DNA of 64,000 nucleotides from contig JAUCGA010000001.1 of NCBI GenBank assembly GCA_030377865.1, positions 1 to 64,000 of the forward strand, in the 5' to 3' direction. Origin of the DNA: Anaerolineales bacterium HSG25 (lineage in GTDB: Bacteria > Chloroflexota > Anaerolineae > 4572-78 > J111). Of the stretch, positions 1-64,000 are shown piece by piece (position 1 is the first letter of the stretch; each line of letters begins with the position of its first letter). The notes beneath the pieces are model-generated. The model worked only from the letters and a program-made list of their open reading frames with translations. It did not search any database and was not told the origin of the DNA. Position numbers and translations under genes: made by a program.

Positions 1-37
1 AATTACTCAACATGATTTCATCTAAAAATATAAAATT

Positions 38-346
38 TTAACCTTTATTTTCCGAGAAAAGCACCGACCAACAATCCTTATCGCCCACGAGCAAATCTAG
101 GCCCTCTGGTGAGGGGCGTTGACATGGTTTTGCCTCTAAGATTCGGGCGACCTCGGTAGTGGCAGGCGAAAAATAGGCCATAACCTCGCAATGAAGGCGA
201 CCTTCTAAGTTGTGGCGGGTAAATACAGCCATGTCTAGGGGTTTTCCCGCATCCGCAAATAGGGGGAGAAATATCTTTTCAATTTGGGCGATTGGCTCGT
301 AAGCCATCATGCCATCGCCAAGATTTTTGGAGAACCAATTGTTCAT
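38..346 (-). CDS. Conserved hypothetical protein, 102 aa
   Basis: Function not recognised. The composition is that of an ordinary soluble protein. It has no signal peptide or membrane segment, starts MNNWFSKNLGDGMMAYE and contains a central HNLEGRLHCEVMAYFSP stretch. I recall similar short hypotheticals in other bacteria but cannot name a family. No strong ribosome binding site is visible upstream of the ATG. It lies downstream of the DUF58 gene on the same strand, separated by 85 bp that hold half of a dispersed palindrome, so co-transcription is possible but not shown. Confidence 0.5.
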   Translation of the reverse strand: MNNWFSKNLGDGMMAYEPIAQIEKIFLPLFADAGKPLDMAVFTRHNLEGRLHCEVMAYFSPATTEVARILEAKPCQRPSPEGLDLLVGDKDCWSVLFSENKG

Positions 347-374
347 AATATTTTGACCATTCCTTTGCTATTGC

Positions 375-402
375 CAGCAAAAGCAAGATGCTTTTGCACT
401 CC
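375..402. repeat. Solo cargo hairpin of the C/A1 type
   Basis: The arms GCAAAAGCA and TGCTTTTGC flank a short centre, followed by ACTCC. This is one half of the hairpin that forms the core of the C elements (5380, 37680, 51018) and of element A1 (2730). Here it stands alone between the hypothetical gene and the DUF58 gene. Confidence 0.7.
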
Positions 403-431
403 TAAAAAACCCGCGTCCAATGATGTTTGTC

Positions 432-1451
432 TTAAACCACGCCGCGTTGACGCAGGTACGGAACAACCATTTTTTCCAGCGGCCATTCGGCCACGATACG
501 GGCGTAAGTTGCGCCTCGCTTGGCGCAGGCCGACTGTAGTTCCTGACACCAGCGTTCCATGCGGAGACGATATTGAGCCAGCGTGGCCTCATCAAAATAG
601 AAAGGTAGGGTGTCGCCAGTCTCCATATCTTGCAAATCGAGATCGTCAGTAAAGGCGGGCGATACCTCTTGCTGAGTCAGCAGATGGATAACCAATACCT
701 GCCAACGGGGCGGAACCAGATAGCGTAACCCTTCGCTCAACTTGTCGGCGGTGGAGCGGGTTTCACCCTCTAACGGGGCGGTGTCGAGCAGGTCGGAGAG
801 TAGCACTAACAAGCCACCACGGGGATAGTGTTGGGCATAATCGGTTAGGTTCTGAATTAGATTGGCTTCGGTTTGCGGTTGGCTCAGGCCGACGGTGTTG
901 GCAAGCGATGGTTGAACCGCTTGGGCGGGGTTGACCGAGGCCAAAAACTGGAGGGCGCGCACGATTTGCCGTTTGCCCCGCACCGGGCCAAATCCGGCCT
1001 CTAAATGCCGGTTAAAGGGGGTGATATGGATTCGCTCGCCCCCGGCCAAGCCGAAATAGCCGAGCGCGCCGGTCAAGCGGCGGGCGCTGTCCCATTTGCT
1101 GAGGTTTGTTGAGTCAGGCGGATGCCAACTCATTGAAGGGCTATCGTCGAGCAAGAGATGCACATCGACACTTTGCGACGATTCACCCAAACGGACGAAT
1201 AGCTCCTCGGTGCGACCATAAGCCCGCCAATCGACATGGCGCAAATCGTCGCCCACCGTGTAGGAACGATGGTCGTTAAAGTCGAGGGCTGGACGGAGTT
1301 TGCGACTCCGGCGCTCACCCACAATCGCGCCTCGCAAACGGGGAGAGGTACGAAAACTGAGTCGTTCTAGGCGGCGCAGAAACGACTCATCAAACAAAGG
1401 TAGGGCGTTTGGTTCGGATGGGTTACGGTTGAATAGGTTTTTTAGCCACAT
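432..1451 (-). CDS. DUF58 domain protein (VWA-like fold)
   Basis: A 339-residue DUF58 protein. The diagnostic block is at about residues 58-90: DFNDHRSYTVGDDLRHVDW followed by RAYGRTEELFVRLGE. A MIDAS-like DDSPSMSWH at about 103 and LLVLLSDLLD at about 216 fit a degenerate von Willebrand A fold. Family members usually sit beside a MoxR AAA+ ATPase and VWA membrane proteins and are thought to act in assembly or cell-envelope stress. No MoxR gene is within this window, so this copy is displaced from its usual partner. No transmembrane segment is seen, unlike longer DUF58 proteins. The family call is firm; the role is unknown. Confidence 0.88.
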   Translation of the reverse strand: MWLKNLFNRNPSEPNALPLFDESFLRRLERLSFRTSPRLRGAIVGERRSRKLRPALDFNDHRSYTVGDDLRHVDWRAYGRTEELFVRLGESSQSVDVHLLLDDSPSMSWHPPDSTNLSKWDSARRLTGALGYFGLAGGERIHITPFNRHLEAGFGPVRGKRQIVRALQFLASVNPAQAVQPSLANTVGLSQPQTEANLIQNLTDYAQHYPRGGLLVLLSDLLDTAPLEGETRSTADKLSEGLRYLVPPRWQVLVIHLLTQQEVSPAFTDDLDLQDMETGDTLPFYFDEATLAQYRLRMERWCQELQSACAKRGATYARIVAEWPLEKMVVPYLRQRGVV

Positions 1452-1468
1452 AGGATTTGAGGTATTTT

Positions 1469-1501
1469 AGACCTGACAGGTTTTAAAAACCTGTCAGGTC
1501 T
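1469..1501. repeat. Perfect hairpin in a divergent promoter region
   Basis: A 15-bp perfect stem (GACCTGACAGGTTTT and its complement, one-base loop) sits 18 bp upstream of the DUF58 start, between two divergently transcribed genes. It could be a palindromic operator or another dispersed hairpin. The arms resemble the CTGACAGG core of the E-family repeats, which favours the latter. Confidence 0.6.
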
Positions 1502-1559
1502 GGACTACGATTTTTCTGGATGATTATAAGCATGTTACAATGCTTGAAATTTGTAATAC

Positions 1560-1622
1560 CGTGAAACGTGAAACGTGATGTGATGAACCTCACGCCTCAC
1601 GATTCACGATTCACGTTTCACA
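1560..1622. repeat. Imperfect inverted repeat built from short CACG-type motifs
   Basis: Copies of GTGAAACGTGAAACGTGATG on the left are mirrored by CACGATTCACGTTTCAC on the right, making a long imperfect stem immediately before the SRPBCC gene. Similar units occur at 23146-23198. Confidence 0.6.
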
Positions 1623-1625
1623 CTC

Positions 1626-2072
1626 ATGCATGCTACAGATACAATAGAAATCAACGCTACACCAGACCAAACATGGCAGGTACTCACTGACCTGCATCGC
1701 CTGCCAGAGTGGTACGTTCCGGCTCAAAGTATCGAGGTTCAGACCGAAGGGGCAGTACGGAAAGGCTGGCAATTTATTCTTAAAGTAAAAACCTTGCCCG
1801 GCATCGTTTTGGATGCGCTTGGCACGGTAAAAGAGTTCGACCCTACTAATCATGCCATCACTTGGAGTGGCCAAGCGACAGGTATCTCTGGTGATAGTCG
1901 CTGGCAATTGCGTCTCAATGCTGATGGTACGACTCGGATTGACCATACGTTTGAGGGGCAAGGCTGGCTCATGTTCCTGTCCGATAAGTCAGGTCGAAAC
2001 GCCATGACGGTGCGAAAACGGCTGACCAATCTAAAAGCGTTGGTGGAGCGGGATGCTCCACGTGTTGCGTAG
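1626..2072 (+). CDS. SRPBCC-fold protein (polyketide cyclase/dehydrase-like)
   Basis: A 148-residue protein with the START/SRPBCC pattern: N-terminal strand with IEINATPDQTWQVLTDLHRLPEW (helix-grip entry), central KVKTLPGIVLDALGTVKEFD, then ITWSGQATGISGDSRWQLRL and a C-terminal helix NAMTVRKRLTNLKALVERD. Such proteins bind small hydrophobic ligands, but neither ligand nor pathway can be read from the sequence. It is alone on its strand, starting a few bases after an inverted repeat that must lie in its 5' leader or promoter. Confidence 0.8.
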   Translation: MHATDTIEINATPDQTWQVLTDLHRLPEWYVPAQSIEVQTEGAVRKGWQFILKVKTLPGIVLDALGTVKEFDPTNHAITWSGQATGISGDSRWQLRLNADGTTRIDHTFEGQGWLMFLSDKSGRNAMTVRKRLTNLKALVERDAPRVA

Positions 2073-2202
2073 TGCGTGATGCGTAGACGTTTAAGTTGTA
2101 AGAATTCTTTCTTCTACAATATGTTTGATGTCGTCATATATGCCTATCAAATGCAATGTTTTTTCTGCTAAATTGCGATATAAACGATGCATGGGAGAAT
2201 CG

Positions 2203-2532
2203 GCATTAATTAACTTGTGCATTTGGGCAAGGTTCAAAATGGAGGAAATCAGCTTTACAAATTAGGCATGGTAACAGCAATTCCCGTTTTGGTATTTTTT
2301 TAGGATATTTTCTTAACGTCAAGCTGAATAGACCTAACAAATGAAGGTAAACAAGGTTGTATTCCCGTGAAATTTCTAAAGCGGGAATTGCTGGTTATAG
2401 AAACAACGCATCTGTTCTTCTGTATCGGGAGAATAGGTGAACATTTTTGGCTCCTTGATTTTGCATACGATGATAAAAACTGCATCATACCACAGGCCAA
2501 CATGGCGGCAAAATGCACAAGTTAATTAATGC
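2203..2532. mobile_element. Remnant transposable element with perfect 20-bp terminal inverted repeats
   Basis: The ends 2203-2222 and 2513-2532 are perfect inverted repeats (GCATTAATTAACTTGTGCAT and its complement). The right end continues GCTCATTACTAA, and the same end (GCTCATTCCTAA) recurs at 41830-41859. On the minus strand, after an AAGGAG-type site, an ATG opens MFTYSPDTEEQMRCFYNQQF and then stops. This resembles the first residues of a transposase, tentatively ISAzo13-like, and everything after it is lost. A smaller inverted repeat (CAGCAATTCCCG, about 2276-2392) lies inside, suggesting a further insertion that ended the frame. Confidence 0.6.
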
Positions 2533-2729
2533 TCATTACTAACCACTGCAAGATTTTACCTTTTCACTCGGGTTTGAGCGAACCACGAGAGATAAGAAAC
2601 GACAGGAGAATTTGACAAAAATTGAAGGTAGGTGTATTTTGATAGGCATGTTCAAGAGTTTATCGATTCATTAAACCACAGATTTTCGGGCACAGATGGA
2701 TACAGATTTTTATGAATAAAGCAAAAAAT

Positions 2730-2830
2730 GTAGTGGTTAAGATGGTGTTGAAAAAAGAATGCAATAGCTGAAAAGCTATTGCCAAGCAAAAGCAAGATGC
2801 TTTTGCACTCCAATGTCATCTTGACCACTA
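2730..2830. repeat. A-family palindromic element, copy A1
   Basis: The shell is GTAGTGGTTAAGATGGTGTT at the left, mirrored by ATCTTGACCACTA at the right. The cargo is a GCAATAGC/GCTATTGC hairpin joined to the GCAAAAGCA/TGCTTTTGC hairpin of the C family. No flanking duplication is evident. Confidence 0.75.
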
Positions 2831-2918
2831 TAGATAGGCGACTAATTTCGTCACAAAAAGAAGTAAAATATATAGCGGTTTTTCGTTAATTCAAGCAGTT
2901 TAAAAGGAGACAAGTATT

Positions 2919-3470
2919 ATGGCAAAGTACGATTTTTACGGTGTAAATCTTGGTACCCCGCTGAGTCTTGCCTTGGGCACAAGCGGATCAACATGGAATA
3001 ATTCGATTCTTGGTCAACTGGGCGGCAAAACTAAGGGCCAAGTTTTTATTCGTGAAATACAGGATAGAGGCCGAGACGCAGAGTATGGTTGGCGCGTTGT
3101 TGACGCTGTATATTCAGGCGAAGATGATGTAATGAGTTATTTTCGGGCTTACGATGAAGAGGGTAATTTTTTAGCTCAAGCAGCTTTTGGCGTTAATTAT
3201 GGGAGTGTTCCTAGTCGAATTGGCGGTGGCTTCAAATATAGACCAGAATTTGGCAATCAATATTATGTACCAGCTCAAAATAATTTTATGACCGCCAATA
3301 CAGGTGGGTATACGGTGCAAGTGTTAGATACAATGTGGCCCAGCGAAGGTTTAGCCTTTGGTATGTTTAAACAAGGCGACCAACACGCTAATTTAAGAAT
3401 ATCGTTTCAACTTCTTAAAATGAATCAAGAAGGCTCCTATCCTAATGATTTTGGTTTAGCTGTTAGGTAA
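2919..3470 (+). CDS. Hypothetical protein, 183 aa, Gly/aromatic-rich and probably all-beta
   Basis: Not recognised. A clear AAGGAGA site 8-10 bp upstream supports the ATG. There is no signal peptide. The sequence is rich in Gly, Tyr, Phe and Asn (for example NLGTPLSLALGTSGSTWNN and FGNQYYVPAQNNFMTANTG), suggesting a beta-rich, possibly lectin-like fold. That is inference from composition only. It is a single-gene unit between repeat-filled spacers. A GC-rich hairpin with a T tract at 3793-3842 may end its transcript some 320 bp downstream. Confidence 0.7.
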   Translation: MAKYDFYGVNLGTPLSLALGTSGSTWNNSILGQLGGKTKGQVFIREIQDRGRDAEYGWRVVDAVYSGEDDVMSYFRAYDEEGNFLAQAAFGVNYGSVPSRIGGGFKYRPEFGNQYYVPAQNNFMTANTGGYTVQVLDTMWPSEGLAFGMFKQGDQHANLRISFQLLKMNQEGSYPNDFGLAVR

Positions 3471-3586
3471 GGGAGTTCCAGAATTTAAAACCTCTCAAAA
3501 AAATTATGTTTTCTAGAGTAGACAGTGTTAGAGAATACCTCGCTACACGTTTGGGAGATTTATTCTCTTGGAATTACCTAACATTT

Positions 3587-3744
3587 GTAGTGGTCAAGAT
3601 GATGTTGAAAACCATGTCATACTGAGCCGAAGGCGAAGTATCCACCCGAATCTCCCTAGATTCGGGTAAGAGAGACCCTTCGCACTAGCTACGCGTCGCA
3701 GTTCAGGGTGACATGAACATTTTCAACATCAAGCTGACCATTAC
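3587..3744. repeat. A-family palindromic element, copy A2
   Basis: The shell GTAGTGGTCAAGATGATGTT is mirrored by AACATCAAGCTGACCATTAC, with the flanks ACATTT/AAATGT also inverted. The cargo has GTCATACTGAGCCGAAGG opposite CAGGGTGACATG, plus an inner CCGAATC/GATTCGG hairpin. It shares this cargo with A3 at 10326. Confidence 0.8.
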
Positions 3745-3792
3745 AAATGTAGGAAAATTATAACAGAAAGAATTTTTAATACTGATTTTTAG

Positions 3793-3842
3793 AAACCGCG
3801 CATCTCATACCCCTTCAAAACCCTAGACATGCGCGGTTTTCT
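3793..3842. terminator. Possible rho-independent terminator
   Basis: Stem AAACCGCGCAT / ATGCGCGGTTT with a 25-base loop, followed by TTC. The loop is long, so it may be another palindromic repeat rather than a true terminator. Confidence 0.35.
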
Positions 3843-4036
3843 ACAAGCCATGTCTAGCAAGGTCTTTCGATTCTCGATTGGCGATTTTGGATTGTCGATT
3901 GGCCTCCTGTTGGCGAAACAATTGATATTACATGGCTAACTAAATCGTTACTAATTACCCAAGATTAAAAACCTTGTCAGATTGCTGCTGATATTGTACT
4001 AACTTCGCTCAGGCTGATCAAATCACCGTTACAGTT

Positions 4037-4213
4037 TCGGGCGATGGTCATGGTTTCGGCCATTTTAGGAATATAAGCAAAACACAAAACGTAACGCAAA
4101 AGGCGCTAAAGGCGCAAAGGACGCTATGAGAAAAACGTTTGCGTCATTCGCGTCTCTTGCATCTCTTGCGTTTAATCTTTTCAACTGGCCCAAACGATGA
4201 CCAAGGCCCAGTT
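4037..4213. repeat. Large imperfect palindrome with a GGCGC/ACGC-rich core
   Basis: The outer arms GGGCGATGGTCATGGTTTCG and AAACGATGACCAAGGCCC are approximately complementary. The inner core pairs AACGCAAAAGGCGCTAAAGG with CGTCTCTTGCATCTCTTGCG. It has the same shell-and-core architecture as the better-defined families, but only one copy is in the window. Confidence 0.45.
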
Positions 4214-4236
4214 TGATAATAGCCTCGCTCCTAAAC

Positions 4237-4366
4237 TAGGGCTGTTCAGTTCTCCATATTCGTCACGCTACAAGCGTGACCTACGGCCTCATGTCTGACA
4301 ATATCACTGTAGGTGACGCTTGTAGCGTCACAATTATGCCCATATAGACTAGAACTGAACAGCCCT
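4237..4366. repeat. F-family palindromic element, copy F1, with 8-bp target duplication
   Basis: The shell GGGCTGTTCAGTTCT is mirrored by AGAACTGAACAGCCC. The cargo is a TCACGCTACAAGCGTGACC hairpin, the same cargo as in B5. TCCTAAAC is repeated directly on both sides (4229-4236 and 4367-4374). The right copy overlaps the stop codon of thyX, so the element landed at the very end of that gene. Confidence 0.85.
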
Positions 4367-4368
4367 TC

Positions 4369-5181
4369 CTAAACCTTCATATACTTCGGCTTCCAGTATC
4401 CATCCTCTTTATGGAAGTCACCGAAAACATCCGGCTCGGCTTCAATCATGCGCTCCAGCATCATGGAGGCTACGTAGCATATCTCCTCTTCGGCGGCGGG
4501 GTCACAACGCATGGTGAAGATATGTCGCAACGCGCGCAGGTTGCCCGTCCAGACTCCGCCGGTGGCGACACCCATGCCAATCAGGCGGCGAAAAAGTGAG
4601 GTCAATTTTTTCTTTTCTTTGAACTGCTTTAAGCTCTCATAATCCCAAATATCGAGCAGGGCTTGATAGTTTTCCTCCATTTGGGTAAAGGCTTTGTTAA
4701 AGACGGCTCGTGTTTTCTGCTTGGCCTCACGGAGTTCGGGGCTGTCATCCTCACTATCTCGAATCGATTCTGGAATCCAGTAGGCTAAATCATCAAATCG
4801 GATGTAGCGCATGGAGCCTTCGCTGACGGCTAAACCAGCCCGATGACGGTTAAACTCGGCGGTAAAGACGCGACTGACATTCTCAATGGCGAAGGTATAG
4901 TTGACATGCTCAATCACCGAGCCATGCCCCACCTTGAGAATATTGTCGATAAAGGCGGCTAAATCGGTGCGGACTTTAGACACATTTGGATTTAAACCCG
5001 GCTGATAGGACATGTAACAACGTTTACCAGCTAAAGCAATCAGCAAATTGCCGATTGTCGCGGCCTCGGCGGGCGGTAAAGCGAATTCACTCGCTCCAAT
5101 AAAATCGAGCCAGTTCCGCATTTCGGGATGGTCGGGTGCGGTTTTGGCAATTAAAAATACATTTGGTTCAACATGACGCAT
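4369..5181 (-). CDS. thyX: FAD-dependent thymidylate synthase ThyX (motif variant)
   Basis: Flavin-dependent thymidylate synthase, making dTMP from dUMP with methylenetetrahydrofolate and NAD(P)H. About 270 residues, starting at MRHVEPNVFLIAKT after an AAGGA site. An upstream in-frame extension encodes only repeat DNA and is excluded. The signature region GHGSVIEH is followed by NRHRAGLAVSEGSMRYIRF (RHR at residues 112-114). In classical ThyX the motif is RHR-x7-S; here the aligned serine lies one residue further on (RHR-x8-S). The C-terminal FTMRCDPAAEEEICYVASMM is typical of the family. Element F1 touches the stop codon and B1/C1 lie upstream. No folA or thyA gene is in the window, consistent with ThyX-type metabolism. 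Confidence 0.93.
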   Translation of the reverse strand: MRHVEPNVFLIAKTAPDHPEMRNWLDFIGASEFALPPAEAATIGNLLIALAGKRCYMSYQPGLNPNVSKVRTDLAAFIDNILKVGHGSVIEHVNYTFAIENVSRVFTAEFNRHRAGLAVSEGSMRYIRFDDLAYWIPESIRDSEDDSPELREAKQKTRAVFNKAFTQMEENYQALLDIWDYESLKQFKEKKKLTSLFRRLIGMGVATGGVWTGNLRALRHIFTMRCDPAAEEEICYVASMMLERMIEAEPDVFGDFHKEDGYWKPKYMKV

Positions 5182-5186
5182 AGATA

Positions 5187-5265
5187 TAATCCTTTTTCTG
5201 GACACGGATAAACACAGAAAAACACGGATAACACAAAAAAATTCGTGTAAATCCGTGTCCTGATT
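5187..5265. repeat. Imperfect inverted repeat in the thyX leader
   Basis: GGACACGGATAAACACAG on the left pairs with GTGTAAATCCGTGTCC on the right, with repeated AACACGGATAA in between. It lies between the thyX ribosome binding site and element B1. Confidence 0.6.
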
Positions 5266-5272
5266 ATTTTTA

Positions 5273-5552
5273 GGCTCTCTGGTAGATTCCGTGCAACTCA
5301 AAACTGCATCCTGAATTAGATACTTTAATGGGGCAATCTTCCCGCAAGTTTAAACCTTGCGGGAAGATGATGATACAATAGACCTGTTCGGCAATAATTA
5401 ATCATCTCATAAAAACTCAAAATCGAGGCATACGGAGTGCAAAAGCATCTTGCTTTTGCATGTTTACCTCTGGCAAAAGCAAGATGCTTTTGCACTCCTT
5501 TATTCCCGAACAACTCTAATCATGATGTTTGCACGGAAAGCCCCAAAGAGCC
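5273..5552. repeat. B-family palindromic element, copy B1, split by insertion of C1
   Basis: Minus-oriented B shell: GGCTCTCTGGTAGATTCCGTG to 5379, then resuming at 5521 with GTTTGCACGGAAAGCCCCAA and ending GAGCC. Removing 5380-5517 plus one AAT restores the contiguous B sequence seen at 14764, 21292 and 37423. Flanks TATTTTTA and TATTTTTG suggest a 7-bp target duplication. The cargo is the CCCGCAAGTTT/AACTTGCGGG hairpin. Confidence 0.88.
5380..5517. repeat. C-family palindromic element, copy C1, inserted inside B1
   Basis: The shell AGACCTGTTCGG is mirrored by CCGAACAACTCT, with CTCATAAAAACTCAAAATCG following the left end. The cargo is a long GGAGTGCAAAAGCATCTTGC hairpin. AAT is duplicated at 5377-5379 and 5518-5520. 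Confidence 0.88.
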
Positions 5553-5581
5553 TATTTTTGTTGAGAAACGATAAACTTCTG

Positions 5582-6523
5582 TTATTCTTTCTCAAATTCA
5601 TTTTCGACCCGATGGCTAATCAGGTCGAGTTGTTTAGTAATCTCTTCTAACTTATCATGAATTAAATAAATCTCATCTGAGATGGTGACATTTTCATTTT
5701 TTCGTCGCTCGGCCACATCATGTAGCTCTTTTTCCGCATTGGCCTGATCCATGCTATTCATGATAACCCCAATAAACAGGTTGAGAATAATCATGGTCCC
5801 GATAGAAACAAAGGTAACAAAAAAGAGCGCCGCACCGACGGGTAAAGCATACGGAGCGACACATTCTTCGGGATGTCCATCATAACCATATTTATCACAG
5901 CCATACATGTTAATATACATCACATCGGTCCAATCTTCGAGTGTCACCACTCGATACAGGGTCAAGATACCAATTGGCAACGAGCCGAAATGATGGGGAT
6001 CGTTATCACCAAAAATAATGACCGCCATCGTACCGAAAATATAAAACAAGAGTAGTAAAAATAGTCCAACATAGACAATCGAGGAGATACTTTTGAGTAA
6101 GGTCTCAACTAATAACTTGAGTTCGGGAATGACGGTGACAATCCGTAATACCCGTAACACCCGAAACAGCCGGAAAAGGCGCAAAATAGGCAAAAAGGAG
6201 GTATCAACAGGTAAGATTGGCTCCATTAAACTGAAAGCAACGATAGCAAAGTCAAAAATATTCCACGGGTCTGTGAAATAGTTCCACGGTTTTCGGCCTT
6301 CGGCCAATATCTTAATAATTACCTCAACTACAAATATCGATAAAATTAAGCTATCCAAAAACTCAAAGATTGGTCCGTAAGCCCTTATGGCGGACTTACT
6401 AGTTTGAAAACCTACTAAAATACCAGCCAAAATAATCATGGCAGTTATAAAATTCTTAAACCATCTACTTTGAGCAATAGTCGTACTGCTTTTATTAATA
6501 GTCGCAAATGTTTGTGATAACAT
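5582..6523 (-). CDS. Single-domain voltage-gated cation channel (BacNav-like) with acidic filter
   Basis: A 313-residue channel subunit with six membrane segments, expected to assemble as a tetramer in the cytoplasmic membrane. S1 is near residues 22-43, S2-S3 span about 55-100, and S4 carries Arg every third residue (RLFRLFRVLRVLRIV, about 115-130). S5 is followed by the pore loop TLYRVVTLEDWTDVMY and an S6 with TFVSIGTMIILNLFIGVIMN. The selectivity filter TLEDWTD (194-200) differs from the TLESWAS of NaChBac by extra acidic residues and resembles calcium-channel filters. Two cysteines (GCDKYGYDGHPEEC) in the filter-S6 loop may pair. The C-terminal 45 residues form a likely coiled coil, as in BacNav channels. 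The start is chosen because GGAGAG precedes MLSQTF. Confidence 0.93.
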   Translation of the reverse strand: MLSQTFATINKSSTTIAQSRWFKNFITAMIILAGILVGFQTSKSAIRAYGPIFEFLDSLILSIFVVEVIIKILAEGRKPWNYFTDPWNIFDFAIVAFSLMEPILPVDTSFLPILRLFRLFRVLRVLRIVTVIPELKLLVETLLKSISSIVYVGLFLLLLFYIFGTMAVIIFGDNDPHHFGSLPIGILTLYRVVTLEDWTDVMYINMYGCDKYGYDGHPEECVAPYALPVGAALFFVTFVSIGTMIILNLFIGVIMNSMDQANAEKELHDVAERRKNENVTISDEIYLIHDKLEEITKQLDLISHRVENEFEKE

Positions 6524-6565
6524 ATTCTCTCCTACTGGGATTGGGAAGTTGTGATGATGGAGCAA

Positions 6566-6834
6566 CAGCGGTTAATTTTTAACCCAATTGATTAAATTGT
6601 CAAGTTTGTCAGATAGAGAATTCAAAGGTAGAGTCCTGCCTGAATCTTGCCAACGTCGCGCAATCGTAGAGCAACCATCGAACTGAATCTCAGTTTTTGA
6701 GTATAATATATGTAAATATTCAGTGAACTCGCCAGAAAGAGCATCAGAAACCCGATTTCTTTGAGAAATCGGGTTTCTAGAGCTACTTTACTGAACTTTT
6801 ACATGTGGTTTAAGACATGTGGCGGAGAATAGTT
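6566..6834. other. Intergenic region with element D1
   Basis: Divergent region between the channel gene and the peptidase-MA gene. Apart from D1 (6712-6802) and the ribosome binding site just before 6835, nothing recognisable is seen. Confidence 0.6.
6712..6802. repeat. D-family palindromic element, copy D1
   Basis: The shell GTAAATATTCAGTGAACTCG is mirrored by ACTTTACTGAACTTTTAC. The cargo is the perfect hairpin AGAAACCCGATTTCT/AGAAATCGGGTTTCT. No clear flanking duplication is seen. Confidence 0.85.
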
Positions 6835-8337
6835 ATGGCTTATCGAAGATTAATATTATTCATTACAATTATATTCCTACTCTATATACCAAAGGCGACT
6901 CTGGCCCAAACTCCGATTAATGATAACAGTTCGGCTCAGTTTAATATCGACTGGCAAGAGCTAAATACAGAGTATTTTACGATTGTTTATGCCACCAAAA
7001 TCGAAGTGCGTGAGCGAGAAGATGATGAGCTAAAACCAATTGACTGCCCAGACTGTGGTCAAGCGGAAGCTGAGAAATACGCTACTTTTGTTGATGGGTT
7101 GTACGACAATTTAGCCACTATTTTTGCCACCGACATCGAAACACCGGTCAATATACGCCTTTACCCGACCGAAGAGAGCTACTTTGAGATTAATCCCATT
7201 GCCGAATATCTGACCGGCGTTATCGCCCATGCCCTCAACAACCGCAAGGAGATTGCCGTGGCTCTGCCTCGTACCCAAGGAATTACCGAGCCGCAACTGG
7301 TCAATAACATGCGTCACGAAATTAGCCACCTGTTTGCCTCCAAACTGGCTGATGGTAAACTAACGGCTGGTTTTCAAGAAGGTATAGCTCAATATTTAGA
7401 AAAACCAACCGACAAAACGGCCAATAATCCGGCTTTGCTTAAACAAGCCTTTGAGCAGGGACGGCTACTCAGTTGGGACGAGTTGGATCAATCACGCGAA
7501 ATCTACCGAGACCCACAGGTAGCGTATCCACAAAGTTTGTCGATTGTTTCATTTTTGATTGATCGGTACGGTCTACCAAAAATTCTCGAATTTATCGAGA
7601 TGACCGGACGCGAATCAGGCTATCGAGCCGCATTAAACGCCACATACAACAAATCGGCAGAAGTATTAGAGGCTGAATGGAAAGCTTATCTACCGAGTTA
7701 TTTTGACAGTCGCTGGCAGATTAATGCCATTTACAATTATGATTTAGGCCGCGTCACGCAACTGGTTGAACGGGGAGCCTATAGTGACGCGACCACTGAA
7801 ATCAACGAAATTGTAACCCTGCTCGAATCGACCAATCAGCATGAAACATTAACACGGGCGCAAGACCTGCTGTATCGGGCCGAGCAGGGGCAAACCGCGG
7901 CCGGGTTGGCTGAGGAATCTCGCTCTGCACTGATGGCGAGTGATTATCAGCAAACCATCAACAAAGGCATTGCCGCTCAACAGATGTATAATGCCCTTGG
8001 TTACCAAGATCGTTTGCCCGAAATCCAGACCTACATCTATCGAGCCGAAATCGGGCAAGAGGCGTTACAACAGCTTGAGTATGGCAATCGCCTGCTCAAT
8101 CAACTTCGGTTTATGGAAGCCGAACGCCAAATCAACGAGGCCACCATTCGTTTGCAGGCCCTCAATAATCCCAATGCGGCCCAACAAGGGCTAAACCTGC
8201 TCGAAGAATCGGCCCGCCGCCAACGCTTGCTGGCCTACACCTTGCTGGTCATCGGCGCGCTCCTGTTTCTAGCCAACATGGTGCATCGGCTCTATCATCG
8301 CATGGTCGCCCATCCGCTTGAGGTAGAGTTTCGGTAG
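6835..8337 (+). CDS. Peptidase MA-like membrane metalloprotease
   Basis: A gluzincin-type zinc peptidase of about 500 residues. The N-terminal hydrophobic signal LILFITIIFLLYIPK ends near ATLAQ. The catalytic HEISH (about residue 161) is followed 16-18 residues later by GFQEGIAQYLE, whose Glu is the expected third zinc ligand. A CPDC pair lies near residue 72. The C-terminal half is helical and repeat-like (YSDATTEINEIVTLLE, YQQTINKGIAAQQMYNALGY), followed by a single membrane helix LLAYTLLVIGALLFLANM near the end. It is therefore probably an extracytoplasmic enzyme anchored at both ends. The start is placed at MAYRRLIL because GGAG lies 8 bp upstream; an ATG six codons earlier has no such site. 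The downstream membrane protein is likely co-transcribed. The substrate is unknown. Confidence 0.85.
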   Translation: MAYRRLILFITIIFLLYIPKATLAQTPINDNSSAQFNIDWQELNTEYFTIVYATKIEVREREDDELKPIDCPDCGQAEAEKYATFVDGLYDNLATIFATDIETPVNIRLYPTEESYFEINPIAEYLTGVIAHALNNRKEIAVALPRTQGITEPQLVNNMRHEISHLFASKLADGKLTAGFQEGIAQYLEKPTDKTANNPALLKQAFEQGRLLSWDELDQSREIYRDPQVAYPQSLSIVSFLIDRYGLPKILEFIEMTGRESGYRAALNATYNKSAEVLEAEWKAYLPSYFDSRWQINAIYNYDLGRVTQLVERGAYSDATTEINEIVTLLESTNQHETLTRAQDLLYRAEQGQTAAGLAEESRSALMASDYQQTINKGIAAQQMYNALGYQDRLPEIQTYIYRAEIGQEALQQLEYGNRLLNQLRFMEAERQINEATIRLQALNNPNAAQQGLNLLEESARRQRLLAYTLLVIGALLFLANMVHRLYHRMVAHPLEVEFR

Positions 8338-8388
8338 AGAATAACGAGGTAAGAAGTAAAGGAGTAGGAAGCATGAAACGATCTATCC

Positions 8389-8411
8389 GCAAGTTTAAAA
8401 CTTGCGGGTAG
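8389..8411. repeat. Solo B-type cargo hairpin
   Basis: CCGCAAGTTTAAAACTTGCGGG is the core hairpin of B elements, found here without a shell, between the peptidase-MA gene and its neighbour. Confidence 0.7.
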
Positions 8412-8420
8412 ATAACGAGC

Positions 8421-8516
8421 AACACCTTCGAGACCTTCAAGGAACTTCGTACCTTGAAGGTCAACTCTGCCACCTCCGAGGTGTGTTTTTCTCCTCGGAG
8501 GTGGCAGAGTATATAT
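8421..8516. repeat. Two adjacent hairpins
   Basis: ACCTTCAAGG/CCTTGAAGGT is followed by ACTCTGCCACCTCCGAGG/CCTCGGAGGTGGCAGAGT, each a near-perfect stem. They lie in the spacer just before the gene at 8527 and could affect its expression. No T tract follows, so they are not classical terminators. Confidence 0.6.
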
Positions 8517-8526
8517 TCACTGAGCC

Positions 8527-10032
8527 ATGAATCAAAATTCCTCATCACCCATCCAACGACGCTTAAAACAGTTACGAATGACTTTTTGGCAACGCCGAGT
8601 CATTCTGGGCTTATTTCGTACCATGTGGCTGATTTTGTTGGTTCCCATCGGCTTTATGATTGCGTATATATGGTTTGACCGGCCTGTCTCGATATTGATT
8701 GGGCTACTGATTGCCATGTGGCTGGCTCTTCTGTCGATATTGTGGAACAGTCGTCCCTTAACCCTACACCGCATGGTACATCGGCTAGAGGCTCGGCTCG
8801 GGTTTCAATCTGAGTTGCTGACCGCTTATGAAACCAGTCAAACTGAGCCGGATGACACAAGCAATCCGATTGTAGCTCAACTGTTCCAAGAAGCTATCGA
8901 CTTAATCGGCCTATTACGACGACGGGTGCGCTATTTGAGCATGAATCTGTGGCTAGAGGTATCAGCCCTCATCGCCCTGACCGCGGTTTTGAGCGGTTTG
9001 CTGATGGTCGATGCCCTCACCCCTCTGTTACCCAATGCCGACGTGGTTGACCTGCCGCCGCTGTGGGTCGAACCTAAGGCTGATGAGGTACTGCCACCCG
9101 ATGTGACCCTTTTCCCGCCGCCATTTCAAGAACCGCCTGCTCTAACACCCCAACAGATTGAGCATATCTTAGAGATATTGGCTGATGCTTTTCGAGACCA
9201 AGCCATCACCCGTGCCGTGGCTGACGCGTTGGATCGGGGTGATGTGGTGGGCGCGGCAGAGGAGCTACGCCGTCTGGCCGACCAGTTGGACGCTATCTCT
9301 GACGCGGCTCAACAGGAGTTGGGAGATGCGCTCGACAACGCGGCCAACGAGATTGGTGATGACGCGCCGACTGTGACTGATCCGTTACGACAGGGTAGTT
9401 CGGCCTTGGGGAGCGGAGCGATCAACGCGGCGAGTCAAGCTATGGAAGAGTTGGCCGAAGCGCTCGACGCGATTGCTGACATGCAAAACGGTGAATCGGA
9501 GGAGTTAGCCGAAGAGAGTAATGCCGACGGAGACGCGGGCGGCGGCATGGAAGGTGAGCCGGATCAACCCGAAGCGGGGCAAGGTCAGGGCGGTGACCAA
9601 GGCGGGGGTAACTCCGAAGAGGAGCAAGCCGCTCCGCAAGAGGAGGGCGAACAGGAACCGATAAAACCTCTGGAATCGCCATCCGACGCGGGTGAAGATG
9701 GCGGTGATGGAGAGGAAGCCGAACTGGATGGCGGCGGCGACGAGGCTAACGAGGGCGAGGGCGAAGGTGATGAAGGCCCAGCCCAACCAACCGAAGAGGA
9801 ACGGCTCGGCATTGAGGGCGAACCGCTCGAATTGACCACTGGCGAAGAGAATGAGTTCGAGTCGGAAAACCGCGTCCTCCAACCCTCCGAGCTAGACGCA
9901 GAGGCCGGAGAACGCACCACCGAAAGCTCTCCCTTTGCCCGGCCTTTAGGCAGTAACGAAGCCCTTGGTGCTGACCCGCTGACCTATCCATGGGAAAAAC
10001 GGGATTTGATTCGGCGTTATTTTACGGAGTGA
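8527..10032 (+). CDS. Membrane protein with long acidic low-complexity tail (DUF4175-like organisation)
   Basis: 501 residues. Two or three membrane helices lie near the N-terminus (VILGLFRTMWLILLVPIGFM, PVSILIGLLIAMWLALLSIL) and another near 145-165 (VSALIALTAVLSGLLMV). A helical segment follows (about 210-330: EHILEILADAFRDQAITRAV), then about 140 residues of Glu/Asp/Gly-rich sequence. The protein ends DPLTYPWEKRDLIRRYFTE, a short conserved-looking tail that may bind a partner. The family is not firmly recognised; the architecture recalls DUF4175-type proteins that accompany DUF58/MoxR clusters. The local bias toward GAG/GAC codons raises GC here. Its place after the peptidase-MA gene suggests a shared envelope function. 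Confidence 0.75.
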   Translation: MNQNSSSPIQRRLKQLRMTFWQRRVILGLFRTMWLILLVPIGFMIAYIWFDRPVSILIGLLIAMWLALLSILWNSRPLTLHRMVHRLEARLGFQSELLTAYETSQTEPDDTSNPIVAQLFQEAIDLIGLLRRRVRYLSMNLWLEVSALIALTAVLSGLLMVDALTPLLPNADVVDLPPLWVEPKADEVLPPDVTLFPPPFQEPPALTPQQIEHILEILADAFRDQAITRAVADALDRGDVVGAAEELRRLADQLDAISDAAQQELGDALDNAANEIGDDAPTVTDPLRQGSSALGSGAINAASQAMEELAEALDAIADMQNGESEELAEESNADGDAGGGMEGEPDQPEAGQGQGGDQGGGNSEEEQAAPQEEGEQEPIKPLESPSDAGEDGGDGEEAELDGGGDEANEGEGEGDEGPAQPTEEERLGIEGEPLELTTGEENEFESENRVLQPSELDAEAGERTTESSPFARPLGSNEALGADPLTYPWEKRDLIRRYFTE

Positions 10033-10216
10033 AGAATCTTTAACGGAAATAAAAACATTAAGGAGTGAGCCATCGGTTATATCAAGACGTAATTTGAGAG
10101 AATTACCAATGGCAAGGTATAATTTAGGTATTAACCAGCAAATCGGGAAACTCGTTTTGAGCAATTGTTTTAAGACTGTAGTGATAACTACGCAGAACTC
10201 ATCCAATGACTATTAT

Positions 10217-10274
10217 AGAGCAGAATTTACAGGATAGGAGAATAAAAATTCTCTTATCCTGTAAATTCTGCTCT
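10217..10274. repeat. Strong hairpin inside a larger inverted repeat
   Basis: Arms AGAGCAGAATTTACAGGATA and ATCCTGTAAATTCTGCTCT enclose GAGAAT/ATTCTC. Outside it, AAGACTGTAGTG and GCAGAACTCATC at about 10167-10204 are mirrored by TGAGTTGTGCAGAGTCTT near 10300-10321, again a shell around a core. Confidence 0.7.
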
Positions 10275-10325
10275 AAACAGCGTAAATACTGTGGACTATT
10301 TGAGTTGTGCAGAGTCTTCAAGACT

Positions 10326-10467
10326 GTAGTGGTCAAGATGATGTTGAAAACCATGTCATACTGAGCCGAAGGCAAAGTATCCACCCGAATCTCCCTAGAT
10401 TCGGGTAAGAGACCCTTCGCAAAAAACGCTCAGGGTGACATAATCTTTTTCAACATCAAGCTGACTA
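10326..10467. repeat. A-family palindromic element, copy A3
   Basis: The shell and GTCATACTGAGCCGAAGG cargo match A2. The right end is degraded after CATCAAGCTGACTA. Confidence 0.78.
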
Positions 10468-10532
10468 GCTAGTGTTTGCCGTGTTTTTTGTGTAAAGCTA
10501 TTTTCATCTCTTGCCATTTTAAATTTTTCTAA

Positions 10533-11108
10533 TTAATTATCAACCGAACCATCGGGCAGAACCGAAAACTCAAAGTCAGCCCCGTCAGTGATGGCTTCTT
10601 CCATGCTGGCTCCGCTTAAATCCGATTCGCGAATATTGGCATCAGTCAGATTCGCCCCATTCAGATTGGCATCGACCAAACTGACCTCGCTCAAATGGGC
10701 TTGAGTGAGATTTGCACCCTGAAAATTGCACTGAGTAAGATTACTCTCGCCAAAGTTAGCCCGACTCAAATCTGTGCCGCTAAAGTTGGCTTGGGAGAGG
10801 TTGGCTCGACTGAGGTCAGCGTCAATCAAACTGGCTCCGGTTAGGTCAGCACCAGTTAAATCAACCCCACTGAGAGTCGCTCCATCAAGTTTTGCGCCAC
10901 GTAGGTTAATCGACTGTAAATTGGCTGACATAAAGTTGGCTCCGCTCAAATCGGCCTCGTTTAAATCGGCCTGACTCAAATTCGCTCGCAATAGTTGCGC
11001 CCGAATCAACGAGACTCTCGGCAGTTCTGCCCCTTCTAAATTGGCGTTGGTCAGCCATAACGACTGTCGCCCACTGGCAATCATCTGTTTAATCTGTTCA
11101 ATTTTCAT
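10533..11108 (-). CDS. Pentapeptide-repeat protein
   Basis: 191 residues with almost uninterrupted A(N/D)LXX pentapeptides from about residue 22 to 180 (for example LSQADLNEADLSGANFMSAN), which fold into a right-handed quadrilateral beta-helix. A short helical cap MKIEQIKQMIASGRQSLW precedes the repeats. Family members are often of unknown role, and some mimic DNA and inhibit gyrase. Nothing here separates these options. It is monocistronic, and E-family repeats lie immediately upstream. The repetitive codons generate a spurious opposite-strand frame. Confidence 0.93.
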   Translation of the reverse strand: MKIEQIKQMIASGRQSLWLTNANLEGAELPRVSLIRAQLLRANLSQADLNEADLSGANFMSANLQSINLRGAKLDGATLSGVDLTGADLTGASLIDADLSRANLSQANFSGTDLSRANFGESNLTQCNFQGANLTQAHLSEVSLVDANLNGANLTDANIRESDLSGASMEEAITDGADFEFSVLPDGSVDN

Positions 11109-11159
11109 TGAAAATTATTGGAAATAAAAATCTGACAGGATCAATATCAGAATTAACAA

Positions 11160-11322
11160 ACAGAAGTTTATCATTTCAACATGACTAAAACAATATCTGA
11201 CAGGATTAACAGAATTGACAGGATTTTTTTGCTTGTAATCCTGTCAATTCTGTTAATCCTGTCAAAAAATACTTTTGATTTTATCAATATATCAGGTCAT
11301 GAATAAAACGACAAACTCTTGA
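11160..11322. repeat. E-family palindromic element, copy E1
   Basis: The shell CAGAAGTTTATCATTTCAAC is mirrored by GACAAACTCTTGA. The cargo is the long stem CTGACAGGATTAACAGAATT / AATTCTGTTAATCCTGTCA. It appears to sit inside another CTGACAGGAT...ATCCTGTTAATCCTGTC hairpin (about 11131-11348), a further nesting. Confidence 0.75.
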
Positions 11323-11370
11323 ACAAAAAACATCCTGTTAATCCTGTCGAAAAAATTATTTCTACTTTAT

Positions 11371-11973
11371 TTATAAAGCCACCATTTTAATCCGTTTCAA
11401 AATTCCCTCTAGGCGCACCAAATCAGTATGAAGCAGACGGGCTAACGCTTTGCCTGCCCCGACCAGAAATCCATACCGTTGACTTTCTGGTTGTGCTAAG
11501 GCGGCTCGTTGCAGGTTAGCGATAATCAACTCATCAACCGGCACTTGCGGGGCGTTGAGCATGAGCCGCAAATAGTCGAACGATTCGGTAAAACGGCGAA
11601 TATCCTCATCGTCACATATCTCGATGGCGTTTAGACTTAAAGGTGGTTGCGGTGGCAACCCTTGAACCAGCCGCCCATATTGTTGATACCCAATCACTAA
11701 TACACTCAACTCAATCGGCACCAGACGATTTTGGCGCTGATCGAGAATAACCTCCGGTTCAATCTCGCCGGTTAAAATCAACTGTCGCACCGCCGGGTCA
11801 TCATGCACCTCAACATTGTAGACAATACCATACAGGTCAACTGCTTCTGGCTCCAGATGCACCGTCACCAGATTACCAAAATGGGGGGTATTAGGCTGGA
11901 TAATCCGACAGCCAACGGCAAACCCGACGGTGCTAGATCGCAAAACCCAACCAACCGTAAATTCAGTACTCAT
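11371..11973 (-). CDS. HAS-barrel-like protein of the NurA operon
   Basis: 200 residues. The N-terminal half is beta-rich (TVGWVLRSSTVGFAVGCRII, GNLVTVHLEPEAVDLYGIVY), resembling the HAS-barrel that caps HerA-type ATPases. The C-terminal half is helical and ends GYLV-like GAGKALARLLHTDLVRLEG. Its ATG overlaps the NurA stop by 4 bp, so translation is coupled. Proteins of this kind accompany NurA in several bacterial lineages, but no HerA ATPase domain is present in this protein or in the window. The assignment relies partly on context. Confidence 0.6.
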   Translation of the reverse strand: MSTEFTVGWVLRSSTVGFAVGCRIIQPNTPHFGNLVTVHLEPEAVDLYGIVYNVEVHDDPAVRQLILTGEIEPEVILDQRQNRLVPIELSVLVIGYQQYGRLVQGLPPQPPLSLNAIEICDDEDIRRFTESFDYLRLMLNAPQVPVDELIIANLQRAALAQPESQRYGFLVGAGKALARLLHTDLVRLEGILKRIKMVAL

Positions 11974-13178
11974 AAGCGGAAAGATTCTCTCCCGGTCAAA
12001 AGATTTTTATTACTTTGTTTGGCCGATAGATGGGGCAGAATTCCCTGCCGACGCATCTCGACTGCTAACATCATCTCGACTGCTTGGCGCTCTTCAGGAG
12101 AGATTATAGCCAGTTCATGCGCCCTTGCCAACACATAAGGATAGTTGCCCGCCAAACGAGCTTGCCGTACCAACGTCGCATGGAGCGTGTCAATCAGTGA
12201 GGAATGGGTCACTAGCCATGCCGGAACCTCGACCCGCGCTAAAATAGGTAGGTTGAGGCTTGGACTGACATTCAAATAGAAAAAATGGGTCGCCTGACGA
12301 GCTTGGCTGTAGCTGTCCATGCCTTTAGCCTTGAGGCTGAACATGGCGCTCCGTTCGCCGGGGCCAAGAAATTGGAATATGTCGATGTCGGTCAAATGAC
12401 GAAATGGGTTATGACGCAAACTTGACTCGTTGATGGCTTTAATATCGAGCGAGGCCAACTGCATCAGCGAAATGACAAAGGTGCTACGAGGTCGGTCAAT
12501 ATAGGCCGCCATCAAGGCTCCGCTGTCTCGCAGTTGGTTAAGCATTTTAATGTAGGCTCGCTGACATTCTTGCTGGCGTTGATAAGAGAGGTCGATGACG
12601 CGCAGATTCAACTGCCCATCCATCAAAGTGATGACCGGCTCACCGTCCGGCTTAATATATTGAGGGGCTAAATCGGCCAGAACCTGTAGTTCAGCCAAAT
12701 CTCGGCGGACGTTGACCTCACCCGTAGAGATGACGCGGCCTTGGTCGTCCAGCACATCATCGGGTTCGTAACATAACACAGGTTTGGGGTTGTGGGTGAT
12801 GGGTTTTAGGCCAGAACCATGCTGATAGACGATGCTCCCGACGTTAATCAAGTAGTAGAGGGTGATAGCATGTTGGTCAGGCAAAATTTGCGAACCATCA
12901 CTGGCAATGACAGTGATGGTCTTAACCGAGGCTGGCAGAGAAATCGCCTCGGCTAACGGCTCGTTGGTTGGTGCGGCTCCTACCCAGTCAAACCGTTGCT
13001 GTTGTTGCACCTGAGCCGCCCGTACCACTCGGTCATTTAGGGCACTGTATGCCGTGGAGTACTCCTTCAGCAAGGCTAAGAGAGTCGCTTTGGCCTCGTC
13101 ACGTCGAGCTAAATGGCTTTGCAAGCTACTGCCCATAGCCCGTACTTGGGGCGAGATTTCGTTAAGGGCTAGGGTCAT
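11970..13178 (-). CDS. nurA: NurA-domain 5'-3' nuclease
   Basis: 402 residues with the NurA blocks: TVIASDGSQILPDQH (about 88-103, first metal Asp), VITLMDGQLNLR (about 182), AAYIDRPRS (about 231), and the C-terminal ANYPYVLARAHELAIIS. NurA works with the hexameric HerA translocase in end resection. The bacterial versions are less studied. The gene overlaps both neighbours by 4 bp, in the order metallophosphoesterase, nurA, HAS-barrel protein. The absence of HerA next to it is the main oddity. Confidence 0.88.
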   Translation of the reverse strand: MTLALNEISPQVRAMGSSLQSHLARRDEAKATLLALLKEYSTAYSALNDRVVRAAQVQQQQRFDWVGAAPTNEPLAEAISLPASVKTITVIASDGSQILPDQHAITLYYLINVGSIVYQHGSGLKPITHNPKPVLCYEPDDVLDDQGRVISTGEVNVRRDLAELQVLADLAPQYIKPDGEPVITLMDGQLNLRVIDLSYQRQQECQRAYIKMLNQLRDSGALMAAYIDRPRSTFVISLMQLASLDIKAINESSLRHNPFRHLTDIDIFQFLGPGERSAMFSLKAKGMDSYSQARQATHFFYLNVSPSLNLPILARVEVPAWLVTHSSLIDTLHATLVRQARLAGNYPYVLARAHELAIISPEERQAVEMMLAVEMRRQGILPHLSAKQSNKNLLTGRESFRL

Positions 13179-14563
13179 ATCGAAAATAGTCCGCTCAGCC
13201 AGCCACCGGTACGTTTATTTTCTTCTGGTTTGGGGTTGACTTTATTTGGCGCTGTTTCATCGTCCGGATCTAAACTAACTGAATAATATAGGAGTTGGGC
13301 AATGATTGGTTCACCCGTGTCATCGTAATCAATCCGAGCATACGGCAGTCGAGGAGTCGTGTTGTGCAGTTCGAGTTTACCTTTAAACAGCGCCTCCACC
13401 ATATCCGGTGAGAGGTTGGTGAAATCACGCGTCCAACTACCTGTATTGATGTAGACATGCCCCGGTTTAAGTAGTTGCTGGCTCGGATGGTGGGTATGTC
13501 CAAACAGAACCACCTTAGATTTGTCACGTTTGGCGATATCTTCAGCCGCTTGGCGTAACAGATTTTGTTGATGTTCTTGTTCGGTTTGACCGATAATCAG
13601 CGCTTCGCTGGGAAGTAGATTCAAAACATTTTTGGTCGCTTCGGTCTCAGTCGGCGGTTTGGTCAAATTTAAGTAGTGCAATACTCGATAATGAAACGCC
13701 TGTCGGAATTTCGACTCATTGGCATAACGTCGAGACAGTTCTCGGCGAGTCTCTTCATTTTCGAGAACCTCCAAAAAATCAGCTACTACATCTTTTTGGG
13801 ACATGTGTGAGAAAAAATGGCTTAACATCTTAACGGCCAAGTTAAAGTTCCATGACAGGGCGTACCAAATCAAATTACTGACCGGCTTAATACCTGTAAT
13901 CACCCATGTATCATGCTGAACATCGTTAATCAGGTTGATAAATAGTGCCGAACTGGGCGGATAATAAAGCCTGTCGGGGTTATCGGGATGACGAGGGTCA
14001 ATAAAGTCAGGGTAACGGTTTACCGCTTCGGCCTTTTGATGCCCATGTTCGACATAGATTTTCTCTCGTTTGATATATTCACCCGCGAATAACAGTAATG
14101 ATGACCGCTCTCCAGAGGCCTCAAGCAGTTTCCGTAGCCTGTTTTTAACCCCCGGCCAAAAAAGGCTCACGTCATGGTCACCTTTAATAATCGTCACCCG
14201 CCGTTGCGGAAATTCAGGGTGCATAAAATCCCTTAATGCCTGAAACACCTCTTTTTGCTGAATCGCGATGATTTCGAGCCGCTTTAACGACGCGGCCTGA
14301 GACGAATCGGCATAACTCTCCATCGGATAAGCTTCATCGGGATTATATGTATCTACCGCTGGAACCTGTAAGAAATCGAAAAAATCACCGTTTAAGATGA
14401 GTTCAATCTCTTGTTGTTTCGCGGTGTTTTCGCTCTGGATACGTTGTAAAAACTGCACCAGCGCCTTTTCTGTAGTAACTGTTTCCTGCTTGGAATCTTT
14501 AGTTGTTGGTAACGCAAGTCCAAGATGCAAGTCTGAGAGAACAAATTTTATTTTACGGGCCAC
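13175..14563 (-). CDS. Calcineurin-like metallophosphoesterase
   Basis: 462 residues, GTG start. All metal-binding blocks are visible: SDLHLG (residues 9-14), LNGDFFDF (about 57), IIKGDHDVSLFW (about 126), EHGHQ (about 172), and FGHTHHPSQQLLKPGHVYIN with NTGSW near 360-380. The insert between the GDHD and GHTH blocks is longer than in small phosphoesterases. It is the first gene of a translationally coupled operon with NurA. By analogy with SbcD/Mre11 it could be a nuclease subunit, but this is inference; hydrolysis of a small phosphodiester is equally possible. Confidence 0.87.
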   Translation of the reverse strand: MARKIKFVLSDLHLGLALPTTKDSKQETVTTEKALVQFLQRIQSENTAKQQEIELILNGDFFDFLQVPAVDTYNPDEAYPMESYADSSQAASLKRLEIIAIQQKEVFQALRDFMHPEFPQRRVTIIKGDHDVSLFWPGVKNRLRKLLEASGERSSLLLFAGEYIKREKIYVEHGHQKAEAVNRYPDFIDPRHPDNPDRLYYPPSSALFINLINDVQHDTWVITGIKPVSNLIWYALSWNFNLAVKMLSHFFSHMSQKDVVADFLEVLENEETRRELSRRYANESKFRQAFHYRVLHYLNLTKPPTETEATKNVLNLLPSEALIIGQTEQEHQQNLLRQAAEDIAKRDKSKVVLFGHTHHPSQQLLKPGHVYINTGSWTRDFTNLSPDMVEALFKGKLELHNTTPRLPYARIDYDDTGEPIIAQLLYYSVSLDPDDETAPNKVNPKPEENKRTGGWLSGLFSI

Positions 14564-14763
14564 CTACCTATCCTTATCCTTAATATCGTAAACATTATAC
14601 CATATCTAATAAGGTTGACAATTAAGGAGTTTTCCGTGGTACACACCTGTACAACTAAAATTGCAGACCAATCAATCACTCTAACTGATAATCTGTTTTC
14701 TTTTGTCCTGTGGTTATGGTCATGCTATAATTGAATTGAATACACTAGTACCTAATAAATTTT

Positions 14764-14902
14764 GGCTCTTTGGGGCTTTTCGTGCAAACGTCATGATTGT
14801 GTCATCATCTTCCCGCAAGTTTAAAACTTGCGGGAAGATTGCCCCATTAAAGTATCTAATTCAGGATACAGTTTTGAGTTGCACGGAATCTACCAGAGAG
14901 CC
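14764..14902. repeat. B-family palindromic element, copy B2, with 9-bp target duplication
   Basis: The shell GGCTCTTTGGGGCTTTTCGTG is mirrored by TTGCACGGAATCTACCAGAG. The cargo is the CCCGCAAGTTT/AAACTTGCGGG hairpin. ATAAATTTT is duplicated at 14755-14763 and 14903-14911. Confidence 0.9.
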
Positions 14903-14920
14903 ATAAATTTTTAAAAAAGT

Positions 14921-15021
14921 GTGGTGGTCAAGATGATGTTGGAGTGCAATGGGTTCAGCCATTGCCTGTAGCAACGGCTAAACCCGTTGCACTCCGTTTT
15001 CAACATCAAGCTGACCACTAC
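14921..15021. repeat. A-family palindromic element, copy A4, with 15-bp direct repeat
   Basis: The shell is GTGGTGGTCAAGATGATGTT and its mirror. The cargo pairs GAGTGCAATGGGTTCAGCC with GGCTAAACCCGTTGCACTC. AAATTTTTAAAAAAG is present at 14905-14919 and 15023-15037. Confidence 0.85.
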
Positions 15022-15181
15022 AAAATTTTTAAAAAAGAGTTAAAAAACAGTTACTTACGCTGTTTCAGTACCTTGGGATTTCATCAGCATGATTTTGGTA
15101 TCAACAAACCAGCAATTTCATGTTGATTGATCTTGGGGTACTAATATCAAAACAGCGTAACGGCAGGTTTAAGGATTATCA

Positions 15182-16414
15182 ATGCAAGATTTGATAGGCC
15201 GTACCTTTGGCGGTTATGAACTAAAGGAACATGTTGGCGCAGGCGGCATGGCCAGTATCTATCGTGGCTACGACGAGGGATTGTCTCGGTGGGTGGCTAT
15301 AAAAGTAATGGATGCCCAAGCCTCTAGCAGTGCAGAGGAGACCTTGTTGGCTCGGTTCCGCCTAGAGGCTCAAGCGATTGCAAAACTACGTCACCCCAAT
15401 ATCTTAACAATATATGGTTATGGCGAAGATGATGGCTGGGCCTACATTATTATGGAATATGTCCCCGGTGGCTCGTTAGAGGATCGACTGGAAAACAAAA
15501 CGTTTACCCCGCGCGATACGCTCGACATTATTATTCCAGTAGCTGAGGCACTAGCCTTGGCTCACAAATACAATATCATTCATCGTGATATTAAACCGGC
15601 CAATATTTTGATGTCGGACAATGATTGGCCTTTATTAGCTGATTTTGGTCTAGCAAAGATGCAACAGTCGAATGCTCCAGGATTGACCATGCCCGGACAG
15701 GTGCTTGGCACGATGGCTTATGCCGCTCCTGAACAAATTGAAGAAGGGGAAATGGATCATCGGGTTGATATTTACTCGTTAGGCGTAGTTTTGTACGAGA
15801 TGTTAACCGACAAACTTCCATTTCATGGCGAAACATCGTTTGACTTTTTGATGGCTCGCTTAACCGACCCGCCCATTCCTCTATTAACGGCTAACCCTTC
15901 TGCCCCAGAAGAGTTTGTGCCGATTCTGGACATGGTCTTAGCCCAATCACCCGACGGACGGTATCAAACTATGGATGAGTTTGTGCTGGCCTTAAATCAA
16001 GCTCGACGGGCTATTGCGGTGGGTAGTAGTCACCCTAACATTCCTTCGCAGAGTTCTTCTACCCCCACCCCACCACCCCGCCAAACAAAGATTCATCTTC
16101 GATTAACGGCCACCCAAGAGACGATCCTGACGGCTGATAGTAACAGTCAGGCTAATATGATTATCGGACGAGCCTTTAAGAGTCGCGTTCCTGATGTTGA
16201 CCTAGGGCCACATGGTGCGTCCAAAGCCGGAGTCTCTCGTCAGCATAGTCGGTTGTTACGAATTGGTAGTGACTGGTTTGTAGAAGATTTGGGCAGTACC
16301 AATGGTACTTATGTAAATGGAATACGAGTTGGCAACCATCAAATGCAGATGTTGCAGAATCGAGATTTAATTCGATGTGGGCATTTGGAGTTTGCCTTTG
16401 AGTTGGATGGATAA
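15182..16414 (+). CDS. Ser/Thr protein kinase with C-terminal FHA domain
   Basis: 410 residues. The kinase domain (9-270) has the P-loop VGAGGMASIYRG, AIK lysine (VAIKVMD), catalytic loop IIHRDIKPANILM, DFG (ADFGLAK) and APEQ. A Pro/Ser/Thr linker (285-305) leads to an FHA domain (about 325-400) with GVSRQHSRL and DLGSTNGTYVNG, which binds phosphothreonine. There is no transmembrane segment, so this is a soluble PknB-type kinase that may recruit its own phosphorylated form or a partner. An AAGGA site precedes the ATG, and a strong terminator follows 20 bp after the stop, so it is a single-gene unit. Confidence 0.95.
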   Translation: MQDLIGRTFGGYELKEHVGAGGMASIYRGYDEGLSRWVAIKVMDAQASSSAEETLLARFRLEAQAIAKLRHPNILTIYGYGEDDGWAYIIMEYVPGGSLEDRLENKTFTPRDTLDIIIPVAEALALAHKYNIIHRDIKPANILMSDNDWPLLADFGLAKMQQSNAPGLTMPGQVLGTMAYAAPEQIEEGEMDHRVDIYSLGVVLYEMLTDKLPFHGETSFDFLMARLTDPPIPLLTANPSAPEEFVPILDMVLAQSPDGRYQTMDEFVLALNQARRAIAVGSSHPNIPSQSSSTPTPPPRQTKIHLRLTATQETILTADSNSQANMIIGRAFKSRVPDVDLGPHGASKAGVSRQHSRLLRIGSDWFVEDLGSTNGTYVNGIRVGNHQMQMLQNRDLIRCGHLEFAFELDG

Positions 16415-16435
16415 CATATCTGTTTTATTGTAACG

Positions 16436-16470
16436 AAAAAGCCGAGTTTTGAATAAAACTCGGCTTTTTT
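16436..16470 (+). terminator. Rho-independent terminator of the kinase gene
   Basis: Stem AAAGCCGAGTTTT/AAAACTCGGCTTT followed by a run of T, 22 bp after the stop codon. Confidence 0.9.
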
Positions 16471-16563
16471 GACGTGTGGTGGTGGTGCCACTTGTAAATG
16501 AAAATAACCAGACTTTTGGACTAGGCGATTTGATAAACCTCGTTGCTATGTTATAATTTTCCG

Positions 16564-16654
16564 GTAAATATTCAGTGAACTCGCCAGAAGGAGTGTCAGA
16601 AACCCGATTTCTTTAAGAAATCGGGTTTCTAGGGCTACTTTACTGAACTTTTAC
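16564..16654. repeat. D-family palindromic element, copy D2, with 8-bp target duplication
   Basis: Shell and AGAAACCCGATTTCT cargo as in D1. ATTTTCCG is duplicated at 16556-16563 and 16655-16662. Confidence 0.9.
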
Positions 16655-16688
16655 ATTTTCCGAAGCTAACACGTACACTAATCTTGTT

Positions 16689-16855
16689 GGCTCTCTAGGA
16701 GTTTCCGTGCAAAATTCTATCCGTAGTAAAATTCTCGCAGAGGCGCGGAGACGCAGAGCCTTTATACTTTTCTCTGCGTCTCCGCACCTCTGCGAGAATA
16801 TTTTTTTCTACTTTAAAAATCAAGATTTGTTTTGCACGGAATATCCCATAGAACC
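16689..16855. repeat. B-family shell with a different cargo, copy B3, 8-bp target duplication
   Basis: The ends GGCTCTCTAGGAGTTTCCGTG and TTGCACGGAATATCCC match the B shell. The cargo is an unrelated long stem, ATTCTCGCAGAGGCGCGGAG opposite CTCCGCACCTCTGCGAGAAT. ATCTTGTT is duplicated at 16681-16688 and 16856-16863. Confidence 0.9.
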
Positions 16856-16860
16856 ATCTT

Positions 16861-16994
16861 GTTACCCGACAAGGATTTTTAGCCTCAACTAAACACAAAG
16901 AAGTATCTGACAGAATTAACAGAATTAACAAGACTAAAGGCAAAAAATCCTGTCAATCCCGAAAAAATCTTTATTTAATCAACATGTCGGGTAC
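16861..16994. repeat. E-prime palindromic element
   Basis: The left end GTTACCCGACAAGG and the right end CATGTCGGGTAC are inverted. The core uses CTGACAGAATTAACAG and CCTGTCAATCC, as in E elements. Related copies lie at 22212 (with a replaced core) and 63841. Confidence 0.65.
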
Positions 16995-17016
16995 TCATCA
17001 CTCATTGGAGGTTTAA

Positions 17017-18282
17017 TTGTCTCATATATTACGCAAATCTTATCTGGTATTCCCAACATTGACAATATGGCTACTTTTAGTAGTCGGTTGTAGTTCTAGT
17101 TCCCCCCCGATAGCGGTGGAGCCGACAGCGACCAATGAAGTTGTCTTAACAAATACGGCCACCCCGCTCCCAACCGCTACTCATACCCCCTTCTCAACTG
17201 ACACGCCTACGCCAAAAATCACCTCAACCAAAGCTCCGGCGACTAACACGCCTACAGCATCCACAACCGCAACATCATCTGCAACCACGACACCGTCCGC
17301 AACCGCAACGCCGTCCGCAACCGCAACGCCGTCCGCAACCACAACACCGTCCGACACGCCAACCCTACTGCCGACTCTCGTCTCGACGGTGGGGATTAGC
17401 CAAACTTTCCTTAGTACCGTGCCCGACCCAACCTTTGATCCTGTGTTTAGCCTGACTCTGCCCGACAGTTGGCCTTGCGACTGTCCCATTGAGCATGTGG
17501 TCATCATCACCATTGACGGGCTACGAGCCGACGCATTGCCCGAAGCAGACACGCCCATTCTTGATACCGTACGTGCCCACGGCGCGTTCCATCCCACAGC
17601 CAGAGCGGTTGTGCCGAGTGTCACTCTCGTCAATCATGCTTCGATTTTAGGAGGCATGACTCCAGAAAATCATGGTATCATGTGGAACATCAACGACCCA
17701 GCTTTAGGACTAATTAAAGGGCCGACTCTGTTTAGTGCGGCTAAAGCTTATAGTTTGACCACTGGCATGATCTATGCCAAGCCAAAACTAGAGCATATCG
17801 TATTAACCGATTCAGTCGATAGTTTGGTGCATGCCGGTTATCACGACACTCTAATCACAGCCAGCGCCTTAAACCAAATTGAAGCCGGATTGCCCAACGT
17901 ACTATTTATCCATCTACCTAACGTCGACTCGGCGGGGCATTTGATGGGTTGGATGTCTAAAACGCAATTGTGGGCCTTAGAGACAACCGATAGCTATATT
18001 GGGGCGATTATTCTGGCACTCGACCAACATGGCTATCTTGACCGTACCCTCGTCATCATCACCTCTGACCACGGCGGGGTGGATCATAAACACGGGGCAG
18101 ATACACCAGAAGAGACGATAATCCCGTGGTTTGCCTTAGGGCCAAATCTTAAGCAAGGGTTAGAACTAAATGAGCCATTATTTGCCTATGATACCGCGCC
18201 CACCGCGGCTCATGCCCTCGGGATTCCCATTCCGCCGGAGTGGGATGGTCAACCTGTGTTGGATATATTTTTTCATGACTGA
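17017..18282 (+). CDS. Lipoprotein type I phosphodiesterase / nucleotide pyrophosphatase-like protein
   Basis: 421 residues from a TTG start preceded by GGAGG. A lipoprotein signal (WLLLVVGCSSSS) is followed by about 100 residues of Thr/Ser/Ala/Pro linker containing imperfect tandem 18-bp DNA repeats. The catalytic domain belongs to the alkaline phosphatase superfamily: VVIITIDGLRADALPEADTP (first metal Asp), VVPSVTLVNHASILGG (nucleophilic Thr), LPNVDSAGHLMGW and ITSDHGGVDHKHG (metal Asp/His). It probably hydrolyses phosphodiesters outside the membrane. It overlaps cofC by 8 bp, so the two are co-translated even though their functions look unrelated. Confidence 0.9.
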   Translation: MSHILRKSYLVFPTLTIWLLLVVGCSSSSPPIAVEPTATNEVVLTNTATPLPTATHTPFSTDTPTPKITSTKAPATNTPTASTTATSSATTTPSATATPSATATPSATTTPSDTPTLLPTLVSTVGISQTFLSTVPDPTFDPVFSLTLPDSWPCDCPIEHVVIITIDGLRADALPEADTPILDTVRAHGAFHPTARAVVPSVTLVNHASILGGMTPENHGIMWNINDPALGLIKGPTLFSAAKAYSLTTGMIYAKPKLEHIVLTDSVDSLVHAGYHDTLITASALNQIEAGLPNVLFIHLPNVDSAGHLMGWMSKTQLWALETTDSYIGAIILALDQHGYLDRTLVIITSDHGGVDHKHGADTPEETIIPWFALGPNLKQGLELNEPLFAYDTAPTAAHALGIPIPPEWDGQPVLDIFFHD

Positions 18283-18919
18283 CCTGTGCATCTTGATTCC
18301 GGCCAAACCATTTCAGGAGGCCAAGACTCGCCTGTCTCCGGTTTTGTCACCTCAACAGCGAGTTCTGTTGAGTCGTTATCTGCTTAAACGAACGATTCAT
18401 ATTGCCCAGCAGGTAAGCGAGGTGGTGGTAATTTCGCGGTCGCAGGCGGTACGCCAACTGGCGAAACAAGCCGGAGCCTGGAGTCTGGTTGAGTTCGGTA
18501 CCGACCTTAACCGCGCCCTCCAGCAAGGTCTCCGTTGGATCGAAGCGCAAGGCGGTCAATCAGTTCTGATTCTACCTGCCGACCTGCCCCATCTCCAAAC
18601 TGAACCATTATGGCAAATAATTGCCCTCGGCAAAACCATACCTGCTTTGGTAGTTGCCCCATGTCAGCGAGGAGAGGGAACCAACGCCCTATTTCTGCGT
18701 CCTCTTGGCCTCATTGAGCCACAATTCGGCCTAAATAGTTTTACCCGTCATCAGCAAGCCGCACATCATGCCGGAATCGAGCCAATCATCATCAACCATC
18801 CGGCTCTAGCCTTTGATATAGACATCCCGATCGATTTAGAACAGGCACGCTACGTGATGCGTGAAATTGAACTAAAATTATGTCAAGCAAACAATCCATC
18901 CATCCTCCTCCAAAGCTGA
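18275..18919 (+). CDS. cofC: CofC/FbiD-type guanylyltransferase of coenzyme F420 synthesis
   Basis: About 214 residues starting MTDLCILIPAKPFQEAKTRL, the nucleotide-binding start typical of 2-phospho-L-lactate (or phosphoenolpyruvate) guanylyltransferases. LILPADLPHLQTEPL carries the metal-binding Asp pair, and ERGEGTNALFL-like QRGEGTNALFLRPL and FDIDIPIDLEQA are family hallmarks. The product would be the activated side chain precursor for F420. Which substrate is used cannot be told from sequence. The start codon lies inside the end of the phosphodiesterase gene. No other F420 biosynthesis gene is in the window. Confidence 0.9.
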   Translation: MTDLCILIPAKPFQEAKTRLSPVLSPQQRVLLSRYLLKRTIHIAQQVSEVVVISRSQAVRQLAKQAGAWSLVEFGTDLNRALQQGLRWIEAQGGQSVLILPADLPHLQTEPLWQIIALGKTIPALVVAPCQRGEGTNALFLRPLGLIEPQFGLNSFTRHQQAAHHAGIEPIIINHPALAFDIDIPIDLEQARYVMREIELKLCQANNPSILLQS

Positions 18920-19031
18920 TCATCGGTGTCAGTAAGTAATCAGATGTAGAGGGATAGATAGCGAAAGCTCTATATGAAGAGTTTGCAAAAAAACAACTTG
19001 TAGCCCCTTAATATTGAGCTATTAAATCAAC

Positions 19032-20036
19032 ATGTACTGGATTATATACTGTTTATTTCTTGTTATCGGCCTCATTTTAGGCGGATTATTTATAAAAAGT
19101 AACCCACATCATCAGTTACGGGTTAACATCACCCTATTATTTCTCAGCCTCTTTTTGACTTGCATGGGCGTTGAATTTTTATTCAAGGTGTTCTTTGCCC
19201 AGTCGGACGCTTTTAGGTATACCTTGGCCTCTCGCAACTGGTATGATCGGTATTGGGAGGAGAACTCGCTCGGTTATCGGGATGTAGAGTGGACGGCTGA
19301 CATGTTGGCTGGCAAAACCAAAGTCATGGTCGTCGGAGATTCTTTTGCCGCTGGGTCGGGCATAGAGTATCCTGAAGATCGGTTTGCTAATCAACTTGGA
19401 GCAAATTTGGGGAATGAGTACGCTATCATGGTGGTTGCTTCACCGGGATGGGACACGATTGACGAGGTACAGGCTATTGTCGAATATCCGTATACACCCG
19501 ATATTTTGGTGTTGTCCTATTATATTAACGATATAGAGGGTGTGGCTTATGAAAGTGGCGCACAGCGCCCCCAAATTCGCACTGACCCACCCCTTGGTTT
19601 GAACTGGTTAGTCAAAAATTCTTACGCCATGAATTTTCTTTACTGGCGTTTGGTGCGATTTGGCCCGCAGGAGTGGGCCAGTATCTACTGGAACGACTGG
19701 TTGTTACGCATCGTCAACGATCCGGAGATTCGGTGGCGGCATCGGCAAGAATTGTTGACGATTGTAGAGGGAGCGAAAGCGCAACAAATTCCCATGGTAC
19801 TGGTAGTTTTTCCTAATTTGGCCGCGATTGAGGCCAGCGAGCCGATGGTTCAGCCTGTTATCGACCTATTTGTTGAGTATGATGTGCCAGTACTGGACAC
19901 GCGACCTATTTTACAACAGCATGACCCTGCGGATACGATGGTTAATGCTATCGATTCTCATCCCAATGAAATGATTAATGAAGAGGTCGCTGAAGCCTTG
20001 TATCAACTCTTATTGGAGCATGCTGTCATAGAGTAG
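19032..20036 (+). CDS. Membrane-anchored SGNH/GDSL hydrolase
   Basis: 334 residues. Two N-terminal membrane helices (about 2-22 and 32-52) are followed by an SGNH domain: VMVVGDSFAAGSGIEYPEDRF (block I Ser), VVASPGWDTIDE (Gly block), LSYYINDIEG (Asn block), and a C-terminal DSHPNEMINEEVAEALYQLL with the Asp/His pair. Members deacylate lipids, sugars or wall polymers. The hydrophobic anchors suggest action at the outer face of the membrane. The next gene starts 3 bp after its stop, implying an operon with an ATP-grasp protein. Confidence 0.88.
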   Translation: MYWIIYCLFLVIGLILGGLFIKSNPHHQLRVNITLLFLSLFLTCMGVEFLFKVFFAQSDAFRYTLASRNWYDRYWEENSLGYRDVEWTADMLAGKTKVMVVGDSFAAGSGIEYPEDRFANQLGANLGNEYAIMVVASPGWDTIDEVQAIVEYPYTPDILVLSYYINDIEGVAYESGAQRPQIRTDPPLGLNWLVKNSYAMNFLYWRLVRFGPQEWASIYWNDWLLRIVNDPEIRWRHRQELLTIVEGAKAQQIPMVLVVFPNLAAIEASEPMVQPVIDLFVEYDVPVLDTRPILQQHDPADTMVNAIDSHPNEMINEEVAEALYQLLLEHAVIE

Positions 20037-20039
20037 TTC

Positions 20040-21197
20040 ATGCCCCAAAACCTGCTCCTAACCGGCGGGCGTGCCCCCGTCACCTTAAGTTTGGCTCGCA
20101 TGTTCCATGCCGCGGGCTGGACAATTTTTGTAGCTGAGAGCATGCCCCGTCATTTATGCCGTGTGTCGCGATCCGTACAAAAAAATTACCATGTCCCCGC
20201 CCCTCGTTTTAATCCCACTAGCTATATTCAAGCCCTAAAACAGATTATCGAGCAGGCCAATATAAGCCTACTCATCCCCACTTGCGAGGAGATATTTTAT
20301 ATCGCCCAAGGCTTGCCCCGCTTGACTTCCACAGGGTGTCAACTATTTGTCGAACCCATAGAACGGCTCCGCTCTCTTCATAATAAGTGGTTGTTTAACC
20401 AACTGGCTCAACAGTATGGCCTCTCGGTGCCAAAAAGCGTTTATGTCACCAGCCGCTCCGCTCTTATCGAGCAGATTCACCATCGACCAGACTCGGTTAT
20501 CAAGCCCGTTTTTTCCCGTTTTGGCACGGCGGTGTTTGTTCGCCCTCAGCCTGATAACCTACCGAATTTAACCATCAGTTCCGACTATCCGTGGCTGGTA
20601 CAACAGTATATCGAGGGGCAAGCGATATGCACCTACAGCCTCGCTCATCAAGGCCGACTGACCGCCCATAGCTGTTATCGGAGCGAACTGTCTGTTCAGG
20701 GCGGGGCGACCGTAATGTTCCAGCCGCTTGACCATTCAGCGACTTATCAATGGGTCGATACATTTGTCAGAAAGTATGGTTTTACCGGCCAAATTGCGTT
20801 TGACTTTATCGAAACCGTTGACAAAGAACTATTTGCTTTAGAGTGCAACCCTCGGGCGACCAACGGGGCGTTGCTGTTTACGGGTCAACCGAATCTGCCT
20901 GATGCTTTTGTTGACCCGACCATGCCTTGCTTGCATGTCACCCGTCAACGTCCGCTGATGGTCATGCTGGCCATGCTGTTAATGGTTCTGCCCGACATGC
21001 TTGGCTCTCAGAGTGCCCGCTCTCGATGGTGGAGACTGTTTCGACGGGCCGAGGGGGTGATATATAATCGGCACGACCCGTGGCCGTTCTGGTTTCAGCC
21101 GGTTAGCATGCTAGACTTTATCCATTGGTCGATTCGCCATGGGATCAGTTTGCGCCAAGCCTCAACCTTTGATATTGAGTGGAATGGCACTAAGTAG
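20040..21197 (+). CDS. ATP-grasp fold protein (carbamoyl-phosphate synthase-like)
   Basis: 385 residues. An N-terminal Rossmann-like segment (LLLTGGRAPVTLSLARMFHA) with LIPTCEEIFYIA, then the ATP-grasp core: VIKPVFSRFGTAVFVRP (ATP-binding Lys), YPWLVQQYIEGQAICTYSLA, and FALECNPRATNGALLFTG (metal-binding Glu and Asn). Such proteins ligate an acid to an amine or thiol. The substrate is unknown. Its tight coupling to an SGNH hydrolase suggests a pair that builds and modifies a small metabolite or surface compound, which is inference. Confidence 0.87.
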   Translation: MPQNLLLTGGRAPVTLSLARMFHAAGWTIFVAESMPRHLCRVSRSVQKNYHVPAPRFNPTSYIQALKQIIEQANISLLIPTCEEIFYIAQGLPRLTSTGCQLFVEPIERLRSLHNKWLFNQLAQQYGLSVPKSVYVTSRSALIEQIHHRPDSVIKPVFSRFGTAVFVRPQPDNLPNLTISSDYPWLVQQYIEGQAICTYSLAHQGRLTAHSCYRSELSVQGGATVMFQPLDHSATYQWVDTFVRKYGFTGQIAFDFIETVDKELFALECNPRATNGALLFTGQPNLPDAFVDPTMPCLHVTRQRPLMVMLAMLLMVLPDMLGSQSARSRWWRLFRRAEGVIYNRHDPWPFWFQPVSMLDFIHWSIRHGISLRQASTFDIEWNGTK

Positions 21198-21291
21198 TTT
21201 TTACACAGAGTTACACAGAGAAAAGCTTTTAAATTCTTTTGTTTTTCCACATTTCATAGAGATTTCCGGTTGAGGTGTTTCAAAACAAATT

Positions 21292-21430
21292 GGCTCTTTG
21301 GGGCTTTCCGTGCAAACGTCATGATTGTGTCATCATCTTCCCGCAAGTTTAAAACTTGCGGGAAAATTGCCCCATTAAAGTATCTAATTCAGGATGCAGT
21401 TTTGAGTTGCACGGAATCTACCAGAGAACC
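21292..21430. repeat. B-family palindromic element, copy B4
   Basis: Full B shell with CCCGCAAGTTT/AAACTTGCGGG cargo, nearly identical to B2 and B6. No flanking duplication is apparent. It lies in the spacer between convergent genes. Confidence 0.88.
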
Positions 21431-21462
21431 AAAAGCTGTCGAACGAGGCGTTCTGATTACCT

Positions 21463-22149
21463 TTAAAAATCAATATCCTTTTTAAATCTGTTGATAATGG
21501 TCTTGGCCTCAAGTGGCCCGCCATGTCCCACATATAGCCGTTGCGGGTTGTGACGCATGAGCTTTTTTAGGCTCCAATGAATAACGGTCAAATCGTAGGC
21601 ATAATAATGGTAGCGAGGTCGATGTTTAAGTAATTGCCCGCCCAAATAGCCGCCCATCAGCAAATCACCTACAACTGCCTCACCCGCGTCGGTAACGATA
21701 GAAATGGAGCCAACCGTATGGCCGGGTGTAAAAATCAGCATGGCCGGTATGCCAAACTTGTCTAACCGCATCTCATCTTTAATGATGATAGTCGCGTTTA
21801 GCCCTTTGTATCGCTCCTTCTCAAATACTGACTTCATCAACCAAGCGCTGAAACGGGTCGGAATCAGTCTGCCATTTCGCCCCGATTGTAACATGGGACG
21901 ATCCATTTGGTGGATGGCGGTCGGTGCTTTGCTCAACTTTTTCATCTCCCATGTACAACCACAATGGTCATGATGGCCGTGAGTATGCACAATTAGGGCT
22001 AAATCGGAGGGTGCGATTTTTGCTTTTTGAAATGCTCGTAATAACCCTGCTGTATCGTTGGGGCTACCTGTGTCAACTAAAACAGGGCGCTCACCTTTGA
22101 TGAGATAGGCGTTCGACCATTTTAAGGGAATGGGGATAATTTGTGTCAT
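21463..22149 (-). CDS. Metallo-beta-lactamase-fold hydrolase
   Basis: 228 residues. Metal-binding HTHGHHDHCGC (about residues 54-64), further ligands at FTPGHTVGSIS (His), VGDLLMGGYL (Asp), and a C-terminal VGHGGPLEAKTI (His). This is the glyoxalase II-like group of the MBL superfamily; substrate unknown. Short helical insertion at 85-115. Monocistronic on the minus strand. Confidence 0.9.
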   Translation of the reverse strand: MTQIIPIPLKWSNAYLIKGERPVLVDTGSPNDTAGLLRAFQKAKIAPSDLALIVHTHGHHDHCGCTWEMKKLSKAPTAIHQMDRPMLQSGRNGRLIPTRFSAWLMKSVFEKERYKGLNATIIIKDEMRLDKFGIPAMLIFTPGHTVGSISIVTDAGEAVVGDLLMGGYLGGQLLKHRPRYHYYAYDLTVIHWSLKKLMRHNPQRLYVGHGGPLEAKTIINRFKKDIDF

Positions 22150-22211
22150 GCACCGGATTATAACCTAGTTTTCAATACATTAAAAATGGGATGATGTCAG
22201 TCTGCTTTCTT

Positions 22212-22326
22212 GTTACCCGATAAGGATATTTAGCCTCAACTAAACACAAAAGAATATCTGACAGGATTAACAAAAAAGCCGGCGCGAAGCCTCCTCGAAG
22301 GAGGATGAATTCCGGCGATCCTGTTC
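22212..22326. repeat. E-prime element with replaced core
   Basis: The left end TGTTACCCGATAAGG and CTGACAGGATTAAC match the E-prime element at 16861. The core is instead an AAGCCGGCGCGAAGCCTCC/GGAGGATGAATTCCGGC-type hairpin, and the sequence ends GATCCTGTTC next to the XRE gene stop. The hairpin could double as that gene's terminator. Confidence 0.55.
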
Positions 22327-22538
22327 TAAACCTCCAACTCATCCCGCAAAAGCTGGTCAGTGGTCACATCAAACAGGTCGGCCACCCGTACTACCAACGT
22401 GGTAGAGGGTTTGGCCCGACCAAGTTCAAGATCACCCACTGAGCCATGAGATTTCAAGTCAAGCTCAACGGCTAACTCTCGCATGGTCAGGTTATTCTGT
22501 TCTCGCAAGAATCGTAGTTTTTCACCAAATCGTTGCAT
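22326..22538 (-). CDS. Small XRE-family helix-turn-helix regulator
   Basis: 70 residues, essentially one HTH_3 domain: FGEKLRFLREQNNLTMRELA, VELDLKSHGSVGDLELGRAK as recognition helix region, and PSTTLVVRVADLFDVTTDQL. The start is placed at MQRFGEKL because GAGG lies 6 bp upstream; an ATG four codons earlier overlaps that site. It is divergent from the AT-hook gene at 22704, with 165 bp between the starts, so it may control itself and that gene. Confidence 0.9.
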   Translation of the reverse strand: MQRFGEKLRFLREQNNLTMRELAVELDLKSHGSVGDLELGRAKPSTTLVVRVADLFDVTTDQLLRDELEV

Positions 22539-22703
22539 TACGAACCTCATCTTTTATTATGCCAATTTGACAAACATCTAATAGTGTGATACGATGACGC
22601 TTGTACGATTTCCACGTACAAGCGTTGAGCTACCTAATTCAACCAAGATTGCCGCACAATCGGCAATCCAAAATCGTAAATCTAAAATCGCAAGGAGGTT
22701 ACA

Positions 22704-23000
22704 ATGGGAACCATTCCCGCCAAAGAGTTACTCAGCAAGTGGAAACAGGAAGACCTGCCCGTCGAGATGGCAATTGGGCATCTGCTTCAACATGTGGTAC
22801 AGATGGAAGCTGGTTTCAGTTCAGCAAAGCTCAATGAACGCAAACTGCAAATCGAACTGAGCCAAATTGTGATTGAACTAAAGACCATCAAAACCGAGCA
22901 ACGGCAGTTGCAGACCGACATAAATCAGGTGTTACAGCATTTGGGGTTGGAATCGCAACCACCCAAACGACCCCGCGGACGACCCCCGAAAAAAGAATGA
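22704..23000 (+). CDS. Small coiled-coil protein with C-terminal AT-hook, paralogue 1
   Basis: 98 residues with a strong AGGAGG site. The N-terminus MGTIPAKELLSKWKQEDL-PVEMAIGHLLQHVVQ matches the protein at 37062, which begins MGTIDPKDLLKKWIQHDL. A helical coiled-coil segment follows (about 45-80), and the tail PPKRPRGRPPKK contains the AT-hook core RGRP. Predicted to be a small minor-groove-binding, perhaps nucleoid-associated, protein. No named family recognised for the N-terminal domain. A terminator lies 100 bp downstream. Confidence 0.8.
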   Translation: MGTIPAKELLSKWKQEDLPVEMAIGHLLQHVVQMEAGFSSAKLNERKLQIELSQIVIELKTIKTEQRQLQTDINQVLQHLGLESQPPKRPRGRPPKKE

Positions 23001-23099
23001 CGCACCCCGCCCACTAAGCGAGGTGCATCTAAAACCAAACACGTCAGGCGTGTCATGTCTCGTATGGCATGATAAGCGGAAGCTCAACAATTGACAAAC

Positions 23100-23134
23100 A
23101 AAAGAGCGTTCGATAGCTCATCGAACGCTCTTTT
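23100..23134 (+). terminator. Rho-independent terminator
   Basis: Stem AAAGAGCGTTCGAT/ATCGAACGCTCTTT with T run, serving the AT-hook gene upstream. Confidence 0.85.
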
Positions 23135-23145
23135 GATTCAGCGAT

Positions 23146-23198
23146 TCACGCCTCACACCTCACGTCTTCACGCCTCACATCTTCACGCCTCACGTCTT
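23146..23198. repeat. Short tandem repeat of about 15 bp
   Basis: Three imperfect copies of TTCACGCCTCACATC lie in tandem. The same motif occurs inverted at 1590-1621. Confidence 0.7.
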
Positions 23199-23312
23199 TA
23201 GAGGGTAGCTAAGTTGACGAACCTTAACGTGGTCAGTATAGTATTACCTTGTTACTTTTTATTTTTAAAAAAGCGTGTTGTGGGGTAAGACCCACAACCT
23301 ACATGGAGGATT

Positions 23313-23588
23313 ATGATGAGTACAGAAAAATCAGAAAAAGAGAAGCAATCCCCACATGCGGAGCCGTTCCATTTTGATGATTGGATTCGCGAGGGAATGA
23401 GTGGGTTTAAGACTGTTTTTGACGAAACATGGGAAAAACGAGATCAGGCAAAGGTAGATATGTCTGACTTTAAGCATCATGTTCGCAATATTCAACGAGA
23501 ACAGTTGTTGGCTGTACGGAGTATTATTGATACGGCTTTAGATTTTATTGACAAAAAAGAGGATAAGAAGGACGATAAAAAAGCATAA
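23313..23588 (+). CDS. Small charged hypothetical protein, 91 aa
   Basis: GGAGG lies just before tandem ATG codons (23313 and 23316). The second is nearly as likely. The protein is hydrophilic: HFDDWIREGMSGFKTVFDET, a helical middle (DMSDFKHHVRNIQREQLLAV, IIDTALDFIDKK) and a lysine/aspartate tail. I do not recognise it; composition suggests a small helical, possibly DNA- or membrane-surface-associated protein. A convergent terminator follows. Confidence 0.75.
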   Translation: MMSTEKSEKEKQSPHAEPFHFDDWIREGMSGFKTVFDETWEKRDQAKVDMSDFKHHVRNIQREQLLAVRSIIDTALDFIDKKEDKKDDKKA

Positions 23589-23613
23589 CTGAAATTCTTC
23601 GATACTTAACGAC

Positions 23614-23650
23614 AAAAAGGTCATCCACCGAACATGGGATGACCTTTCTG
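23614..23650. terminator. Bidirectional terminator between convergent genes
   Basis: AAAGGTCATCC/GGATGACCTTT with A and T tracts on the two sides, between the small gene at 23313 and the sensor kinase gene. Confidence 0.8.
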
Positions 23651-23707
23651 TTTTGATTGCAATAGATAACCAACTAAATTATCATTTTAGTTAGTTCATG
23701 ATATAAT

Positions 23708-25687
23708 TTAAGCCGCTTCACTCAACTGAGGTCTAACTAACATTAACTGCTGACGAGTACTGCTATAGGTTTTTGTTATGGGCAATAATAAAGGCAGAGT
23801 AAAGGTAAAAATTATCCCCTTATAAGGGATACTCTCAACCCATATCTGCCCTTTATGTGTTTCGATAACCGACTTACATAGCGCCAACCCCAACCCAGCC
23901 TCAACGTTATTTGGCTCTTGATCATCCGTCACCTTAAAAAACTTATCAAAAATAAATAGTTGCTCCGTTGTAGAAAGCATCGAGCCGTTGTTTTCCACTC
24001 GGACAGATAGTTGCGATTGGTCGGCTTGCACAACAACCAAAATACGTCCTTTTATTGGCGCATGTTGGATAGCATTATCAACCAAATAACCAATCGCACG
24101 GGTCAGGTATTGTTTATGGCCTAACACTTGGTAGGCTCTACGAGGGCCATGATAGGTTAAGTGCTGTTGCTTTTTTACGGCCTGTGCTTGAGCGTTCATA
24201 ACCACTTGTTTAACCAGTTTAGGCAGGTCTAACGTTTCAGTACGCAAGTGCAAATTTTCAGCCACATCATCGCTCTCAATCAAACGTTCAACATGATCGG
24301 TAATCATATCGGCCTGATGCGCGATACAGTCGAGGAGAGAATCCCGTTTATGGCGATCAAGGGGTGATACTCGCTTAAACTGCTCTAAACAGTCTCGTAA
24401 TTGGTTAACCGGCGTTTCCAGATAATCACCTAAGCGAGTCACAAACTCATTTTTCATTTGCTTAATGTTACCCCAAATTGTTATATCTTGAATTAAAATA
24501 GCGGTTTCGGTCTCTAACAATGGTAAAACTGTTACTTTTACGACTCGGCCATCGGCTAAGGTTAATTCAGCCTGATAATTTTGACCGACGTTGCTCTGAA
24601 TTACCTGCACCAGTTCCGCATGAGGGAGCGTTTCGGCCAAATTAGCACCGATTAAACTATCCTCATGATTGCTAAACACTGTTTTAAAGATGAGGTTGGC
24701 AAACTGGATTTTTTGCGAACTACCCCGAACAATCACCACCGCCGTCTCAAGTCCATTTAGAGTCATCAATAACCGATTATGGTTTTGTTCAGCCAATCCA
24801 TTTAAGGAGAAGTTTTCTAGCACCACCGCGGCTTGGTCAGCTAAGGCTGATAAGAGACGAATATCATGACTAGAAAATTGAGTCGGTTGTCGATTTCCAA
24901 CCCGTAACAGACCTATCACGGTTCCCTTGACGATAATTGGGGCGTATAACAGTGCTTCTAGCGGATATATAGTGTCGGTGCTGGTTTGGTCGGTACCAAG
25001 AGCAAAAACGGCTTTAGCCTCCCGAATCGCCTGCCCGGCTAAACTTTTATCAAGATTCAATTTTGAGGTATAATTAAACCGTTGGTCAACCCCACACAAA
25101 GCCAAAGGGTCTAAACGGTGGGTCTGCTGGTTAATCAACAACAGTGCCCCCTCATCCGCTTGGATTAAATAAAGCGCCGCCTCAACCAAACGTTGCCACA
25201 TCCGCTCATGGTCAAATTGGTGAATTAGCGACTTGCCAACACTTAACAAAGTGTTCAGTTGACGACGGTATTGGTTCACCGCAGAATCAAGATAAAGAGA
25301 TTGGTTCTTTTGCTCTAATGAATTTTGTAGGACATTTTCAACCGCACTAACAACCTCTATAACATCAAACGGTTTATAGATATAATCCTTAACCCCTAAT
25401 TTTAACAGTTTAACCCGCACCGTTTTATGCTGATGAGAGGTCATAATGATAACAGGAATAAATAAACCATTGGCTTGTAACAGCTCTAGCATCGAGATGA
25501 TTTTACCAGAATCGATACCGTAATCAAGCAGTATTAGATTAGGCTGATCCACAATGGCTAATTCCATACCTTTATCATAAGTATGAGCAACCTGAGTTTT
25601 ATATCCTTGCGGCTTTAAAATTTGTTCAACGATTATTCGGCAATCCTGAGAAGAATGGTCTATAATAAGGATACTGTTTTTTTTCAT
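23708..25687 (-). CDS. REC-GAF-PAS-histidine-kinase-like protein lacking the phosphoacceptor His
   Basis: 659 residues starting MKKNSILIIDHSSQDCRIIV, with AGGTGG upstream. Domains: REC (3-122, phosphoacceptor Asp about 55 in LILLDYG, Lys in YIYKPF), a helical linker, GAF (about 160-295), PAS (about 305-405), a dimerisation-like helix pair (412-475) and HATPase_c (488-632). The H-box reads EFVTRLGDYLETPVNQLRD, so the usual His of SHELRTP is replaced by Asp. The N-box YLVDNAIQHAP is intact, but the D-box is VENNGSMLS instead of DNGxGI. G2 (GLGLALCKSV) is kept. It may be a pseudokinase or a phosphate-sensing scaffold. Divergent from the CpaE-like gene at 25895. Confidence 0.88.
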   Translation of the reverse strand: MKKNSILIIDHSSQDCRIIVEQILKPQGYKTQVAHTYDKGMELAIVDQPNLILLDYGIDSGKIISMLELLQANGLFIPVIIMTSHQHKTVRVKLLKLGVKDYIYKPFDVIEVVSAVENVLQNSLEQKNQSLYLDSAVNQYRRQLNTLLSVGKSLIHQFDHERMWQRLVEAALYLIQADEGALLLINQQTHRLDPLALCGVDQRFNYTSKLNLDKSLAGQAIREAKAVFALGTDQTSTDTIYPLEALLYAPIIVKGTVIGLLRVGNRQPTQFSSHDIRLLSALADQAAVVLENFSLNGLAEQNHNRLLMTLNGLETAVVIVRGSSQKIQFANLIFKTVFSNHEDSLIGANLAETLPHAELVQVIQSNVGQNYQAELTLADGRVVKVTVLPLLETETAILIQDITIWGNIKQMKNEFVTRLGDYLETPVNQLRDCLEQFKRVSPLDRHKRDSLLDCIAHQADMITDHVERLIESDDVAENLHLRTETLDLPKLVKQVVMNAQAQAVKKQQHLTYHGPRRAYQVLGHKQYLTRAIGYLVDNAIQHAPIKGRILVVVQADQSQLSVRVENNGSMLSTTEQLFIFDKFFKVTDDQEPNNVEAGLGLALCKSVIETHKGQIWVESIPYKGIIFTFTLPLLLPITKTYSSTRQQLMLVRPQLSEAA

Positions 25688-25894
25688 GATGATGTCCACC
25701 TTTATTAACTGCAATTTTATCATACCGATAGTTGACCATAAATAGGATATTAGGGTATTATAGAGTAGTTCTTTAGTCCACCCCCTTAAAAACCCATACC
25801 AATGTACCGTCTACATTTAATTGTAAGGCTGGTATTTGTATGGGAACATGAGGTATAATTAAATTAACTCCTAAAGTGATTGAGACGTTTACCA

Positions 25895-27403
25895 ATGAAC
25901 ACAACGATAATTATATCAATTCTGGCCTGTGTAGTTTTGTTAACCCTATTGGTCGCGGGTGGTGCGGTTGTTTGGTTCCTCCGCAACCGTGACAGTGATG
26001 ATGGCTCATCTAAATCGCGTCGTAAAAAGAAAAATTCAGCAAAAGCGGATGATGATGACGATGATGATGATGACGATGATGATGATGACGAATACCAAGA
26101 TGATGAGGACGATGATGATGATGATGATTTTGCAGAAAAGTTATCAACCTCAGCAACCGCGTCAACTGCCCCACCAAAAGAACTCGATGATCTTGAAGCC
26201 GCGAGCGACAAAATCACTATTTTGGTCGTGGATGACAACCCCGACACCCGTGAAAACGTGAGCCGTCTATTGTACTTTGAAAAGGACATGGAGGTTATTG
26301 GGTCGGCGATTAACGGTCGCGAGGGTATAGAGAAGGCCATCGAATTGCATCCACACATTGTGATTATGGACATCAACATGCCGGATGTGGATGGTATCAC
26401 TGCGACAGGTGAGATGGCGATAAAAGCCCCATACAGCCAAGTGATTATCATGTCGGTTCAAACCGAGCATCATTACATGCGGCAGGCGATGGCGGCTGGA
26501 GCACGCGACTTCCAACCAAAACCCTTCACCGCAGAAGAGTTGGTCAGTTGTATCCGACGGGTTTATAAAATCGGGATCCCAACCTATCAACAAATTGAGG
26601 CGGCAGAGAAGTATCAGTCTCAAATGGCGGCCGCACAACCCAAAGAGAGCGAATCTCCAAATATGGGAACCGGTACCCCTCCCATTATCGCCGTCTATAG
26701 TGCGAAGGGAGGCATTGGAACCTCAACCATTTCGGTCAACTTAGCGGTTGCGCTACAACAAGAATTTGGTGATGCGGCGTTGGTTGATGCTGATATACAG
26801 TTTGGTGATATTCTGGTTCACCTTAATACCAAAGCACGGCGTACAATGAGCGACCTGATTCAGGATGGCGAAGCTGAGTTGGACATATTGTCCGACCTAA
26901 TGCTTCCCCATAACTCTGGTTTAAAGTTACTGCTGGCTCCACCGCAACCGGAACTGGCGGATGAAATCACCCCCGAAATTATCGGCCAAGTTCTACAAGG
27001 CACGCGAGAGTTCTTCAAAATTATCGTGGTTGATACGACCTCTCAGCTTAATGATAGAACATTGGGTGTTTTGGAAGTTGCCGACTATATTTTAGTCGTC
27101 ACATCACCAGAACTACCGGGTATTAAAAATGCCAAGCTATTTTTAGAATTAGCCAAACAACTAGAGTATGACCCCAAACATATTGGAGTGATCATTAACC
27201 GAGCTAACCAGCCCGGCGGGGTTAAAGCCGACCAAATTGAAACAGCCTTAAAACTGAAACATACCTATCGCATTCCGTATGACCCCAAAATTTTGCGGGC
27301 AACACGAAAGGGAGTTTCGGTGGTTCAACAAGACCCCGGCGCTCCCTCGGCTCAAGCTATCTTGAAAATGGCTCGTGATATTTGGCAAAAATTTAACGGA
27401 TAG
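25895..27403 (+). CDS. Membrane-anchored REC + CpaE/TadZ-like (MinD family) ATPase with poly-Asp linker
   Basis: 502 residues. One N-terminal membrane helix (TTIIISILACVVLLTLLVAGG) and a basic patch RRKKKN lead to a tract of 14 consecutive Asp followed by more acidic residues (about 52-78). A receiver domain (about 107-225) has VVDDNPDTRENV, phosphoacceptor VIMDINMPDVDG and PKPF. A MinD-type ATPase (about 262-500) carries the deviant Walker A SAKGGIGTST, DADIQFGDILVHL and VVDTTSQLND. REC fused to such an ATPase is typical of CpaE/TadZ, which localise Tad/type IV pilus machinery; the membrane anchor and poly-Asp are unusual. No other tad gene is nearby. A TTG five codons upstream is an alternative start. 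Confidence 0.9.
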   Translation: MNTTIIISILACVVLLTLLVAGGAVVWFLRNRDSDDGSSKSRRKKKNSAKADDDDDDDDDDDDDDEYQDDEDDDDDDDFAEKLSTSATASTAPPKELDDLEAASDKITILVVDDNPDTRENVSRLLYFEKDMEVIGSAINGREGIEKAIELHPHIVIMDINMPDVDGITATGEMAIKAPYSQVIIMSVQTEHHYMRQAMAAGARDFQPKPFTAEELVSCIRRVYKIGIPTYQQIEAAEKYQSQMAAAQPKESESPNMGTGTPPIIAVYSAKGGIGTSTISVNLAVALQQEFGDAALVDADIQFGDILVHLNTKARRTMSDLIQDGEAELDILSDLMLPHNSGLKLLLAPPQPELADEITPEIIGQVLQGTREFFKIIVVDTTSQLNDRTLGVLEVADYILVVTSPELPGIKNAKLFLELAKQLEYDPKHIGVIINRANQPGGVKADQIETALKLKHTYRIPYDPKILRATRKGVSVVQQDPGAPSAQAILKMARDIWQKFNG

Positions 27404-27409
27404 GTCTGC

Positions 27410-27474
27410 GGAGTGCAAAAGCATCTTGCTTTTGCCAAAGACAACCATGCAAAAGCAAGATGCTTTTGCACTCC
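27410..27474. repeat. Solo C-type cargo hairpin
   Basis: GGAGTGCAAAAGCATCTTGC paired with GCAAGATGCTTTTGCACTCC, without the C shell, just after the CpaE-like gene stop. Confidence 0.8.
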
Positions 27475-27476
27475 TT

Positions 27477-27516
27477 TAAAAAGGTGGTTAGCATAAATAA
27501 TGCTAACCACCTTTTC
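27477..27516 (+). terminator. Rho-independent terminator
   Basis: AAAAGGTGGTTAGCAT/ATGCTAACCACCTTTT hairpin with flanking A and T tracts; ends the transcript of the CpaE-like gene. Confidence 0.88.
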
Positions 27517-27631
27517 TGTTAAGTAAGTTCAAACACCTCCAAGAGCTTCGCGCCTCGAAGGTGAATGGCTTCACGACCTTTAACGGACGCGTGGAGCCGT
27601 TGAAGAAAACAATAAATGGAGGGGAAAACGA

Positions 27632-27691
27632 ATGATTGGTTTTTTACAACCAAAAAGAGACCTCATGGTTTTACATGGGGTCTCTTTTTAA
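27632..27691 (+). CDS. Possible 19-residue peptide overlapping a terminator
   Basis: GGAGGGG precedes an ATG by 7 bp. The frame encodes MIGFLQPKRDLMVLHGVSF and stops inside the terminator hairpin at 27652-27690. Leader peptides and small-RNA-encoded peptides can look like this, but chance is not excluded; the region could also be a decayed gene end. Confidence 0.25.
   Translation: MIGFLQPKRDLMVLHGVSF
27652..27690 (+). terminator. Rho-independent terminator
   Basis: AAAAGAGACCTCATG paired with CATGGGGTCTCTTTTT, followed by AATT. Confidence 0.8.
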
Positions 27692-27793
27692 TTCAGACTT
27701 CCGCTAGTCTCCGGCAAACCGTCCGTGCGGTGCAGGCAAGATGCCTGCGCTCCAGTTACCGGAGGATTTACGCCGTCCTGTACTAGTTAATAT

Positions 27794-27922
27794 GGCTCTT
27801 TAGGGTTTTCCGTGCAACTTAATTTGTAGGTCACGCTTGTAGCGTGACAATGCCCATAAACCACAAATTCGTGACGCTACAAGCGTCACCTACAATGGTT
27901 GCACGGAATCTACCAGAGAACC
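27794..27922. repeat. B-family shell carrying the F-family cargo, copy B5
   Basis: The ends GGCTCTTTAGGGTTTTCCGTG and TTGCACGGAATCTACCAGAG are B shell. The core is GTAGGTCACGCTTGTAGCGT opposite GACGCTACAAGCGTCACCTA, as in F1 and F2. Flanks GTTAATAT and GTTAATAA suggest an approximate 7-bp target duplication. Confidence 0.88.
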
Positions 27923-27928
27923 GTTAAT

Positions 27929-28121
27929 AAGTAACTTTCATTTCTAAGTTGTCACTTTTCCCGGAGTGCAAGAATTCCATTCTTGCTGTCAAAATACAAT
28001 TTTGACACTCCTATTTTCCTGATCGTTGCGATTATGTAATCGCTAACAGGTATTTGGCGGGTATATACCGCCTATTATGGGTACACTTCTGTTTTTTACA
28101 AGTTAGTTCTGAAAACTACTT
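27929..28121. repeat. G-family palindromic element, copy G1
   Basis: The shell AAGTAACTTTCATTTCTAAG is mirrored approximately by AAGTTAGTTCTGAAAACTAC, ending one base before the stop of the PA14 gene. Inside are GCGATTATGTAATCGC, a TATATAC-centred stem and a GGAGTGCAAGAATTCC/GACACTCC hairpin. G2 at 31343 shares the shell but not the whole core. Confidence 0.7.
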
Positions 28122-28122
28122 A

Positions 28123-29457
28123 TTACCGCTGAACCAACTTCAAGGCATCAAAAGCAATACGACTGGTGTTGGCCGCTTCGGTAGTCTCATCGGTCAATAC
28201 GACAAACTCATCACCTTGTCCGTCGAAGTAGTACTGCCCTATACTAACCCACTCTCCTTGATAATGGCTCTGGTTTAGAACCATGTCGGCCACTTCACCA
28301 AAGTGGAAAATCTGATAATGTGCCGCTTGAGTGGTTGAATTTTGGTGTGGGATATAGGCGTATACCTCATAATTACCAGCCCCATTAACCGGCAATAACC
28401 AACGTCCCGCGTTAACCTCACGATTGGTATTCGAGGTCCAGAAATGGAGGCCATTGTAACCGCTGTAGCTTTCGTATTGGTTAGCGAGGGGGCCATGCCA
28501 CTCAAAACGAGGGCTGGTTATATCAACAACTACCCCGATAGCACTAAAATCGGAGGATGGATCTGACTCGTAGTCGTTGTAATGCACGGGGTCTTCGACA
28601 ATAATCATACGAACCGTGGCGCTACTGTAATGGTTATAAAATTCCACTCGGAAATTGCGGAATCCGCCAGCCAAATTAACCTGCCGTACTTTATAGCTGA
28701 CTGGCTGGTCGTACCACGAATCGTAGATAATCTTATCATCGACATAAACCCGCATGCCGTCCTCATGTTGAATCTGGAGGGTGTAAGTTCCCTCTTGTAG
28801 GTAGATAGAACGCGTCCAACGCACCGAGAAGTTATCACGGGTGATGGTCGCATCGGGTGAGCCACCATTCCAATGGTAGTTGATGGCTGGGTCTTGTCGT
28901 ACCAACGCGGGTGTGCCGCTCAGGTGAGCATTATTAAAATATTCACCTGTCCAAGCGCTGGCAACCTGATTTTGTCCGTTCAATTTGACCGACTCGAAAT
29001 GAATTCGAGCAGGGCCACTTTGGTCGAAATAGGCTATTTGAATTTCATAATAACCGGCCTCTTCAAAATATATCTTGGTACGAATTTCTCCCGACGGGCC
29101 AACATCCCAAGCATCAATAATCAACTGTCCGTTGAGCCAAACCCGTGCCCCATCATCCACCGACAGCACAAACAAATAGCTCCCGGCATCAAAATGGCGT
29201 TCCCCACTCCAACGAACAGAGAAGTTGTCGCAGGGTAGCTCTGGTACTGGCGCACAATCACCCCAATCATGGCTAATCTGGCTATCAACAATGCTGGCGA
29301 CTGGATAACCGGATAACGACGGATTGTTATAATATTCGGCTCGCCAAGCTAACCGATAGGTCTGGTCAGACGGTGCGGCTTGGCTGGTTAAGGGTAATAG
29401 CGTAAATAGTAAACAAGCGAGAACAAACCAAATTGTTTTTTTCATAGTTTTACTCAT
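28123..29457 (-). CDS. Secreted protein with two PA14-like domains and a golvesin-like C-terminus
   Basis: 444 residues with a signal peptide (TIWFVLACLLFTLLPLTSQAA). Two PA14-type carbohydrate-binding domains, about 32-165 and 168-290, share WRAEYYNN / WTGEYFNN starts, CDNFSVRWSG / RDNFSVRWTR, and VDDGARVWLNGQLIID / HEDGMRVYVDDKIIYD. The C-terminal 130 residues (ARWLLPV-like GRWLLPVNGAGNYEVYAYIP, WVSIGQYYFDGQGDEFVVL, RIAFDALKLV) look like the golvesin/xanthan-lyase-type domain. No catalytic domain is seen, so it probably binds glycans at the cell surface. A second in-frame ATG (MKKTIW) four codons downstream is an equally good start. Elements flank the gene on both sides. Confidence 0.87.
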   Translation of the reverse strand: MSKTMKKTIWFVLACLLFTLLPLTSQAAPSDQTYRLAWRAEYYNNPSLSGYPVASIVDSQISHDWGDCAPVPELPCDNFSVRWSGERHFDAGSYLFVLSVDDGARVWLNGQLIIDAWDVGPSGEIRTKIYFEEAGYYEIQIAYFDQSGPARIHFESVKLNGQNQVASAWTGEYFNNAHLSGTPALVRQDPAINYHWNGGSPDATITRDNFSVRWTRSIYLQEGTYTLQIQHEDGMRVYVDDKIIYDSWYDQPVSYKVRQVNLAGGFRNFRVEFYNHYSSATVRMIIVEDPVHYNDYESDPSSDFSAIGVVVDITSPRFEWHGPLANQYESYSGYNGLHFWTSNTNREVNAGRWLLPVNGAGNYEVYAYIPHQNSTTQAAHYQIFHFGEVADMVLNQSHYQGEWVSIGQYYFDGQGDEFVVLTDETTEAANTSRIAFDALKLVQR

Positions 29458-29529
29458 GTAAGATTCAGCGATTCAACGATTCAAGGATTCAGCGACAGTC
29501 AGCCTAATTTTAATAGAGACCCGTTGCCG

Positions 29530-29720
29530 GTAAAAGTTCAATAAAGTATAGATGTTCAGATAAATATTTTCAGCCATCACCTTCCCGCAAGTTCTAAACT
29601 TGCGGGAAGGTTGGCCTTGAATTGAAAACCATTATCTGAAAGACTGTAGCTCTAGAAACCCGATTTCTTTGAGAAATCAGGTTTCTGATGCTCTTTCCGG
29701 CGAGTTCACTGAATATTTAC
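29530..29720. repeat. D-family palindromic element, copy D3, with nested insertion and 8-bp target duplication
   Basis: The ends GTAAAAGTTCAATAAAGTA and TTCACTGAATATTTAC. CGTTGCCG is duplicated at 29522-29529 and 29721-29728. The AGAAACCCGATTTCT hairpin is intact; 97 bp are inserted at 29549-29645. Confidence 0.9.
29549..29645. repeat. Nested element H carrying the B cargo, inside D3
   Basis: Imperfect inverted ends GATGTTCAGATAAATATTTTC and GAAAACCATTATCTGAAAG. The cargo is CTTCCCGCAAGTT/AACTTGCGGGAAGG, the hairpin of B elements. GTA precedes the insertion and is repeated right after it (29546-29548, 29646-29648). Confidence 0.82.
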
Positions 29721-29757
29721 CGTTGCCGAATTATCAAATCGTTGAATCATCGAATTA

Positions 29758-31038
29758 TTAGAATCGGTTCCACCGATGTCGATATTGAAAGGCAATAATA
29801 GCGCTGATGATAAGCAGTATCACTAACATAACACTCATGCTGACAAGGTAGAGCAAGGTATTGCTTACACCATCGCCAGTGACAGGCAACGCGCCCGGCT
29901 CGGTCTGCTGAGTGGTTGGTTCAGTTGATTGAATGGTATCTGTAGTTGACATGTCAGTTGCCGATTCTGTCTCTGCGGTGATTTGAGTAGTATTTTCGGT
30001 CATAGTTTCAACCTCAACCACCTCAGTTTCGGCGACAACATCGTCGGATGATGTGGCCGAGGCAGTTTCGGTTTCCATCATCCCAGTCTCAGCCACTGGC
30101 TCCGCGTCGGTCTCCACCTCAATTTCTACAGACTCAGCCTCGGCAAGCATATCGGCTGTCGAATTGGTATCCACTTCATTCACATCTACTTCACTGGTAT
30201 CAGCAGTTGTGGTTTCAGGATTATCAACCGCGTCGCTCTCTTCGGTTACAGTTTGCTCAACAGTTTGATTAACAACTTGCAGACTGTTCTCGTCGATTGC
30301 CTCATCAATCGCCATGTCAGCGGTCAAAATTTCGGTAGTATCAGGATTCTCCGTGTCAACCTCAAGTTCGGCAATGACGATTTCTTGTTCTGTCTCTACT
30401 AAGCTCAGTTCATCCAGATTAAAAACCACGGCATGCTCATCATTCCATTTTTTCCAACCACGAACAAACAGGGTCAACTGCTCAGTTTCGGCGGTAATGG
30501 TGGTTTCGTACCCCTCGATATTGTAGACCGAACTGTCGCCTGCGGCTTGATACAATGGCTGTTCTGACCAACTGACCGTTTGCCATGCTGACAAATCGAG
30601 CGTCTCCCATGTTGTGCCGCCAGTTTGGTCAACAGCTATCTGCAAGGCATATCCTGACTCCGACTCCTCGGCAGAGCCTTCTTCAGAACGAATAAGACCG
30701 TTGATGGTCAACTGATAGTCACGCCCCGATACAACGGCTACAGTTTGATAGATACCCGCATAACGGTCTACCTCGTTAGCATCCTCGATCTGAATCAGTT
30801 GACTATACTGCCCGTCTAGCACCACCTCATCCCATGTATCAGCATTCCAGCCGACTACAGCACTTCCGTTGCTAAAACCGCCCCAACCATATCCCAAGCC
30901 ATACTCATTCTGAAATCCAGCTTCAAAATCACCATTGAGTAGCAGGTTGTCAGTCATTCCCTGCTGGGCCAAGGTGGGGCTAATTGTGATAAAAAGGATC
31001 ATCATCACCGCGATAATGACCAGTCGATATATACCCAT
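29758..31038 (-). CDS. LPXTG-like cell-surface protein with acidic Thr/Glu repeat stalk
   Basis: About 426 residues; start at MGIYRLVIIAVMM after GAGGAGG. Signal peptide, then a carbohydrate-binding-module-like domain (about 30-210: NLLLNGDFEAGFQNEYGLGY, YQTVAVVSGRDYQLTING, WKKWNDEHAVVFNLDELSLV). A stalk of about 150 residues rich in Glu, Thr, Val and Asp follows. The C-terminus GALPVTGDGVSN, a membrane helix and RHRWNRF form a sortase-type LPXTG sorting signal. The substrate domain probably binds surface glycans. No sortase gene is in the window. Sequence bias in the stalk is low-complexity, not evidence of transfer. Confidence 0.87.
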   Translation of the reverse strand: MGIYRLVIIAVMMILFITISPTLAQQGMTDNLLLNGDFEAGFQNEYGLGYGWGGFSNGSAVVGWNADTWDEVVLDGQYSQLIQIEDANEVDRYAGIYQTVAVVSGRDYQLTINGLIRSEEGSAEESESGYALQIAVDQTGGTTWETLDLSAWQTVSWSEQPLYQAAGDSSVYNIEGYETTITAETEQLTLFVRGWKKWNDEHAVVFNLDELSLVETEQEIVIAELEVDTENPDTTEILTADMAIDEAIDENSLQVVNQTVEQTVTEESDAVDNPETTTADTSEVDVNEVDTNSTADMLAEAESVEIEVETDAEPVAETGMMETETASATSSDDVVAETEVVEVETMTENTTQITAETESATDMSTTDTIQSTEPTTQQTEPGALPVTGDGVSNTLLYLVSMSVMLVILLIISAIIAFQYRHRWNRF

Positions 31039-31061
31039 ATACGCCTCCTCTTTAAGAGAAC

Positions 31062-31223
31062 TCAAAAGTTTGTCGATTCATTCATGACCTAACATGCTGA
31101 CAAAATCAAAAGCATTTTTTGACAGGATTAACAAGATTAACAGGATTACAAGTGAAAAATCCTGTTAATCTTGTTAATCCTGTCAGATATTGTTTTAATC
31201 ATGTTGAAATGATAAACTTCTGA
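31062..31223. repeat. E-family palindromic element, copy E2
   Basis: The shell TCAAAAGTTTGTCGATTCAT is mirrored by ATGTTGAAATGATAAACTTC. The cargo is GACAGGATTAACAAGATTAA/TTAATCTTGTTAATCCTGTC. It lies in the leader of the LPXTG gene. Confidence 0.82.
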
Positions 31224-31342
31224 GAACTACAAAATTTCTATTCTGTCTAATTTTATCAGGGGTCAGAAAATAATGTCAAGCATGACAAAGAATTATGTCT
31301 AGTTGAGAGGAGATTCATGGAGTAAATTTTAGGCCGTTCTTT

Positions 31343-31523
31343 AAGTAATTTTCACTTCTAAGTTGTAACTTTTGTCCAAATACTACATCCTGATCGTTGC
31401 GATTATGTAATCGCAACGGGTATTTGGTGGGTATATACCCGCCTAGCATGGGTAACGGGTACACACCCGTTACCATCATGGATACACTTCTGTTTTTTAC
31501 AAGTTAGTTCTGAAAACTACTTA
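31343..31523. repeat. G-family palindromic element, copy G2
   Basis: The same shell as G1 with GCGATTATGTAATCGC, plus an additional GGTAACGGGTACACACCCG-type stem that G1 lacks. Confidence 0.72.
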
Positions 31524-31565
31524 AAACAAAAACAGGCTGAAATCATCCAGCCTGTAAAATACAAG

Positions 31566-31657
31566 GTAGTCCAAAAGTATAAATATATCAGAAATCGTAC
31601 CAGAAACCTGATTTTTTTGAGAAATCGGGTTTCTAGGGTAATCTTACTGAACTTTTA
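31566..31657. repeat. Degraded D-family element, copy D7
   Basis: The right end ATCTTACTGAACTTTTAC and the AGAAATCGGGTTTCT arm are clear. The left end is decayed. It lies immediately before the FmdB gene stop. Confidence 0.65.
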
Positions 31658-31660
31658 CAC

Positions 31661-31942
31661 TCAATCACCATATAACGCCTCTTCCTTAATCTGGCGCTTT
31701 TTTTCCTCTGCCGCTTTTAGCTCTTTCCGGCCAAAAACCTTTTTCTCTGGTTCTATCGACTGAAGAGCCTCCATGTCAACTCCGCCCTCACCACTGTGGA
31801 TAGTCGGAGCGGAGATAATCCGCTTAACCTCGATACCCTCACAACTAGGACAGATAATCTTTTTGGGAATTTTTTTGATATTTAGAAATAGTTTGTCGAA
31901 ACGGGTGTTGCAGTCGGTACAACGATATTCATAAATTGGCAT
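31661..31942 (-). CDS. FmdB-family zinc-ribbon protein
   Basis: 93 residues: MPIYEYRCTDCNTRFDKLF and IICPSCEGIEVKRIISAPT give two CxxC pairs, the FmdB-type (CxxC_CXXC_SSSS) ribbon. GGAG precedes the ATG. The tail after residue 50 is charged (KKVFGRKELKAAEEKKRQIK). Often proposed as a regulatory or nucleic-acid-binding protein; real role unknown. Confidence 0.92.
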   Translation of the reverse strand: MPIYEYRCTDCNTRFDKLFLNIKKIPKKIICPSCEGIEVKRIISAPTIHSGEGGVDMEALQSIEPEKKVFGRKELKAAEEKKRQIKEEALYGD

Positions 31943-32044
31943 AGTTTTCTCCGATATTAATGGTGCGTGTTATACTGAAAAAATAATACGTGTAACCATT
32001 CTAATATGAACCGTCCCCTGCGTCAAACGAACAGGAACAGGTAT

Positions 32045-32121
32045 TACGAATTACGAATTACGAATTACGAATTACGAATTACGAATTACGAATTACGAAT
32101 TACGAATTACGAATTACGAAT
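32045..32121. repeat. Eleven perfect tandem copies of a heptamer
   Basis: TACGAAT repeated 11 times without error (77 bp), ending at the stop-codon side of the COG3044-type gene. It encodes a spurious ITNYELR-type frame on the plus strand. Confidence 0.95.
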
Positions 32122-33844
32122 CATGTCTTACTCGCAACGTCCGCAGACGATTGAGAGCCGCGGCGAGTTCATAGGGTCGAAAAAGAACGTAACCACCCAT
32201 TTGTCGATTGTCCAGCACGTCCAATCCGGTTTTGTTGACCGCGGCCATCACTTCGCTAACAATCTCGGCTACGGTTTTATCTGTGTCCATGACCTGCTGA
32301 CGGGCGTAATTGAGCGCCTGTCCAATAGCCTGCACCTGTCCCTCGTCAACCAGTTGAGACACCAAACTGAGGTCAATTTCCTCTCGACCAAATAGTACAG
32401 ATCGCAAGGCTCGTCCTTTAATGTTGACCTCCCGTTTGCCCTTGCGTGGGTCAAGACTATCAGCAATCGGAATCCGAACAGAAGAAGGAGTCGGCCATTC
32501 GGGGCTGGCTTCAACTTGACGACCCGTTGGGTGTCGCTCGGCCACCAACTTGGCATGGGTGGTTACTTCGTAGGGCTGATATTTGTCTAGGCGAATAACG
32601 GTGTCGGCTACATCAAAATAATCACCACTGCCACCTAACACAAGAATAGTGCTGACATGGTAGGTGTCGGCCAACTGCCGTACCCGATCGACAAAGGGCG
32701 TGATCGGCTCACCTGACTTTTCGACGAGTGCCTGCATGCGAGCGTCGCGAATTAGCAGGTTCGTGGCACAGGTATCTTCGTCAAGCAAAAGCAGTTTGGC
32801 CCCTACCTCTAAAGCCTCGATAATATTGGCCGCTTGGCTAGTACTACCGCTGGCGTTGTCTGTCCGAAAAGTGCTGGCATCGGCTCGGTTGGGTAAATCG
32901 TTGATGAAAGGACGAATATCAACCCCTTCGATGCGCCGTCCGTCTTCGGCTCGAATTTTTACCGCGCTCGGCTCAGTAACAACCAACTCCCGCCCATCAT
33001 GAGGAATATGGTTGTACACACCTCGCTCTAGGGCCGATAAAAGGGTGCTTTTGCCATGATACCCACCACCTACAATCAACGTCACCCCCTTCGGAATCCC
33101 CATGCCAACTATCCGTCCGGCATTGGGGAGAGTCACCTCTACCTGTAATCGTTCGGGAGATCGAAACCGAACAATTTTTCGTCCGACAAGTGGACGATCA
33201 TCAACCCCAGAGGCTCGAGGCAAAATAGAGCCATCTACCACAAATGCAACCAACCCTAATTCGTCAAGCTGGGAGCGTAAGGCTTCAGCATCCTGCGCGG
33301 TGTTCAGATAACTGTTCAAATCTAAGAGGTTCAGGTTGTCATAGTGCAGGGTAGCGTGTACAATTTGAGGAATGTCTCGACAGAGAATGGCCGCGGCGCG
33401 ATGCCCCAAAATGCGCCGTCCTTTGGCGGGCAAACCAACTGTAAACCGAGCCTCTACATATCCAGCATTAATTATAATGGAAGAGCGTACTAAAATCTCT
33501 TGACCGGGCTGAGGCATACGGATGATACCACTTTTGCCAGAGCCAACATTGATCGTGCTATTGCTGATATAACGTACTTTGTCGGCAAAGGTTCGAGCCA
33601 AAAAATCGGCTAAAGCAGTTAAACGAGTCGGCGAATTTCGGGTACTGGTCGGAAATTTAGCGATCTGCATGGGCAAACGAACCCGAAACCGACTGGGAGC
33701 GGCATAAGGGTCGCCTTGGACATGGTCGATAAACAGGGTAAAATCTCCACATAAATAGCGCCCCCGAATATCTTTATAGGCTGGATATCCCTTGCCATCC
33801 AACCGATTAAGCAAAATCTGTAAATCGGTAATGGTTTGTGTCAT
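32114..33844 (-). CDS. COG3044-type ABC-class ATPase
   Basis: 576 residues. An N-terminal domain begins ITDLQILLNRLDGKGYPAYK with YLCGDFTLFIDHVQGDPYA, then the ATPase with Walker A LIVGGGYHGKSTLLSALERG (about 247) and Walker B LLLLDEDTCATN. The family is described as predicted ATPases of the ABC class, without transmembrane partner. GGAG lies upstream of the ATG. The last few codons overlap the heptamer repeat. Function is not established; it is probably not a transporter. Confidence 0.92.
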   Translation of the reverse strand: MTQTITDLQILLNRLDGKGYPAYKDIRGRYLCGDFTLFIDHVQGDPYAAPSRFRVRLPMQIAKFPTSTRNSPTRLTALADFLARTFADKVRYISNSTINVGSGKSGIIRMPQPGQEILVRSSIIINAGYVEARFTVGLPAKGRRILGHRAAAILCRDIPQIVHATLHYDNLNLLDLNSYLNTAQDAEALRSQLDELGLVAFVVDGSILPRASGVDDRPLVGRKIVRFRSPERLQVEVTLPNAGRIVGMGIPKGVTLIVGGGYHGKSTLLSALERGVYNHIPHDGRELVVTEPSAVKIRAEDGRRIEGVDIRPFINDLPNRADASTFRTDNASGSTSQAANIIEALEVGAKLLLLDEDTCATNLLIRDARMQALVEKSGEPITPFVDRVRQLADTYHVSTILVLGGSGDYFDVADTVIRLDKYQPYEVTTHAKLVAERHPTGRQVEASPEWPTPSSVRIPIADSLDPRKGKREVNIKGRALRSVLFGREEIDLSLVSQLVDEGQVQAIGQALNYARQQVMDTDKTVAEIVSEVMAAVNKTGLDVLDNRQMGGYVLFRPYELAAALNRLRTLRVRHDS

Positions 33845-34187
33845 GATATTTTCTCCAATAAACGTAACAGTTCATCATAAAAAATTGATTTTTAAGGTCA
33901 ATACGGCTACCTTATTTACTATATTTGTCTATGCCATTGTATCAGATTATGTAAAAAATGGCACTAGTACTAGACGGCGGAAATCGTACAATACAGACAA
34001 GATTCGTAAAAGTTCAGTAATGCCGCCCTAGAAACCCGATTTCTTTGAGAAATCGGGTTTCTGACGCTCTTTCTGGCGAATTCACTGAATATTTACCAAG
34101 ATTCACTCTCAGCTTTTACTAAAATTAGCATGGTATGCTAACCAGACAATCCAATATTACGTGTTATGTATTGTCGATTAACAATAT
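33845..34187. other. Divergent intergenic region with D4
   Basis: Separates the ATPase gene and the S41 protease gene. Apart from D4 (34006-34096) nothing is recognised. Confidence 0.6.
34006..34096. repeat. D-family palindromic element, copy D4, with 8-bp target duplication
   Basis: The shell GTAAAAGTTCAGTAATGCC is mirrored by TTCACTGAATATTTAC. CAAGATTC is duplicated at 33998-34005 and 34097-34104. Confidence 0.9.
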
Positions 34188-35507
34188 ATGGCACGTAATA
34201 TAGATACACCCTTTATGAAAAATTCAATAAAAACAACGATTATTACCATTACCCTAGTTAGTTTAATTTTTGGGGCAGGCATTATTGTGGGGCGTTCAAG
34301 CACGATTTTTCCAATAACCTCAGTTCGGGCACAAGAGGAGCTTCCCCCCGAAATGCAACCGTTTTTTGAAGTATGGCAACTAGCTAGTATCTATTTTATC
34401 GACCAAGAAAAACTTGACTATACGAAGATGACTTACGGAGCAATCAATGGGGTCTTAAAAGTATTGGGAGATGAGGGGCACACCCGTTTTTTACCACCAA
34501 AACAAGCCGAAGCTCAAAAAGAAAGTATTTCTGGTAAATTTTATGGTATCGGAGCAACTGTAACCGTTGAGGATGGTTATCCGGCAATTATTGCCCCAAT
34601 TTCTGATTCTCCTGCCGAACGAGCCGGTATCCAAGCCGGAGATTTGATTGTCGATGTCGATGGTGTTGACATGTTCGAAAAACCGCTGAACGAAGCGATT
34701 GATCTGATTAAAGGAGACGAAGGTACGGAGGTGGTGCTAACGGTTTTACGTCGAAAAACAGGTGAAGAGTTGGAGATTCCAATTATTCGGGGTGAAATAA
34801 AAAGTCCGGCGGCTAGTTGGATCATAATTCCAGAAACCGATATTGGCCTTATATACATGAGCCAATTTAGCGCTAACCTAGAGGAGAATCTGAAACAGGC
34901 AATTGGCGAACTTAAGGAGCAGGGTGCAACACGGCTGATTGTGGACGTGCGTAACAATCCCGGCGGTCTGCTTGACCAAGCGATTAGTGTCTCTAGTCAT
35001 TTTCTGATTGAGGGGAATGTATTGTTAGAGGAGGACGCACAAGGAAATCGGAAGGCGTATGTAGTTCAGCCAAATGGTATCGCCCCCGACATCCCGCTTA
35101 TTGTACTAACTAACCACGGCTCGGCTAGTGCTTCAGAAATATTCTCTGGTGCGTTACAGGATCATGACCGAGCGATTGTTATCGGTGAAACCACCTTCGG
35201 TACAGGTACAGTTCTGCAACCGTTTGACCTATCGGACGGATCAACGTTACTGCTAGGGATTAGTCAGTGGCTCAGTCCTGAAGGGCGCTTGATTCGGAAA
35301 CAGGGTATTGAACCAGACATTATCATCGAATTGCCCACTGATGGACGTATTTTAGTACCGGGAGCTATCAGAAGTATGACCCCGACTGAGATTGCGATTA
35401 GCAAAGATACCCAGTTATTACGTGCTTTAGAGGAGTATGATGCTCGCCCCGAAATCAACTTGGGATCAACAAACCAATATTGGGAAACGTTGGAATTGGT
35501 TCGGTAA
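34188..35507 (+). CDS. S41-family C-terminal-processing-protease-like protein without the usual catalytic Lys
   Basis: 439 residues. Signal/anchor helix TTIITITLVSLIFGAGIIVG, a helical domain, PDZ (about 105-195: GIGATVTVEDGYPAII, AGIQAGDLIVDVDGV) and the S41 core. The nucleophile motif is LTNHGSASASEIFSGALQDH, with Ser as in CtpA. The strand expected to carry the general-base Lys reads GETTFGTGTVLQPF, where CtpA-like proteins have FGKG. A Thr replaces Lys, so the Ser/Lys dyad is absent unless another residue takes over. Predicted to be at the outer face of the membrane. Monocistronic. Confidence 0.9.
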   Translation: MARNIDTPFMKNSIKTTIITITLVSLIFGAGIIVGRSSTIFPITSVRAQEELPPEMQPFFEVWQLASIYFIDQEKLDYTKMTYGAINGVLKVLGDEGHTRFLPPKQAEAQKESISGKFYGIGATVTVEDGYPAIIAPISDSPAERAGIQAGDLIVDVDGVDMFEKPLNEAIDLIKGDEGTEVVLTVLRRKTGEELEIPIIRGEIKSPAASWIIIPETDIGLIYMSQFSANLEENLKQAIGELKEQGATRLIVDVRNNPGGLLDQAISVSSHFLIEGNVLLEEDAQGNRKAYVVQPNGIAPDIPLIVLTNHGSASASEIFSGALQDHDRAIVIGETTFGTGTVLQPFDLSDGSTLLLGISQWLSPEGRLIRKQGIEPDIIIELPTDGRILVPGAIRSMTPTEIAISKDTQLLRALEEYDARPEINLGSTNQYWETLELVR

Positions 35508-35514
35508 ACTCTTA

Positions 35515-35677
35515 CAGAAGTTTATCATTTCAACATGATTAAAACAATATTTGACAGGATTAACAAGATTAACAGGATTTTTCACTTGTAATCCTGTTAA
35601 TCTTGTTAATCCTGTCAAAAGATGCTTTTGATTTTGTCAATATGTCAGGTCATGAATGAATCGACAAATTTTTGAAT
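35515..35677. repeat. E-family palindromic element, copy E3
   Basis: The shell CAGAAGTTTATCATTTCAAC is mirrored by GACAAATTTTTGA. The cargo pairs GACAGGATTAACAAGATTAA with TTAATCTTGTTAATCCTGTC. It is the uninterrupted reference for E4. Confidence 0.85.
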
Positions 35678-35705
35678 CTTAGACTCTTTCAAAATTGTTT
35701 GCCAC

Positions 35706-35744
35706 AAAACCACCCGTGCAGGTAAAATAAGCGGGTGGTTTTTA
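35706..35744 (+). terminator. Rho-independent terminator
   Basis: AAACCACCCG/CGGGTGGTTT with T tract, about 200 bp after the S41 gene stop, beyond E3. Confidence 0.78.
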
Positions 35745-35786
35745 TTTATCACGAGATTGTTTATTTCACAACAAAAACAAAAATGT

Positions 35787-35887
35787 GTAGTGGTCAGCTT
35801 GATGTTGAAAACGGAGTGCAACGGGTTTAGCCGTTGCCAAAAGCAATGGCTGAACCCATTGCACTCCAACATCATCTTGACCACCAC
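35787..35887. repeat. A-family palindromic element, copy A5, with 19-bp direct repeat
   Basis: The shell GTAGTGGTCAGCTTGATGTT and its mirror. The cargo is the GAGTGCAACGGGTTTAGCC stem, the same as A4 but inverted. CACAACAAAAACAAAAATG occurs at 35767-35785 and 35885-35903. The right copy is just before the NUDIX ribosome site. Confidence 0.87.
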
Positions 35888-35915
35888 AACAAAAACAAAA
35901 ATGGAGAAAAATAGC

Positions 35916-36335
35916 ATGGCTGATCGAGAAAAACAACCTCAAGTTGGGGTTGGGGTAATGATTATGCGGGATGGCAAGCTGTTATTAGGACAACGAAAAA
36001 GTTCACTGGGGCAGTCCACGTATAGCTGGACTGGTGGACATTTAGAGTTTGGCGAAACATTAGAAGAATGTGCCAAACGAGAAACTTACGAGGAAACAGG
36101 ACTAGTGGTGACCAGTTTGAAGTTACTTTGTATGAGTAACATCATCTCTTATGATAAACACTACCTTGATGTGGAGTTTGTGGCTGAAGTAGCGCCGGGG
36201 GAGCCGCAGATTATGGAGCCGGACAAAATTACTGGCTGGCGTTGGTACGAGTTGGATGATCTACCCTCGCCGTTGTTCAAGGCCACTGAATTAGCCTTGC
36301 ACAGCTATCAGACAGGGCAATTCTATAATCCGTAA
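35916..36335 (+). CDS. NUDIX hydrolase
   Basis: 139 residues starting MADREKQPQVGVGVMIMRDG. The NUDIX box is GHLEFGETLEECAKRETYEETG (Gx5Ex7REUxEExGU, residues about 42-63). It hydrolyses nucleoside-diphosphate derivatives; the exact substrate is unknown. The start is chosen by GGAG 9 bp upstream. Longer in-frame sequence upstream only translates element A5 and its flank and is discarded. Confidence 0.93.
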   Translation: MADREKQPQVGVGVMIMRDGKLLLGQRKSSLGQSTYSWTGGHLEFGETLEECAKRETYEETGLVVTSLKLLCMSNIISYDKHYLDVEFVAEVAPGEPQIMEPDKITGWRWYELDDLPSPLFKATELALHSYQTGQFYNP

Positions 36336-36393
36336 TCAAGTGCAGGTTGTCAACGCCGATGCAGTGCTGTAAGATGTGTCCTATAGTAATGGT

Positions 36394-36723
36394 CTAACTA
36401 GCAATAGAAATATCATAATCGTCAACATGGTGTACGATTGTCCGAATCATGGCTAAATCATCAATAAGAACAAACTCATCACACAACAACATAAACTCTT
36501 GATTACGGTGTGGTTGAAAAGCAATTATTTCGCCATTGACGGTTTCGTATCGGCCATATTTACCAGTTGATCGAGTTGTAAAATCCTCACCACAAGCAAT
36601 GAGCGTATCTTCTGCGAGTTCGTCTATGAAAAGGATTTGCGCCATCTCTAAAATTTTATTATTCAATTGGCTTTCTTTGTCAATTCTCTGAGGTGGTGGA
36701 CCACCAGTTTTTACTGTAATCAT
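36394..36723 (-). CDS. Hypothetical protein, 109 aa
   Basis: AAGGA lies 9 bp before the ATG. The protein is soluble and acidic (EDTLIACGEDFTTRSTGKYG, FMLLCDEFVLIDDLAMIRTI). I do not recognise a family. The coding look (no low complexity, sensible start) supports it as real, but there is no contextual support. Confidence 0.55.
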   Translation of the reverse strand: MITVKTGGPPPQRIDKESQLNNKILEMAQILFIDELAEDTLIACGEDFTTRSTGKYGRYETVNGEIIAFQPHRNQEFMLLCDEFVLIDDLAMIRTIVHHVDDYDISIAS

Positions 36724-37061
36724 AATTGTTATCCTTTATAGCTAGGTCTGATATATACATGTCCCGTTGAGTTAGGTTTAGTTACTTGTTTCTAGTATAT
36801 CTCAGCTTAAAGTTTTCTCAACGAGGTCAGCTAGGAAAAAAACTGCGTAGAAACACGGGATTGAGTTTCGCGCACCACATGGCCTTTGCATAGGCGATGA
36901 TGACTGCTATGAAAAGAGTAACAATGAAGCATGCGTCAAATCCATAACCGTTTATCGGTTTTGACAAAAACTCATAAACGTGTAAAATGCAAGTATTCAA
37001 CACTTGGTAACTAATACTAAGTATACACATTAATCGCGTTTTAGGCTAAAGGAGCATAAAA
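36724..37061. other. Promoter-containing spacer
   Basis: Divergent region between the hypothetical gene and the AT-hook paralogue at 37062. No palindromic element is present, unusual here. A 67-codon frame on the minus strand is not convincing. Confidence 0.5.
36961..36988 (+). promoter_or_regulatory. Candidate sigma70-type promoter for the AT-hook gene
   Basis: TTGACA (36961-36966), a 16-bp spacer and TAAAAT (36983-36988), 74 bp upstream of the ATG at 37062. Confidence 0.5.
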
Positions 37062-37352
37062 ATGGGTACAATTGATCCCAAAGATTTATTAAAAAAGTGG
37101 ATACAGCATGACCTAACGATCGAGATGGCAATTGGTCACATTTTACAACATCTCGTTTTATTGTACGATACAGATAAACAAGCGGCGATTACTCGAAGTA
37201 AATATAAAACCGCAGTTGAGGCGGTGAATATTAGTCAAGCAACGTTACGTGATGACGTTGACCGTCTGCTGACCAAAGCAGATATGGAATCGAGCCAAAA
37301 TGAACCTCCCAAGCGGAAACGAGGTCGGCCTCGCAAAAAACAAGATGAGTAA
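37062..37352 (+). CDS. Small coiled-coil protein with C-terminal AT-hook, paralogue 2
   Basis: 96 residues, AAGGAG ribosome site. Shares the N-terminal 40 residues (MGTI-x-K-LL-KW...DL-EMAIGHILQHLV) with the protein at 22704. The middle is diverged and helical. The tail PPKRKRGRPRKK has the RGRP AT-hook core. Predicted to bind AT-rich minor groove and perhaps act as a nucleoid protein. A B element (37423-37561) lies between the gene and its terminator at 37602. Confidence 0.8.
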   Translation: MGTIDPKDLLKKWIQHDLTIEMAIGHILQHLVLLYDTDKQAAITRSKYKTAVEAVNISQATLRDDVDRLLTKADMESSQNEPPKRKRGRPRKKQDE

Positions 37353-37422
37353 CCAACAAAAAAGTGTTGACACATGAATTTTATCAATGTACCAACACTT
37401 CATATCGGTTGCTTCACAAAAC

Positions 37423-37561
37423 GGCTCTTTGGGGCTTTCCGTGCAAACGTCATGATTGTGTCATCATCTTCCCGCAAGTTTAAAACTTGCGGGAAGGTTG
37501 CCCTATCAAAGTATCTAATTCAGGATGCAGTTTTGAGTTGCACGGAATCTACCAGAGAACC
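37423..37561. repeat. B-family palindromic element, copy B6, with 8-bp target duplication
   Basis: Full B shell with CCCGCAAGTTT/AAACTTGCGGG cargo. CACAAAAC is duplicated at 37415-37422 and 37562-37569. Confidence 0.92.
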
Positions 37562-37601
37562 CACAAAACAACAGAATAGTTTTTGACGTATTAACGTCGT
37601 A

Positions 37602-37638
37602 TAAACCTACGAACTTTGATGAGTTTGTAGGTCTTTTT
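37602..37638 (+). terminator. Rho-independent terminator
   Basis: ACCTACGAACT/AGTTTGTAGGT followed by a T tract. Probably the original terminator of the AT-hook gene, separated from it by insertion of B6. Confidence 0.8.
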
Positions 37639-37679
37639 TTGTGATAATCAAAAATAGGATTTATGCAAACTCAGCCATT

Positions 37680-37818
37680 AGAGTTGTTCGGGAATAACTA
37701 ATCATCTCATAAAAACTCAAATTCGAGACGCGCCGGAGTGCAAAAGCTTCTTGCTTTTGCATGTTTGTCTCCGGCAAAAGCAAGAAGCTTTTGCACTCCT
37801 TTATTGCCGAACAGGTCT
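37680..37818. repeat. C-family palindromic element, copy C2
   Basis: The shell AGAGTTGTTCGG is mirrored by CCGAACAGGTCT. The cargo has GTGCAAAAGCTTCTTGC arms. The flanks ATT and CTT do not show a clean duplication. Confidence 0.82.
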
Positions 37819-37855
37819 CTTACAGTAAGACAAAATTAGGATTTTATGATGGCAA

Positions 37856-40800
37856 CTACCCTAACAGTCGCTGATTAATCTCTTGTACAAAAGTGGTATG
37901 GCGTATCAAATCTTGCTGGAGTTGCTCCACATTACCTGAAGCGTAGTCAAGCCGTCGAGCTAAAAAGGCAAACTCATCACTAGCATGAGGAGGCATGGTT
38001 AGGTCTTTGGTATTACCTCGCACCATACGGAGCGCATTAATCAATTGTCGCAAAAAATTCAGTGCATCCAATAAGGATCGGTAATTCTCACGCGGAATAA
38101 TATTGGACTCGACGAGTGCTTTCATGGCGGCTCGGGTATTAAACTGGCGCAAAGTAGAATCATCATGACCGTGTGTAATCTGAAGACCTTGAATCAAATA
38201 TTCAATATCAACCAACCCTCCCGAACTAGATTTGGCATTAAAAGTTCCCGCTGTTACCAAATGACGTAACTGACGCTCTCGCATGGCTCGCATAGCCGAC
38301 ACATCAAACGGAGTGCCGGTATAAAGCAGGCGGTCACGGGTGGCGAGTATCTGACGGCCTAATTTATCATCACCAACAATAGGACGCAATTTAATCAAGG
38401 CTTGTCGTTCGTAGGCCCAAGCCTCACCATCAGAGGCAAAATATTGCTCAAACATGGCAAAGGGAACTGACAGTGCGCCACCTTTACCATAGGGACGCAA
38501 ACGTAAATCCAGTTCAAAAATTCCTTCTTGTTTAGTGGTAATCGAATCTCGAACTTTAGCCACAAGTCGATTAAAATATTCGGCGTTGGTAATAACTCGC
38601 CGTCCTGTCGTTTGCCCGTTTCCTCCATAGATAAAGATCAACTCAATGTCAGAGGCAAAGCCCATTTCACGACCTCCAGCCTTGCCTAACATGCAGATTG
38701 TCAAAGGGCAAATACTCCGATTTTCTAAATAAGGCAGGTCAAACATAGTTCGTAATTCTTTCACTGCAATCTGATAAGCAGTTTCTATAATTAATTCTGC
38801 TAAATCTGTTAGCTCTTGAGAAAACTCACCAAACTTGGCAATATGTCCCTGAATTTGGCGCATGTCAATACGAAACATTTCGCGATCTTTGAAACAATTT
38901 AGTGCTCGACGTTTATCAGCCTCCGTATGCTTCTCCTTCAATATCAATTCTAATGCTTCCCGCAATTCGGCTTTGCTCTTTTTGACAGCCAAACCTGTCA
39001 CATCTTTCACCACTGGAAAAAGATTTTCATATTGCATACGCAGAAAATCATCCCATAAAAAATCACTAACGCCTAACAACCGCACCATTGTACGCATCAC
39101 TTCTGGCTGTTCGATTGAGGCTAACTCATCAGCCCAATTGGGTCGGGTAAATAGTTGAGAGACAAACTCTCTAAAATGAAGCAAGGCCGATTCGGGGTTA
39201 GGCGATTGGGGCAATAAATTGGTAAACTGTTTGATTAAAGCCGTGGCAACCCGAAGTTCACGCTGTTTATGGGGAGCGGTAATTTTGTGATGATGGGCAT
39301 CCGTAACATATAAAACATCTTGCACCCGATTACCAACTGTATCAACGCCCATTCGACGAATATTGATTCCATGCAAGCCCAACGCATTGGAAAACTCGTA
39401 CAAAAAACCTACGGTATCAGGAGCATTAATTCGTAAGACTGTATGTCGTCGAGCGGCCTCATTATCAATCTCAATATCGATCGGTAATAGGGTAGTTTGT
39501 GGCTCGCTAATATTCTGTAGGACTAAAGCAACTCGTTTTGCCAACTCTGCTTGAGCCTCACGTTGTTGCCCCGCTTGTAGCCTTTTACTGAGTTTGATAA
39601 AATCTTTCTGATATAATGACCAGCAATCGGAAGGAATATTATCAAAAAAAGGCAAAACGGTAAAAACATCTACAATTTTACGACGACTTTGATTGAATTG
39701 GCCTTTGGTTACAGGTCGATAACGGCGCTTACGTTTTGAGCGCGGTTTGGGGGCAGTTGGTGGTTCATCAATTGAAGGCCCATAACTAAAAACATGCCCG
39801 TCGACAATATTAAATCCGTACACAAATAGGAGGCCGCAAATAATCGACAACTCACCAATATAGTCATAACCAACAATTGTCACTCGCCAATAGCCCCCCT
39901 CGATTGATACTGCATCGATTTGTGCTGGCGTATCAGAGGTGAGTTTTTGCACAAGTACGGCATGACGGGCGATATCATCATCACTAAATGTAGCCACATA
40001 ACTGGCATGCATTCGAATAAGGTGGGGTAATAAATTGGGATCTGATATTCCCGTGGATATGCTAGTGACGGTATCCTTGACGGGATCAATATCAGTCAAA
40101 CGTTGTTGATAAACTACCCGAATTACCGTAGTATGCTTTTGATAAAGATTAACAAACCTTGCTCCAATATTTTTGCCTTTAAAACCTAAACGATGAGCCA
40201 AATCATTCAATGCTTCTGGTTCTTGGGGCAGGGTATGGGTCTGGCGATAGTGTATCAACTGTAGATGATGCTCAACAGTTCGCAAAAATATGTAACCGTT
40301 GGTCAATACTCGATACTCATGGGAGGTGATAAAGCGCTGACGAAACAGTTTTGATAACGCCTCAAGAGTGTTACTGCTACGAACAGTACGATGGGTTTTG
40401 CCATACACCAACTGTAGATATTGAGTTACAAATTCAATATCCCGAATCGATCCTTCTCCGAGTTTAACCTCGCCCCAATCTCGTCCTTTTTGCTTCAATT
40501 GTTTCTCAATTCGCTGTTTTAGGGCATGTACTTCAAGACGCACTGTTTCAGGAGATATATCAAAAATATAGGACTGAATTCGCCTTAAAAATATCCGACC
40601 CAGATTTTGATTTCCAGCAACTGGTCGCGCCTTTAATAAAGCTTGTTTCTCCCACAAACAGGCATCTTGTTCTAAATAACGAAGATAACCATCTAAAGTT
40701 GAGACTAGCGCTCCTGATTTCCCCCAAGGTCGAAGACGCATGTCAACCCGATAAAGAAAGCCCTCTGATGTTACTCTAGCGAGTGCATCAATGAGGGCTT

Positions 40801-41629
40801 GTCCCAAACGAATATATTGACGAGGGGTATCCTGAGAGATAAAAAACAGGTCAATATCGGAGCTATAATTTAGCTCTCCACCACCTAGTTTACCCATTGC
40901 AATCACCACAAATCCATCGGCTGATGTTTTTGTCTGCTCAGAAACAAGGGTTAAACAGGCTTGAATCATGCTGTCGGTTAGGCACGAGATTTGATTGGTT
41001 ACAGTGGGTAGGTCGAACGAACCGAGTAGGTCTGCTGTGCCAATTCGTAGCAGTTCCCAACGTTGGAAGCGACGCAGGGCATCCAATGCCGGAATAATAT
41101 TGGGATTGAGCGGGGTAAATGAGTTTATCCCTGAAGTTGTGGTTGAGGATTGGCTGGGCAAATATGGTCTAACAATATCTTGAGCAGTTTGATATAATTC
41201 ATCAACCGTTTTAGGCTGAGACAACCGTTTATATTCTGTCAGATGTACAACATGCTCAGGATAACGAAGTAATATTCCGGTTAAAAATTGACTACTAGTA
41301 AATAGAGTGACGAGGATTTCTATGGTACGAGGATTATCTGTTAAATGGTTCAGCAGATGAAGTTGCTCGGTACTGCTGTTGATAAGACGCTCAAAACTGA
41401 CTAAAACATTATCTGGATTGGGAGGCTCGGCTAAGGCTCGCAAAAGGTGAGGCAGGTTATCAGCAAATGCCGAGCGTGTCATCTCATCTTGGGGGATGCT
41501 TCTGATATGTTGATAAGCGCGTTGCCAATCGGAAAAACCAACGGCAGAAAGGCGATGATAGATAGCATTATCATCCAAATCATCATGGTATAATAGTTCA
41601 CGAATTTGATCTGTATTGACTATAGGCAT
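37856..41629 (-). CDS. glnE: GlnE-type glutamine synthetase adenylyltransferase with two inserted ACT-like domains
   Basis: 1257 residues, about 300 longer than usual GlnE. The first nucleotidyltransferase half has IAMGKLGGGELNYSSDIDLF (244-262), MRLRPWGKSGAL and GEGSIRDIEFVTQ (391-403). The second half has LGKAGGREMGFASDIELIFI (981-1000), LRLRPYGKGGAL and GGLVDIEYLIQGLQ. These halves would de-adenylylate and adenylylate glutamine synthetase. Between them, about residues 575-790, lie two ACT-like segments: VTIVGYDYIGELSIICGLLF and LRINAPDTVGFLYEFSNALG, with a basic linker RSKRKRRYR. Tandem ACT domains are typical of the uridylyltransferase GlnD, where they sense glutamine. The insertion suggests direct allosteric control of GlnE. 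No GlnB or GlnA gene is in the window. Confidence 0.93.
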   Translation of the reverse strand: MPIVNTDQIRELLYHDDLDDNAIYHRLSAVGFSDWQRAYQHIRSIPQDEMTRSAFADNLPHLLRALAEPPNPDNVLVSFERLINSSTEQLHLLNHLTDNPRTIEILVTLFTSSQFLTGILLRYPEHVVHLTEYKRLSQPKTVDELYQTAQDIVRPYLPSQSSTTTSGINSFTPLNPNIIPALDALRRFQRWELLRIGTADLLGSFDLPTVTNQISCLTDSMIQACLTLVSEQTKTSADGFVVIAMGKLGGGELNYSSDIDLFFISQDTPRQYIRLGQALIDALARVTSEGFLYRVDMRLRPWGKSGALVSTLDGYLRYLEQDACLWEKQALLKARPVAGNQNLGRIFLRRIQSYIFDISPETVRLEVHALKQRIEKQLKQKGRDWGEVKLGEGSIRDIEFVTQYLQLVYGKTHRTVRSSNTLEALSKLFRQRFITSHEYRVLTNGYIFLRTVEHHLQLIHYRQTHTLPQEPEALNDLAHRLGFKGKNIGARFVNLYQKHTTVIRVVYQQRLTDIDPVKDTVTSISTGISDPNLLPHLIRMHASYVATFSDDDIARHAVLVQKLTSDTPAQIDAVSIEGGYWRVTIVGYDYIGELSIICGLLFVYGFNIVDGHVFSYGPSIDEPPTAPKPRSKRKRRYRPVTKGQFNQSRRKIVDVFTVLPFFDNIPSDCWSLYQKDFIKLSKRLQAGQQREAQAELAKRVALVLQNISEPQTTLLPIDIEIDNEAARRHTVLRINAPDTVGFLYEFSNALGLHGINIRRMGVDTVGNRVQDVLYVTDAHHHKITAPHKQRELRVATALIKQFTNLLPQSPNPESALLHFREFVSQLFTRPNWADELASIEQPEVMRTMVRLLGVSDFLWDDFLRMQYENLFPVVKDVTGLAVKKSKAELREALELILKEKHTEADKRRALNCFKDREMFRIDMRQIQGHIAKFGEFSQELTDLAELIIETAYQIAVKELRTMFDLPYLENRSICPLTICMLGKAGGREMGFASDIELIFIYGGNGQTTGRRVITNAEYFNRLVAKVRDSITTKQEGIFELDLRLRPYGKGGALSVPFAMFEQYFASDGEAWAYERQALIKLRPIVGDDKLGRQILATRDRLLYTGTPFDVSAMRAMRERQLRHLVTAGTFNAKSSSGGLVDIEYLIQGLQITHGHDDSTLRQFNTRAAMKALVESNIIPRENYRSLLDALNFLRQLINALRMVRGNTKDLTMPPHASDEFAFLARRLDYASGNVEQLQQDLIRHTTFVQEINQRLLG

Positions 41630-41649
41630 AAGAATTTTAGTATATTGGA

Positions 41650-41924
41650 CAGAAGTTTATCATTTCAACATGACCAAAACAATATCTGACAGAATTGACA
41701 GGATTACAAGCAAAAAAAATCCTGTTAATCTTGTTAAGGAATCGGGATTAAATAAGTTGCGCGTTTGACTGGGAGCGCTGGCTTCCAGCCGGCATGCCGG
41801 CTGGAAGCCAGCGCTCCAACTCTGAGAACATGCACAAGTTAATTAATGCTCATTCCTAATCTTGTCAAAAATGCTTTTGCTTTTATCAATATATCAGGTC
41901 ATGAATGAAACGACAAACTCTTGA
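41650..41924. repeat. E-family palindromic element, copy E4, split by element J
   Basis: The same shell and CCTGTTAATCTTG core as E3. 119 bp are inserted at 41738-41856. Confidence 0.87.
41738..41856. mobile_element. Element J inserted in E4; perfect 46-bp palindrome core, TAA duplication
   Basis: The ends GGAATCGGGATTAAATAAG and TTAATTAATGCTCATTCC are imperfect inverted repeats. The right end matches that of the remnant at 2203-2532. The core (41772-41817) is a perfect 46-bp palindrome, GGAGCGCTGGCTTCCAGCC and complement around GCATGC. TAA occurs at 41735-41737 and 41857-41859. No coding capacity. Confidence 0.85.
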
Positions 41925-42095
41925 TATATAGTACCCACTCAGTAACTTGACATTTAGAGTTATTCAAGTATAAAAAGTAGTTTAAACTCCCTAATGAATC
42001 GGGAGCAACAGATTTGTTAATCTGCTCGGCATGACACCGTTGCAGGCTTTTTTCGGCATGTAATCTCAAAACTAATAAGGATAGACTAGGGTAAA

Positions 42096-42228
42096 TAGAG
42101 TTGTTCAGTTCTCCATGCTTGTCACGCTACAAGCATGACCTCCACGGCCTCATGTCTGACAAAATTACTGTAGGTGACGCTTGTAGCGTCACGATTATAC
42201 CCATATAGATTAGAACTGAACAGCCCTT
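42096..42228. repeat. F-family palindromic element, copy F2, with 8-bp target duplication
   Basis: The shell GAGTTGTTCAGTTCTCC is mirrored by AGAACTGAACAGCCC. The cargo is GTCACGCTACAAGC and its mirror. AGGGTAAA is duplicated at 42088-42095 and 42229-42236, the second copy just before the ATG of the gene at 42242. Confidence 0.9.
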
Positions 42229-42241
42229 AGGGTAAAGGGCA

Positions 42242-43423
42242 ATGTTCCCTAATGTTTACTCATCACACAAAGCTATGAACACTGAAAAAGAAATTCAACA
42301 ATCAACAGTAATGGTTATTGATGATGCGAGCGATAATCGGCATTTACTAAATCTAATTCTAAAAAAAGAAGGGTTTAAGGTTATGTTAGCCAAAAATGGT
42401 GAAACTAGTTTAGCCGCCCTTGCAGAGGAGCTACCCGATATTATTTTATTAGATATTATGATGCCAGATATATCGGGCTATGATCTATGCAAAAAATTAA
42501 AGGCCGATGAGCGAAATCATGATATTCCCATTATTTTCATTAGTGCTATGAACCAGTCAGTAGATAAGGTTAAGGCATTTTCAGTTGGCGGAGTAGATTA
42601 TATCACCAAACCATTTAATCATACCGAGGTAATTGCTCGAGTTAATGCTCATTTGGATATCCGTCGCCTACAAAAAAAACTTGAGGAAAAAAACTCTCAA
42701 CTTTCTCAAGAAATTTTAGAGCGAAAGGCTGTTGAGGAGGCTCTTCAGCAACAAAATAAAGAGCTAGATGCATTCTCTCATACTGTTGCTCATGATCTAA
42801 AAGGGCCATTAGGCATTGTAGTTGGTTATACCGATTATCTTATCAATGATCCGTCTGGTATGGATAGTGAGGAACTCCTTCCTATTTTTGAGCAGTTGCG
42901 GCAAGCGGGGCAAAAAGCAACCAATATTATTGACGAATTACTACTTTTAGCTGGTGTAAGAAAACAAGAGGTTCAACCTAGTCCAGTTAATATGTTAGAG
43001 ATTATTCGTCAAACTGAAATTCGGTTAGCATTGATGATTGAGGAGTATAAAGCGGAGATAATAGTTGCCGAGGATTGGCCGATTGTAATTGGATATGCAC
43101 CTTGGTTAGAAGAAGTATGGGCCAACTACATCAGTAATGCCCTAAAATATGGTGGATCACCACCAAAAATAGAACTTGGTTATACGGAACAGGATGATGA
43201 CACAGTTCGATTATGGATACGGGATAATGGTATGGGACTTAGCCAAGAAGAGCAATCAATGCTATTTACTGAATTTACTCGATTCAACGAAATTCGATTA
43301 GAAGGAAATGGATTAGGGTTGTCAATTGTACGCCGTATTATGAACCGTCTACAAGGAGATGTAGGTGTAGAAAGTACTGTCGGATATGGAAGTGAATTTT
43401 ATTTTATTCTGCCCAAAGCGTAA
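42242..43423 (+). CDS. Response-regulator/histidine-kinase hybrid
   Basis: 393 residues. REC domain (about 20-140) with VIDDASDNRHLL, phosphoacceptor Asp in ILLDIMMPDISGYD and ITKPFN. A helical linker (LQKKLEEKNSQLSQEILERK), then a HisKA domain with FSHTVAHDLKGPLGIV (His intact) and HATPase_c with N-box NYISNALKYGG, DNGMGLS and NGLGLSIV. Predicted cytoplasmic, with no sensor domain other than REC. The start is uncertain: the first ATG lies a few bases after an F element, and a second in-frame ATG (MNTEKEIQ) at 42275 would give a more usual REC N-terminus. The cognate partner is not known. Confidence 0.93.
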   Translation: MFPNVYSSHKAMNTEKEIQQSTVMVIDDASDNRHLLNLILKKEGFKVMLAKNGETSLAALAEELPDIILLDIMMPDISGYDLCKKLKADERNHDIPIIFISAMNQSVDKVKAFSVGGVDYITKPFNHTEVIARVNAHLDIRRLQKKLEEKNSQLSQEILERKAVEEALQQQNKELDAFSHTVAHDLKGPLGIVVGYTDYLINDPSGMDSEELLPIFEQLRQAGQKATNIIDELLLLAGVRKQEVQPSPVNMLEIIRQTEIRLALMIEEYKAEIIVAEDWPIVIGYAPWLEEVWANYISNALKYGGSPPKIELGYTEQDDDTVRLWIRDNGMGLSQEEQSMLFTEFTRFNEIRLEGNGLGLSIVRRIMNRLQGDVGVESTVGYGSEFYFILPKA

Positions 43424-43424
43424 T

Positions 43425-43561
43425 AAGTCGTTTTCGGAACTAACTTGTTAATGTCATTCCCGCATGCTTTAGGCGGGAATCTAAGCCTACACAGTGGATT
43501 CCCGCTAAAAACGTGCGGGAATGACACATCAAAATTAACACTTTAGAAACGAAAACGACTT
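43425..43561. repeat. I-family palindromic element
   Basis: The shell AAGTCGTTTTCG is mirrored by CGAAAACGACTT. The cargo is GTCATTCCCGC/GCGGGAATGAC. Single copy in the window, between convergent genes. Confidence 0.8.
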
Positions 43562-43570
43562 ATGAACATG

Positions 43571-44587
43571 CTAATTACCGATATATTTTGCGTACAAACT
43601 CCGAGCAATTCCTTCGTCTTCAGTGCCTTTAATAATGGCTCGTCCGTTTAAAAACATAGTTATCTCATAGGCATCAACAGCAAAACGAATCAGATACTCG
43701 TTTTGCGCGATAACTTGTCCGACTTTAGCTAACTGAACAGCTAAATCAGCTAAGGGCAGGTTTTGGTTCCGCAAAGGTCGAATCTGCATGGAATTACGGC
43801 CACATAAATTCACAATTTGTCCGGTCTGGTTTTGGTTCAAAAACTCAAACTCTCTCTGTTGGCAAGCAGGGCAGTTGGGACGAGGGCCGTTGTTCTTAAA
43901 CTGCTCAAAACTATTCATCCACAAATCAACATGAATAATTCCCTGATTGATTTCACCATTCCCCACAAGTAACTTAACCGCTTCCGTCGTACTGATACTC
44001 GCTACTGTTCCTACGACAGAACCGACCACACCCGCGGTGTCACAGGTAGCACTACTACCGGGCAAGGGTATGGTTTCGACCAGACAGCGCAGACAAGCTG
44101 TTTCACCCGGAATAATTGTCTGGCTCATGCCATAACTCGATACCACCCCACTATATATCCACGGAATATTATGTTTGACACAGGCATCATTAAGCAGATA
44201 CCGTGTCTCAAAATTATCGGTACCATCCATCACTAAATCGGCTTGGCTGATGAGTGTTTCGATGTTTTCGGTGTTTACATCAGTCACAATCCCTTCTACC
44301 GTAATTTCACTGTTGATGCGGCGTAACTTGCGTGCCGCGGCGATGGCTTTAGGTAACATATCGGCCAAATCTTGCTCATCAAACAAAAGTTGACGTTGCA
44401 GGTTATTTAGCTCGATAAAATCGCGGTCTACGATGGTTAACTGACCGATTCCGGCACGAGCCAGATGGTTGGCAATGACCGTGCCGGTGGCTCCACAACC
44501 AATAATGACCACCTGAGCCGAGAGGAGTTTCTGTTGTCCAGTTTTCCCAATACCGGGGAAGAGCGTTTGACGGAGATAACGTGACAT
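43571..44587 (-). CDS. ThiF/MoeB/HesA-family adenylyltransferase
   Basis: 338 residues starting MSRYLRQTLFPGIG. The E1-like Rossmann core has IIGCGATGTVIANHL, DRDFIELNNLQRQLLF and DGTDNFETRYLLND. The active-site Cys is in SSATCDTAGVVG, and CLRCL with CPAC binds Zn. The C-terminal extension (about 255-338) is unlike plain MoeB and resembles ThiS-like sequence rather than rhodanese. It activates a ubiquitin-like sulfur carrier. A JAMM peptidase gene lies 208 bp downstream on the same strand, separated by D5, so a sulfur-carrier pathway is likely; the carrier itself is not nearby unless the C-terminus serves. Confidence 0.92.
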   Translation of the reverse strand: MSRYLRQTLFPGIGKTGQQKLLSAQVVIIGCGATGTVIANHLARAGIGQLTIVDRDFIELNNLQRQLLFDEQDLADMLPKAIAAARKLRRINSEITVEGIVTDVNTENIETLISQADLVMDGTDNFETRYLLNDACVKHNIPWIYSGVVSSYGMSQTIIPGETACLRCLVETIPLPGSSATCDTAGVVGSVVGTVASISTTEAVKLLVGNGEINQGIIHVDLWMNSFEQFKNNGPRPNCPACQQREFEFLNQNQTGQIVNLCGRNSMQIRPLRNQNLPLADLAVQLAKVGQVIAQNEYLIRFAVDAYEITMFLNGRAIIKGTEDEGIARSLYAKYIGN

Positions 44588-44602
44588 AAGCACCTAAAAC
44601 AA

Positions 44603-44635
44603 GCTACCCGCAAGTTTAGAACTTACGGGTAGCTT
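44603..44635. repeat. Solo B-type cargo hairpin
   Basis: CTACCCGCAAGTT/AACTTACGGGTAG, a diverged form of the B core, between the ThiF and JAMM genes. Confidence 0.65.
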
Positions 44636-44663
44636 ATCTGCATGCAAACCCTAAAGGTTTCTA

Positions 44664-44752
44664 GTAAAAGTTCAGTAAAGTAGCCCTAGAAACCCGATTT
44701 CTTGAAGAAATCGGGTTTCTGACACTTTCTGGCGAGTTCACTGAATATTTAC
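44664..44752. repeat. D-family palindromic element, copy D5, with 8-bp target duplication
   Basis: The shell GTAAAAGTTCAGTAAAGTAG is mirrored by TTCACTGAATATTTAC. GGTTTCTA is duplicated at 44656-44663 and 44753-44760. Confidence 0.9.
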
Positions 44753-44794
44753 GGTTTCTAAAACTTTTAGGGTTTTGTGTAGGATATTGAATAG

Positions 44795-45223
44795 TTACAG
44801 TTCGTTCTGATCTACGATTTCCAACGGTACAAACTCAAATCGTCGGATACCCTCATCAGCCAAACGCCAAGCGTTGGTGTTAAGGGGCATTTTTTCGTGG
44901 ACAGAAGTAATGAGATAAAAAACTTCTTCCCAAGCGCTTTCCATATCTGTTTGGGACGGAATGGGCGGCCAATCGGGGTGAGAGTGATAGATACCGATAA
45001 TCTCCAACTCTGCGTCATCAGCCGACATCTGGACTTTGGCGAACTCCTCTGGGCTGATGACAAAACGATCAGTTCGGTCTTGATTCTGATTGGTGGCTCG
45101 ACGAACTTCTCGTACAAAACCACCATCAGCAAATTGACCTAATAAAAAACCACAACATTCATGAGGATAGATTTCGGCGGCATGGGTATATATCTGTTTG
45201 AGTTGGGCATCGGTAATTTTCAT
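44795..45223 (-). CDS. JAMM/MPN+ metallopeptidase (M67-like)
   Basis: 142 residues. The Glu of HECCGFLLG and the JAMM core HSHPDWPPIPSQTDM (HxHx7SxxD) form the zinc site. Such bacterial enzymes remove residues from the C-terminus of small sulfur-carrier proteins to expose Gly-Gly. Neighbouring ThiF supports this. A 7-bp gap separates it from the helicase-loader gene, so it could be transcribed with the replication operon. Confidence 0.94.
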   Translation of the reverse strand: MKITDAQLKQIYTHAAEIYPHECCGFLLGQFADGGFVREVRRATNQNQDRTDRFVISPEEFAKVQMSADDAELEIIGIYHSHPDWPPIPSQTDMESAWEEVFYLITSVHEKMPLNTNAWRLADEGIRRFEFVPLEIVDQNEL

Positions 45224-45230
45224 GGCTTAT

Positions 45231-46682
45231 TTATCTTGATGAATTAAATGAGCGTTTATACTTAAAAAATCTAGGCATTTCAGTCGTATTGTCAGGCGCA
45301 CCTCGATAACTGGCGGCAGTTATTTCAAAAACCGTACAGGTTGAGCGGTCAAGAAGCATGGATTTAAGGCGAGGGTGAATATTGGCATTAGTCGCCATAG
45401 TAATCACTGTTGGTTTGTTAGCATGGTAACGATAGTTAAAAATCTGATACAGTTTTTCGGTGGCCCAGGGGGTAGCACTTTCAGTACCTAAATCGTCTAA
45501 AACCAGTAGATGGGTAGTACGTATCTCTTCAAATCGCTTATCATAAGGGGTTAAACTGTTTGGGCTGAACGCCGCCCGAAGATAATCCAACAAGTCTGGC
45601 ACGGTTACAAAGAGAACTGGCTCATGGGGAGTAAAAACATCGTTGGCAATGGCCGCGGCCAAGTGGGTTTTGCCACAACCGTAAGAGCCAGAAAAAAGTA
45701 ACCAGTTTTCTGGCGAATCGGCATAATTTGAGGCTAGGCTGATAGCTCGTTTTAAGTTATCGTTTTGTTTTCGATCTAAATCGCTACGATCTACCAAAAA
45801 CGTATCAAACCGCTTTTTGTTATATAATGGCAAACTCGACAGTTGAGAATAGTTAGAATTAACCCCACTTTGTCGGAAGTCAGGGGCATGTATTTTTTGA
45901 AGTTGAGAGAAACCATCTTCACTCATGCGAGATCGGACTCGTGGGTCAACCTGCTCTAGTTCACAGTTTGTGGTGACAACCGTTGGCAGTTGAGCGTTAT
46001 AGCGATAGTTGAACAGTTGAAATAGTTTTTCTTCCGCCCATGATGTGGGACTATGTGTACCTAAATCGTCTAGAATCAACAGCGGAGCCGTGCGAATTTT
46101 CTCAAAGCGTTCATCGTAACTAGTAGCACTATTTGGCCCAAAGGTGGCTCGCAAATGGTCAAGCAAATCAGGTACGACGACAAAATAGGCCACATCTTCT
46201 TGAGCAATTACATGGTTAGCAATTGCTACAGCTAAATGCGTTTTACCACATCCGTATCCGCCTCGTAAAATTAACCAACCATACGGGTTTTTAGCAAACA
46301 TATGAGCCGCATTATATACTCGTTGTAAATTTTTACGATAAAATTCTGACAGTCCGAACCCTTCCGGCTGAAAGGTGTCAAAGGTAAACCGCCCTAGCTC
46401 ATCTAAACTACTAAGATTTCGTAAGGCATCAAGTTGTCTGGTTTTACTATCAGATTTACGGCAATCGCATAATACAGGCTTTCCAAAATCAGGATGGGTC
46501 ACCGGAAGGTCGCGCCGCAAATAGCCTCTGCCAAGACAATTTGGGCATGGTTCATCATCGGATGTATGTTGAGATAACATAATATCTAACGATGATTTTT
46601 GAGACCTTACTAAGGCAACCTGATGAGGTCTATCGTTTTTCGATTTTTGTATATTTTTCGCAATGTCAGCAATAGAGTTCAT
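45231..46682 (-). CDS. Tandem-domain DnaI/DnaC-like helicase loader
   Basis: 483 residues from MNSIADIAKNIQKSK (the ATG lies 15 bp after the DnaD gene stop). An N-terminal Cys cluster CPNCLGRGYL...CDC (about 46-73) resembles the zinc region of DnaI. Two complete AAA+ domains follow: GGYGCGKTHLAVAIANHV with LLILDDLGTHSP (first), and GSYGCGKTHLAAAIANDV with LLVLDDLGTESA (second), nearly superimposable. Loaders usually have one ATPase domain. Here both keep Walker A and B, and only the first lies behind the zinc region. It is the third gene of the dnaB-dnaD-loader operon. Confidence 0.93.
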   Translation of the reverse strand: MNSIADIAKNIQKSKNDRPHQVALVRSQKSSLDIMLSQHTSDDEPCPNCLGRGYLRRDLPVTHPDFGKPVLCDCRKSDSKTRQLDALRNLSSLDELGRFTFDTFQPEGFGLSEFYRKNLQRVYNAAHMFAKNPYGWLILRGGYGCGKTHLAVAIANHVIAQEDVAYFVVVPDLLDHLRATFGPNSATSYDERFEKIRTAPLLILDDLGTHSPTSWAEEKLFQLFNYRYNAQLPTVVTTNCELEQVDPRVRSRMSEDGFSQLQKIHAPDFRQSGVNSNYSQLSSLPLYNKKRFDTFLVDRSDLDRKQNDNLKRAISLASNYADSPENWLLFSGSYGCGKTHLAAAIANDVFTPHEPVLFVTVPDLLDYLRAAFSPNSLTPYDKRFEEIRTTHLLVLDDLGTESATPWATEKLYQIFNYRYHANKPTVITMATNANIHPRLKSMLLDRSTCTVFEITAASYRGAPDNTTEMPRFFKYKRSFNSSR

Positions 46683-46696
46683 AACAGCAATCTTGG

Positions 46697-47404
46697 TTAG
46701 TGAAGTAATATATCTCGAAATTCGTCCTCGGTGTACCAAGGTTTATCATCTTGGTTAGCTTGGCTCGGTTTGTCTCCGGTGCGGCCTGTTTTGGTCATTT
46801 TTTCTAATACGGCCCGCACGTAATTCCAACGACGGACATTGTTTTCGGCGGCGATTCTAAAGGCTTCTTCAATCCACTCGGTGGGATAAAGTAGCTCGGC
46901 CTCTTTTAGTTCATCAGCCAAAATCGGCGAAATCAGGCCGATGTTATCCTCATATAGTTCAAATATGTTGGCTCGTTTGAGTGGAGTCGCCAGTTCAGTA
47001 TTGGTTTTGGTCACATAGCCCATCTCGCCAGACTCAATCTTTACTTGAGCCTGCCTGCCACGTACACTGTTCAAAAAGTAGAGGTCATGTCGCCCTGCAT
47101 CATCCTCAAGCTGAGTATACAATAGTGTGCCTCGAGTGACAGATTGAAGCAAACCATGCTCAATGGTTTGAGCTACATCATCGCCAAAAAAGGAGATACT
47201 CTGTACTAAGGTTTCATCGCTTAATAGGTCGCTTAAAGAAATAACATGACGTTGATGTCGGGCATGAAGCCATAAAAAATGAAGGGTGATTTTTATCTCA
47301 ATAGGATCGCTGATTTGGGGCAAAAGTTGGGTAAAAAACAGGTCTGGAATCCCAACAAACCGCAACTCTCCATTAGGGAAACCGTTAAAATTAGTGGGCA
47401 TCAA
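46697..47404 (-). CDS. dnaD: DnaD-like replication initiation protein
   Basis: 235 residues. An N-terminal winged-helix-like part (about 10-110) and a C-terminal DnaD/phage replisome-organiser domain with [20 protein letters not shown] and [19 protein letters not shown]. In Firmicutes, DnaD bridges DnaA and the helicase loader. The start overlaps the dnaB stop by 4 bp, so the two are translationally coupled. Confidence 0.92.
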
Positions 47405-50271
47405 TAATCCAACGATTGTTTGGTTACTTCTAAATCAGTAAATTTGGTTAGCTCTTTTTGGAAGAAGACTGATACCTTTCCGGTCGGGCCAGAACGATGT
47501 TTCCCGACGATAATTTCGGCGATATTTGGGAACTCTGTGTCTTCGTTGTAGACTTCATCACGATAAATAAACATGACAATATCCGAGTCTTGCTCGATGG
47601 AACCTGATTCCCTCAAATCTGAAAGCATGGGGCGTTTATCTTGTCGAGATTCAACCTGTCGTGATAACTGACTTAAGGCCAAAACCGGCACATTTAACTC
47701 CCGCGCTAATGATTTGATGGAACGAGAGATGAAGCTAATCTCTTGTTGACGGTTTTCACTTCGTGATTCGCCACGCATGAGTTGCAAGTAATCGACAATA
47801 ACCATATCGAGACCATGTTCAGCATGCAATCGCCTCGATTTTGTCCGTAGTTCATAGGCTGAAATAGCAGGCGTGTCATCAATAAATATATGGGTATTTG
47901 ATAAGACATTTGCGGCCTGAATAAAGGTGGCCCATTCATTTTCCTTAATATCCCCTAACCGCAGACGTTGGATGCTGATACCTGTTTCAGCAGAGATAAG
48001 CCGCTGTACCAACTGCTCACCACTCATCTCCAAACTAAAGACAGCAATCCGTTTGCTCCAGCGCCGCGCCGATTGCAGAGCCATGCTCAAAGCAAGCGAG
48101 GTATTGTGGACAATCATATCGTCGGCTACAAAATTATGCGTCTCAGGCACAGTTAAATCATAAACCTGTTGTTCACCCAGATACTCAATATGAGTAATTT
48201 TATCCCAATATAGATCGCTTTGCGCCAGATTAATAAGCTGTTCTGATTGAAGTGCCTGTCCGATAGCTAATAATCTATCTCGGCTGGGGGCACGTTTGCC
48301 AACATGAATGTTAGCATGCTGAGGTAGTCCCATGTCATCATAAACGCTACGCCAAGTGCGTTCTTTTTTGACATGTTTTATATCATCCCAAATATCCAAG
48401 GGAATGGTATCGGTGTTCGTATTGGCCGGAGTGTGTTGAATATATTTCTCTACCTGAGCGATGGCTTCTTCTTTGCCAAACGCGCCAATCTGCTCAACAA
48501 ACAGGCGTAAATTAGATACACCTGTAATCCATAGCTGATAGGCGGGGCGGTGACTGCCAGCATATTTTATCTGCCGATGTCGCAATTTGGCGATAATTCC
48601 AAACCGAAGGAGTAGATGTTGAACTCCACGAGCTAATTTCAATGAAATGGTACCATAAGAGACGACAGCTTGTTTACCAAGTTGAAGGTAAACACTGCCA
48701 TCACAAGCAAAAAGCCGATTTAAGAAAAGAGCCAATTTAGGTCGAGTATAACGATATACACAAGCTGGTATCTCTTTTTGACTGGCCGATTTTCCCCAGA
48801 CCTCTTGTTCACGAAGCCACATGGTGAGACTATTGGGGCTATTATGGCTGATAGCCGGTAGACCATCAGGCGCTAACTGCTCCGGCAACACGTCTAAAAT
48901 ATTACATAGAGCGATAAATGTATCTGTAGCAGGAACAACTTTGCTATTGACCCATTGTGTGACCAATGTCGGGCTAACCTCAACCGCCTGAGCCAGTTTG
49001 GCATGAGTCCATTTGGCTTGGTGCATGGTTTGTCGTAAATTTGTGGCAAATTCATGACGACCAGTTTCGATAAAATTTTGGTCGCCAGACACGTAGACGG
49101 TTGGGACTCGTTTGCCTTGGCTATCCTCCAAGCGAGTTTTTGTACCGGGGAAATTTTGGCTGGCCGTAATAAAATCATCCCGCAAACGTGGATTATTGTT
49201 TGAAAATTGTGGGTTACTGCTGGTGACACAACCATCCCCTAACAAATAGGCTAACAGTTTAGCTTCATGGGCTGGGGCATCATATTGCCCAAAAACTGGA
49301 ATAATTCGCGGTACGGCAATATAGTCACCCGTTTTTAAGTCACCTAAAGCATACCAACCTTTAACGGTCAAAAATGGATGGGTTAAGGTAACTTTTATTT
49401 CTCGGCCCAATGCTGTCCGAACTCGGTAAGTTGGCTTAAGGCCATCGTCAACGAAATCGCTGGCTTGAACAGATTGCAACTTGTACTCATCGGTTAAGGT
49501 TAATAAGTTGGCCTGACGCTGTTGTACTAACGTTTCAATCGTTGCCAACTCTCCTGTAGTTGGGTTTACCATAAGCGTGTCGGCACTGACACATTTCCCC
49601 ATCCCCGGTCTTCCGGCCAAGACCACCATGTCGGAACGTTGTAAACCACCTAGCATTTTATCAAGGTCAGTGAGACCAGTAGGAATCCCCACCACTTCAC
49701 CCTGATGTTGATATAGATATTCTATGCGATCATTATATTCTTCAATGATTTGGCTAATTGAACGTAGGTCACGGTCAACTCGACGAGCCGATATATTAAA
49801 AATAATCTCTTCGGCTCGGTCAACCACCTCATCAACATCTCCCTCATCGTCGTAAGCTAATCGAGCGATTCGACCTGCCGCATCAATGAGGCGACGCAAT
49901 ACGGCGGTTCGCTCAATAATGCGAGCGTAAAACTCAGCATGAATCGAAGTAGGTGTGGCATTAATCAGGCTCGTCAGTTGGGCTGGTCCACCAATCTGCT
50001 CAAGCTGATTGCGCCGTTCTAGTTCATCACTGAGGGTGACTAAATCGGACGGTTCTCGCCGTTCGTACAAATAGGAGATTGCTTCGTAAACCCATCCATG
50101 ACGCTCTACAAAAAAATCTTCGGGGTTTAAGAATGTCGAAACCCGCATAATCGAATCAGAATCAATGAGTAGCGAGCCTAACAAAGCTCGCTCAGCTTCA
50201 ACATTATGCGGTTGTAGAGCATCCGGGGTTAGGACTGGTTTCTTATCAGATTGGTCTGCGTTCTTACTCAT
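47401..50271 (-). CDS. dnaB: Replicative DNA helicase DnaB with an intein
   Basis: 956 residues, of which 459 are extein. The N-terminal domain begins [20 protein letters not shown], and the RecA-like core has [16 protein letters not shown], Walker A GRPGMGK interrupted immediately after the Lys by the intein, and DYLQLMRGE. The restored Walker A would be GMGKTSLA. After splicing the helicase has normal length. The gene is first in an operon with dnaD and the loader. A terminator hairpin of the upstream nuclease gene lies 43 bp before the start, so dnaB may have its own promoter. Confidence 0.97.
48103..49593 (-). other. Intein in DnaB (497 aa) with LAGLIDADG motifs and an embedded XRE-type HTH
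   Basis: Residues 227-723. Block A starts [20 protein letters not shown], block B has [14 protein letters not shown], and the C-terminus reads [20 protein letters not shown] before the +1 Thr. All splice residues (Cys1, Thr-x-x-His, His-Asn, Thr) are present. The homing-endonuclease motifs are [11 protein letters not shown] (339-349) and [13 protein letters not shown] (515-527), each with the expected acidic residue. Between them, residues 407-471 form a helix-turn-helix resembling XRE repressors ([20 protein letters not shown]). Splicing and nuclease activities therefore look intact. Confidence 0.93.
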
Positions 50272-50313
50272 AATACAGCAGTTTCTTTTTTAGGATTTAG
50301 GTAATAGGGACAA

Positions 50314-50351
50314 TAAAGCGGAGCTTTGTGATACACAAAGTTCCGCTTTTA
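50314..50351 (-). terminator. Rho-independent terminator of the bifunctional nuclease gene
   Basis: Stem AAAGCGGAGCTTTGTG/CACAAAGTTCCGCTTT between the nuclease gene and dnaB; the T-rich side follows in the minus direction. Confidence 0.75.
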
Positions 50352-50406
50352 AGGGCAATTATTTTGAGAGAGAGATTGTTCACTCTTTAAGTGAGAATCG
50401 GGTAAC

Positions 50407-50925
50407 TTAATTTTTACCTAGATCATCAAGGTCAAGTTCGTTAATAAAATCTCGGAAAATAGAGAGTTTTTCTTGTTCCTCTTCTGTAATAGGTTCTTGT
50501 TCTTCCTCGAGCTCTTCAATACTTGCTTCAGGAACAATGGAGGCTATGTCCATGACTTTATCAGCCACAAATAGAGGCACGTTAACCCGAACAGCTAAGG
50601 CGATTGCATCACTAGGACGGGCATCTATTTCAGTGCTTTTACCTTCCACATCCATCACTATCCGAGCAAAAAAGGTATCATTTTTTAGTTCACTAACCAT
50701 TACATGGGATATTTTGGCACCCATTTTATCTATGACACTTTTCAAGAGGTCGTGGGTGAGGGGGCGAGCAACTTGAACATCTTGTAATTGAATGGTAATT
50801 GCATCAGCCTCGAAAGGGCCAATCCATATAGGCAAGTAGCGGTTAGAATCTGCTTCTCTAAGGACAACTACTCGGTGTTGAGACATTAAACTAACACGAA
50901 TACTGTCTATTTCGACTTCGATCAT
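50407..50925 (-). CDS. Bifunctional nuclease (BFN/DUF151) family protein
   Basis: 172 residues: the DUF151 core has RVVVLREADSNRYLPIWIGPFEADAI, LTHDLLKSVIDKMGAKISHV, and ARPSDAIALAVRVNVPLFVAD (about 108-130). The C-terminal 45 residues are acidic (EELEEEQEPITEEEQEKLSI). Homologues have been described with nuclease activity; the bacterial role is not settled. AGAGG precedes the ATG. Confidence 0.93.
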   Translation of the reverse strand: MIEVEIDSIRVSLMSQHRVVVLREADSNRYLPIWIGPFEADAITIQLQDVQVARPLTHDLLKSVIDKMGAKISHVMVSELKNDTFFARIVMDVEGKSTEIDARPSDAIALAVRVNVPLFVADKVMDIASIVPEASIEELEEEQEPITEEEQEKLSIFRDFINELDLDDLGKN

Positions 50926-51017
50926 TATATTTAGCCTCTTTTAATAAATTAAAATGGATGTATGTGTGGATTATACCACATGACATTTTCGCTTACAAGT
51001 AGCTTAACGATTATAAT

Positions 51018-51155
51018 AGACCTGTTCGGGAATAACTAATCGTCTCATAAAAACTCAAATTCGAGACACACGGAGTGCAAAAGCTTCTTGCTTTTGCCAG
51101 AGGTAAACATGCAAAAGCAAGAAGCTTTTGCACTCCTTTATTGCCGAACAACTCT
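51018..51155. repeat. C-family palindromic element, copy C3, with 3-bp duplication
   Basis: The shell AGACCTGTTCGG is mirrored by CCGAACAACTCT. The cargo uses CTTCTTGC instead of ATCTTGC. AAT is duplicated at 51015-51017 and 51156-51158. It ends 12 bp before the next start codon. Confidence 0.9.
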
Positions 51156-51167
51156 AATGGGCTGACA

Positions 51168-51794
51168 ATGTTACGTGTTTTTATGGTATTTCAGCTAATT
51201 TTTATAGGCATTGTTGCTTGTCAGTCTTTCCAGCCTATTGAGCCAATCTCGACTCAACAGCAGTTACAAGAGGCATGGCAGACAAATCAGCATGCGGTAT
51301 GGGAAGTAGATTGGCCGACAACTCCCATCGGAGGAACGGTTGTGGTTGAGTATTGGCGCTTCGATAATCAATATCGATTTGAGATTTTGGAGGCAACTTC
51401 AGCCCGATTAGTGGGTGAGACTCTTGTCTCTGATGGTGACTTAACTTGGCGTTACAATCGGCTTAAGTTGGATAAAACAAATCTGACAGAAACCATGTCA
51501 CCAGCGCGCCTCTCACCTGTAACTGATATGTTCAGTTTGATAGAAAAACGGCTCAATCAATCGGCAAGTATATCAGCCCAGCAACAGATAACATCGACCC
51601 TAAGTGAAACATCAGAAACAATTGAGCTAATTTTTGCCGACCAAACAAGGCTTATATTCTGGTTAGGGTTAAAAACAAGGCTACCTCTACGTATTAAGCT
51701 TATAACCTCTCAGGAGACTATTTCACTTAAAGCTCAGTCTAACGAATCACTTACTCATCCCCTCCAAGGATTATTTGGCAAACCAAACGATTAA
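51168..51794 (+). CDS. Putative lipoprotein with LolA-like fold
   Basis: 208 residues starting MLRVFMVFQLIFIGIVACQS with lipobox IVAC. The mature part is beta-rich (GTVVVEYWRFDNQYRFEILE, TWRYNRLKLDKTNLTET, RLIFWLGLKTRLPLRIKLI), similar to the outer-membrane-lipoprotein-sorting fold. No close family is named. Translation upstream of this ATG would run through element C3. A strong terminator follows. Confidence 0.78.
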   Translation: MLRVFMVFQLIFIGIVACQSFQPIEPISTQQQLQEAWQTNQHAVWEVDWPTTPIGGTVVVEYWRFDNQYRFEILEATSARLVGETLVSDGDLTWRYNRLKLDKTNLTETMSPARLSPVTDMFSLIEKRLNQSASISAQQQITSTLSETSETIELIFADQTRLIFWLGLKTRLPLRIKLITSQETISLKAQSNESLTHPLQGLFGKPND

Positions 51795-51809
51795 ATTTTT
51801 CGCTTTAAC

Positions 51810-51849
51810 AACAAAAAGCGGCATCGTCTCAATGACGATGCCGCTTTTT
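51810..51849. terminator. Rho-independent terminator
   Basis: AAAAAGCGGCATCG/CGATGCCGCTTTTTT with T tract, shared by the lipoprotein gene and, on the other side, by the decayed binding-protein fragment. The sequence around it is homologous to 54332-54366. Confidence 0.88.
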
Positions 51850-51867
51850 TACTTTAACGATTAAGGA

Positions 51868-51965
51868 TTATTCACCACGGACTGATGCTCTGGCATCTGT
51901 ATCTACTGTCCATTGAGACTGGGTCACCAACAGGGTTGATAACATTTGTTACCCACGGTTTGTAC
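51868..51965 (-). pseudogene. 3' fragment of a duplicated peptide-binding-protein gene
   Basis: On the minus strand this matches the last 32 codons of the binding protein at 54388: YKPWV..NVINPVGDPV and, after a frameshift, QWTVDTDARASVRGE then stop. The real gene ends VWQWTLDADAKASARGE. The neighbouring terminator is also duplicated. The 5' side is cut off exactly at D6 (51966). Confidence 0.85.
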
Positions 51966-52040
51966 GTAAATATTCAGTGAACTCCAGAACCGATTTCTTT
52001 GAGAAATCGGGTTTCTAGGGCTACTTTACTGAACTTTTAC
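51966..52040. repeat. D-family palindromic element, shortened, copy D6
   Basis: The shell is complete; part of the core is deleted relative to D1. It abuts the pseudogene at its left. The AGCTGACCACTACA on its right matches the end of an A element. Confidence 0.8.
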
Positions 52041-52081
52041 AGCTGACCACTACACAATTGGACAGTTTTTCTATTCAAACA

Positions 52082-53104
52082 TCACTCACGCAAGCGTGGG
52101 TCAAACGCGTCTCGCAAGCCATCCCCTAAAAAGTTGAAGGCCAGCACGGTGACAGTTAAAGCAATCGCAGGTGGAATCAGGGCATGCGGATGAGAGCGTA
52201 ATCCTTGATAGGCTTCATTAATCATAATCCCCCAACTAGGAGTCGGAGCATCAACCCCCAAACCGATAAAACTGAGAAAGGCTTCTGTGAGAATATAACC
52301 TGGAATTTGCAGAGTTTCAAAAACGATACATGGGCCTAATACGTTGGGTAATATCTGCCTAAAAATGATACGGGGTGTACTGACTCCAATCGATCTGGCC
52401 GCTTCAACAAACTCTTTCTGCTTAATCGATAAGGTTTGTCCCCGCGCAATTCGAGCCATACCAAGCCAGTTTAAGGCTCCCATGGCAATAAAAACAAATA
52501 GTACCCCTCCCATAGCCTGATTCATATCTAACAAAAAGCCAAAAATTACTCCAGTATCCTCTTGACGATCCCAAGCTTTAAAGAATACCTGCATTAAAAT
52601 AACCACAATCAAAATAGGTAATCCATACATGAAATCAACTACTCGCATCATGGCATCATCAATTCGTCCACCAAAGTAACCAGCCACAAGACCATAAACT
52701 AGTCCGATGATTAAGCTGACAGTAGCGGCAACAATCGCCACAGCCATAGAAACGCGCGCTCCATATAGTGTCCGAGTCCATAAATCACGACCCAAATTGT
52801 CAGCCCCTAACCAGTATACAAATCCCTCTAATTTAGTACTGCTACTAGTGGAACCGGGGCGGGCGTTATTATCTCGTAAAACCTGTATCGCGTAGGGGTC
52901 ATGAGGTGTTGTCTCAAAACCTTGTATAGCATAGGCATTAAAAAAATTAGCAAAACTTGCCATAAGTATTAATAATACTATAAACAATCCACTTGCAACA
53001 GCCAATCTATTTTTTAGCAGTTGCTCAATCGCGTCTCCTAAAGGGGTGCGTTCTTTTCGTTGGGGTATAGCAATCGCCTTTGAGGTAGTACCAGTAGCGG
53101 CCAT
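52082..53104 (-). CDS. Peptide ABC transporter permease (OppC/DppC type)
   Basis: 340 residues with an N-terminal cytoplasmic extension (about 35 residues), TM1 AVASGLFIVLLILMASFANF, and a BPD permease domain with about five helices. The EAA loop reads KEFVEAARSIGVSTPRIIFR. The N-terminal OppC-type domain is present. AGGAGAG precedes the ATG. It is the last intact gene of the transporter operon. Confidence 0.95.
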   Translation of the reverse strand: MAATGTTSKAIAIPQRKERTPLGDAIEQLLKNRLAVASGLFIVLLILMASFANFFNAYAIQGFETTPHDPYAIQVLRDNNARPGSTSSSTKLEGFVYWLGADNLGRDLWTRTLYGARVSMAVAIVAATVSLIIGLVYGLVAGYFGGRIDDAMMRVVDFMYGLPILIVVILMQVFFKAWDRQEDTGVIFGFLLDMNQAMGGVLFVFIAMGALNWLGMARIARGQTLSIKQKEFVEAARSIGVSTPRIIFRQILPNVLGPCIVFETLQIPGYILTEAFLSFIGLGVDAPTPSWGIMINEAYQGLRSHPHALIPPAIALTVTVLAFNFLGDGLRDAFDPRLRE

Positions 53105-53180
53105 AATATCTTCTCTCCTATAAATCGATTAGTTTTGCAAACATAACAGAACAGTTTAATCACTTAGATTACATTAAATT

Positions 53181-54248
53181 CTAGCTATAACGAATACGAG
53201 GGTCTAGCCAACCATATACGATGTCGACCATTAGGTTTCCTGTAACGAGTAAAACAGAGTAAATTAGGGTGACACTGGTAATGACTGTATAGTCACGATT
53301 GCCAATACTGGTGACAAAATGTTTCCCCATACCGGGAATACCGAAAATCTGCTCAACTACGAAGGTTCCGGTTACAACGGCTACAATTAAGGGGCCAAGG
53401 ACAGTAATAACTGGAATGAGGCTATTTTTAAGCGCATGCCGAACGACGACAATTTGTTCTCGTAATCCCTTAGCCCGCGCGGTACGAATATAATCCTCAC
53501 GAATAATTTGAAGTAAACTAGCTCGGGTCAGACGAGCTATCGTTGCTGAAAAAGCCGTGCCCAAAGTTATGGCCGGTAAAATGGCATGTTTCCAAAACTC
53601 CCAATCAAAAATATTGGGAATAAATCCTAAGAAAAATGGTGGCCTAGCCCCCCAGCCAGCAATTGCAAACAAGCCTAAGGTTAACGGGAATATCCAAATC
53701 AACAAAGGACCGAGTACCATATTAGGAATTGACAATCCCAATACAGCGATAAAACTACTACTATAATCGACCCAGCTATTTTGTCTTAAAGCAGACATAA
53801 TACCTAACGGGACTCCGATAATCAAAGCAATAGCCATCGAAACCATACCCAACTGAAATGAGATAGGTAGTGATTCTGCCACTAATTCATTGACCGTTCG
53901 TCCCCGCAATTTGAGCGCCATGCCTAAATCACCAAAAATCAGCCCTTCTGAAACCCCTATTCTAGCACCAGCTTGAACCAATTCACAACCGGGTAAAAAG
54001 GAGAGACCTGTACAAATTCCTCCCGTAATTCCATCACCTAACACATAAGATGAAAACTGCCATGCTAAGGGCCAATCTAAATGATGGCGACGCTCTAAAT
54101 TTTCAACCACTGACTTCGGTAAACTTTTGTCGCCCACAAAATCAAAGGGGCCACCGGGTAAAGAACGCATCATTAAAAAGACAGTTAGGGTTAACAATAG
54201 CAAAACAGGAATAGACCATAAAATACGACGAATGATATAAGCTAACAT
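53181..54248 (-). CDS. Peptide ABC transporter permease (OppB/DppB type)
   Basis: 355 residues: MLAYIIRRILWSIPVLLLLT start typical of OppB, permease domain with EAA loop REDYIRTARAKGLREQIVVV, and C-terminal GNRDYTVITSVTLIYSVLLV. A cysteine-containing insert GICTGLSFLPGCELVQAGAR (about 75-95) sits in the periplasmic loop. Forms the pore with the OppC-type partner, whose start is 77 bp downstream. Confidence 0.95.
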   Translation of the reverse strand: MLAYIIRRILWSIPVLLLLTLTVFLMMRSLPGGPFDFVGDKSLPKSVVENLERRHHLDWPLAWQFSSYVLGDGITGGICTGLSFLPGCELVQAGARIGVSEGLIFGDLGMALKLRGRTVNELVAESLPISFQLGMVSMAIALIIGVPLGIMSALRQNSWVDYSSSFIAVLGLSIPNMVLGPLLIWIFPLTLGLFAIAGWGARPPFFLGFIPNIFDWEFWKHAILPAITLGTAFSATIARLTRASLLQIIREDYIRTARAKGLREQIVVVRHALKNSLIPVITVLGPLIVAVVTGTFVVEQIFGIPGMGKHFVTSIGNRDYTVITSVTLIYSVLLVTGNLMVDIVYGWLDPRIRYS

Positions 54249-54331
54249 TATTTTATTTATAATGAATAATGAATAATGAATAATTCATCCATTCTTCACT
54301 AATCGTTATTCATTACTGGACATATTAACGA

Positions 54332-54366
54332 TAAAAAGCGGCACAGTCTTAAGAACTGCGCCGCTT
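54332..54366 (-). terminator. Terminator/attenuator between the binding protein and permease genes
   Basis: AAAGCGGC/GCCGCTTT stem with A and T tracts directly after the binding-protein stop. It would lower permease mRNA relative to the binding protein. Confidence 0.7.
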
Positions 54367-54387
54367 TAATTTATTTAATCAATTGGA

Positions 54388-56286
54388 TTATTCACCACGG
54401 GCTGATGCTTTGGCATCGGCATCCAAGGTCCACTGCCATACTGGGTCACCACCGACTGGGTTAATCACTATTGACACCCACGGTTTGTACAATCGTACAT
54501 AAGTGTAGTAGTAAATCGGGGCGATAGCTGTTTCGTCTTGGATCAAGATTTGTTCCGCTTGACGATACAGTTCGGCTCGAGTTTCTGGGTCAGCAACTGA
54601 AGCGGCTTCTTCTACCAACGCATCGTACTCAGGGCTGTTAAACCTAGCATAGTTACTTGAACTCTTTGAGTTGAATACTTCATTTAACCAGTTGTTCGCA
54701 TCTGGATAGTCAGCACACCAGCCTAAACGATAGATGTTCGGTTTTTCAGAATCATCGGTATCGGGTTGCATGGTTTTCAGATAAACGGCCCATTCTTGAT
54801 TTTCAATATCGATATTTGCATCAGGAAAGGCTTCTTGCCACATGGCTTGAACCGCTTGAGCGATTTGAGCATGGGCTTCAGAGGTATTGTGCATCAACAC
54901 AACGTCTAAACCTTCACCATTCGGATAACCGGCTTCGGCAATCCATTCTTGTGCTTGTGCTAATTGATCATCATAACTGGCTTCGACCATAAATCCACCA
55001 ATCGAGAAATCAGCGGCGACGTTACCATAGATTCCCGGAGGAGCAAATGAGTGAGCCGGAACCTGATCACCTTTGGTCACAAATTCAATCAGGCTTTGGC
55101 GATCCATAGCGGCGGCAAAGGCTTTCCGAACCACTGGATCATCAAACGGCGGTTTGGTGTTAACAAAACCGTAGTAGTAGGTACACAGACGAGGCGCAAT
55201 CAGCAACTCTTCACTCATTTGAGCATCAGCTTTAATACGATCCATATCAGGTAATGGAGGTCCCCAACCCGGGTCAGCCATCGTGTCAAGTTCGTTGTTT
55301 TCGTACATAGCCATCGCAGTCGAAGCTTCTTGAATGATGGGGCCACCAAACACTTCGATTTGAACATCATCAGCCATAATCCATTCTGGGTTCTTTTCGA
55401 TGTAGATTTCAGCGCTATGGAGCCAATCACGTAAAGTGTAGGGGCCGTTGGTGACGATGTTACCAGCTTCAGTCCAATTGTCGCCATATAGGTCAATAAT
55501 TTCAGACGGTTGGGCATAAGTGGTCGCTTGTCCAACAATTGAAGGGAAGTAAGCGGCAGGTTCTTTTACCGTAATAGAGATAGTAGTTTCGTCAATCACT
55601 TCAACACCAACTGCGGCTTCAAAATCAGCAAACTCGTCAGAGGCTGGGTCGGCAGTGTTGTACTCTTCAGCCCCAGCCATAATGTAAAGAATATAGGCAT
55701 AGTCCGACGCGGTATCTGGATTCAGGGTACGCATAATCCCGAATTTTACATCGTCAGCGGTTACCGGACGAACAGTAGAAATTTCACCATTTGAAGGATC
55801 ACGATGTACCCATTGTACATCATCACGCATATTGAATGTCCATACCAAGCCGTCTTCAGAAACTTCCCAATCAGTGGCCAAAGCAGGTACGACGTTAGCT
55901 TCATCATCAAAGGTGGTCAAACCCATAAATATTTGGTCAATAAAGAATGATGAGGTGGTATCAGTTGCTAATGACGGATCAAGTGTTGGCGGTTCAGAAC
56001 CGATATGGGTGTCAAGTACGACTCGATCTTCATCAGGATTTCCCGAATCGACTTCAACTTCAACAATCTTTTCAACTTCAACGATCTTTTCGACTTCAAC
56101 CGTTTCGATGACCGTAACGGTTTCACCTTCAACTTCTTTCACAACTTCAACGGTCTCAATCACTTTAACTTCAACCGTTTCAACAACCGTGATTGTTTGT
56201 GGCGTGGGTGGGGGGCCACCACATGCGGCAATAACAACCAACAATACAGCTAACGCGGAAACAGCAAGAAATTTCTTAGAAAACAT
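54388..56286 (-). CDS. Peptide ABC transporter substrate-binding lipoprotein
   Basis: 632 residues from MFSKKFLAVSALAVLLVVIA with lipobox AACG; AAGGAG precedes it. A Val/Glu linker (VVETVEVKVIETVEVVKEVE, about 30-75) leads to an SBP_bac_5 domain: GSEPPTLDPSLATDTTSSFF, LATDWEVSEDGLVWTFNMRD, RLCTYYYGFVNTKPPFDDPV and RLGWCADYPDANNWL. Likely captures oligopeptides and delivers them to the OppBC-like permeases. The C-terminal end is duplicated as the pseudogene at 51868. Confidence 0.96.
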   Translation of the reverse strand: MFSKKFLAVSALAVLLVVIAACGGPPPTPQTITVVETVEVKVIETVEVVKEVEGETVTVIETVEVEKIVEVEKIVEVEVDSGNPDEDRVVLDTHIGSEPPTLDPSLATDTTSSFFIDQIFMGLTTFDDEANVVPALATDWEVSEDGLVWTFNMRDDVQWVHRDPSNGEISTVRPVTADDVKFGIMRTLNPDTASDYAYILYIMAGAEEYNTADPASDEFADFEAAVGVEVIDETTISITVKEPAAYFPSIVGQATTYAQPSEIIDLYGDNWTEAGNIVTNGPYTLRDWLHSAEIYIEKNPEWIMADDVQIEVFGGPIIQEASTAMAMYENNELDTMADPGWGPPLPDMDRIKADAQMSEELLIAPRLCTYYYGFVNTKPPFDDPVVRKAFAAAMDRQSLIEFVTKGDQVPAHSFAPPGIYGNVAADFSIGGFMVEASYDDQLAQAQEWIAEAGYPNGEGLDVVLMHNTSEAHAQIAQAVQAMWQEAFPDANIDIENQEWAVYLKTMQPDTDDSEKPNIYRLGWCADYPDANNWLNEVFNSKSSSNYARFNSPEYDALVEEAASVADPETRAELYRQAEQILIQDETAIAPIYYYTYVRLYKPWVSIVINPVGGDPVWQWTLDADAKASARGE

Positions 56287-56581
56287 ACTTTTCTCCTTTT
56301 TAATTCTAAAGATAAATTTAATCAAAACAATATTTAACATTAAATACGTGAATTTCTTGAACAAAGGTTTATTATCTTTTATTCTACGGGACTTCACCTC
56401 CAGATGATAGTTGAGGCAATGATGATTTGTGGTGCAGTTGAGGAATTGCTTAATTACAGCCCACAACAAATAGTAATATTTGTTTTATTGGTGAGGTATT
56501 TCTTTTTTGAATCACCATTGACCCGCTATAGATTATTACGAACTAACATTATAATAACATTAATGACAAATGATAGCTAAA

Positions 56582-57604
56582 TTAATAAAGATGACATGCT
56601 ACCCAATGCCCCGATTCGACTTCCCGAAACTCAGGTTCCACGGTATGACAGTCGATGCCTTTCTCCTGTTTGGCTCGTTCCAAGGATGGGCAACGGGTAC
56701 AGAAGTTGCAACCTTGAGGTGGGTTGGATGGACTTGGTACGTCGCCCTGCAAAATCACTCGTTTTTTCTCACGTTCCATTTCAGCAAGGGGGTCAGGCAA
56801 GGGCACCGCAGAGAGTAGGGCTTGGGTATAAGGATGCATAGGTTGGGCATAAAGCTCTGCTCGCCCAGTCAATTCAACTAATTTACCCAAATACATAACC
56901 GCTATTCGATCGCTGATATGACGTACCACAGCCAAATCGTGGGCAATAAACAGGTAAGTTAGACCCATTCGTTCTTGTAGCTCTTCTAACAGGTTAATAA
57001 CCTGAGCCTGAATAGATACATCTAGGGCTGAAATTGGTTCATCACAAACAATAAAGGCTGGTTCAACGGCCAAGGCTCGAGCAATTCCAATACGTTGTCG
57101 TTGCCCACCCGAAAATTCGTGGGGATAACGGTTGATAAAGTAAGGATTCAATCCAACGATGTCCAATAGCTCTCGAACCCGTTCTTTGCGAGCTTTTCCA
57201 CTGGCTAATCTATGTACCTCTAATGGTTCACCGACAATACTGCCAACAGTCATCCGTGGGTTAAGGGAGGCATACGGGTCTTGAAAAATCATTTGGATAT
57301 GCCGTCGCATCTTACGTAGCTCCCCTCCTTTTAAGTCGGTCAGTTCAGAACCTTCAAAATTAACCGTTCCATCGGTTGGGCGATAGAGTTGCAGGATGGC
57401 TCGTCCGGTGGTACTTTTTCCACAACCACTCTCTCCCACTAAGCCAAGTGTTTCACCTCGTTGGATATCAAACGACACACCGTCAACGGCTTTAATATCA
57501 CCAACATGACGCTGAAAAATAATCCCACTAGTAATGGGGAAATACATCTTTAAATTTTGTACGCTAACAATTATATCTGACTCAACATTTTTCTTTTCTA
57601 GCAC
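56582..57604 (-). CDS. Peptide ABC transporter ATPase (OppF/DppF type)
   Basis: 340 residues, GTG start after AAGGGG. Walker [14 protein letters not shown]-loop, signature [16 protein letters not shown], Walker [14 protein letters not shown], and H-loop [12 protein letters not shown]. The C-terminal [20 protein letters not shown] is the cysteine motif typical of OppF/DppF and may bind a metal cluster. Confidence 0.96.
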
Positions 57605-57673
57605 TACGCGCCCCTTTGATATAGCTTAATAAAATAGACCATCATAATAAAATGGCGATGCCTAAAAGCCGTA

Positions 57674-58693
57674 TTACATTAAATTAAACTCTTCGTAGGG
57701 ATGTTCAGTCGTCCATTTTGCAGTTTGAACATCCACATGACACGCTACTTTATGTTTAACGCCAACTTCTTTTAATTGAGGCGGCGTGTCAGCACATTTA
57801 TCTATTCGGTAATTGCAACGAGCATAAAACGGACAACCTTGAGGATAATTAACCAGATCGGGTGGCAACCCCTCAATAGATAGTAGTTTCTTAGGTCGAT
57901 CTTCATCTAGCCGAGGCAAAGAAGCCAAAAGACCAAGTGTATATGGATGACGAGGGTTTTTATACAAATCAACGACAGGTGCTTGCTCAACAATATTACC
58001 CCCATACATCACAATCATTTTTTGGGCTAATCCGGCTACGAGACCCAAATCATGAGTAATCCAAATAATTGCCATGCCAATTTCTTCGCGCAATCGTTTA
58101 ACTAGGTCAACAATCTGAGCCTGAATCGTGACATCTAGCGCAGTGGTTGGTTCGTCGGCAATTAACAACTGAGGATTGCATGATAATCCCATCGCAATCA
58201 TAACCCGTTGCCTCATTCCGCCCGAAAATTGGTGTGGATAGTTATCTATACGATCCGCCGCCGAAGGAATTCCGACCAATTCTAACAGTTCAATGGTGCG
58301 GTTACGAGCCTGCTTCTTATCCATTCCCAAATGGAGTTCGACAGCTTCACTAATTTGCCGCCCAATGGTCAAAACTGGATTCAACGAGGTCATCGGGTCT
58401 TGAAAAATCATAGCGACTTTATTACCCCGAATAGCACGAATCTCATTTTTACTCAAGGTTAGGAGGTCTTGCCCGTTAAACATTACCTGTCCATCAACAA
58501 TTTTACCGGGCGGCGTAGGAATAAGGCGCACGAGTGACATAACACCCACACTTTTACCACTACCACTTTCACCAACAATTCCAACCGTCTCACCTTCGTC
58601 AACAGAGTAGCTAATCCCATTGACAGCTTTGACCACGCCGTCTTGGGTATAAAAATGAGTGGTTAGATTATTTACATCTAATAATGGAGCCAT
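57674..58693 (-). CDS. Peptide ABC transporter ATPase (OppD/DppD type)
   Basis: 339 residues from MAPLLDVNNLTTHFYTQDGV. Walker A GIVGESGSGKSVGVMS, signature QFSGGMRQRVMIAMGLS, Walker B LLIADEPTTALDVT, H-loop IWITHDLGLVAG, and a C-terminal CPFYARCNYRIDKC motif. Upstream in-frame sequence overlaps an inverted repeat and was not used. Partner of the OppF-like ATPase 70 bp downstream. Confidence 0.95.
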   Translation of the reverse strand: MAPLLDVNNLTTHFYTQDGVVKAVNGISYSVDEGETVGIVGESGSGKSVGVMSLVRLIPTPPGKIVDGQVMFNGQDLLTLSKNEIRAIRGNKVAMIFQDPMTSLNPVLTIGRQISEAVELHLGMDKKQARNRTIELLELVGIPSAADRIDNYPHQFSGGMRQRVMIAMGLSCNPQLLIADEPTTALDVTIQAQIVDLVKRLREEIGMAIIWITHDLGLVAGLAQKMIVMYGGNIVEQAPVVDLYKNPRHPYTLGLLASLPRLDEDRPKKLLSIEGLPPDLVNYPQGCPFYARCNYRIDKCADTPPQLKEVGVKHKVACHVDVQTAKWTTEHPYEEFNLM

Positions 58694-58709
58694 TAATTGA
58701 TACAGTGTA

Positions 58710-58775
58710 TGGTTTACGGTTTTAGATTTTCGATTTTTCGAGAGTACATGTCGCAAATCGTAGACCTAAAACCGT
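58710..58775. repeat. Inverted repeat in the spacer before the OppD-like gene
   Basis: TTTACGGTTTTAGATTTTCG is mirrored by TAGACCTAAAACCGTAAA. It lies between the second binding protein and the OppD-like start and could attenuate transcription. Confidence 0.65.
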
Positions 58776-58783
58776 AAATCAGA

Positions 58784-60598
58784 TTAGTGTTCTACAATAG
58801 ATACATATTGCCATTTAGGAATTTTCATAGGTGGCGGCTGAAAATTCCTAATATAAGGTTTTACCAACCAGTTCTCTACACTAAAATAGATAGGAACCCA
58901 AGCCGCGTCATCTAAAATTTTCTGCTCTGCCTGCTGATATAGCACCAAACGTGTTTGAGGGTCACGAGATGCTTTTGCTTCATTCAACAGGTTATCCACC
59001 TCTACGTTAGAATATCCACCATGATTTTGAGAACTCTCAGAATGAAATAGAATTTCCAAGAAGTTTTGTGGGTCAGGATAGTCGGCCACCCACCCCAATT
59101 GATAAAGTTGATATGATGGCTCTGACCCGTTGAGGTCTTGAAGGAATTCGGCCCAAGGTGACTGTTCGATGGCAACCTCAACTCCTAAATTAACCTTGTA
59201 AGATTCCGCAATTGATTCGAGGACTGGACCAACGGCACCTCCGACTCCACTTACATGAAGCGTAATTTCCGGTAATTCACTAACATCACCATAAGACGAA
59301 TCGGCAATAAGTTCAAACGCTCGTTCAGGGTTAAATTCATAATCACTCAAATCAGGATTTTCATAGCCGGGCATGTTAGGAGGCACAATACCGTTAGCTA
59401 CAGGAACAGTTCCCTGAAAAGCCAATTTGACGATTCTCTTTTTATCAAGTGCTAAGTTAAAGGCCTGACGAATTTTAGGATCGTCAAACGGAGGTTTACT
59501 GACATTAAAACCGATATAAAAAATACTATATTCATTTATCGTTTCAAACTCTTTGCTAAGAGGGTTATTAGGGTCGGTGGCTCTGTTTAAGTTAGCTGAA
59601 CCGATTTGAATAGCATCAAATGTAACACCGGGAGCTATCGGTTCCAAACCTTGTTCATAACCTGTCATACCGTTGATAGGCGCATTTACTAAATAGATAA
59701 CTCGCTCTAAAACAGGTACAGGTTGACGATAAAAGTTTTCGTTCCTCTCTAATATAATCATCCCTGCATCATTAGGTGAATATTCGGCCAATTTGAACGG
59801 GCCACTACCATTTGGATTGGTATACCACGTGGCTCCCCCTCGCTCAACGGCTTCTTGATCAAGTACATAAGCAGTTGGATAGGTCATTTTAGCCAAGAAA
59901 AAGCCCTTCGGCTCGTCAATCGTTAGCTGTAGCGTTTGCTCATCAACAACAGTAACACCCATGATTTCTGTTGCTTGACCTTGAAGCTTTTCACGACAGC
60001 CCACAATATCGCCCATATAGGTATCAGCCGTATGAGACCGAGTGGCGGGGTCGCATGCACGTTCATAAGACCACTTAAAATCTTCAGCCCGAATCGGTTT
60101 CCCATCCTCAAAAACAGCGTTGGGCCGAAGTTTGAAGGTATACACCAAACCATCATCAGAAATCTCATAGCTTTCTGCCACATCGGGAATGAGGTTAAGT
60201 GCTTGGTCATAAGCCATTAAACCGCTAAAAATTTCAACCACATATTCAGCGGAGGTCGCGTCACCACTAAGATGGGGGTCTAGGGTTGGTGGTTCGCTTC
60301 CTAAGGTAATAAAAACTTGATCTTTGGCTAATTTTTCAGAGGAAACAACATCGTTTTCTACCGAGGATTCCTCATCAGGTTGAGTAGATTCCAATTCGAC
60401 AGTTTCAGAGGGGGTAGGCTTTTGGGTAGATTCAGCAATAATCTCAGAGGTATCACCCTGTTCTGTTGAAGAGCCACCTGATTTAGAAGGTGTATCTCCA
60501 TCACCAATAAATGGTATATTTAGCCCACAGGCCAAATTAATCAGAACAAATAGGATGATCAAAATTTTGATCTTGTTGTTAGATAACATACAAACCAT
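58784..60598 (-). CDS. Second peptide-binding lipoprotein
   Basis: About 604 residues with lipoprotein signal IKILIILFVLINLACG. A Ser/Thr/Glu-rich linker (about 32-95) leads to an SBP_bac_5 domain: GSEPPTLDPHLSGDATSAEY, VAESYEISDDGLVYTFKLRP, YSIFYIGFNVSKPPFDDPKI and LGWVADYPDPQNFL. Diverged from the 54388 protein but the same family, so one operon has two binding proteins, perhaps of different specificity. The start is uncertain: MVCMLSNN and MLSNNKIK are possible, and an earlier GTG cannot be excluded. Confidence 0.93.
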   Translation of the reverse strand: MVCMLSNNKIKILIILFVLINLACGLNIPFIGDGDTPSKSGGSSTEQGDTSEIIAESTQKPTPSETVELESTQPDEESSVENDVVSSEKLAKDQVFITLGSEPPTLDPHLSGDATSAEYVVEIFSGLMAYDQALNLIPDVAESYEISDDGLVYTFKLRPNAVFEDGKPIRAEDFKWSYERACDPATRSHTADTYMGDIVGCREKLQGQATEIMGVTVVDEQTLQLTIDEPKGFFLAKMTYPTAYVLDQEAVERGGATWYTNPNGSGPFKLAEYSPNDAGMIILERNENFYRQPVPVLERVIYLVNAPINGMTGYEQGLEPIAPGVTFDAIQIGSANLNRATDPNNPLSKEFETINEYSIFYIGFNVSKPPFDDPKIRQAFNLALDKKRIVKLAFQGTVPVANGIVPPNMPGYENPDLSDYEFNPERAFELIADSSYGDVSELPEITLHVSGVGGAVGPVLESIAESYKVNLGVEVAIEQSPWAEFLQDLNGSEPSYQLYQLGWVADYPDPQNFLEILFHSESSQNHGGYSNVEVDNLLNEAKASRDPQTRLVLYQQAEQKILDDAAWVPIYFSVENWLVKPYIRNFQPPPMKIPKWQYVSIVEH

Positions 60599-60902
60599 AG
60601 ATGAATAGGCTCCGTTAAACACGCGAAAGTTACTGGTTCCCCAATAATAATACCTGTTTATTAGGTACAGATTATAACTTCTACATTGAATGAGTTTTAG
60701 TCATAATGGATTTATATAAATGGATGAGTTTTGGTAAACCCTCTATGGCAATTCCAGAAAAATAAATCTCCCAAACAATCCACTGATTGAAATCAGCGTC
60801 TTAAACGAAAAACCTGCTTAAGCAGGTTTCCCGTATTAGCCTGTGAATTCATTCACAGGGCAAGGCCGATTTTGGGAGGTTTTAAACGTTGGAACTGCCT
60901 AA

Positions 60903-61025
60903 TATAAAAACATCCCGCTTGGAGAGATAATAGAAGGTCTAGCCAGCGAAGCCAATCTATTGTACGATAAAAGAAATAATTGTCAAACTCTTTTTGAACA
61001 GATGTTACCGCAAGTAGAAACATAA
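60903..61025 (+). pseudogene. Possible 3' remnant of an unidentified gene
   Basis: The frame reads YKNIPLGEIIEGLASEANLL then YDKRNNCQTLFEQMLPQVET and stops. It has no start codon or ribosome site, and helical protein-like composition. Too short to assign. Confidence 0.25.
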
Positions 61026-61056
61026 AAGACACCCCCTCAAATATTGAGCAGGGTGC
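61024..61056 (-). terminator. Probable terminator of the LysM gene
   Basis: In the minus direction GGCACCC pairs with GGGTGTC (one G-U) followed by TTTT, 34 bp after the stop. Confidence 0.6.
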
Positions 61057-61089
61057 CTTGTTAACAAAGTTAAACTATCACTAAAATAC

Positions 61090-62223
61090 TTAAGGAAGAT
61101 ACAAAACTTGACCAACGTAAATTTGGTTGGGGTTCGTTAGCCCATTTGAAACGGCAATGGCTTCGGCGGTTGTACCGTATTGACTAGCAATTGAGTATAA
61201 AGTCTCTCCCGCAATAATGGTATGTGTATTACCGGGCAGGGTCGAATAGTTGTCAATAGGTTGTTGATATTGGGTCTCCGGTTGTTGGTATTGGGGAGCA
61301 GACTGTTGAGTTGGGTATTCGGTAGCAATTGGAACAACCAATTGTTGCCCGACATAGATTAAATAAGGGTGAGCAATACCATTAACCGAAATCAACATCT
61401 CGACAGTAGTGCCATATTGCCGAGCTACGCTGTACAATGTTTCACCATGCGTAACGATATGGTATCCATTACTCTGAGCAGGGTTCGTAGGAGCCTCATA
61501 ATTAGGAGAAGGGTAGTCGTCATAGTTAGGAGCTGTATATCTCTCTGAGGCAGGTGCAGTGGGAGCATACCCTTCAGTCGTTGGTATTACAAGGACTTGA
61601 CCAATCCACACAACATCGCTAGACAAGTTATTCGCAATAGCTATAGCTTCAATAGAAACACCATATTGACGACCAATCCCAAACAGAGTGTCGCCAACTT
61701 CAACCGTGTGCATATCGGCAGAGTCGACATAATAATCACCAAAAGTCTCACTCGTGGGTGGATTGGCGGCAACAGGATTATCGGTCATGGTTTCAGCTTC
61801 GCTAACGGTTGCATCAACAACAATTGGAGCTTCTTCCGATTGAGTGATGTTACTTTCATCTAATACAGCCGCTTCTAATGCGTCATCGTTAACCGGTTGA
61901 CTATTTGTGGCAACAACCGCTTCTTCAGTAGTAGTCGTCGTTGTTTCGACCACGGCTTCTTCACTAACAGCAATTGTCTCTTCAGAAACCTCAACCGCAA
62001 CAACAGGTTCCACGTTAATCACAGTGGCGATGGGAGTTGCCACTTCGACTACAACCTCATTTTGAAGGCTATTTTCAGCGCCCAAAGGAGCTAGGGTTGG
62101 AGGCATTTCGTCCACAGGTGCAACATCAGCCACAGCACTATCACGCGGGAGTTCACATCCTGTCAAGAGAACTATTAAAACTGCAAAGGTTATGATATAT
62201 CGAATATTTGGGAAATGGGCCAT
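61090..62223 (-). CDS. Lipoprotein with three LysM domains
   Basis: 377 residues. Lipobox LLTGC (about 20), a long Glu/Val/Thr/Ala linker (about 25-165), then LysM domains at about 170-217 (HTVEVGDTLFGIGRQYGVSI), 251-298 (HIVTHGETLYSVARQYGTTV) and 332-377 (HTIIAGETLYSIASQYGTTA). LysM modules bind N-acetylglucosamine-containing polymers such as peptidoglycan. No catalytic domain is present, so it is probably a wall-binding protein. GAAGGAAG precedes the ATG. Confidence 0.94.
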   Translation of the reverse strand: MAHFPNIRYIITFAVLIVLLTGCELPRDSAVADVAPVDEMPPTLAPLGAENSLQNEVVVEVATPIATVINVEPVVAVEVSEETIAVSEEAVVETTTTTTEEAVVATNSQPVNDDALEAAVLDESNITQSEEAPIVVDATVSEAETMTDNPVAANPPTSETFGDYYVDSADMHTVEVGDTLFGIGRQYGVSIEAIAIANNLSSDVVWIGQVLVIPTTEGYAPTAPASERYTAPNYDDYPSPNYEAPTNPAQSNGYHIVTHGETLYSVARQYGTTVEMLISVNGIAHPYLIYVGQQLVVPIATEYPTQQSAPQYQQPETQYQQPIDNYSTLPGNTHTIIAGETLYSIASQYGTTAEAIAVSNGLTNPNQIYVGQVLYLP

Positions 62224-62468
62224 ATTTATCTTCCTTCAATGCTAAATTTTTAAGTAGACATAATGTTTAAGTAGACATAATATTATCATAGATAAAATGT
62301 TACGTCAAGTTAAGTTTCTATGATGATAATGACCTTATGGTAGTGATACCATATTTAGCTCAAGTCCGAAAGAAATATCTGTTTGGTAGTGACACAAAGA
62401 CCACAAATTTGCTATTTATTCAACATATCAGGTAACAAATACTGATTATTAAACAACAGGTGATTAAT

Positions 62469-63833
62469 ATGACAAAACATTATGATATTATTGTTATTGG
62501 AACTGGTCCAGGTGGAGAAGGTGCGGCTATGAAGGCCAAAAAAGAGGGCAAAAAGGTCGCTGTAGTTGAGGAATTCTCTCAAGTGGGGGGTAATTGCACT
62601 CATCGCGGAACCATTCCAAGTAAAGCACTACGCCAAAGCATTCAACAAATGGCCGAATACGGATCCACACTGGGCGCTGATTATAAATTGTTATTAGATA
62701 AGGCAAGCTCGGTTATAACCCGACAAGTAACCATGCGCCGTGGTTTTTATGACCGTAATGGAATTAAGGTTATTCATGGTCGAGCTAAGTTTGTTGACTC
62801 TAATGCGGTTGAGGTACATTCCCAAAATGAACTAACGCGTCGCTATTCAGCAGATGGTTTTTTCGTTGCCACAGGTGCAAGACCCTATCATCCCCCCGAT
62901 ATAGATTTTAGTCATCCTCGTGTTTTAGATAGTGATACGATTCTTGACTTAAAAAAAACCCCTCGTTCTTTAACTATTTACGGAGCAGGTGTTATCGGAT
63001 GTGAATACGCCTCAATTTTTCGTAGTATGCAGGTCAAATTGAATTTAATTAACACCCGAAATCAGCTTCTCTCATTTTTAGATGATGAAATTATCGACGC
63101 ATTAGCCTATCACCTGCGTGAACAGGGGGTCTTAATTCGGCATAACGAAGAGTACGAAAAGGTAGAAGCAGACGATAATGGAGTAACCTTACATCTTAAA
63201 TCGAACAAGCGAATACGGAGTGACTACTTGTTATGGGCACAGGGACGTACTGGTAACTCTGACAACATGGGGCTAGAAGAAATAGGTATTGAACGGAACA
63301 TACGCGGTAGTATTGTCGTCAATGAAAACTATCAATCGACCCAACCCCATATTTATGCAATTGGAGATGTAGTCGGTTATCCGAGTTTAGCGAGTGCCGC
63401 TTATGACCAAGGTCGCTTTGCCGCCACTCATCTAATATTTGATCAATGTCCTCATCAGTTGGTAGACCATATCCCCACCGGCATCTACACCATCCCAGAA
63501 ATAAGCTCCATCGGCTTTAATGAGCGAGAACTAACTGCAAAAAAAACCCCTTACGAAGTCGGTCACTCCTTTTTTAGGCACCTTGCCCGCGCCCAAATCA
63601 GTGGGCGTACCACAGGTATTTTGAAAATTCTATTCCACCGAGAAAGCCTGGAAATCTTGGGGATTCACTGCTTCGGCTCTCAAGCCTCAGAAATTGTCCA
63701 TATTGGGCAGGCTATCATGAGTCAAACAGGTGAGGCCAATACCCTCATGTACTTCATTAACACTACATTTAACTATCCAACCATGGCCGAAGCTTATCGG
63801 GTCGCGGCACTGAATGGATTAAATCGAATTTAA
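62469..63833 (+). CDS. sthA: Soluble pyridine nucleotide transhydrogenase-like flavoprotein
   Basis: 454 residues starting [20 protein letters not shown] (FAD GxGxxG). The active region is [19 protein letters not shown], with one Cys replaced (CTHRGT rather than CxxxxC), as in soluble transhydrogenase SthA/UdhA. The second dinucleotide fold has [14 protein letters not shown], and [20 protein letters not shown] binds FAD. It would exchange hydride between NADH and NADPH pools. AGGTG lies 6 bp upstream; a GTG three codons earlier is an alternative. Confidence 0.93.
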
Positions 63834-63840
63834 TCGCCTC

Positions 63841-63966
63841 AGTACCTGACATGCTGATTAAATAAAAAATTTTTCGACAGGATTAACAGGATTTTTTACC
63901 TTTAATCTTGTTAATCCTGTCAGATATTTTTATATTTAGTTGAGGCTAAAAACCTTGTCGGGTAAC
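63841..63966. repeat. E-prime palindromic element
   Basis: The left end AGTACCTGACATGCTG is mirrored by CCTTGTCGGGTAAC. The core is GACAGGATTAACAGG/CTTGTTAATCCTGTC. Reverse orientation compared with the copy at 16861. It starts 8 bp after the transhydrogenase stop. Confidence 0.75.
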
Positions 63967-64000
63967 AAGGCTATTTTCAACCTTATTTGGTCCAAAAATC

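What the first reader, a model, noticed from the sequence alone, without database searches (positions are those of the whole stretch)
14755..15037. Shell-and-cargo palindromic elements: same cargo in different shells, different cargos in one shell
At least six families (A-F) have conserved ends around an internal hairpin. The hairpin CCCGCAAGTTT/AAACTTGCGGG is in shells B1, B2, B4 and B6, in shell H at 29549, and alone at 8389 and (diverged) 44603. The TCACGCTACAAGCGTGACC hairpin is in shell F (4237, 42096) and in shell B5 (27794). The GCAAAAGCA...TGCTTTTGC hairpin is in shell C, in A1, and alone at 375 and 27410. The B3 shell carries a third, unrelated stem. Ends and cores thus seem to assort independently, as if hairpins insert into the centre of other elements, or elements exchange cores. 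I know of MITEs, REP/BIME and IMU-type repeats, but not of a system with this modular exchange. Whether it has been described elsewhere is not something I can check.
Basis: seen in the sequence. Interest (0 to 1): 0.9.

Follow-up and report, generated by a model that had tools for sequence, protein, structure and literature searches.

The report
REP hairpins riding inside MITE shells
In this uncultured bacterium, probably a Chloroflexota, two kinds of small non-coding mobile DNA are combined like modules: the outer ends are MITEs moved by ordinary cut-and-paste transposases, the cores include hairpins that belong to a different enzyme (RAYT), and the same core recurs in several shells while most shells carry several cores.

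Summary
The 'shells' are MITE ends: terminal inverted repeats with target duplications (8 bp B, D, K, N; about 9 bp G, P; 3 bp C; TA for H). Shell B matches the ends of ISL3-family insertion sequences in sister genera. Three main 'cargos' are REP/REPIN palindromes: CCCGCAAG and GGAGTGCAAAAGC flank the genome's only two RAYT genes on both sides, and GTAGGTSACGCT flanks a RAYT in a sister species. In 854 kb of this genome and 345 kb of a same-genus genome I count about 20 shell-core pairs: R1 in B, H and K; R3 in B, F and H; GGAGT-type cores in C, G and K. Nearly every shell carries more than one core (D is the exception), and a few copies are empty. Most pairs are multi-copy with the core at a constant position, so mixing happens rarely, when a subfamily is born, and there is no fixed central slot. 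REPs inside palindromes were noted in passing in 2013 (PMC3733652) but not explained. How cores enter shells is not resolved. New variant of a known kind.

The parts
14764..14902 (+). Shell B MITE carrying core R1; target duplication ATAAATTTT at 14755-14763 and 14903-14911
14807..14839 (.). R1 core: 33-nt palindrome ATCTTCCCGCAAGTTTAAAACTTGCGGGAAGAT
   Evidence: pairing ends sharply at this boundary and co-varies across 50 distinct copies; same hairpin flanks RAYT gene L031
14917..15025 (+). Shell G MITE with R2c REP pair (14941-14995); 9-bp duplication TTTTTAAAA
21292..21430 (+). Shell B with R1
37423..37561 (+). Shell B with R1; duplication CACAAAAC
27794..27922 (+). Shell B with R3 REP pair (27826-27848 and 27871-27893); 7 of 8 duplication bases match
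16689..16855 (+). Shell B with R5 core (GCAGAGGCGCGGAGACGCAGAG); duplication ATCTTGTT
5273..5552 (-).
5380..5517 (+). Shell C with the R2 REPIN (5434-5498), inserted in the B element above; duplication AAT
37680..37818 (+). Shell C with R2 REPIN (37735-37799)
51018..51155 (+). Shell C with R2 REPIN (51072-51136); duplication AAT
27410..27474 (.). R2 REPIN with only remnants of C arms (truncated C)
377..402 (-). Single R2 REP
4239..4365 (+). Shell F with R3 REP pair (tails inside)
42098..42226 (+). Shell F with R3 REP pair; duplication AGGGTAAA when the ends are read as 42096-42228
29530..29720 (+). Shell D with R4 hairpin, interrupted by an H element; duplication CGTTGCCG
29549..29646 (+). Shell H with R1, nested in the D element (TA duplication)
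8386..8408 (.). R1 hairpin outside any recognised shell
44607..44629 (.). R1 hairpin, diverged, outside any recognised shell
2730..2831 (+). Shell G with a hybrid REP pair (one R2 arm, one other GGAGTGCAA-type arm)
3587..3744 (+). Shell G with R7-type core (TGTCATACTGAGCC...)
16858..16998 (-). Shell P1 with R6 core (AATCCTGTTAATC...)
63838..63969 (+). Shell P1 with R6 core
10182..10320 (+). Shell Q with a hairpin core; duplication AGACTGTAG; a core-less Q-like element is at G000:C31:13099-13168

Best explanation
These are composite miniature elements. The shell is a pair of MITE ends, mobilised as a unit by a DDE transposase of the matching insertion sequence (for B, an ISL3-family IS). The core is a short palindrome; three of the main ones are REP/REPIN units of RAYTs (HUH single-strand transposases), which also exist free of any shell and beside their RAYT genes. 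Now and then a REP or REPIN comes to lie between a pair of MITE ends; if that element is mobile, the shell transposase copies the pair around the genome as a new subfamily. Repetition with different RAYT repeats and different ends gives the shell-by-core grid. Shown: ends with target duplications, an IS with the same ends, cores beside RAYTs, free cores, the grid, empty shells. Inferred: that RAYT put the REP into the shell, and that the DDE enzyme spread the composite.
For: RAYT link: G000 has exactly two Y1 transposase genes, both above the NCBIfam REP_Tyr_transpos cut-off; the first matches TnpArep, PDB 4er8. The first carries 26 CCCGCAAG motifs in 2.66 kb around it; the second is bracketed by two identical 65-bp R2 REPINs. 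R3 brackets a RAYT in the same-genus genome (L103) and in an order-level relative (L121). Of 64 RAYT1-like loci, 56 share 13-mers, mostly palindromic, up- and downstream, against 1 of 60 in a control. MITE link: cargo-blind TSD+TIR survey, 74 against 6; an ISL3 element at L226:915-2334 has ends GGTTCTTTGGTAGTATCCGTGCGAC, 2 mismatches in 24 to the B consensus; a second genus holds IS ends with this TIR. Grid. Core-less shells: K at C74:29514-29568 with duplication AAAATCAT; P1 at L215:3280-3334 with a 7-bp duplication.
Against: No ISL3 transposase is in this genome bin (80% complete) and no transposase was identified for the other shells. R4 to R11 were not found beside any RAYT in the loci examined, so they may not be REPs. 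No pair of orthologous sites was found in which a shell gains a core; a search for one empty site gave no orthologue. Cores do not sit at one position within a shell.
Confidence: 0.75

Rival explanations
1. Passive capture: new MITEs form repeatedly when two transposase ends come to flank any short stretch. Because REPs are abundant in intergenic DNA, they are often what is caught. No RAYT activity on MITEs is needed.
For: In most shells only the TIR is common to versions with different cores; spacers differ. Some cores are not REP-like (F with a long core, P2 with multi-hairpin cores).
Against: Core boundaries equal the REP unit boundaries (33-nt R1; complete 65-bp R2 REPIN), which random capture would not favour. 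Perfect stems of 8 or more occur in 15 of 25 pairs against 6.3 expected from intergenic DNA (modest, since the background itself holds repeats).
Confidence: 0.4
2. Core exchange by recombination, gene conversion or template switching between palindromes, moving cores between shells without transposition.
For: P1 with R6 and P1 with CACAGAG cores share one arm of about 40 bp but not the other. Hybrid REP pairs (R2 with another GGAGTGCAA arm) lie in G at the same junction as R2c. R1 in B and H shares CATCA on the left and the CTTC/GAAG variant. Stem changes are symmetric.
Against: Most versions of a shell have unrelated spacers, so there is no homology to guide exchange; free and RAYT-linked cores show that cores have their own route.
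Confidence: 0.25
3. The hairpins are host-selected parts such as transcription terminators or mRNA-stabilising stems that many MITEs came to contain.
For: Strong stems kept by paired changes; intergenic location.
Against: No Rfam family matched in the window; R1 is not followed by a T run; cores cluster at RAYT genes.
Confidence: 0.07
4. Artefact: accidental nesting and misalignment.
For: A1 and H in D are plain nestings; 27410 is a truncated C.
Against: B with R1 has its core at one position in 25 copies; most pairs are multi-copy.
Confidence: 0.03

Closest known systems
REP/REPIN and RAYT systems (Bertels and Rainey 2011, PMC3116915; Nunvar 2010, PMC2817692)
   Same: Cores R1, R2 and R3 are short high-copy palindromes flanking RAYT genes; R2 and R3 occur as inverted pairs with a GGAG or GTAG tag.
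   Different: Here many copies sit inside DDE-type MITEs and appear to be spread by them.
REP dimers in palindromes of Anabaena variabilis, T. roseum and H. neapolitanus (Di Nocera 2013, PMC3733652, section 7)
   Same: REPs embedded in larger palindromic sequences; empty palindromes not found in two of the three species.
   Different: That note gives one shell per REP and no transposase or target duplication. Here shells are MITE ends with duplications, some empty, and they mix with several cores.
MITEs of ISL3 and other insertion sequences
   Same: TIRs, target duplications, no gene, under about 300 bp.
   Different: The recurrent cores belong to a second, unrelated mobile system.
Pneumococcal and S. 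suis BOX elements (PMC3049150)
   Same: Modular small repeats; in S. suis the same boxB modules lie between different ends.
   Different: BOX modules are tandem parts of one element type, not REPs with their own RAYT.
TIMEs and mosaic TIME elements (PMC4133298)
   Same: Non-autonomous ends carrying different cores.
   Different: TIME composites carry longer functional modules between TIMEs; here a short hairpin lies between two TIRs.
IS insertion into REPs (PMC1525189)
   Same: Two mobile systems interact; here an N element sits in an R3 hairpin loop (C109:73753).
   Different: That is element-into-REP; the main pattern here is REP inside element.

Membership tests
MITE (shells) | Terminal inverted repeats | tested here: met
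MITE (shells) | Target-site duplication above chance | tested here: met
   74 elements against 6 in control for exact 8 bp; G and P families with 9 bp; C (3 bp) and H (2 bp) are weaker because short duplications match by chance
MITE (shells) | No coding capacity, under about 300 bp | tested here: met
   Typical lengths 55-211 bp
ISL3-derived MITE (shell B) | Autonomous ISL3 IS with the same ends | tested here: met
   L226 in a same-family genome; IS ends in G004
ISL3-derived MITE (shell B) | Transposase present in this genome | tested here: inconclusive
   PF01610 gives 0 hits in the 80%-complete bin; absence may be an assembly gap, and MITEs can outlive their transposase
REP/REPIN (cores R1, R2, R3) | Short palindrome in many copies | tested here: met
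   R1 398 per genome; R2 111 and R3 21 hairpins in 854 kb
REP/REPIN (cores R1, R2, R3) | Flanks a RAYT gene | tested here: met
   R1 and R2 in this genome, R3 in a same-genus genome
REP/REPIN (cores R1, R2, R3) | Tag tetranucleotide (GTAG-like) beside the stem | tested here: met
   R3 GTAG or GGAG, R2 GGAG; in R1 CTAC/GTAG lies within the stem and is CTTC/GAAG in most B and H copies
REP/REPIN (cores R4-R11) | Flanks a RAYT gene | tested here: not met
   None near the RAYT loci examined; not filed as REPs
RAYT | HUH and tyrosine motifs, NCBIfam NF047646 | tested here: met
   82.4 and 107.8 bits, cut-off 80; NHYH and YVHLNP / YLLNNP read in the translations
RAYT | Cleaves its REP in vitro or in vivo | not testable with these tools
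   needs experiment

The most novel reading that the evidence does not exclude
MITE shells and RAYT repeats form a regular two-enzyme system: RAYT actively delivers REPINs into MITEs (for example into the single-stranded centre of their palindromes), the core then benefits from copying by the shell's DDE transposase, and this cross-mobilisation accounts for much of the spread of REPs in such genomes.
Probability: 0.2. Interest if true: 0.8.

Novelty: new variant of a known kind. Interest (0 to 1): 0.58.

Why it matters
How REPs spread is an open question: direct evidence of REP movement is scarce, yet REPs fill many genomes. If REPs hitch-hike in MITEs, a second and probably more active enzyme can multiply them. 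It also offers an explanation of the 2013 remark that some REP dimers sit in palindromes whose empty form is missing, and gives a countable grid of module combinations for testing how small elements are born.

Tried and rejected

Two pattern mistakes: the first R1 pattern was one base too long and gave 0; the B-end pattern was one base too long. Neither is evidence of absence; replace them.

Flank clustering of all cores merged into one cluster because cores flank each other; replaced by explicit TIR pairing and a cargo-blind survey. The first covariation script matched nothing (wrong length), redone.

Empty site of B2 in relatives: no orthologue found.

Rejected: the reading of A1 as a separate shell (C in B), of 27410 as a lone hairpin (truncated C), and of a fixed central insertion slot.

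Full report
WHAT WAS CLAIMED. Palindromic elements in the window have conserved ends (shells) and internal hairpins (cargos) that seem to assort independently.

WHERE IT IS. The window is contig 47, bases 1-64000, of a 4.99-Mb bin (143 contigs, 80% complete). The best database relatives of one of its transposases are mostly Anaerolineae/Chloroflexota metagenome bins, with other phyla among them; this suggests, but does not prove, that the host is a Chloroflexota bacterium.

OBSERVATION. R1 (CCCGCAAG...CTTGCGGG) occurs 398 times in the genome and never in the reversed-pattern control. B ends occur 98 + 96 times, control 0. I sampled 854 kb of the genome (12 contigs, chosen because they carry B copies) and 345 kb of a same-genus genome, G001.

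SHELLS ARE MITE ENDS. A survey that ignored the cores and asked only for an exact 8-bp direct repeat around matching inverted ends found 74 elements against 6 when the right end was reversed but not complemented; these fall into families D, B, N, F and K, and a 9-bp search gives G and P as well as other repeats (the 9-bp control itself gives 16 hits against 36, so there only the families with recognisable ends count). B is tied to the ISL3 family: a same-family genome carries an ISL3 transposase gene within a 1.42-kb element whose ends differ from the B consensus by 2 of 24 at one end and 7 of 24 at the other. In another genus (G004), two contigs end in sequence that has the B end and is 71% alike to the terminal 124 bp of that IS. 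The window's own genome has no ISL3 transposase in the bin.

THREE CARGOS ARE REPs. The genome has two Y1 transposase genes, and both are REP-associated tyrosine transposases by NCBIfam. The first lies amid 26 CCCGCAAG motifs in 2.66 kb; the second lies between two identical 65-bp units GGAGTGCAAAAGCATCTTGCTTTTGC-13 nt-GCAAAAGCAAGATGCTTTTGCACTCC, the same layout as the C core, differing in the 13-nt spacer and in some copies in the loop. The third cargo, GTAGGTSACGCT..., flanks a RAYT on both sides in G001 (L103) and in an order-level relative (L121). In 64 named-genome RAYT loci, 56 share 13-mers, mostly palindromic, on both sides, against 1 of 60 control windows. R1 is a sharply bounded 33-nt unit: in 50 distinct copies pairing is 90-100% up to position -6 and 4% one base further out, and two variable pairs change together (100% paired against 53% in shuffles; 90% against 41%). 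Other cores (R4-R11) were not found near any RAYT examined, and I do not call them REPs.

THE GRID. Counts in the two samples (unless noted):
B: R1 27, R5 3, R3 1. R1 and R5-like cores in B also occur in G001. In G004, B carries a TTGGATTGCCAAATCCAA-type core, and one copy carries a GTAG-tagged hairpin.
C: R2 29, R2d 6. D: R4 78 only. F: R3 6, other 2. G: R2c 21, hybrid R2 2, R7-type 1, other 1.
H: R1 21, R3 1 complete copy (several more R3 pairs beside H-like ends), a third hairpin 2.
K: R1 15, R2f 13, empty 1. N: R8 7, R9 2.
P1: CACAGAG-type 13, R6 10, two genuine empty copies. P2: R7 3, R10 3, other 3.
Q: one core-bearing copy in the window and one core-less copy.
Most pairs are multi-copy at unrelated sites with the core at a constant place, so each is mainly one event followed by amplification. 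Target-duplication counts allow a 3-bp shift of the ends and are generous; the strict figures are those.

WHAT IS SHARED BETWEEN VERSIONS. Usually only the TIR. P1 is an exception: the R6 and CACAGAG versions share one arm of about 40 bp. In G, the R2c and hybrid-R2 versions begin at the same junction, right after the TIR. So a fixed central slot is not the rule.

NESTING. C in B at 5380 (duplication AAT), H in D at 29549, G in P1 at C109:58686 and N in the loop of an R3 hairpin at C109:73753 (duplication TCACGTTA) are ordinary insertions. The intact host elements serve as empty sites and show where the inserts end.

MECHANISM. Shown: MITE ends, RAYT-linked cores, the grid, empties. Inferred: the shell transposase spreads the pair; RAYT, capture or recombination made it. 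I favour a mixture, with RAYT insertion likely for the REP cores because core and REP-unit boundaries coincide, but this is not proved.

PRIOR ART. Di Nocera and colleagues remarked that REP dimers of A. variabilis and H. neapolitanus and elements of T. roseum lie in palindromes, in two of the three without finding empty ones, and did not pursue it. IS insertion into REPs (PMC1525189, abstract only), modular BOX elements and mosaic TIMEs are related but different. In the papers searched I found none describing REPs assorting among MITE shells; many subscription journals are not in that library.

Noticed in passing
L031:795-2660 (G000:C25): RAYT1 and its REP array lie between genes that look like type I restriction hsdS and hsdR (by eye); the hsdR-like frame itself holds in-frame REP copies (peptide NNPQATYPQADNPQATYPQATYPQADSLRVGEQADSLRVGEQ) without a stop.
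   Followed up: partly
L032:1264-1430: Tandem array TGCACTCCGAAAACG (R2-related half sites) directly upstream of RAYT2.
   Followed up: no
G000:C109:73753-73853: An N MITE inserted in the loop of an R3 REP hairpin, duplication TCACGTTA: the reverse kind of nesting.
   Followed up: partly
window 32029-32126: Perfect 7-bp tandem repeat ATTACGA, about 10 or more copies.
   Followed up: no
G000:C55:45910-46462: Near-tandem run of several C elements with R2 REPINs, sharing boundaries.
   Followed up: no
L248, L249, L257 (G004): Contigs end exactly at or within the last base of B MITEs, so assembly breaks at these repeats and copy numbers in bins are underestimates.
   Followed up: partly
window 6712-6802, 16564-16654, 34006-34096, 44664-44752: Shell D (GTAAATATTCAG ends, 8-bp duplication) is the commonest MITE here, about 80 copies in 854 kb, and the only shell found with a single core.
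   Followed up: partly
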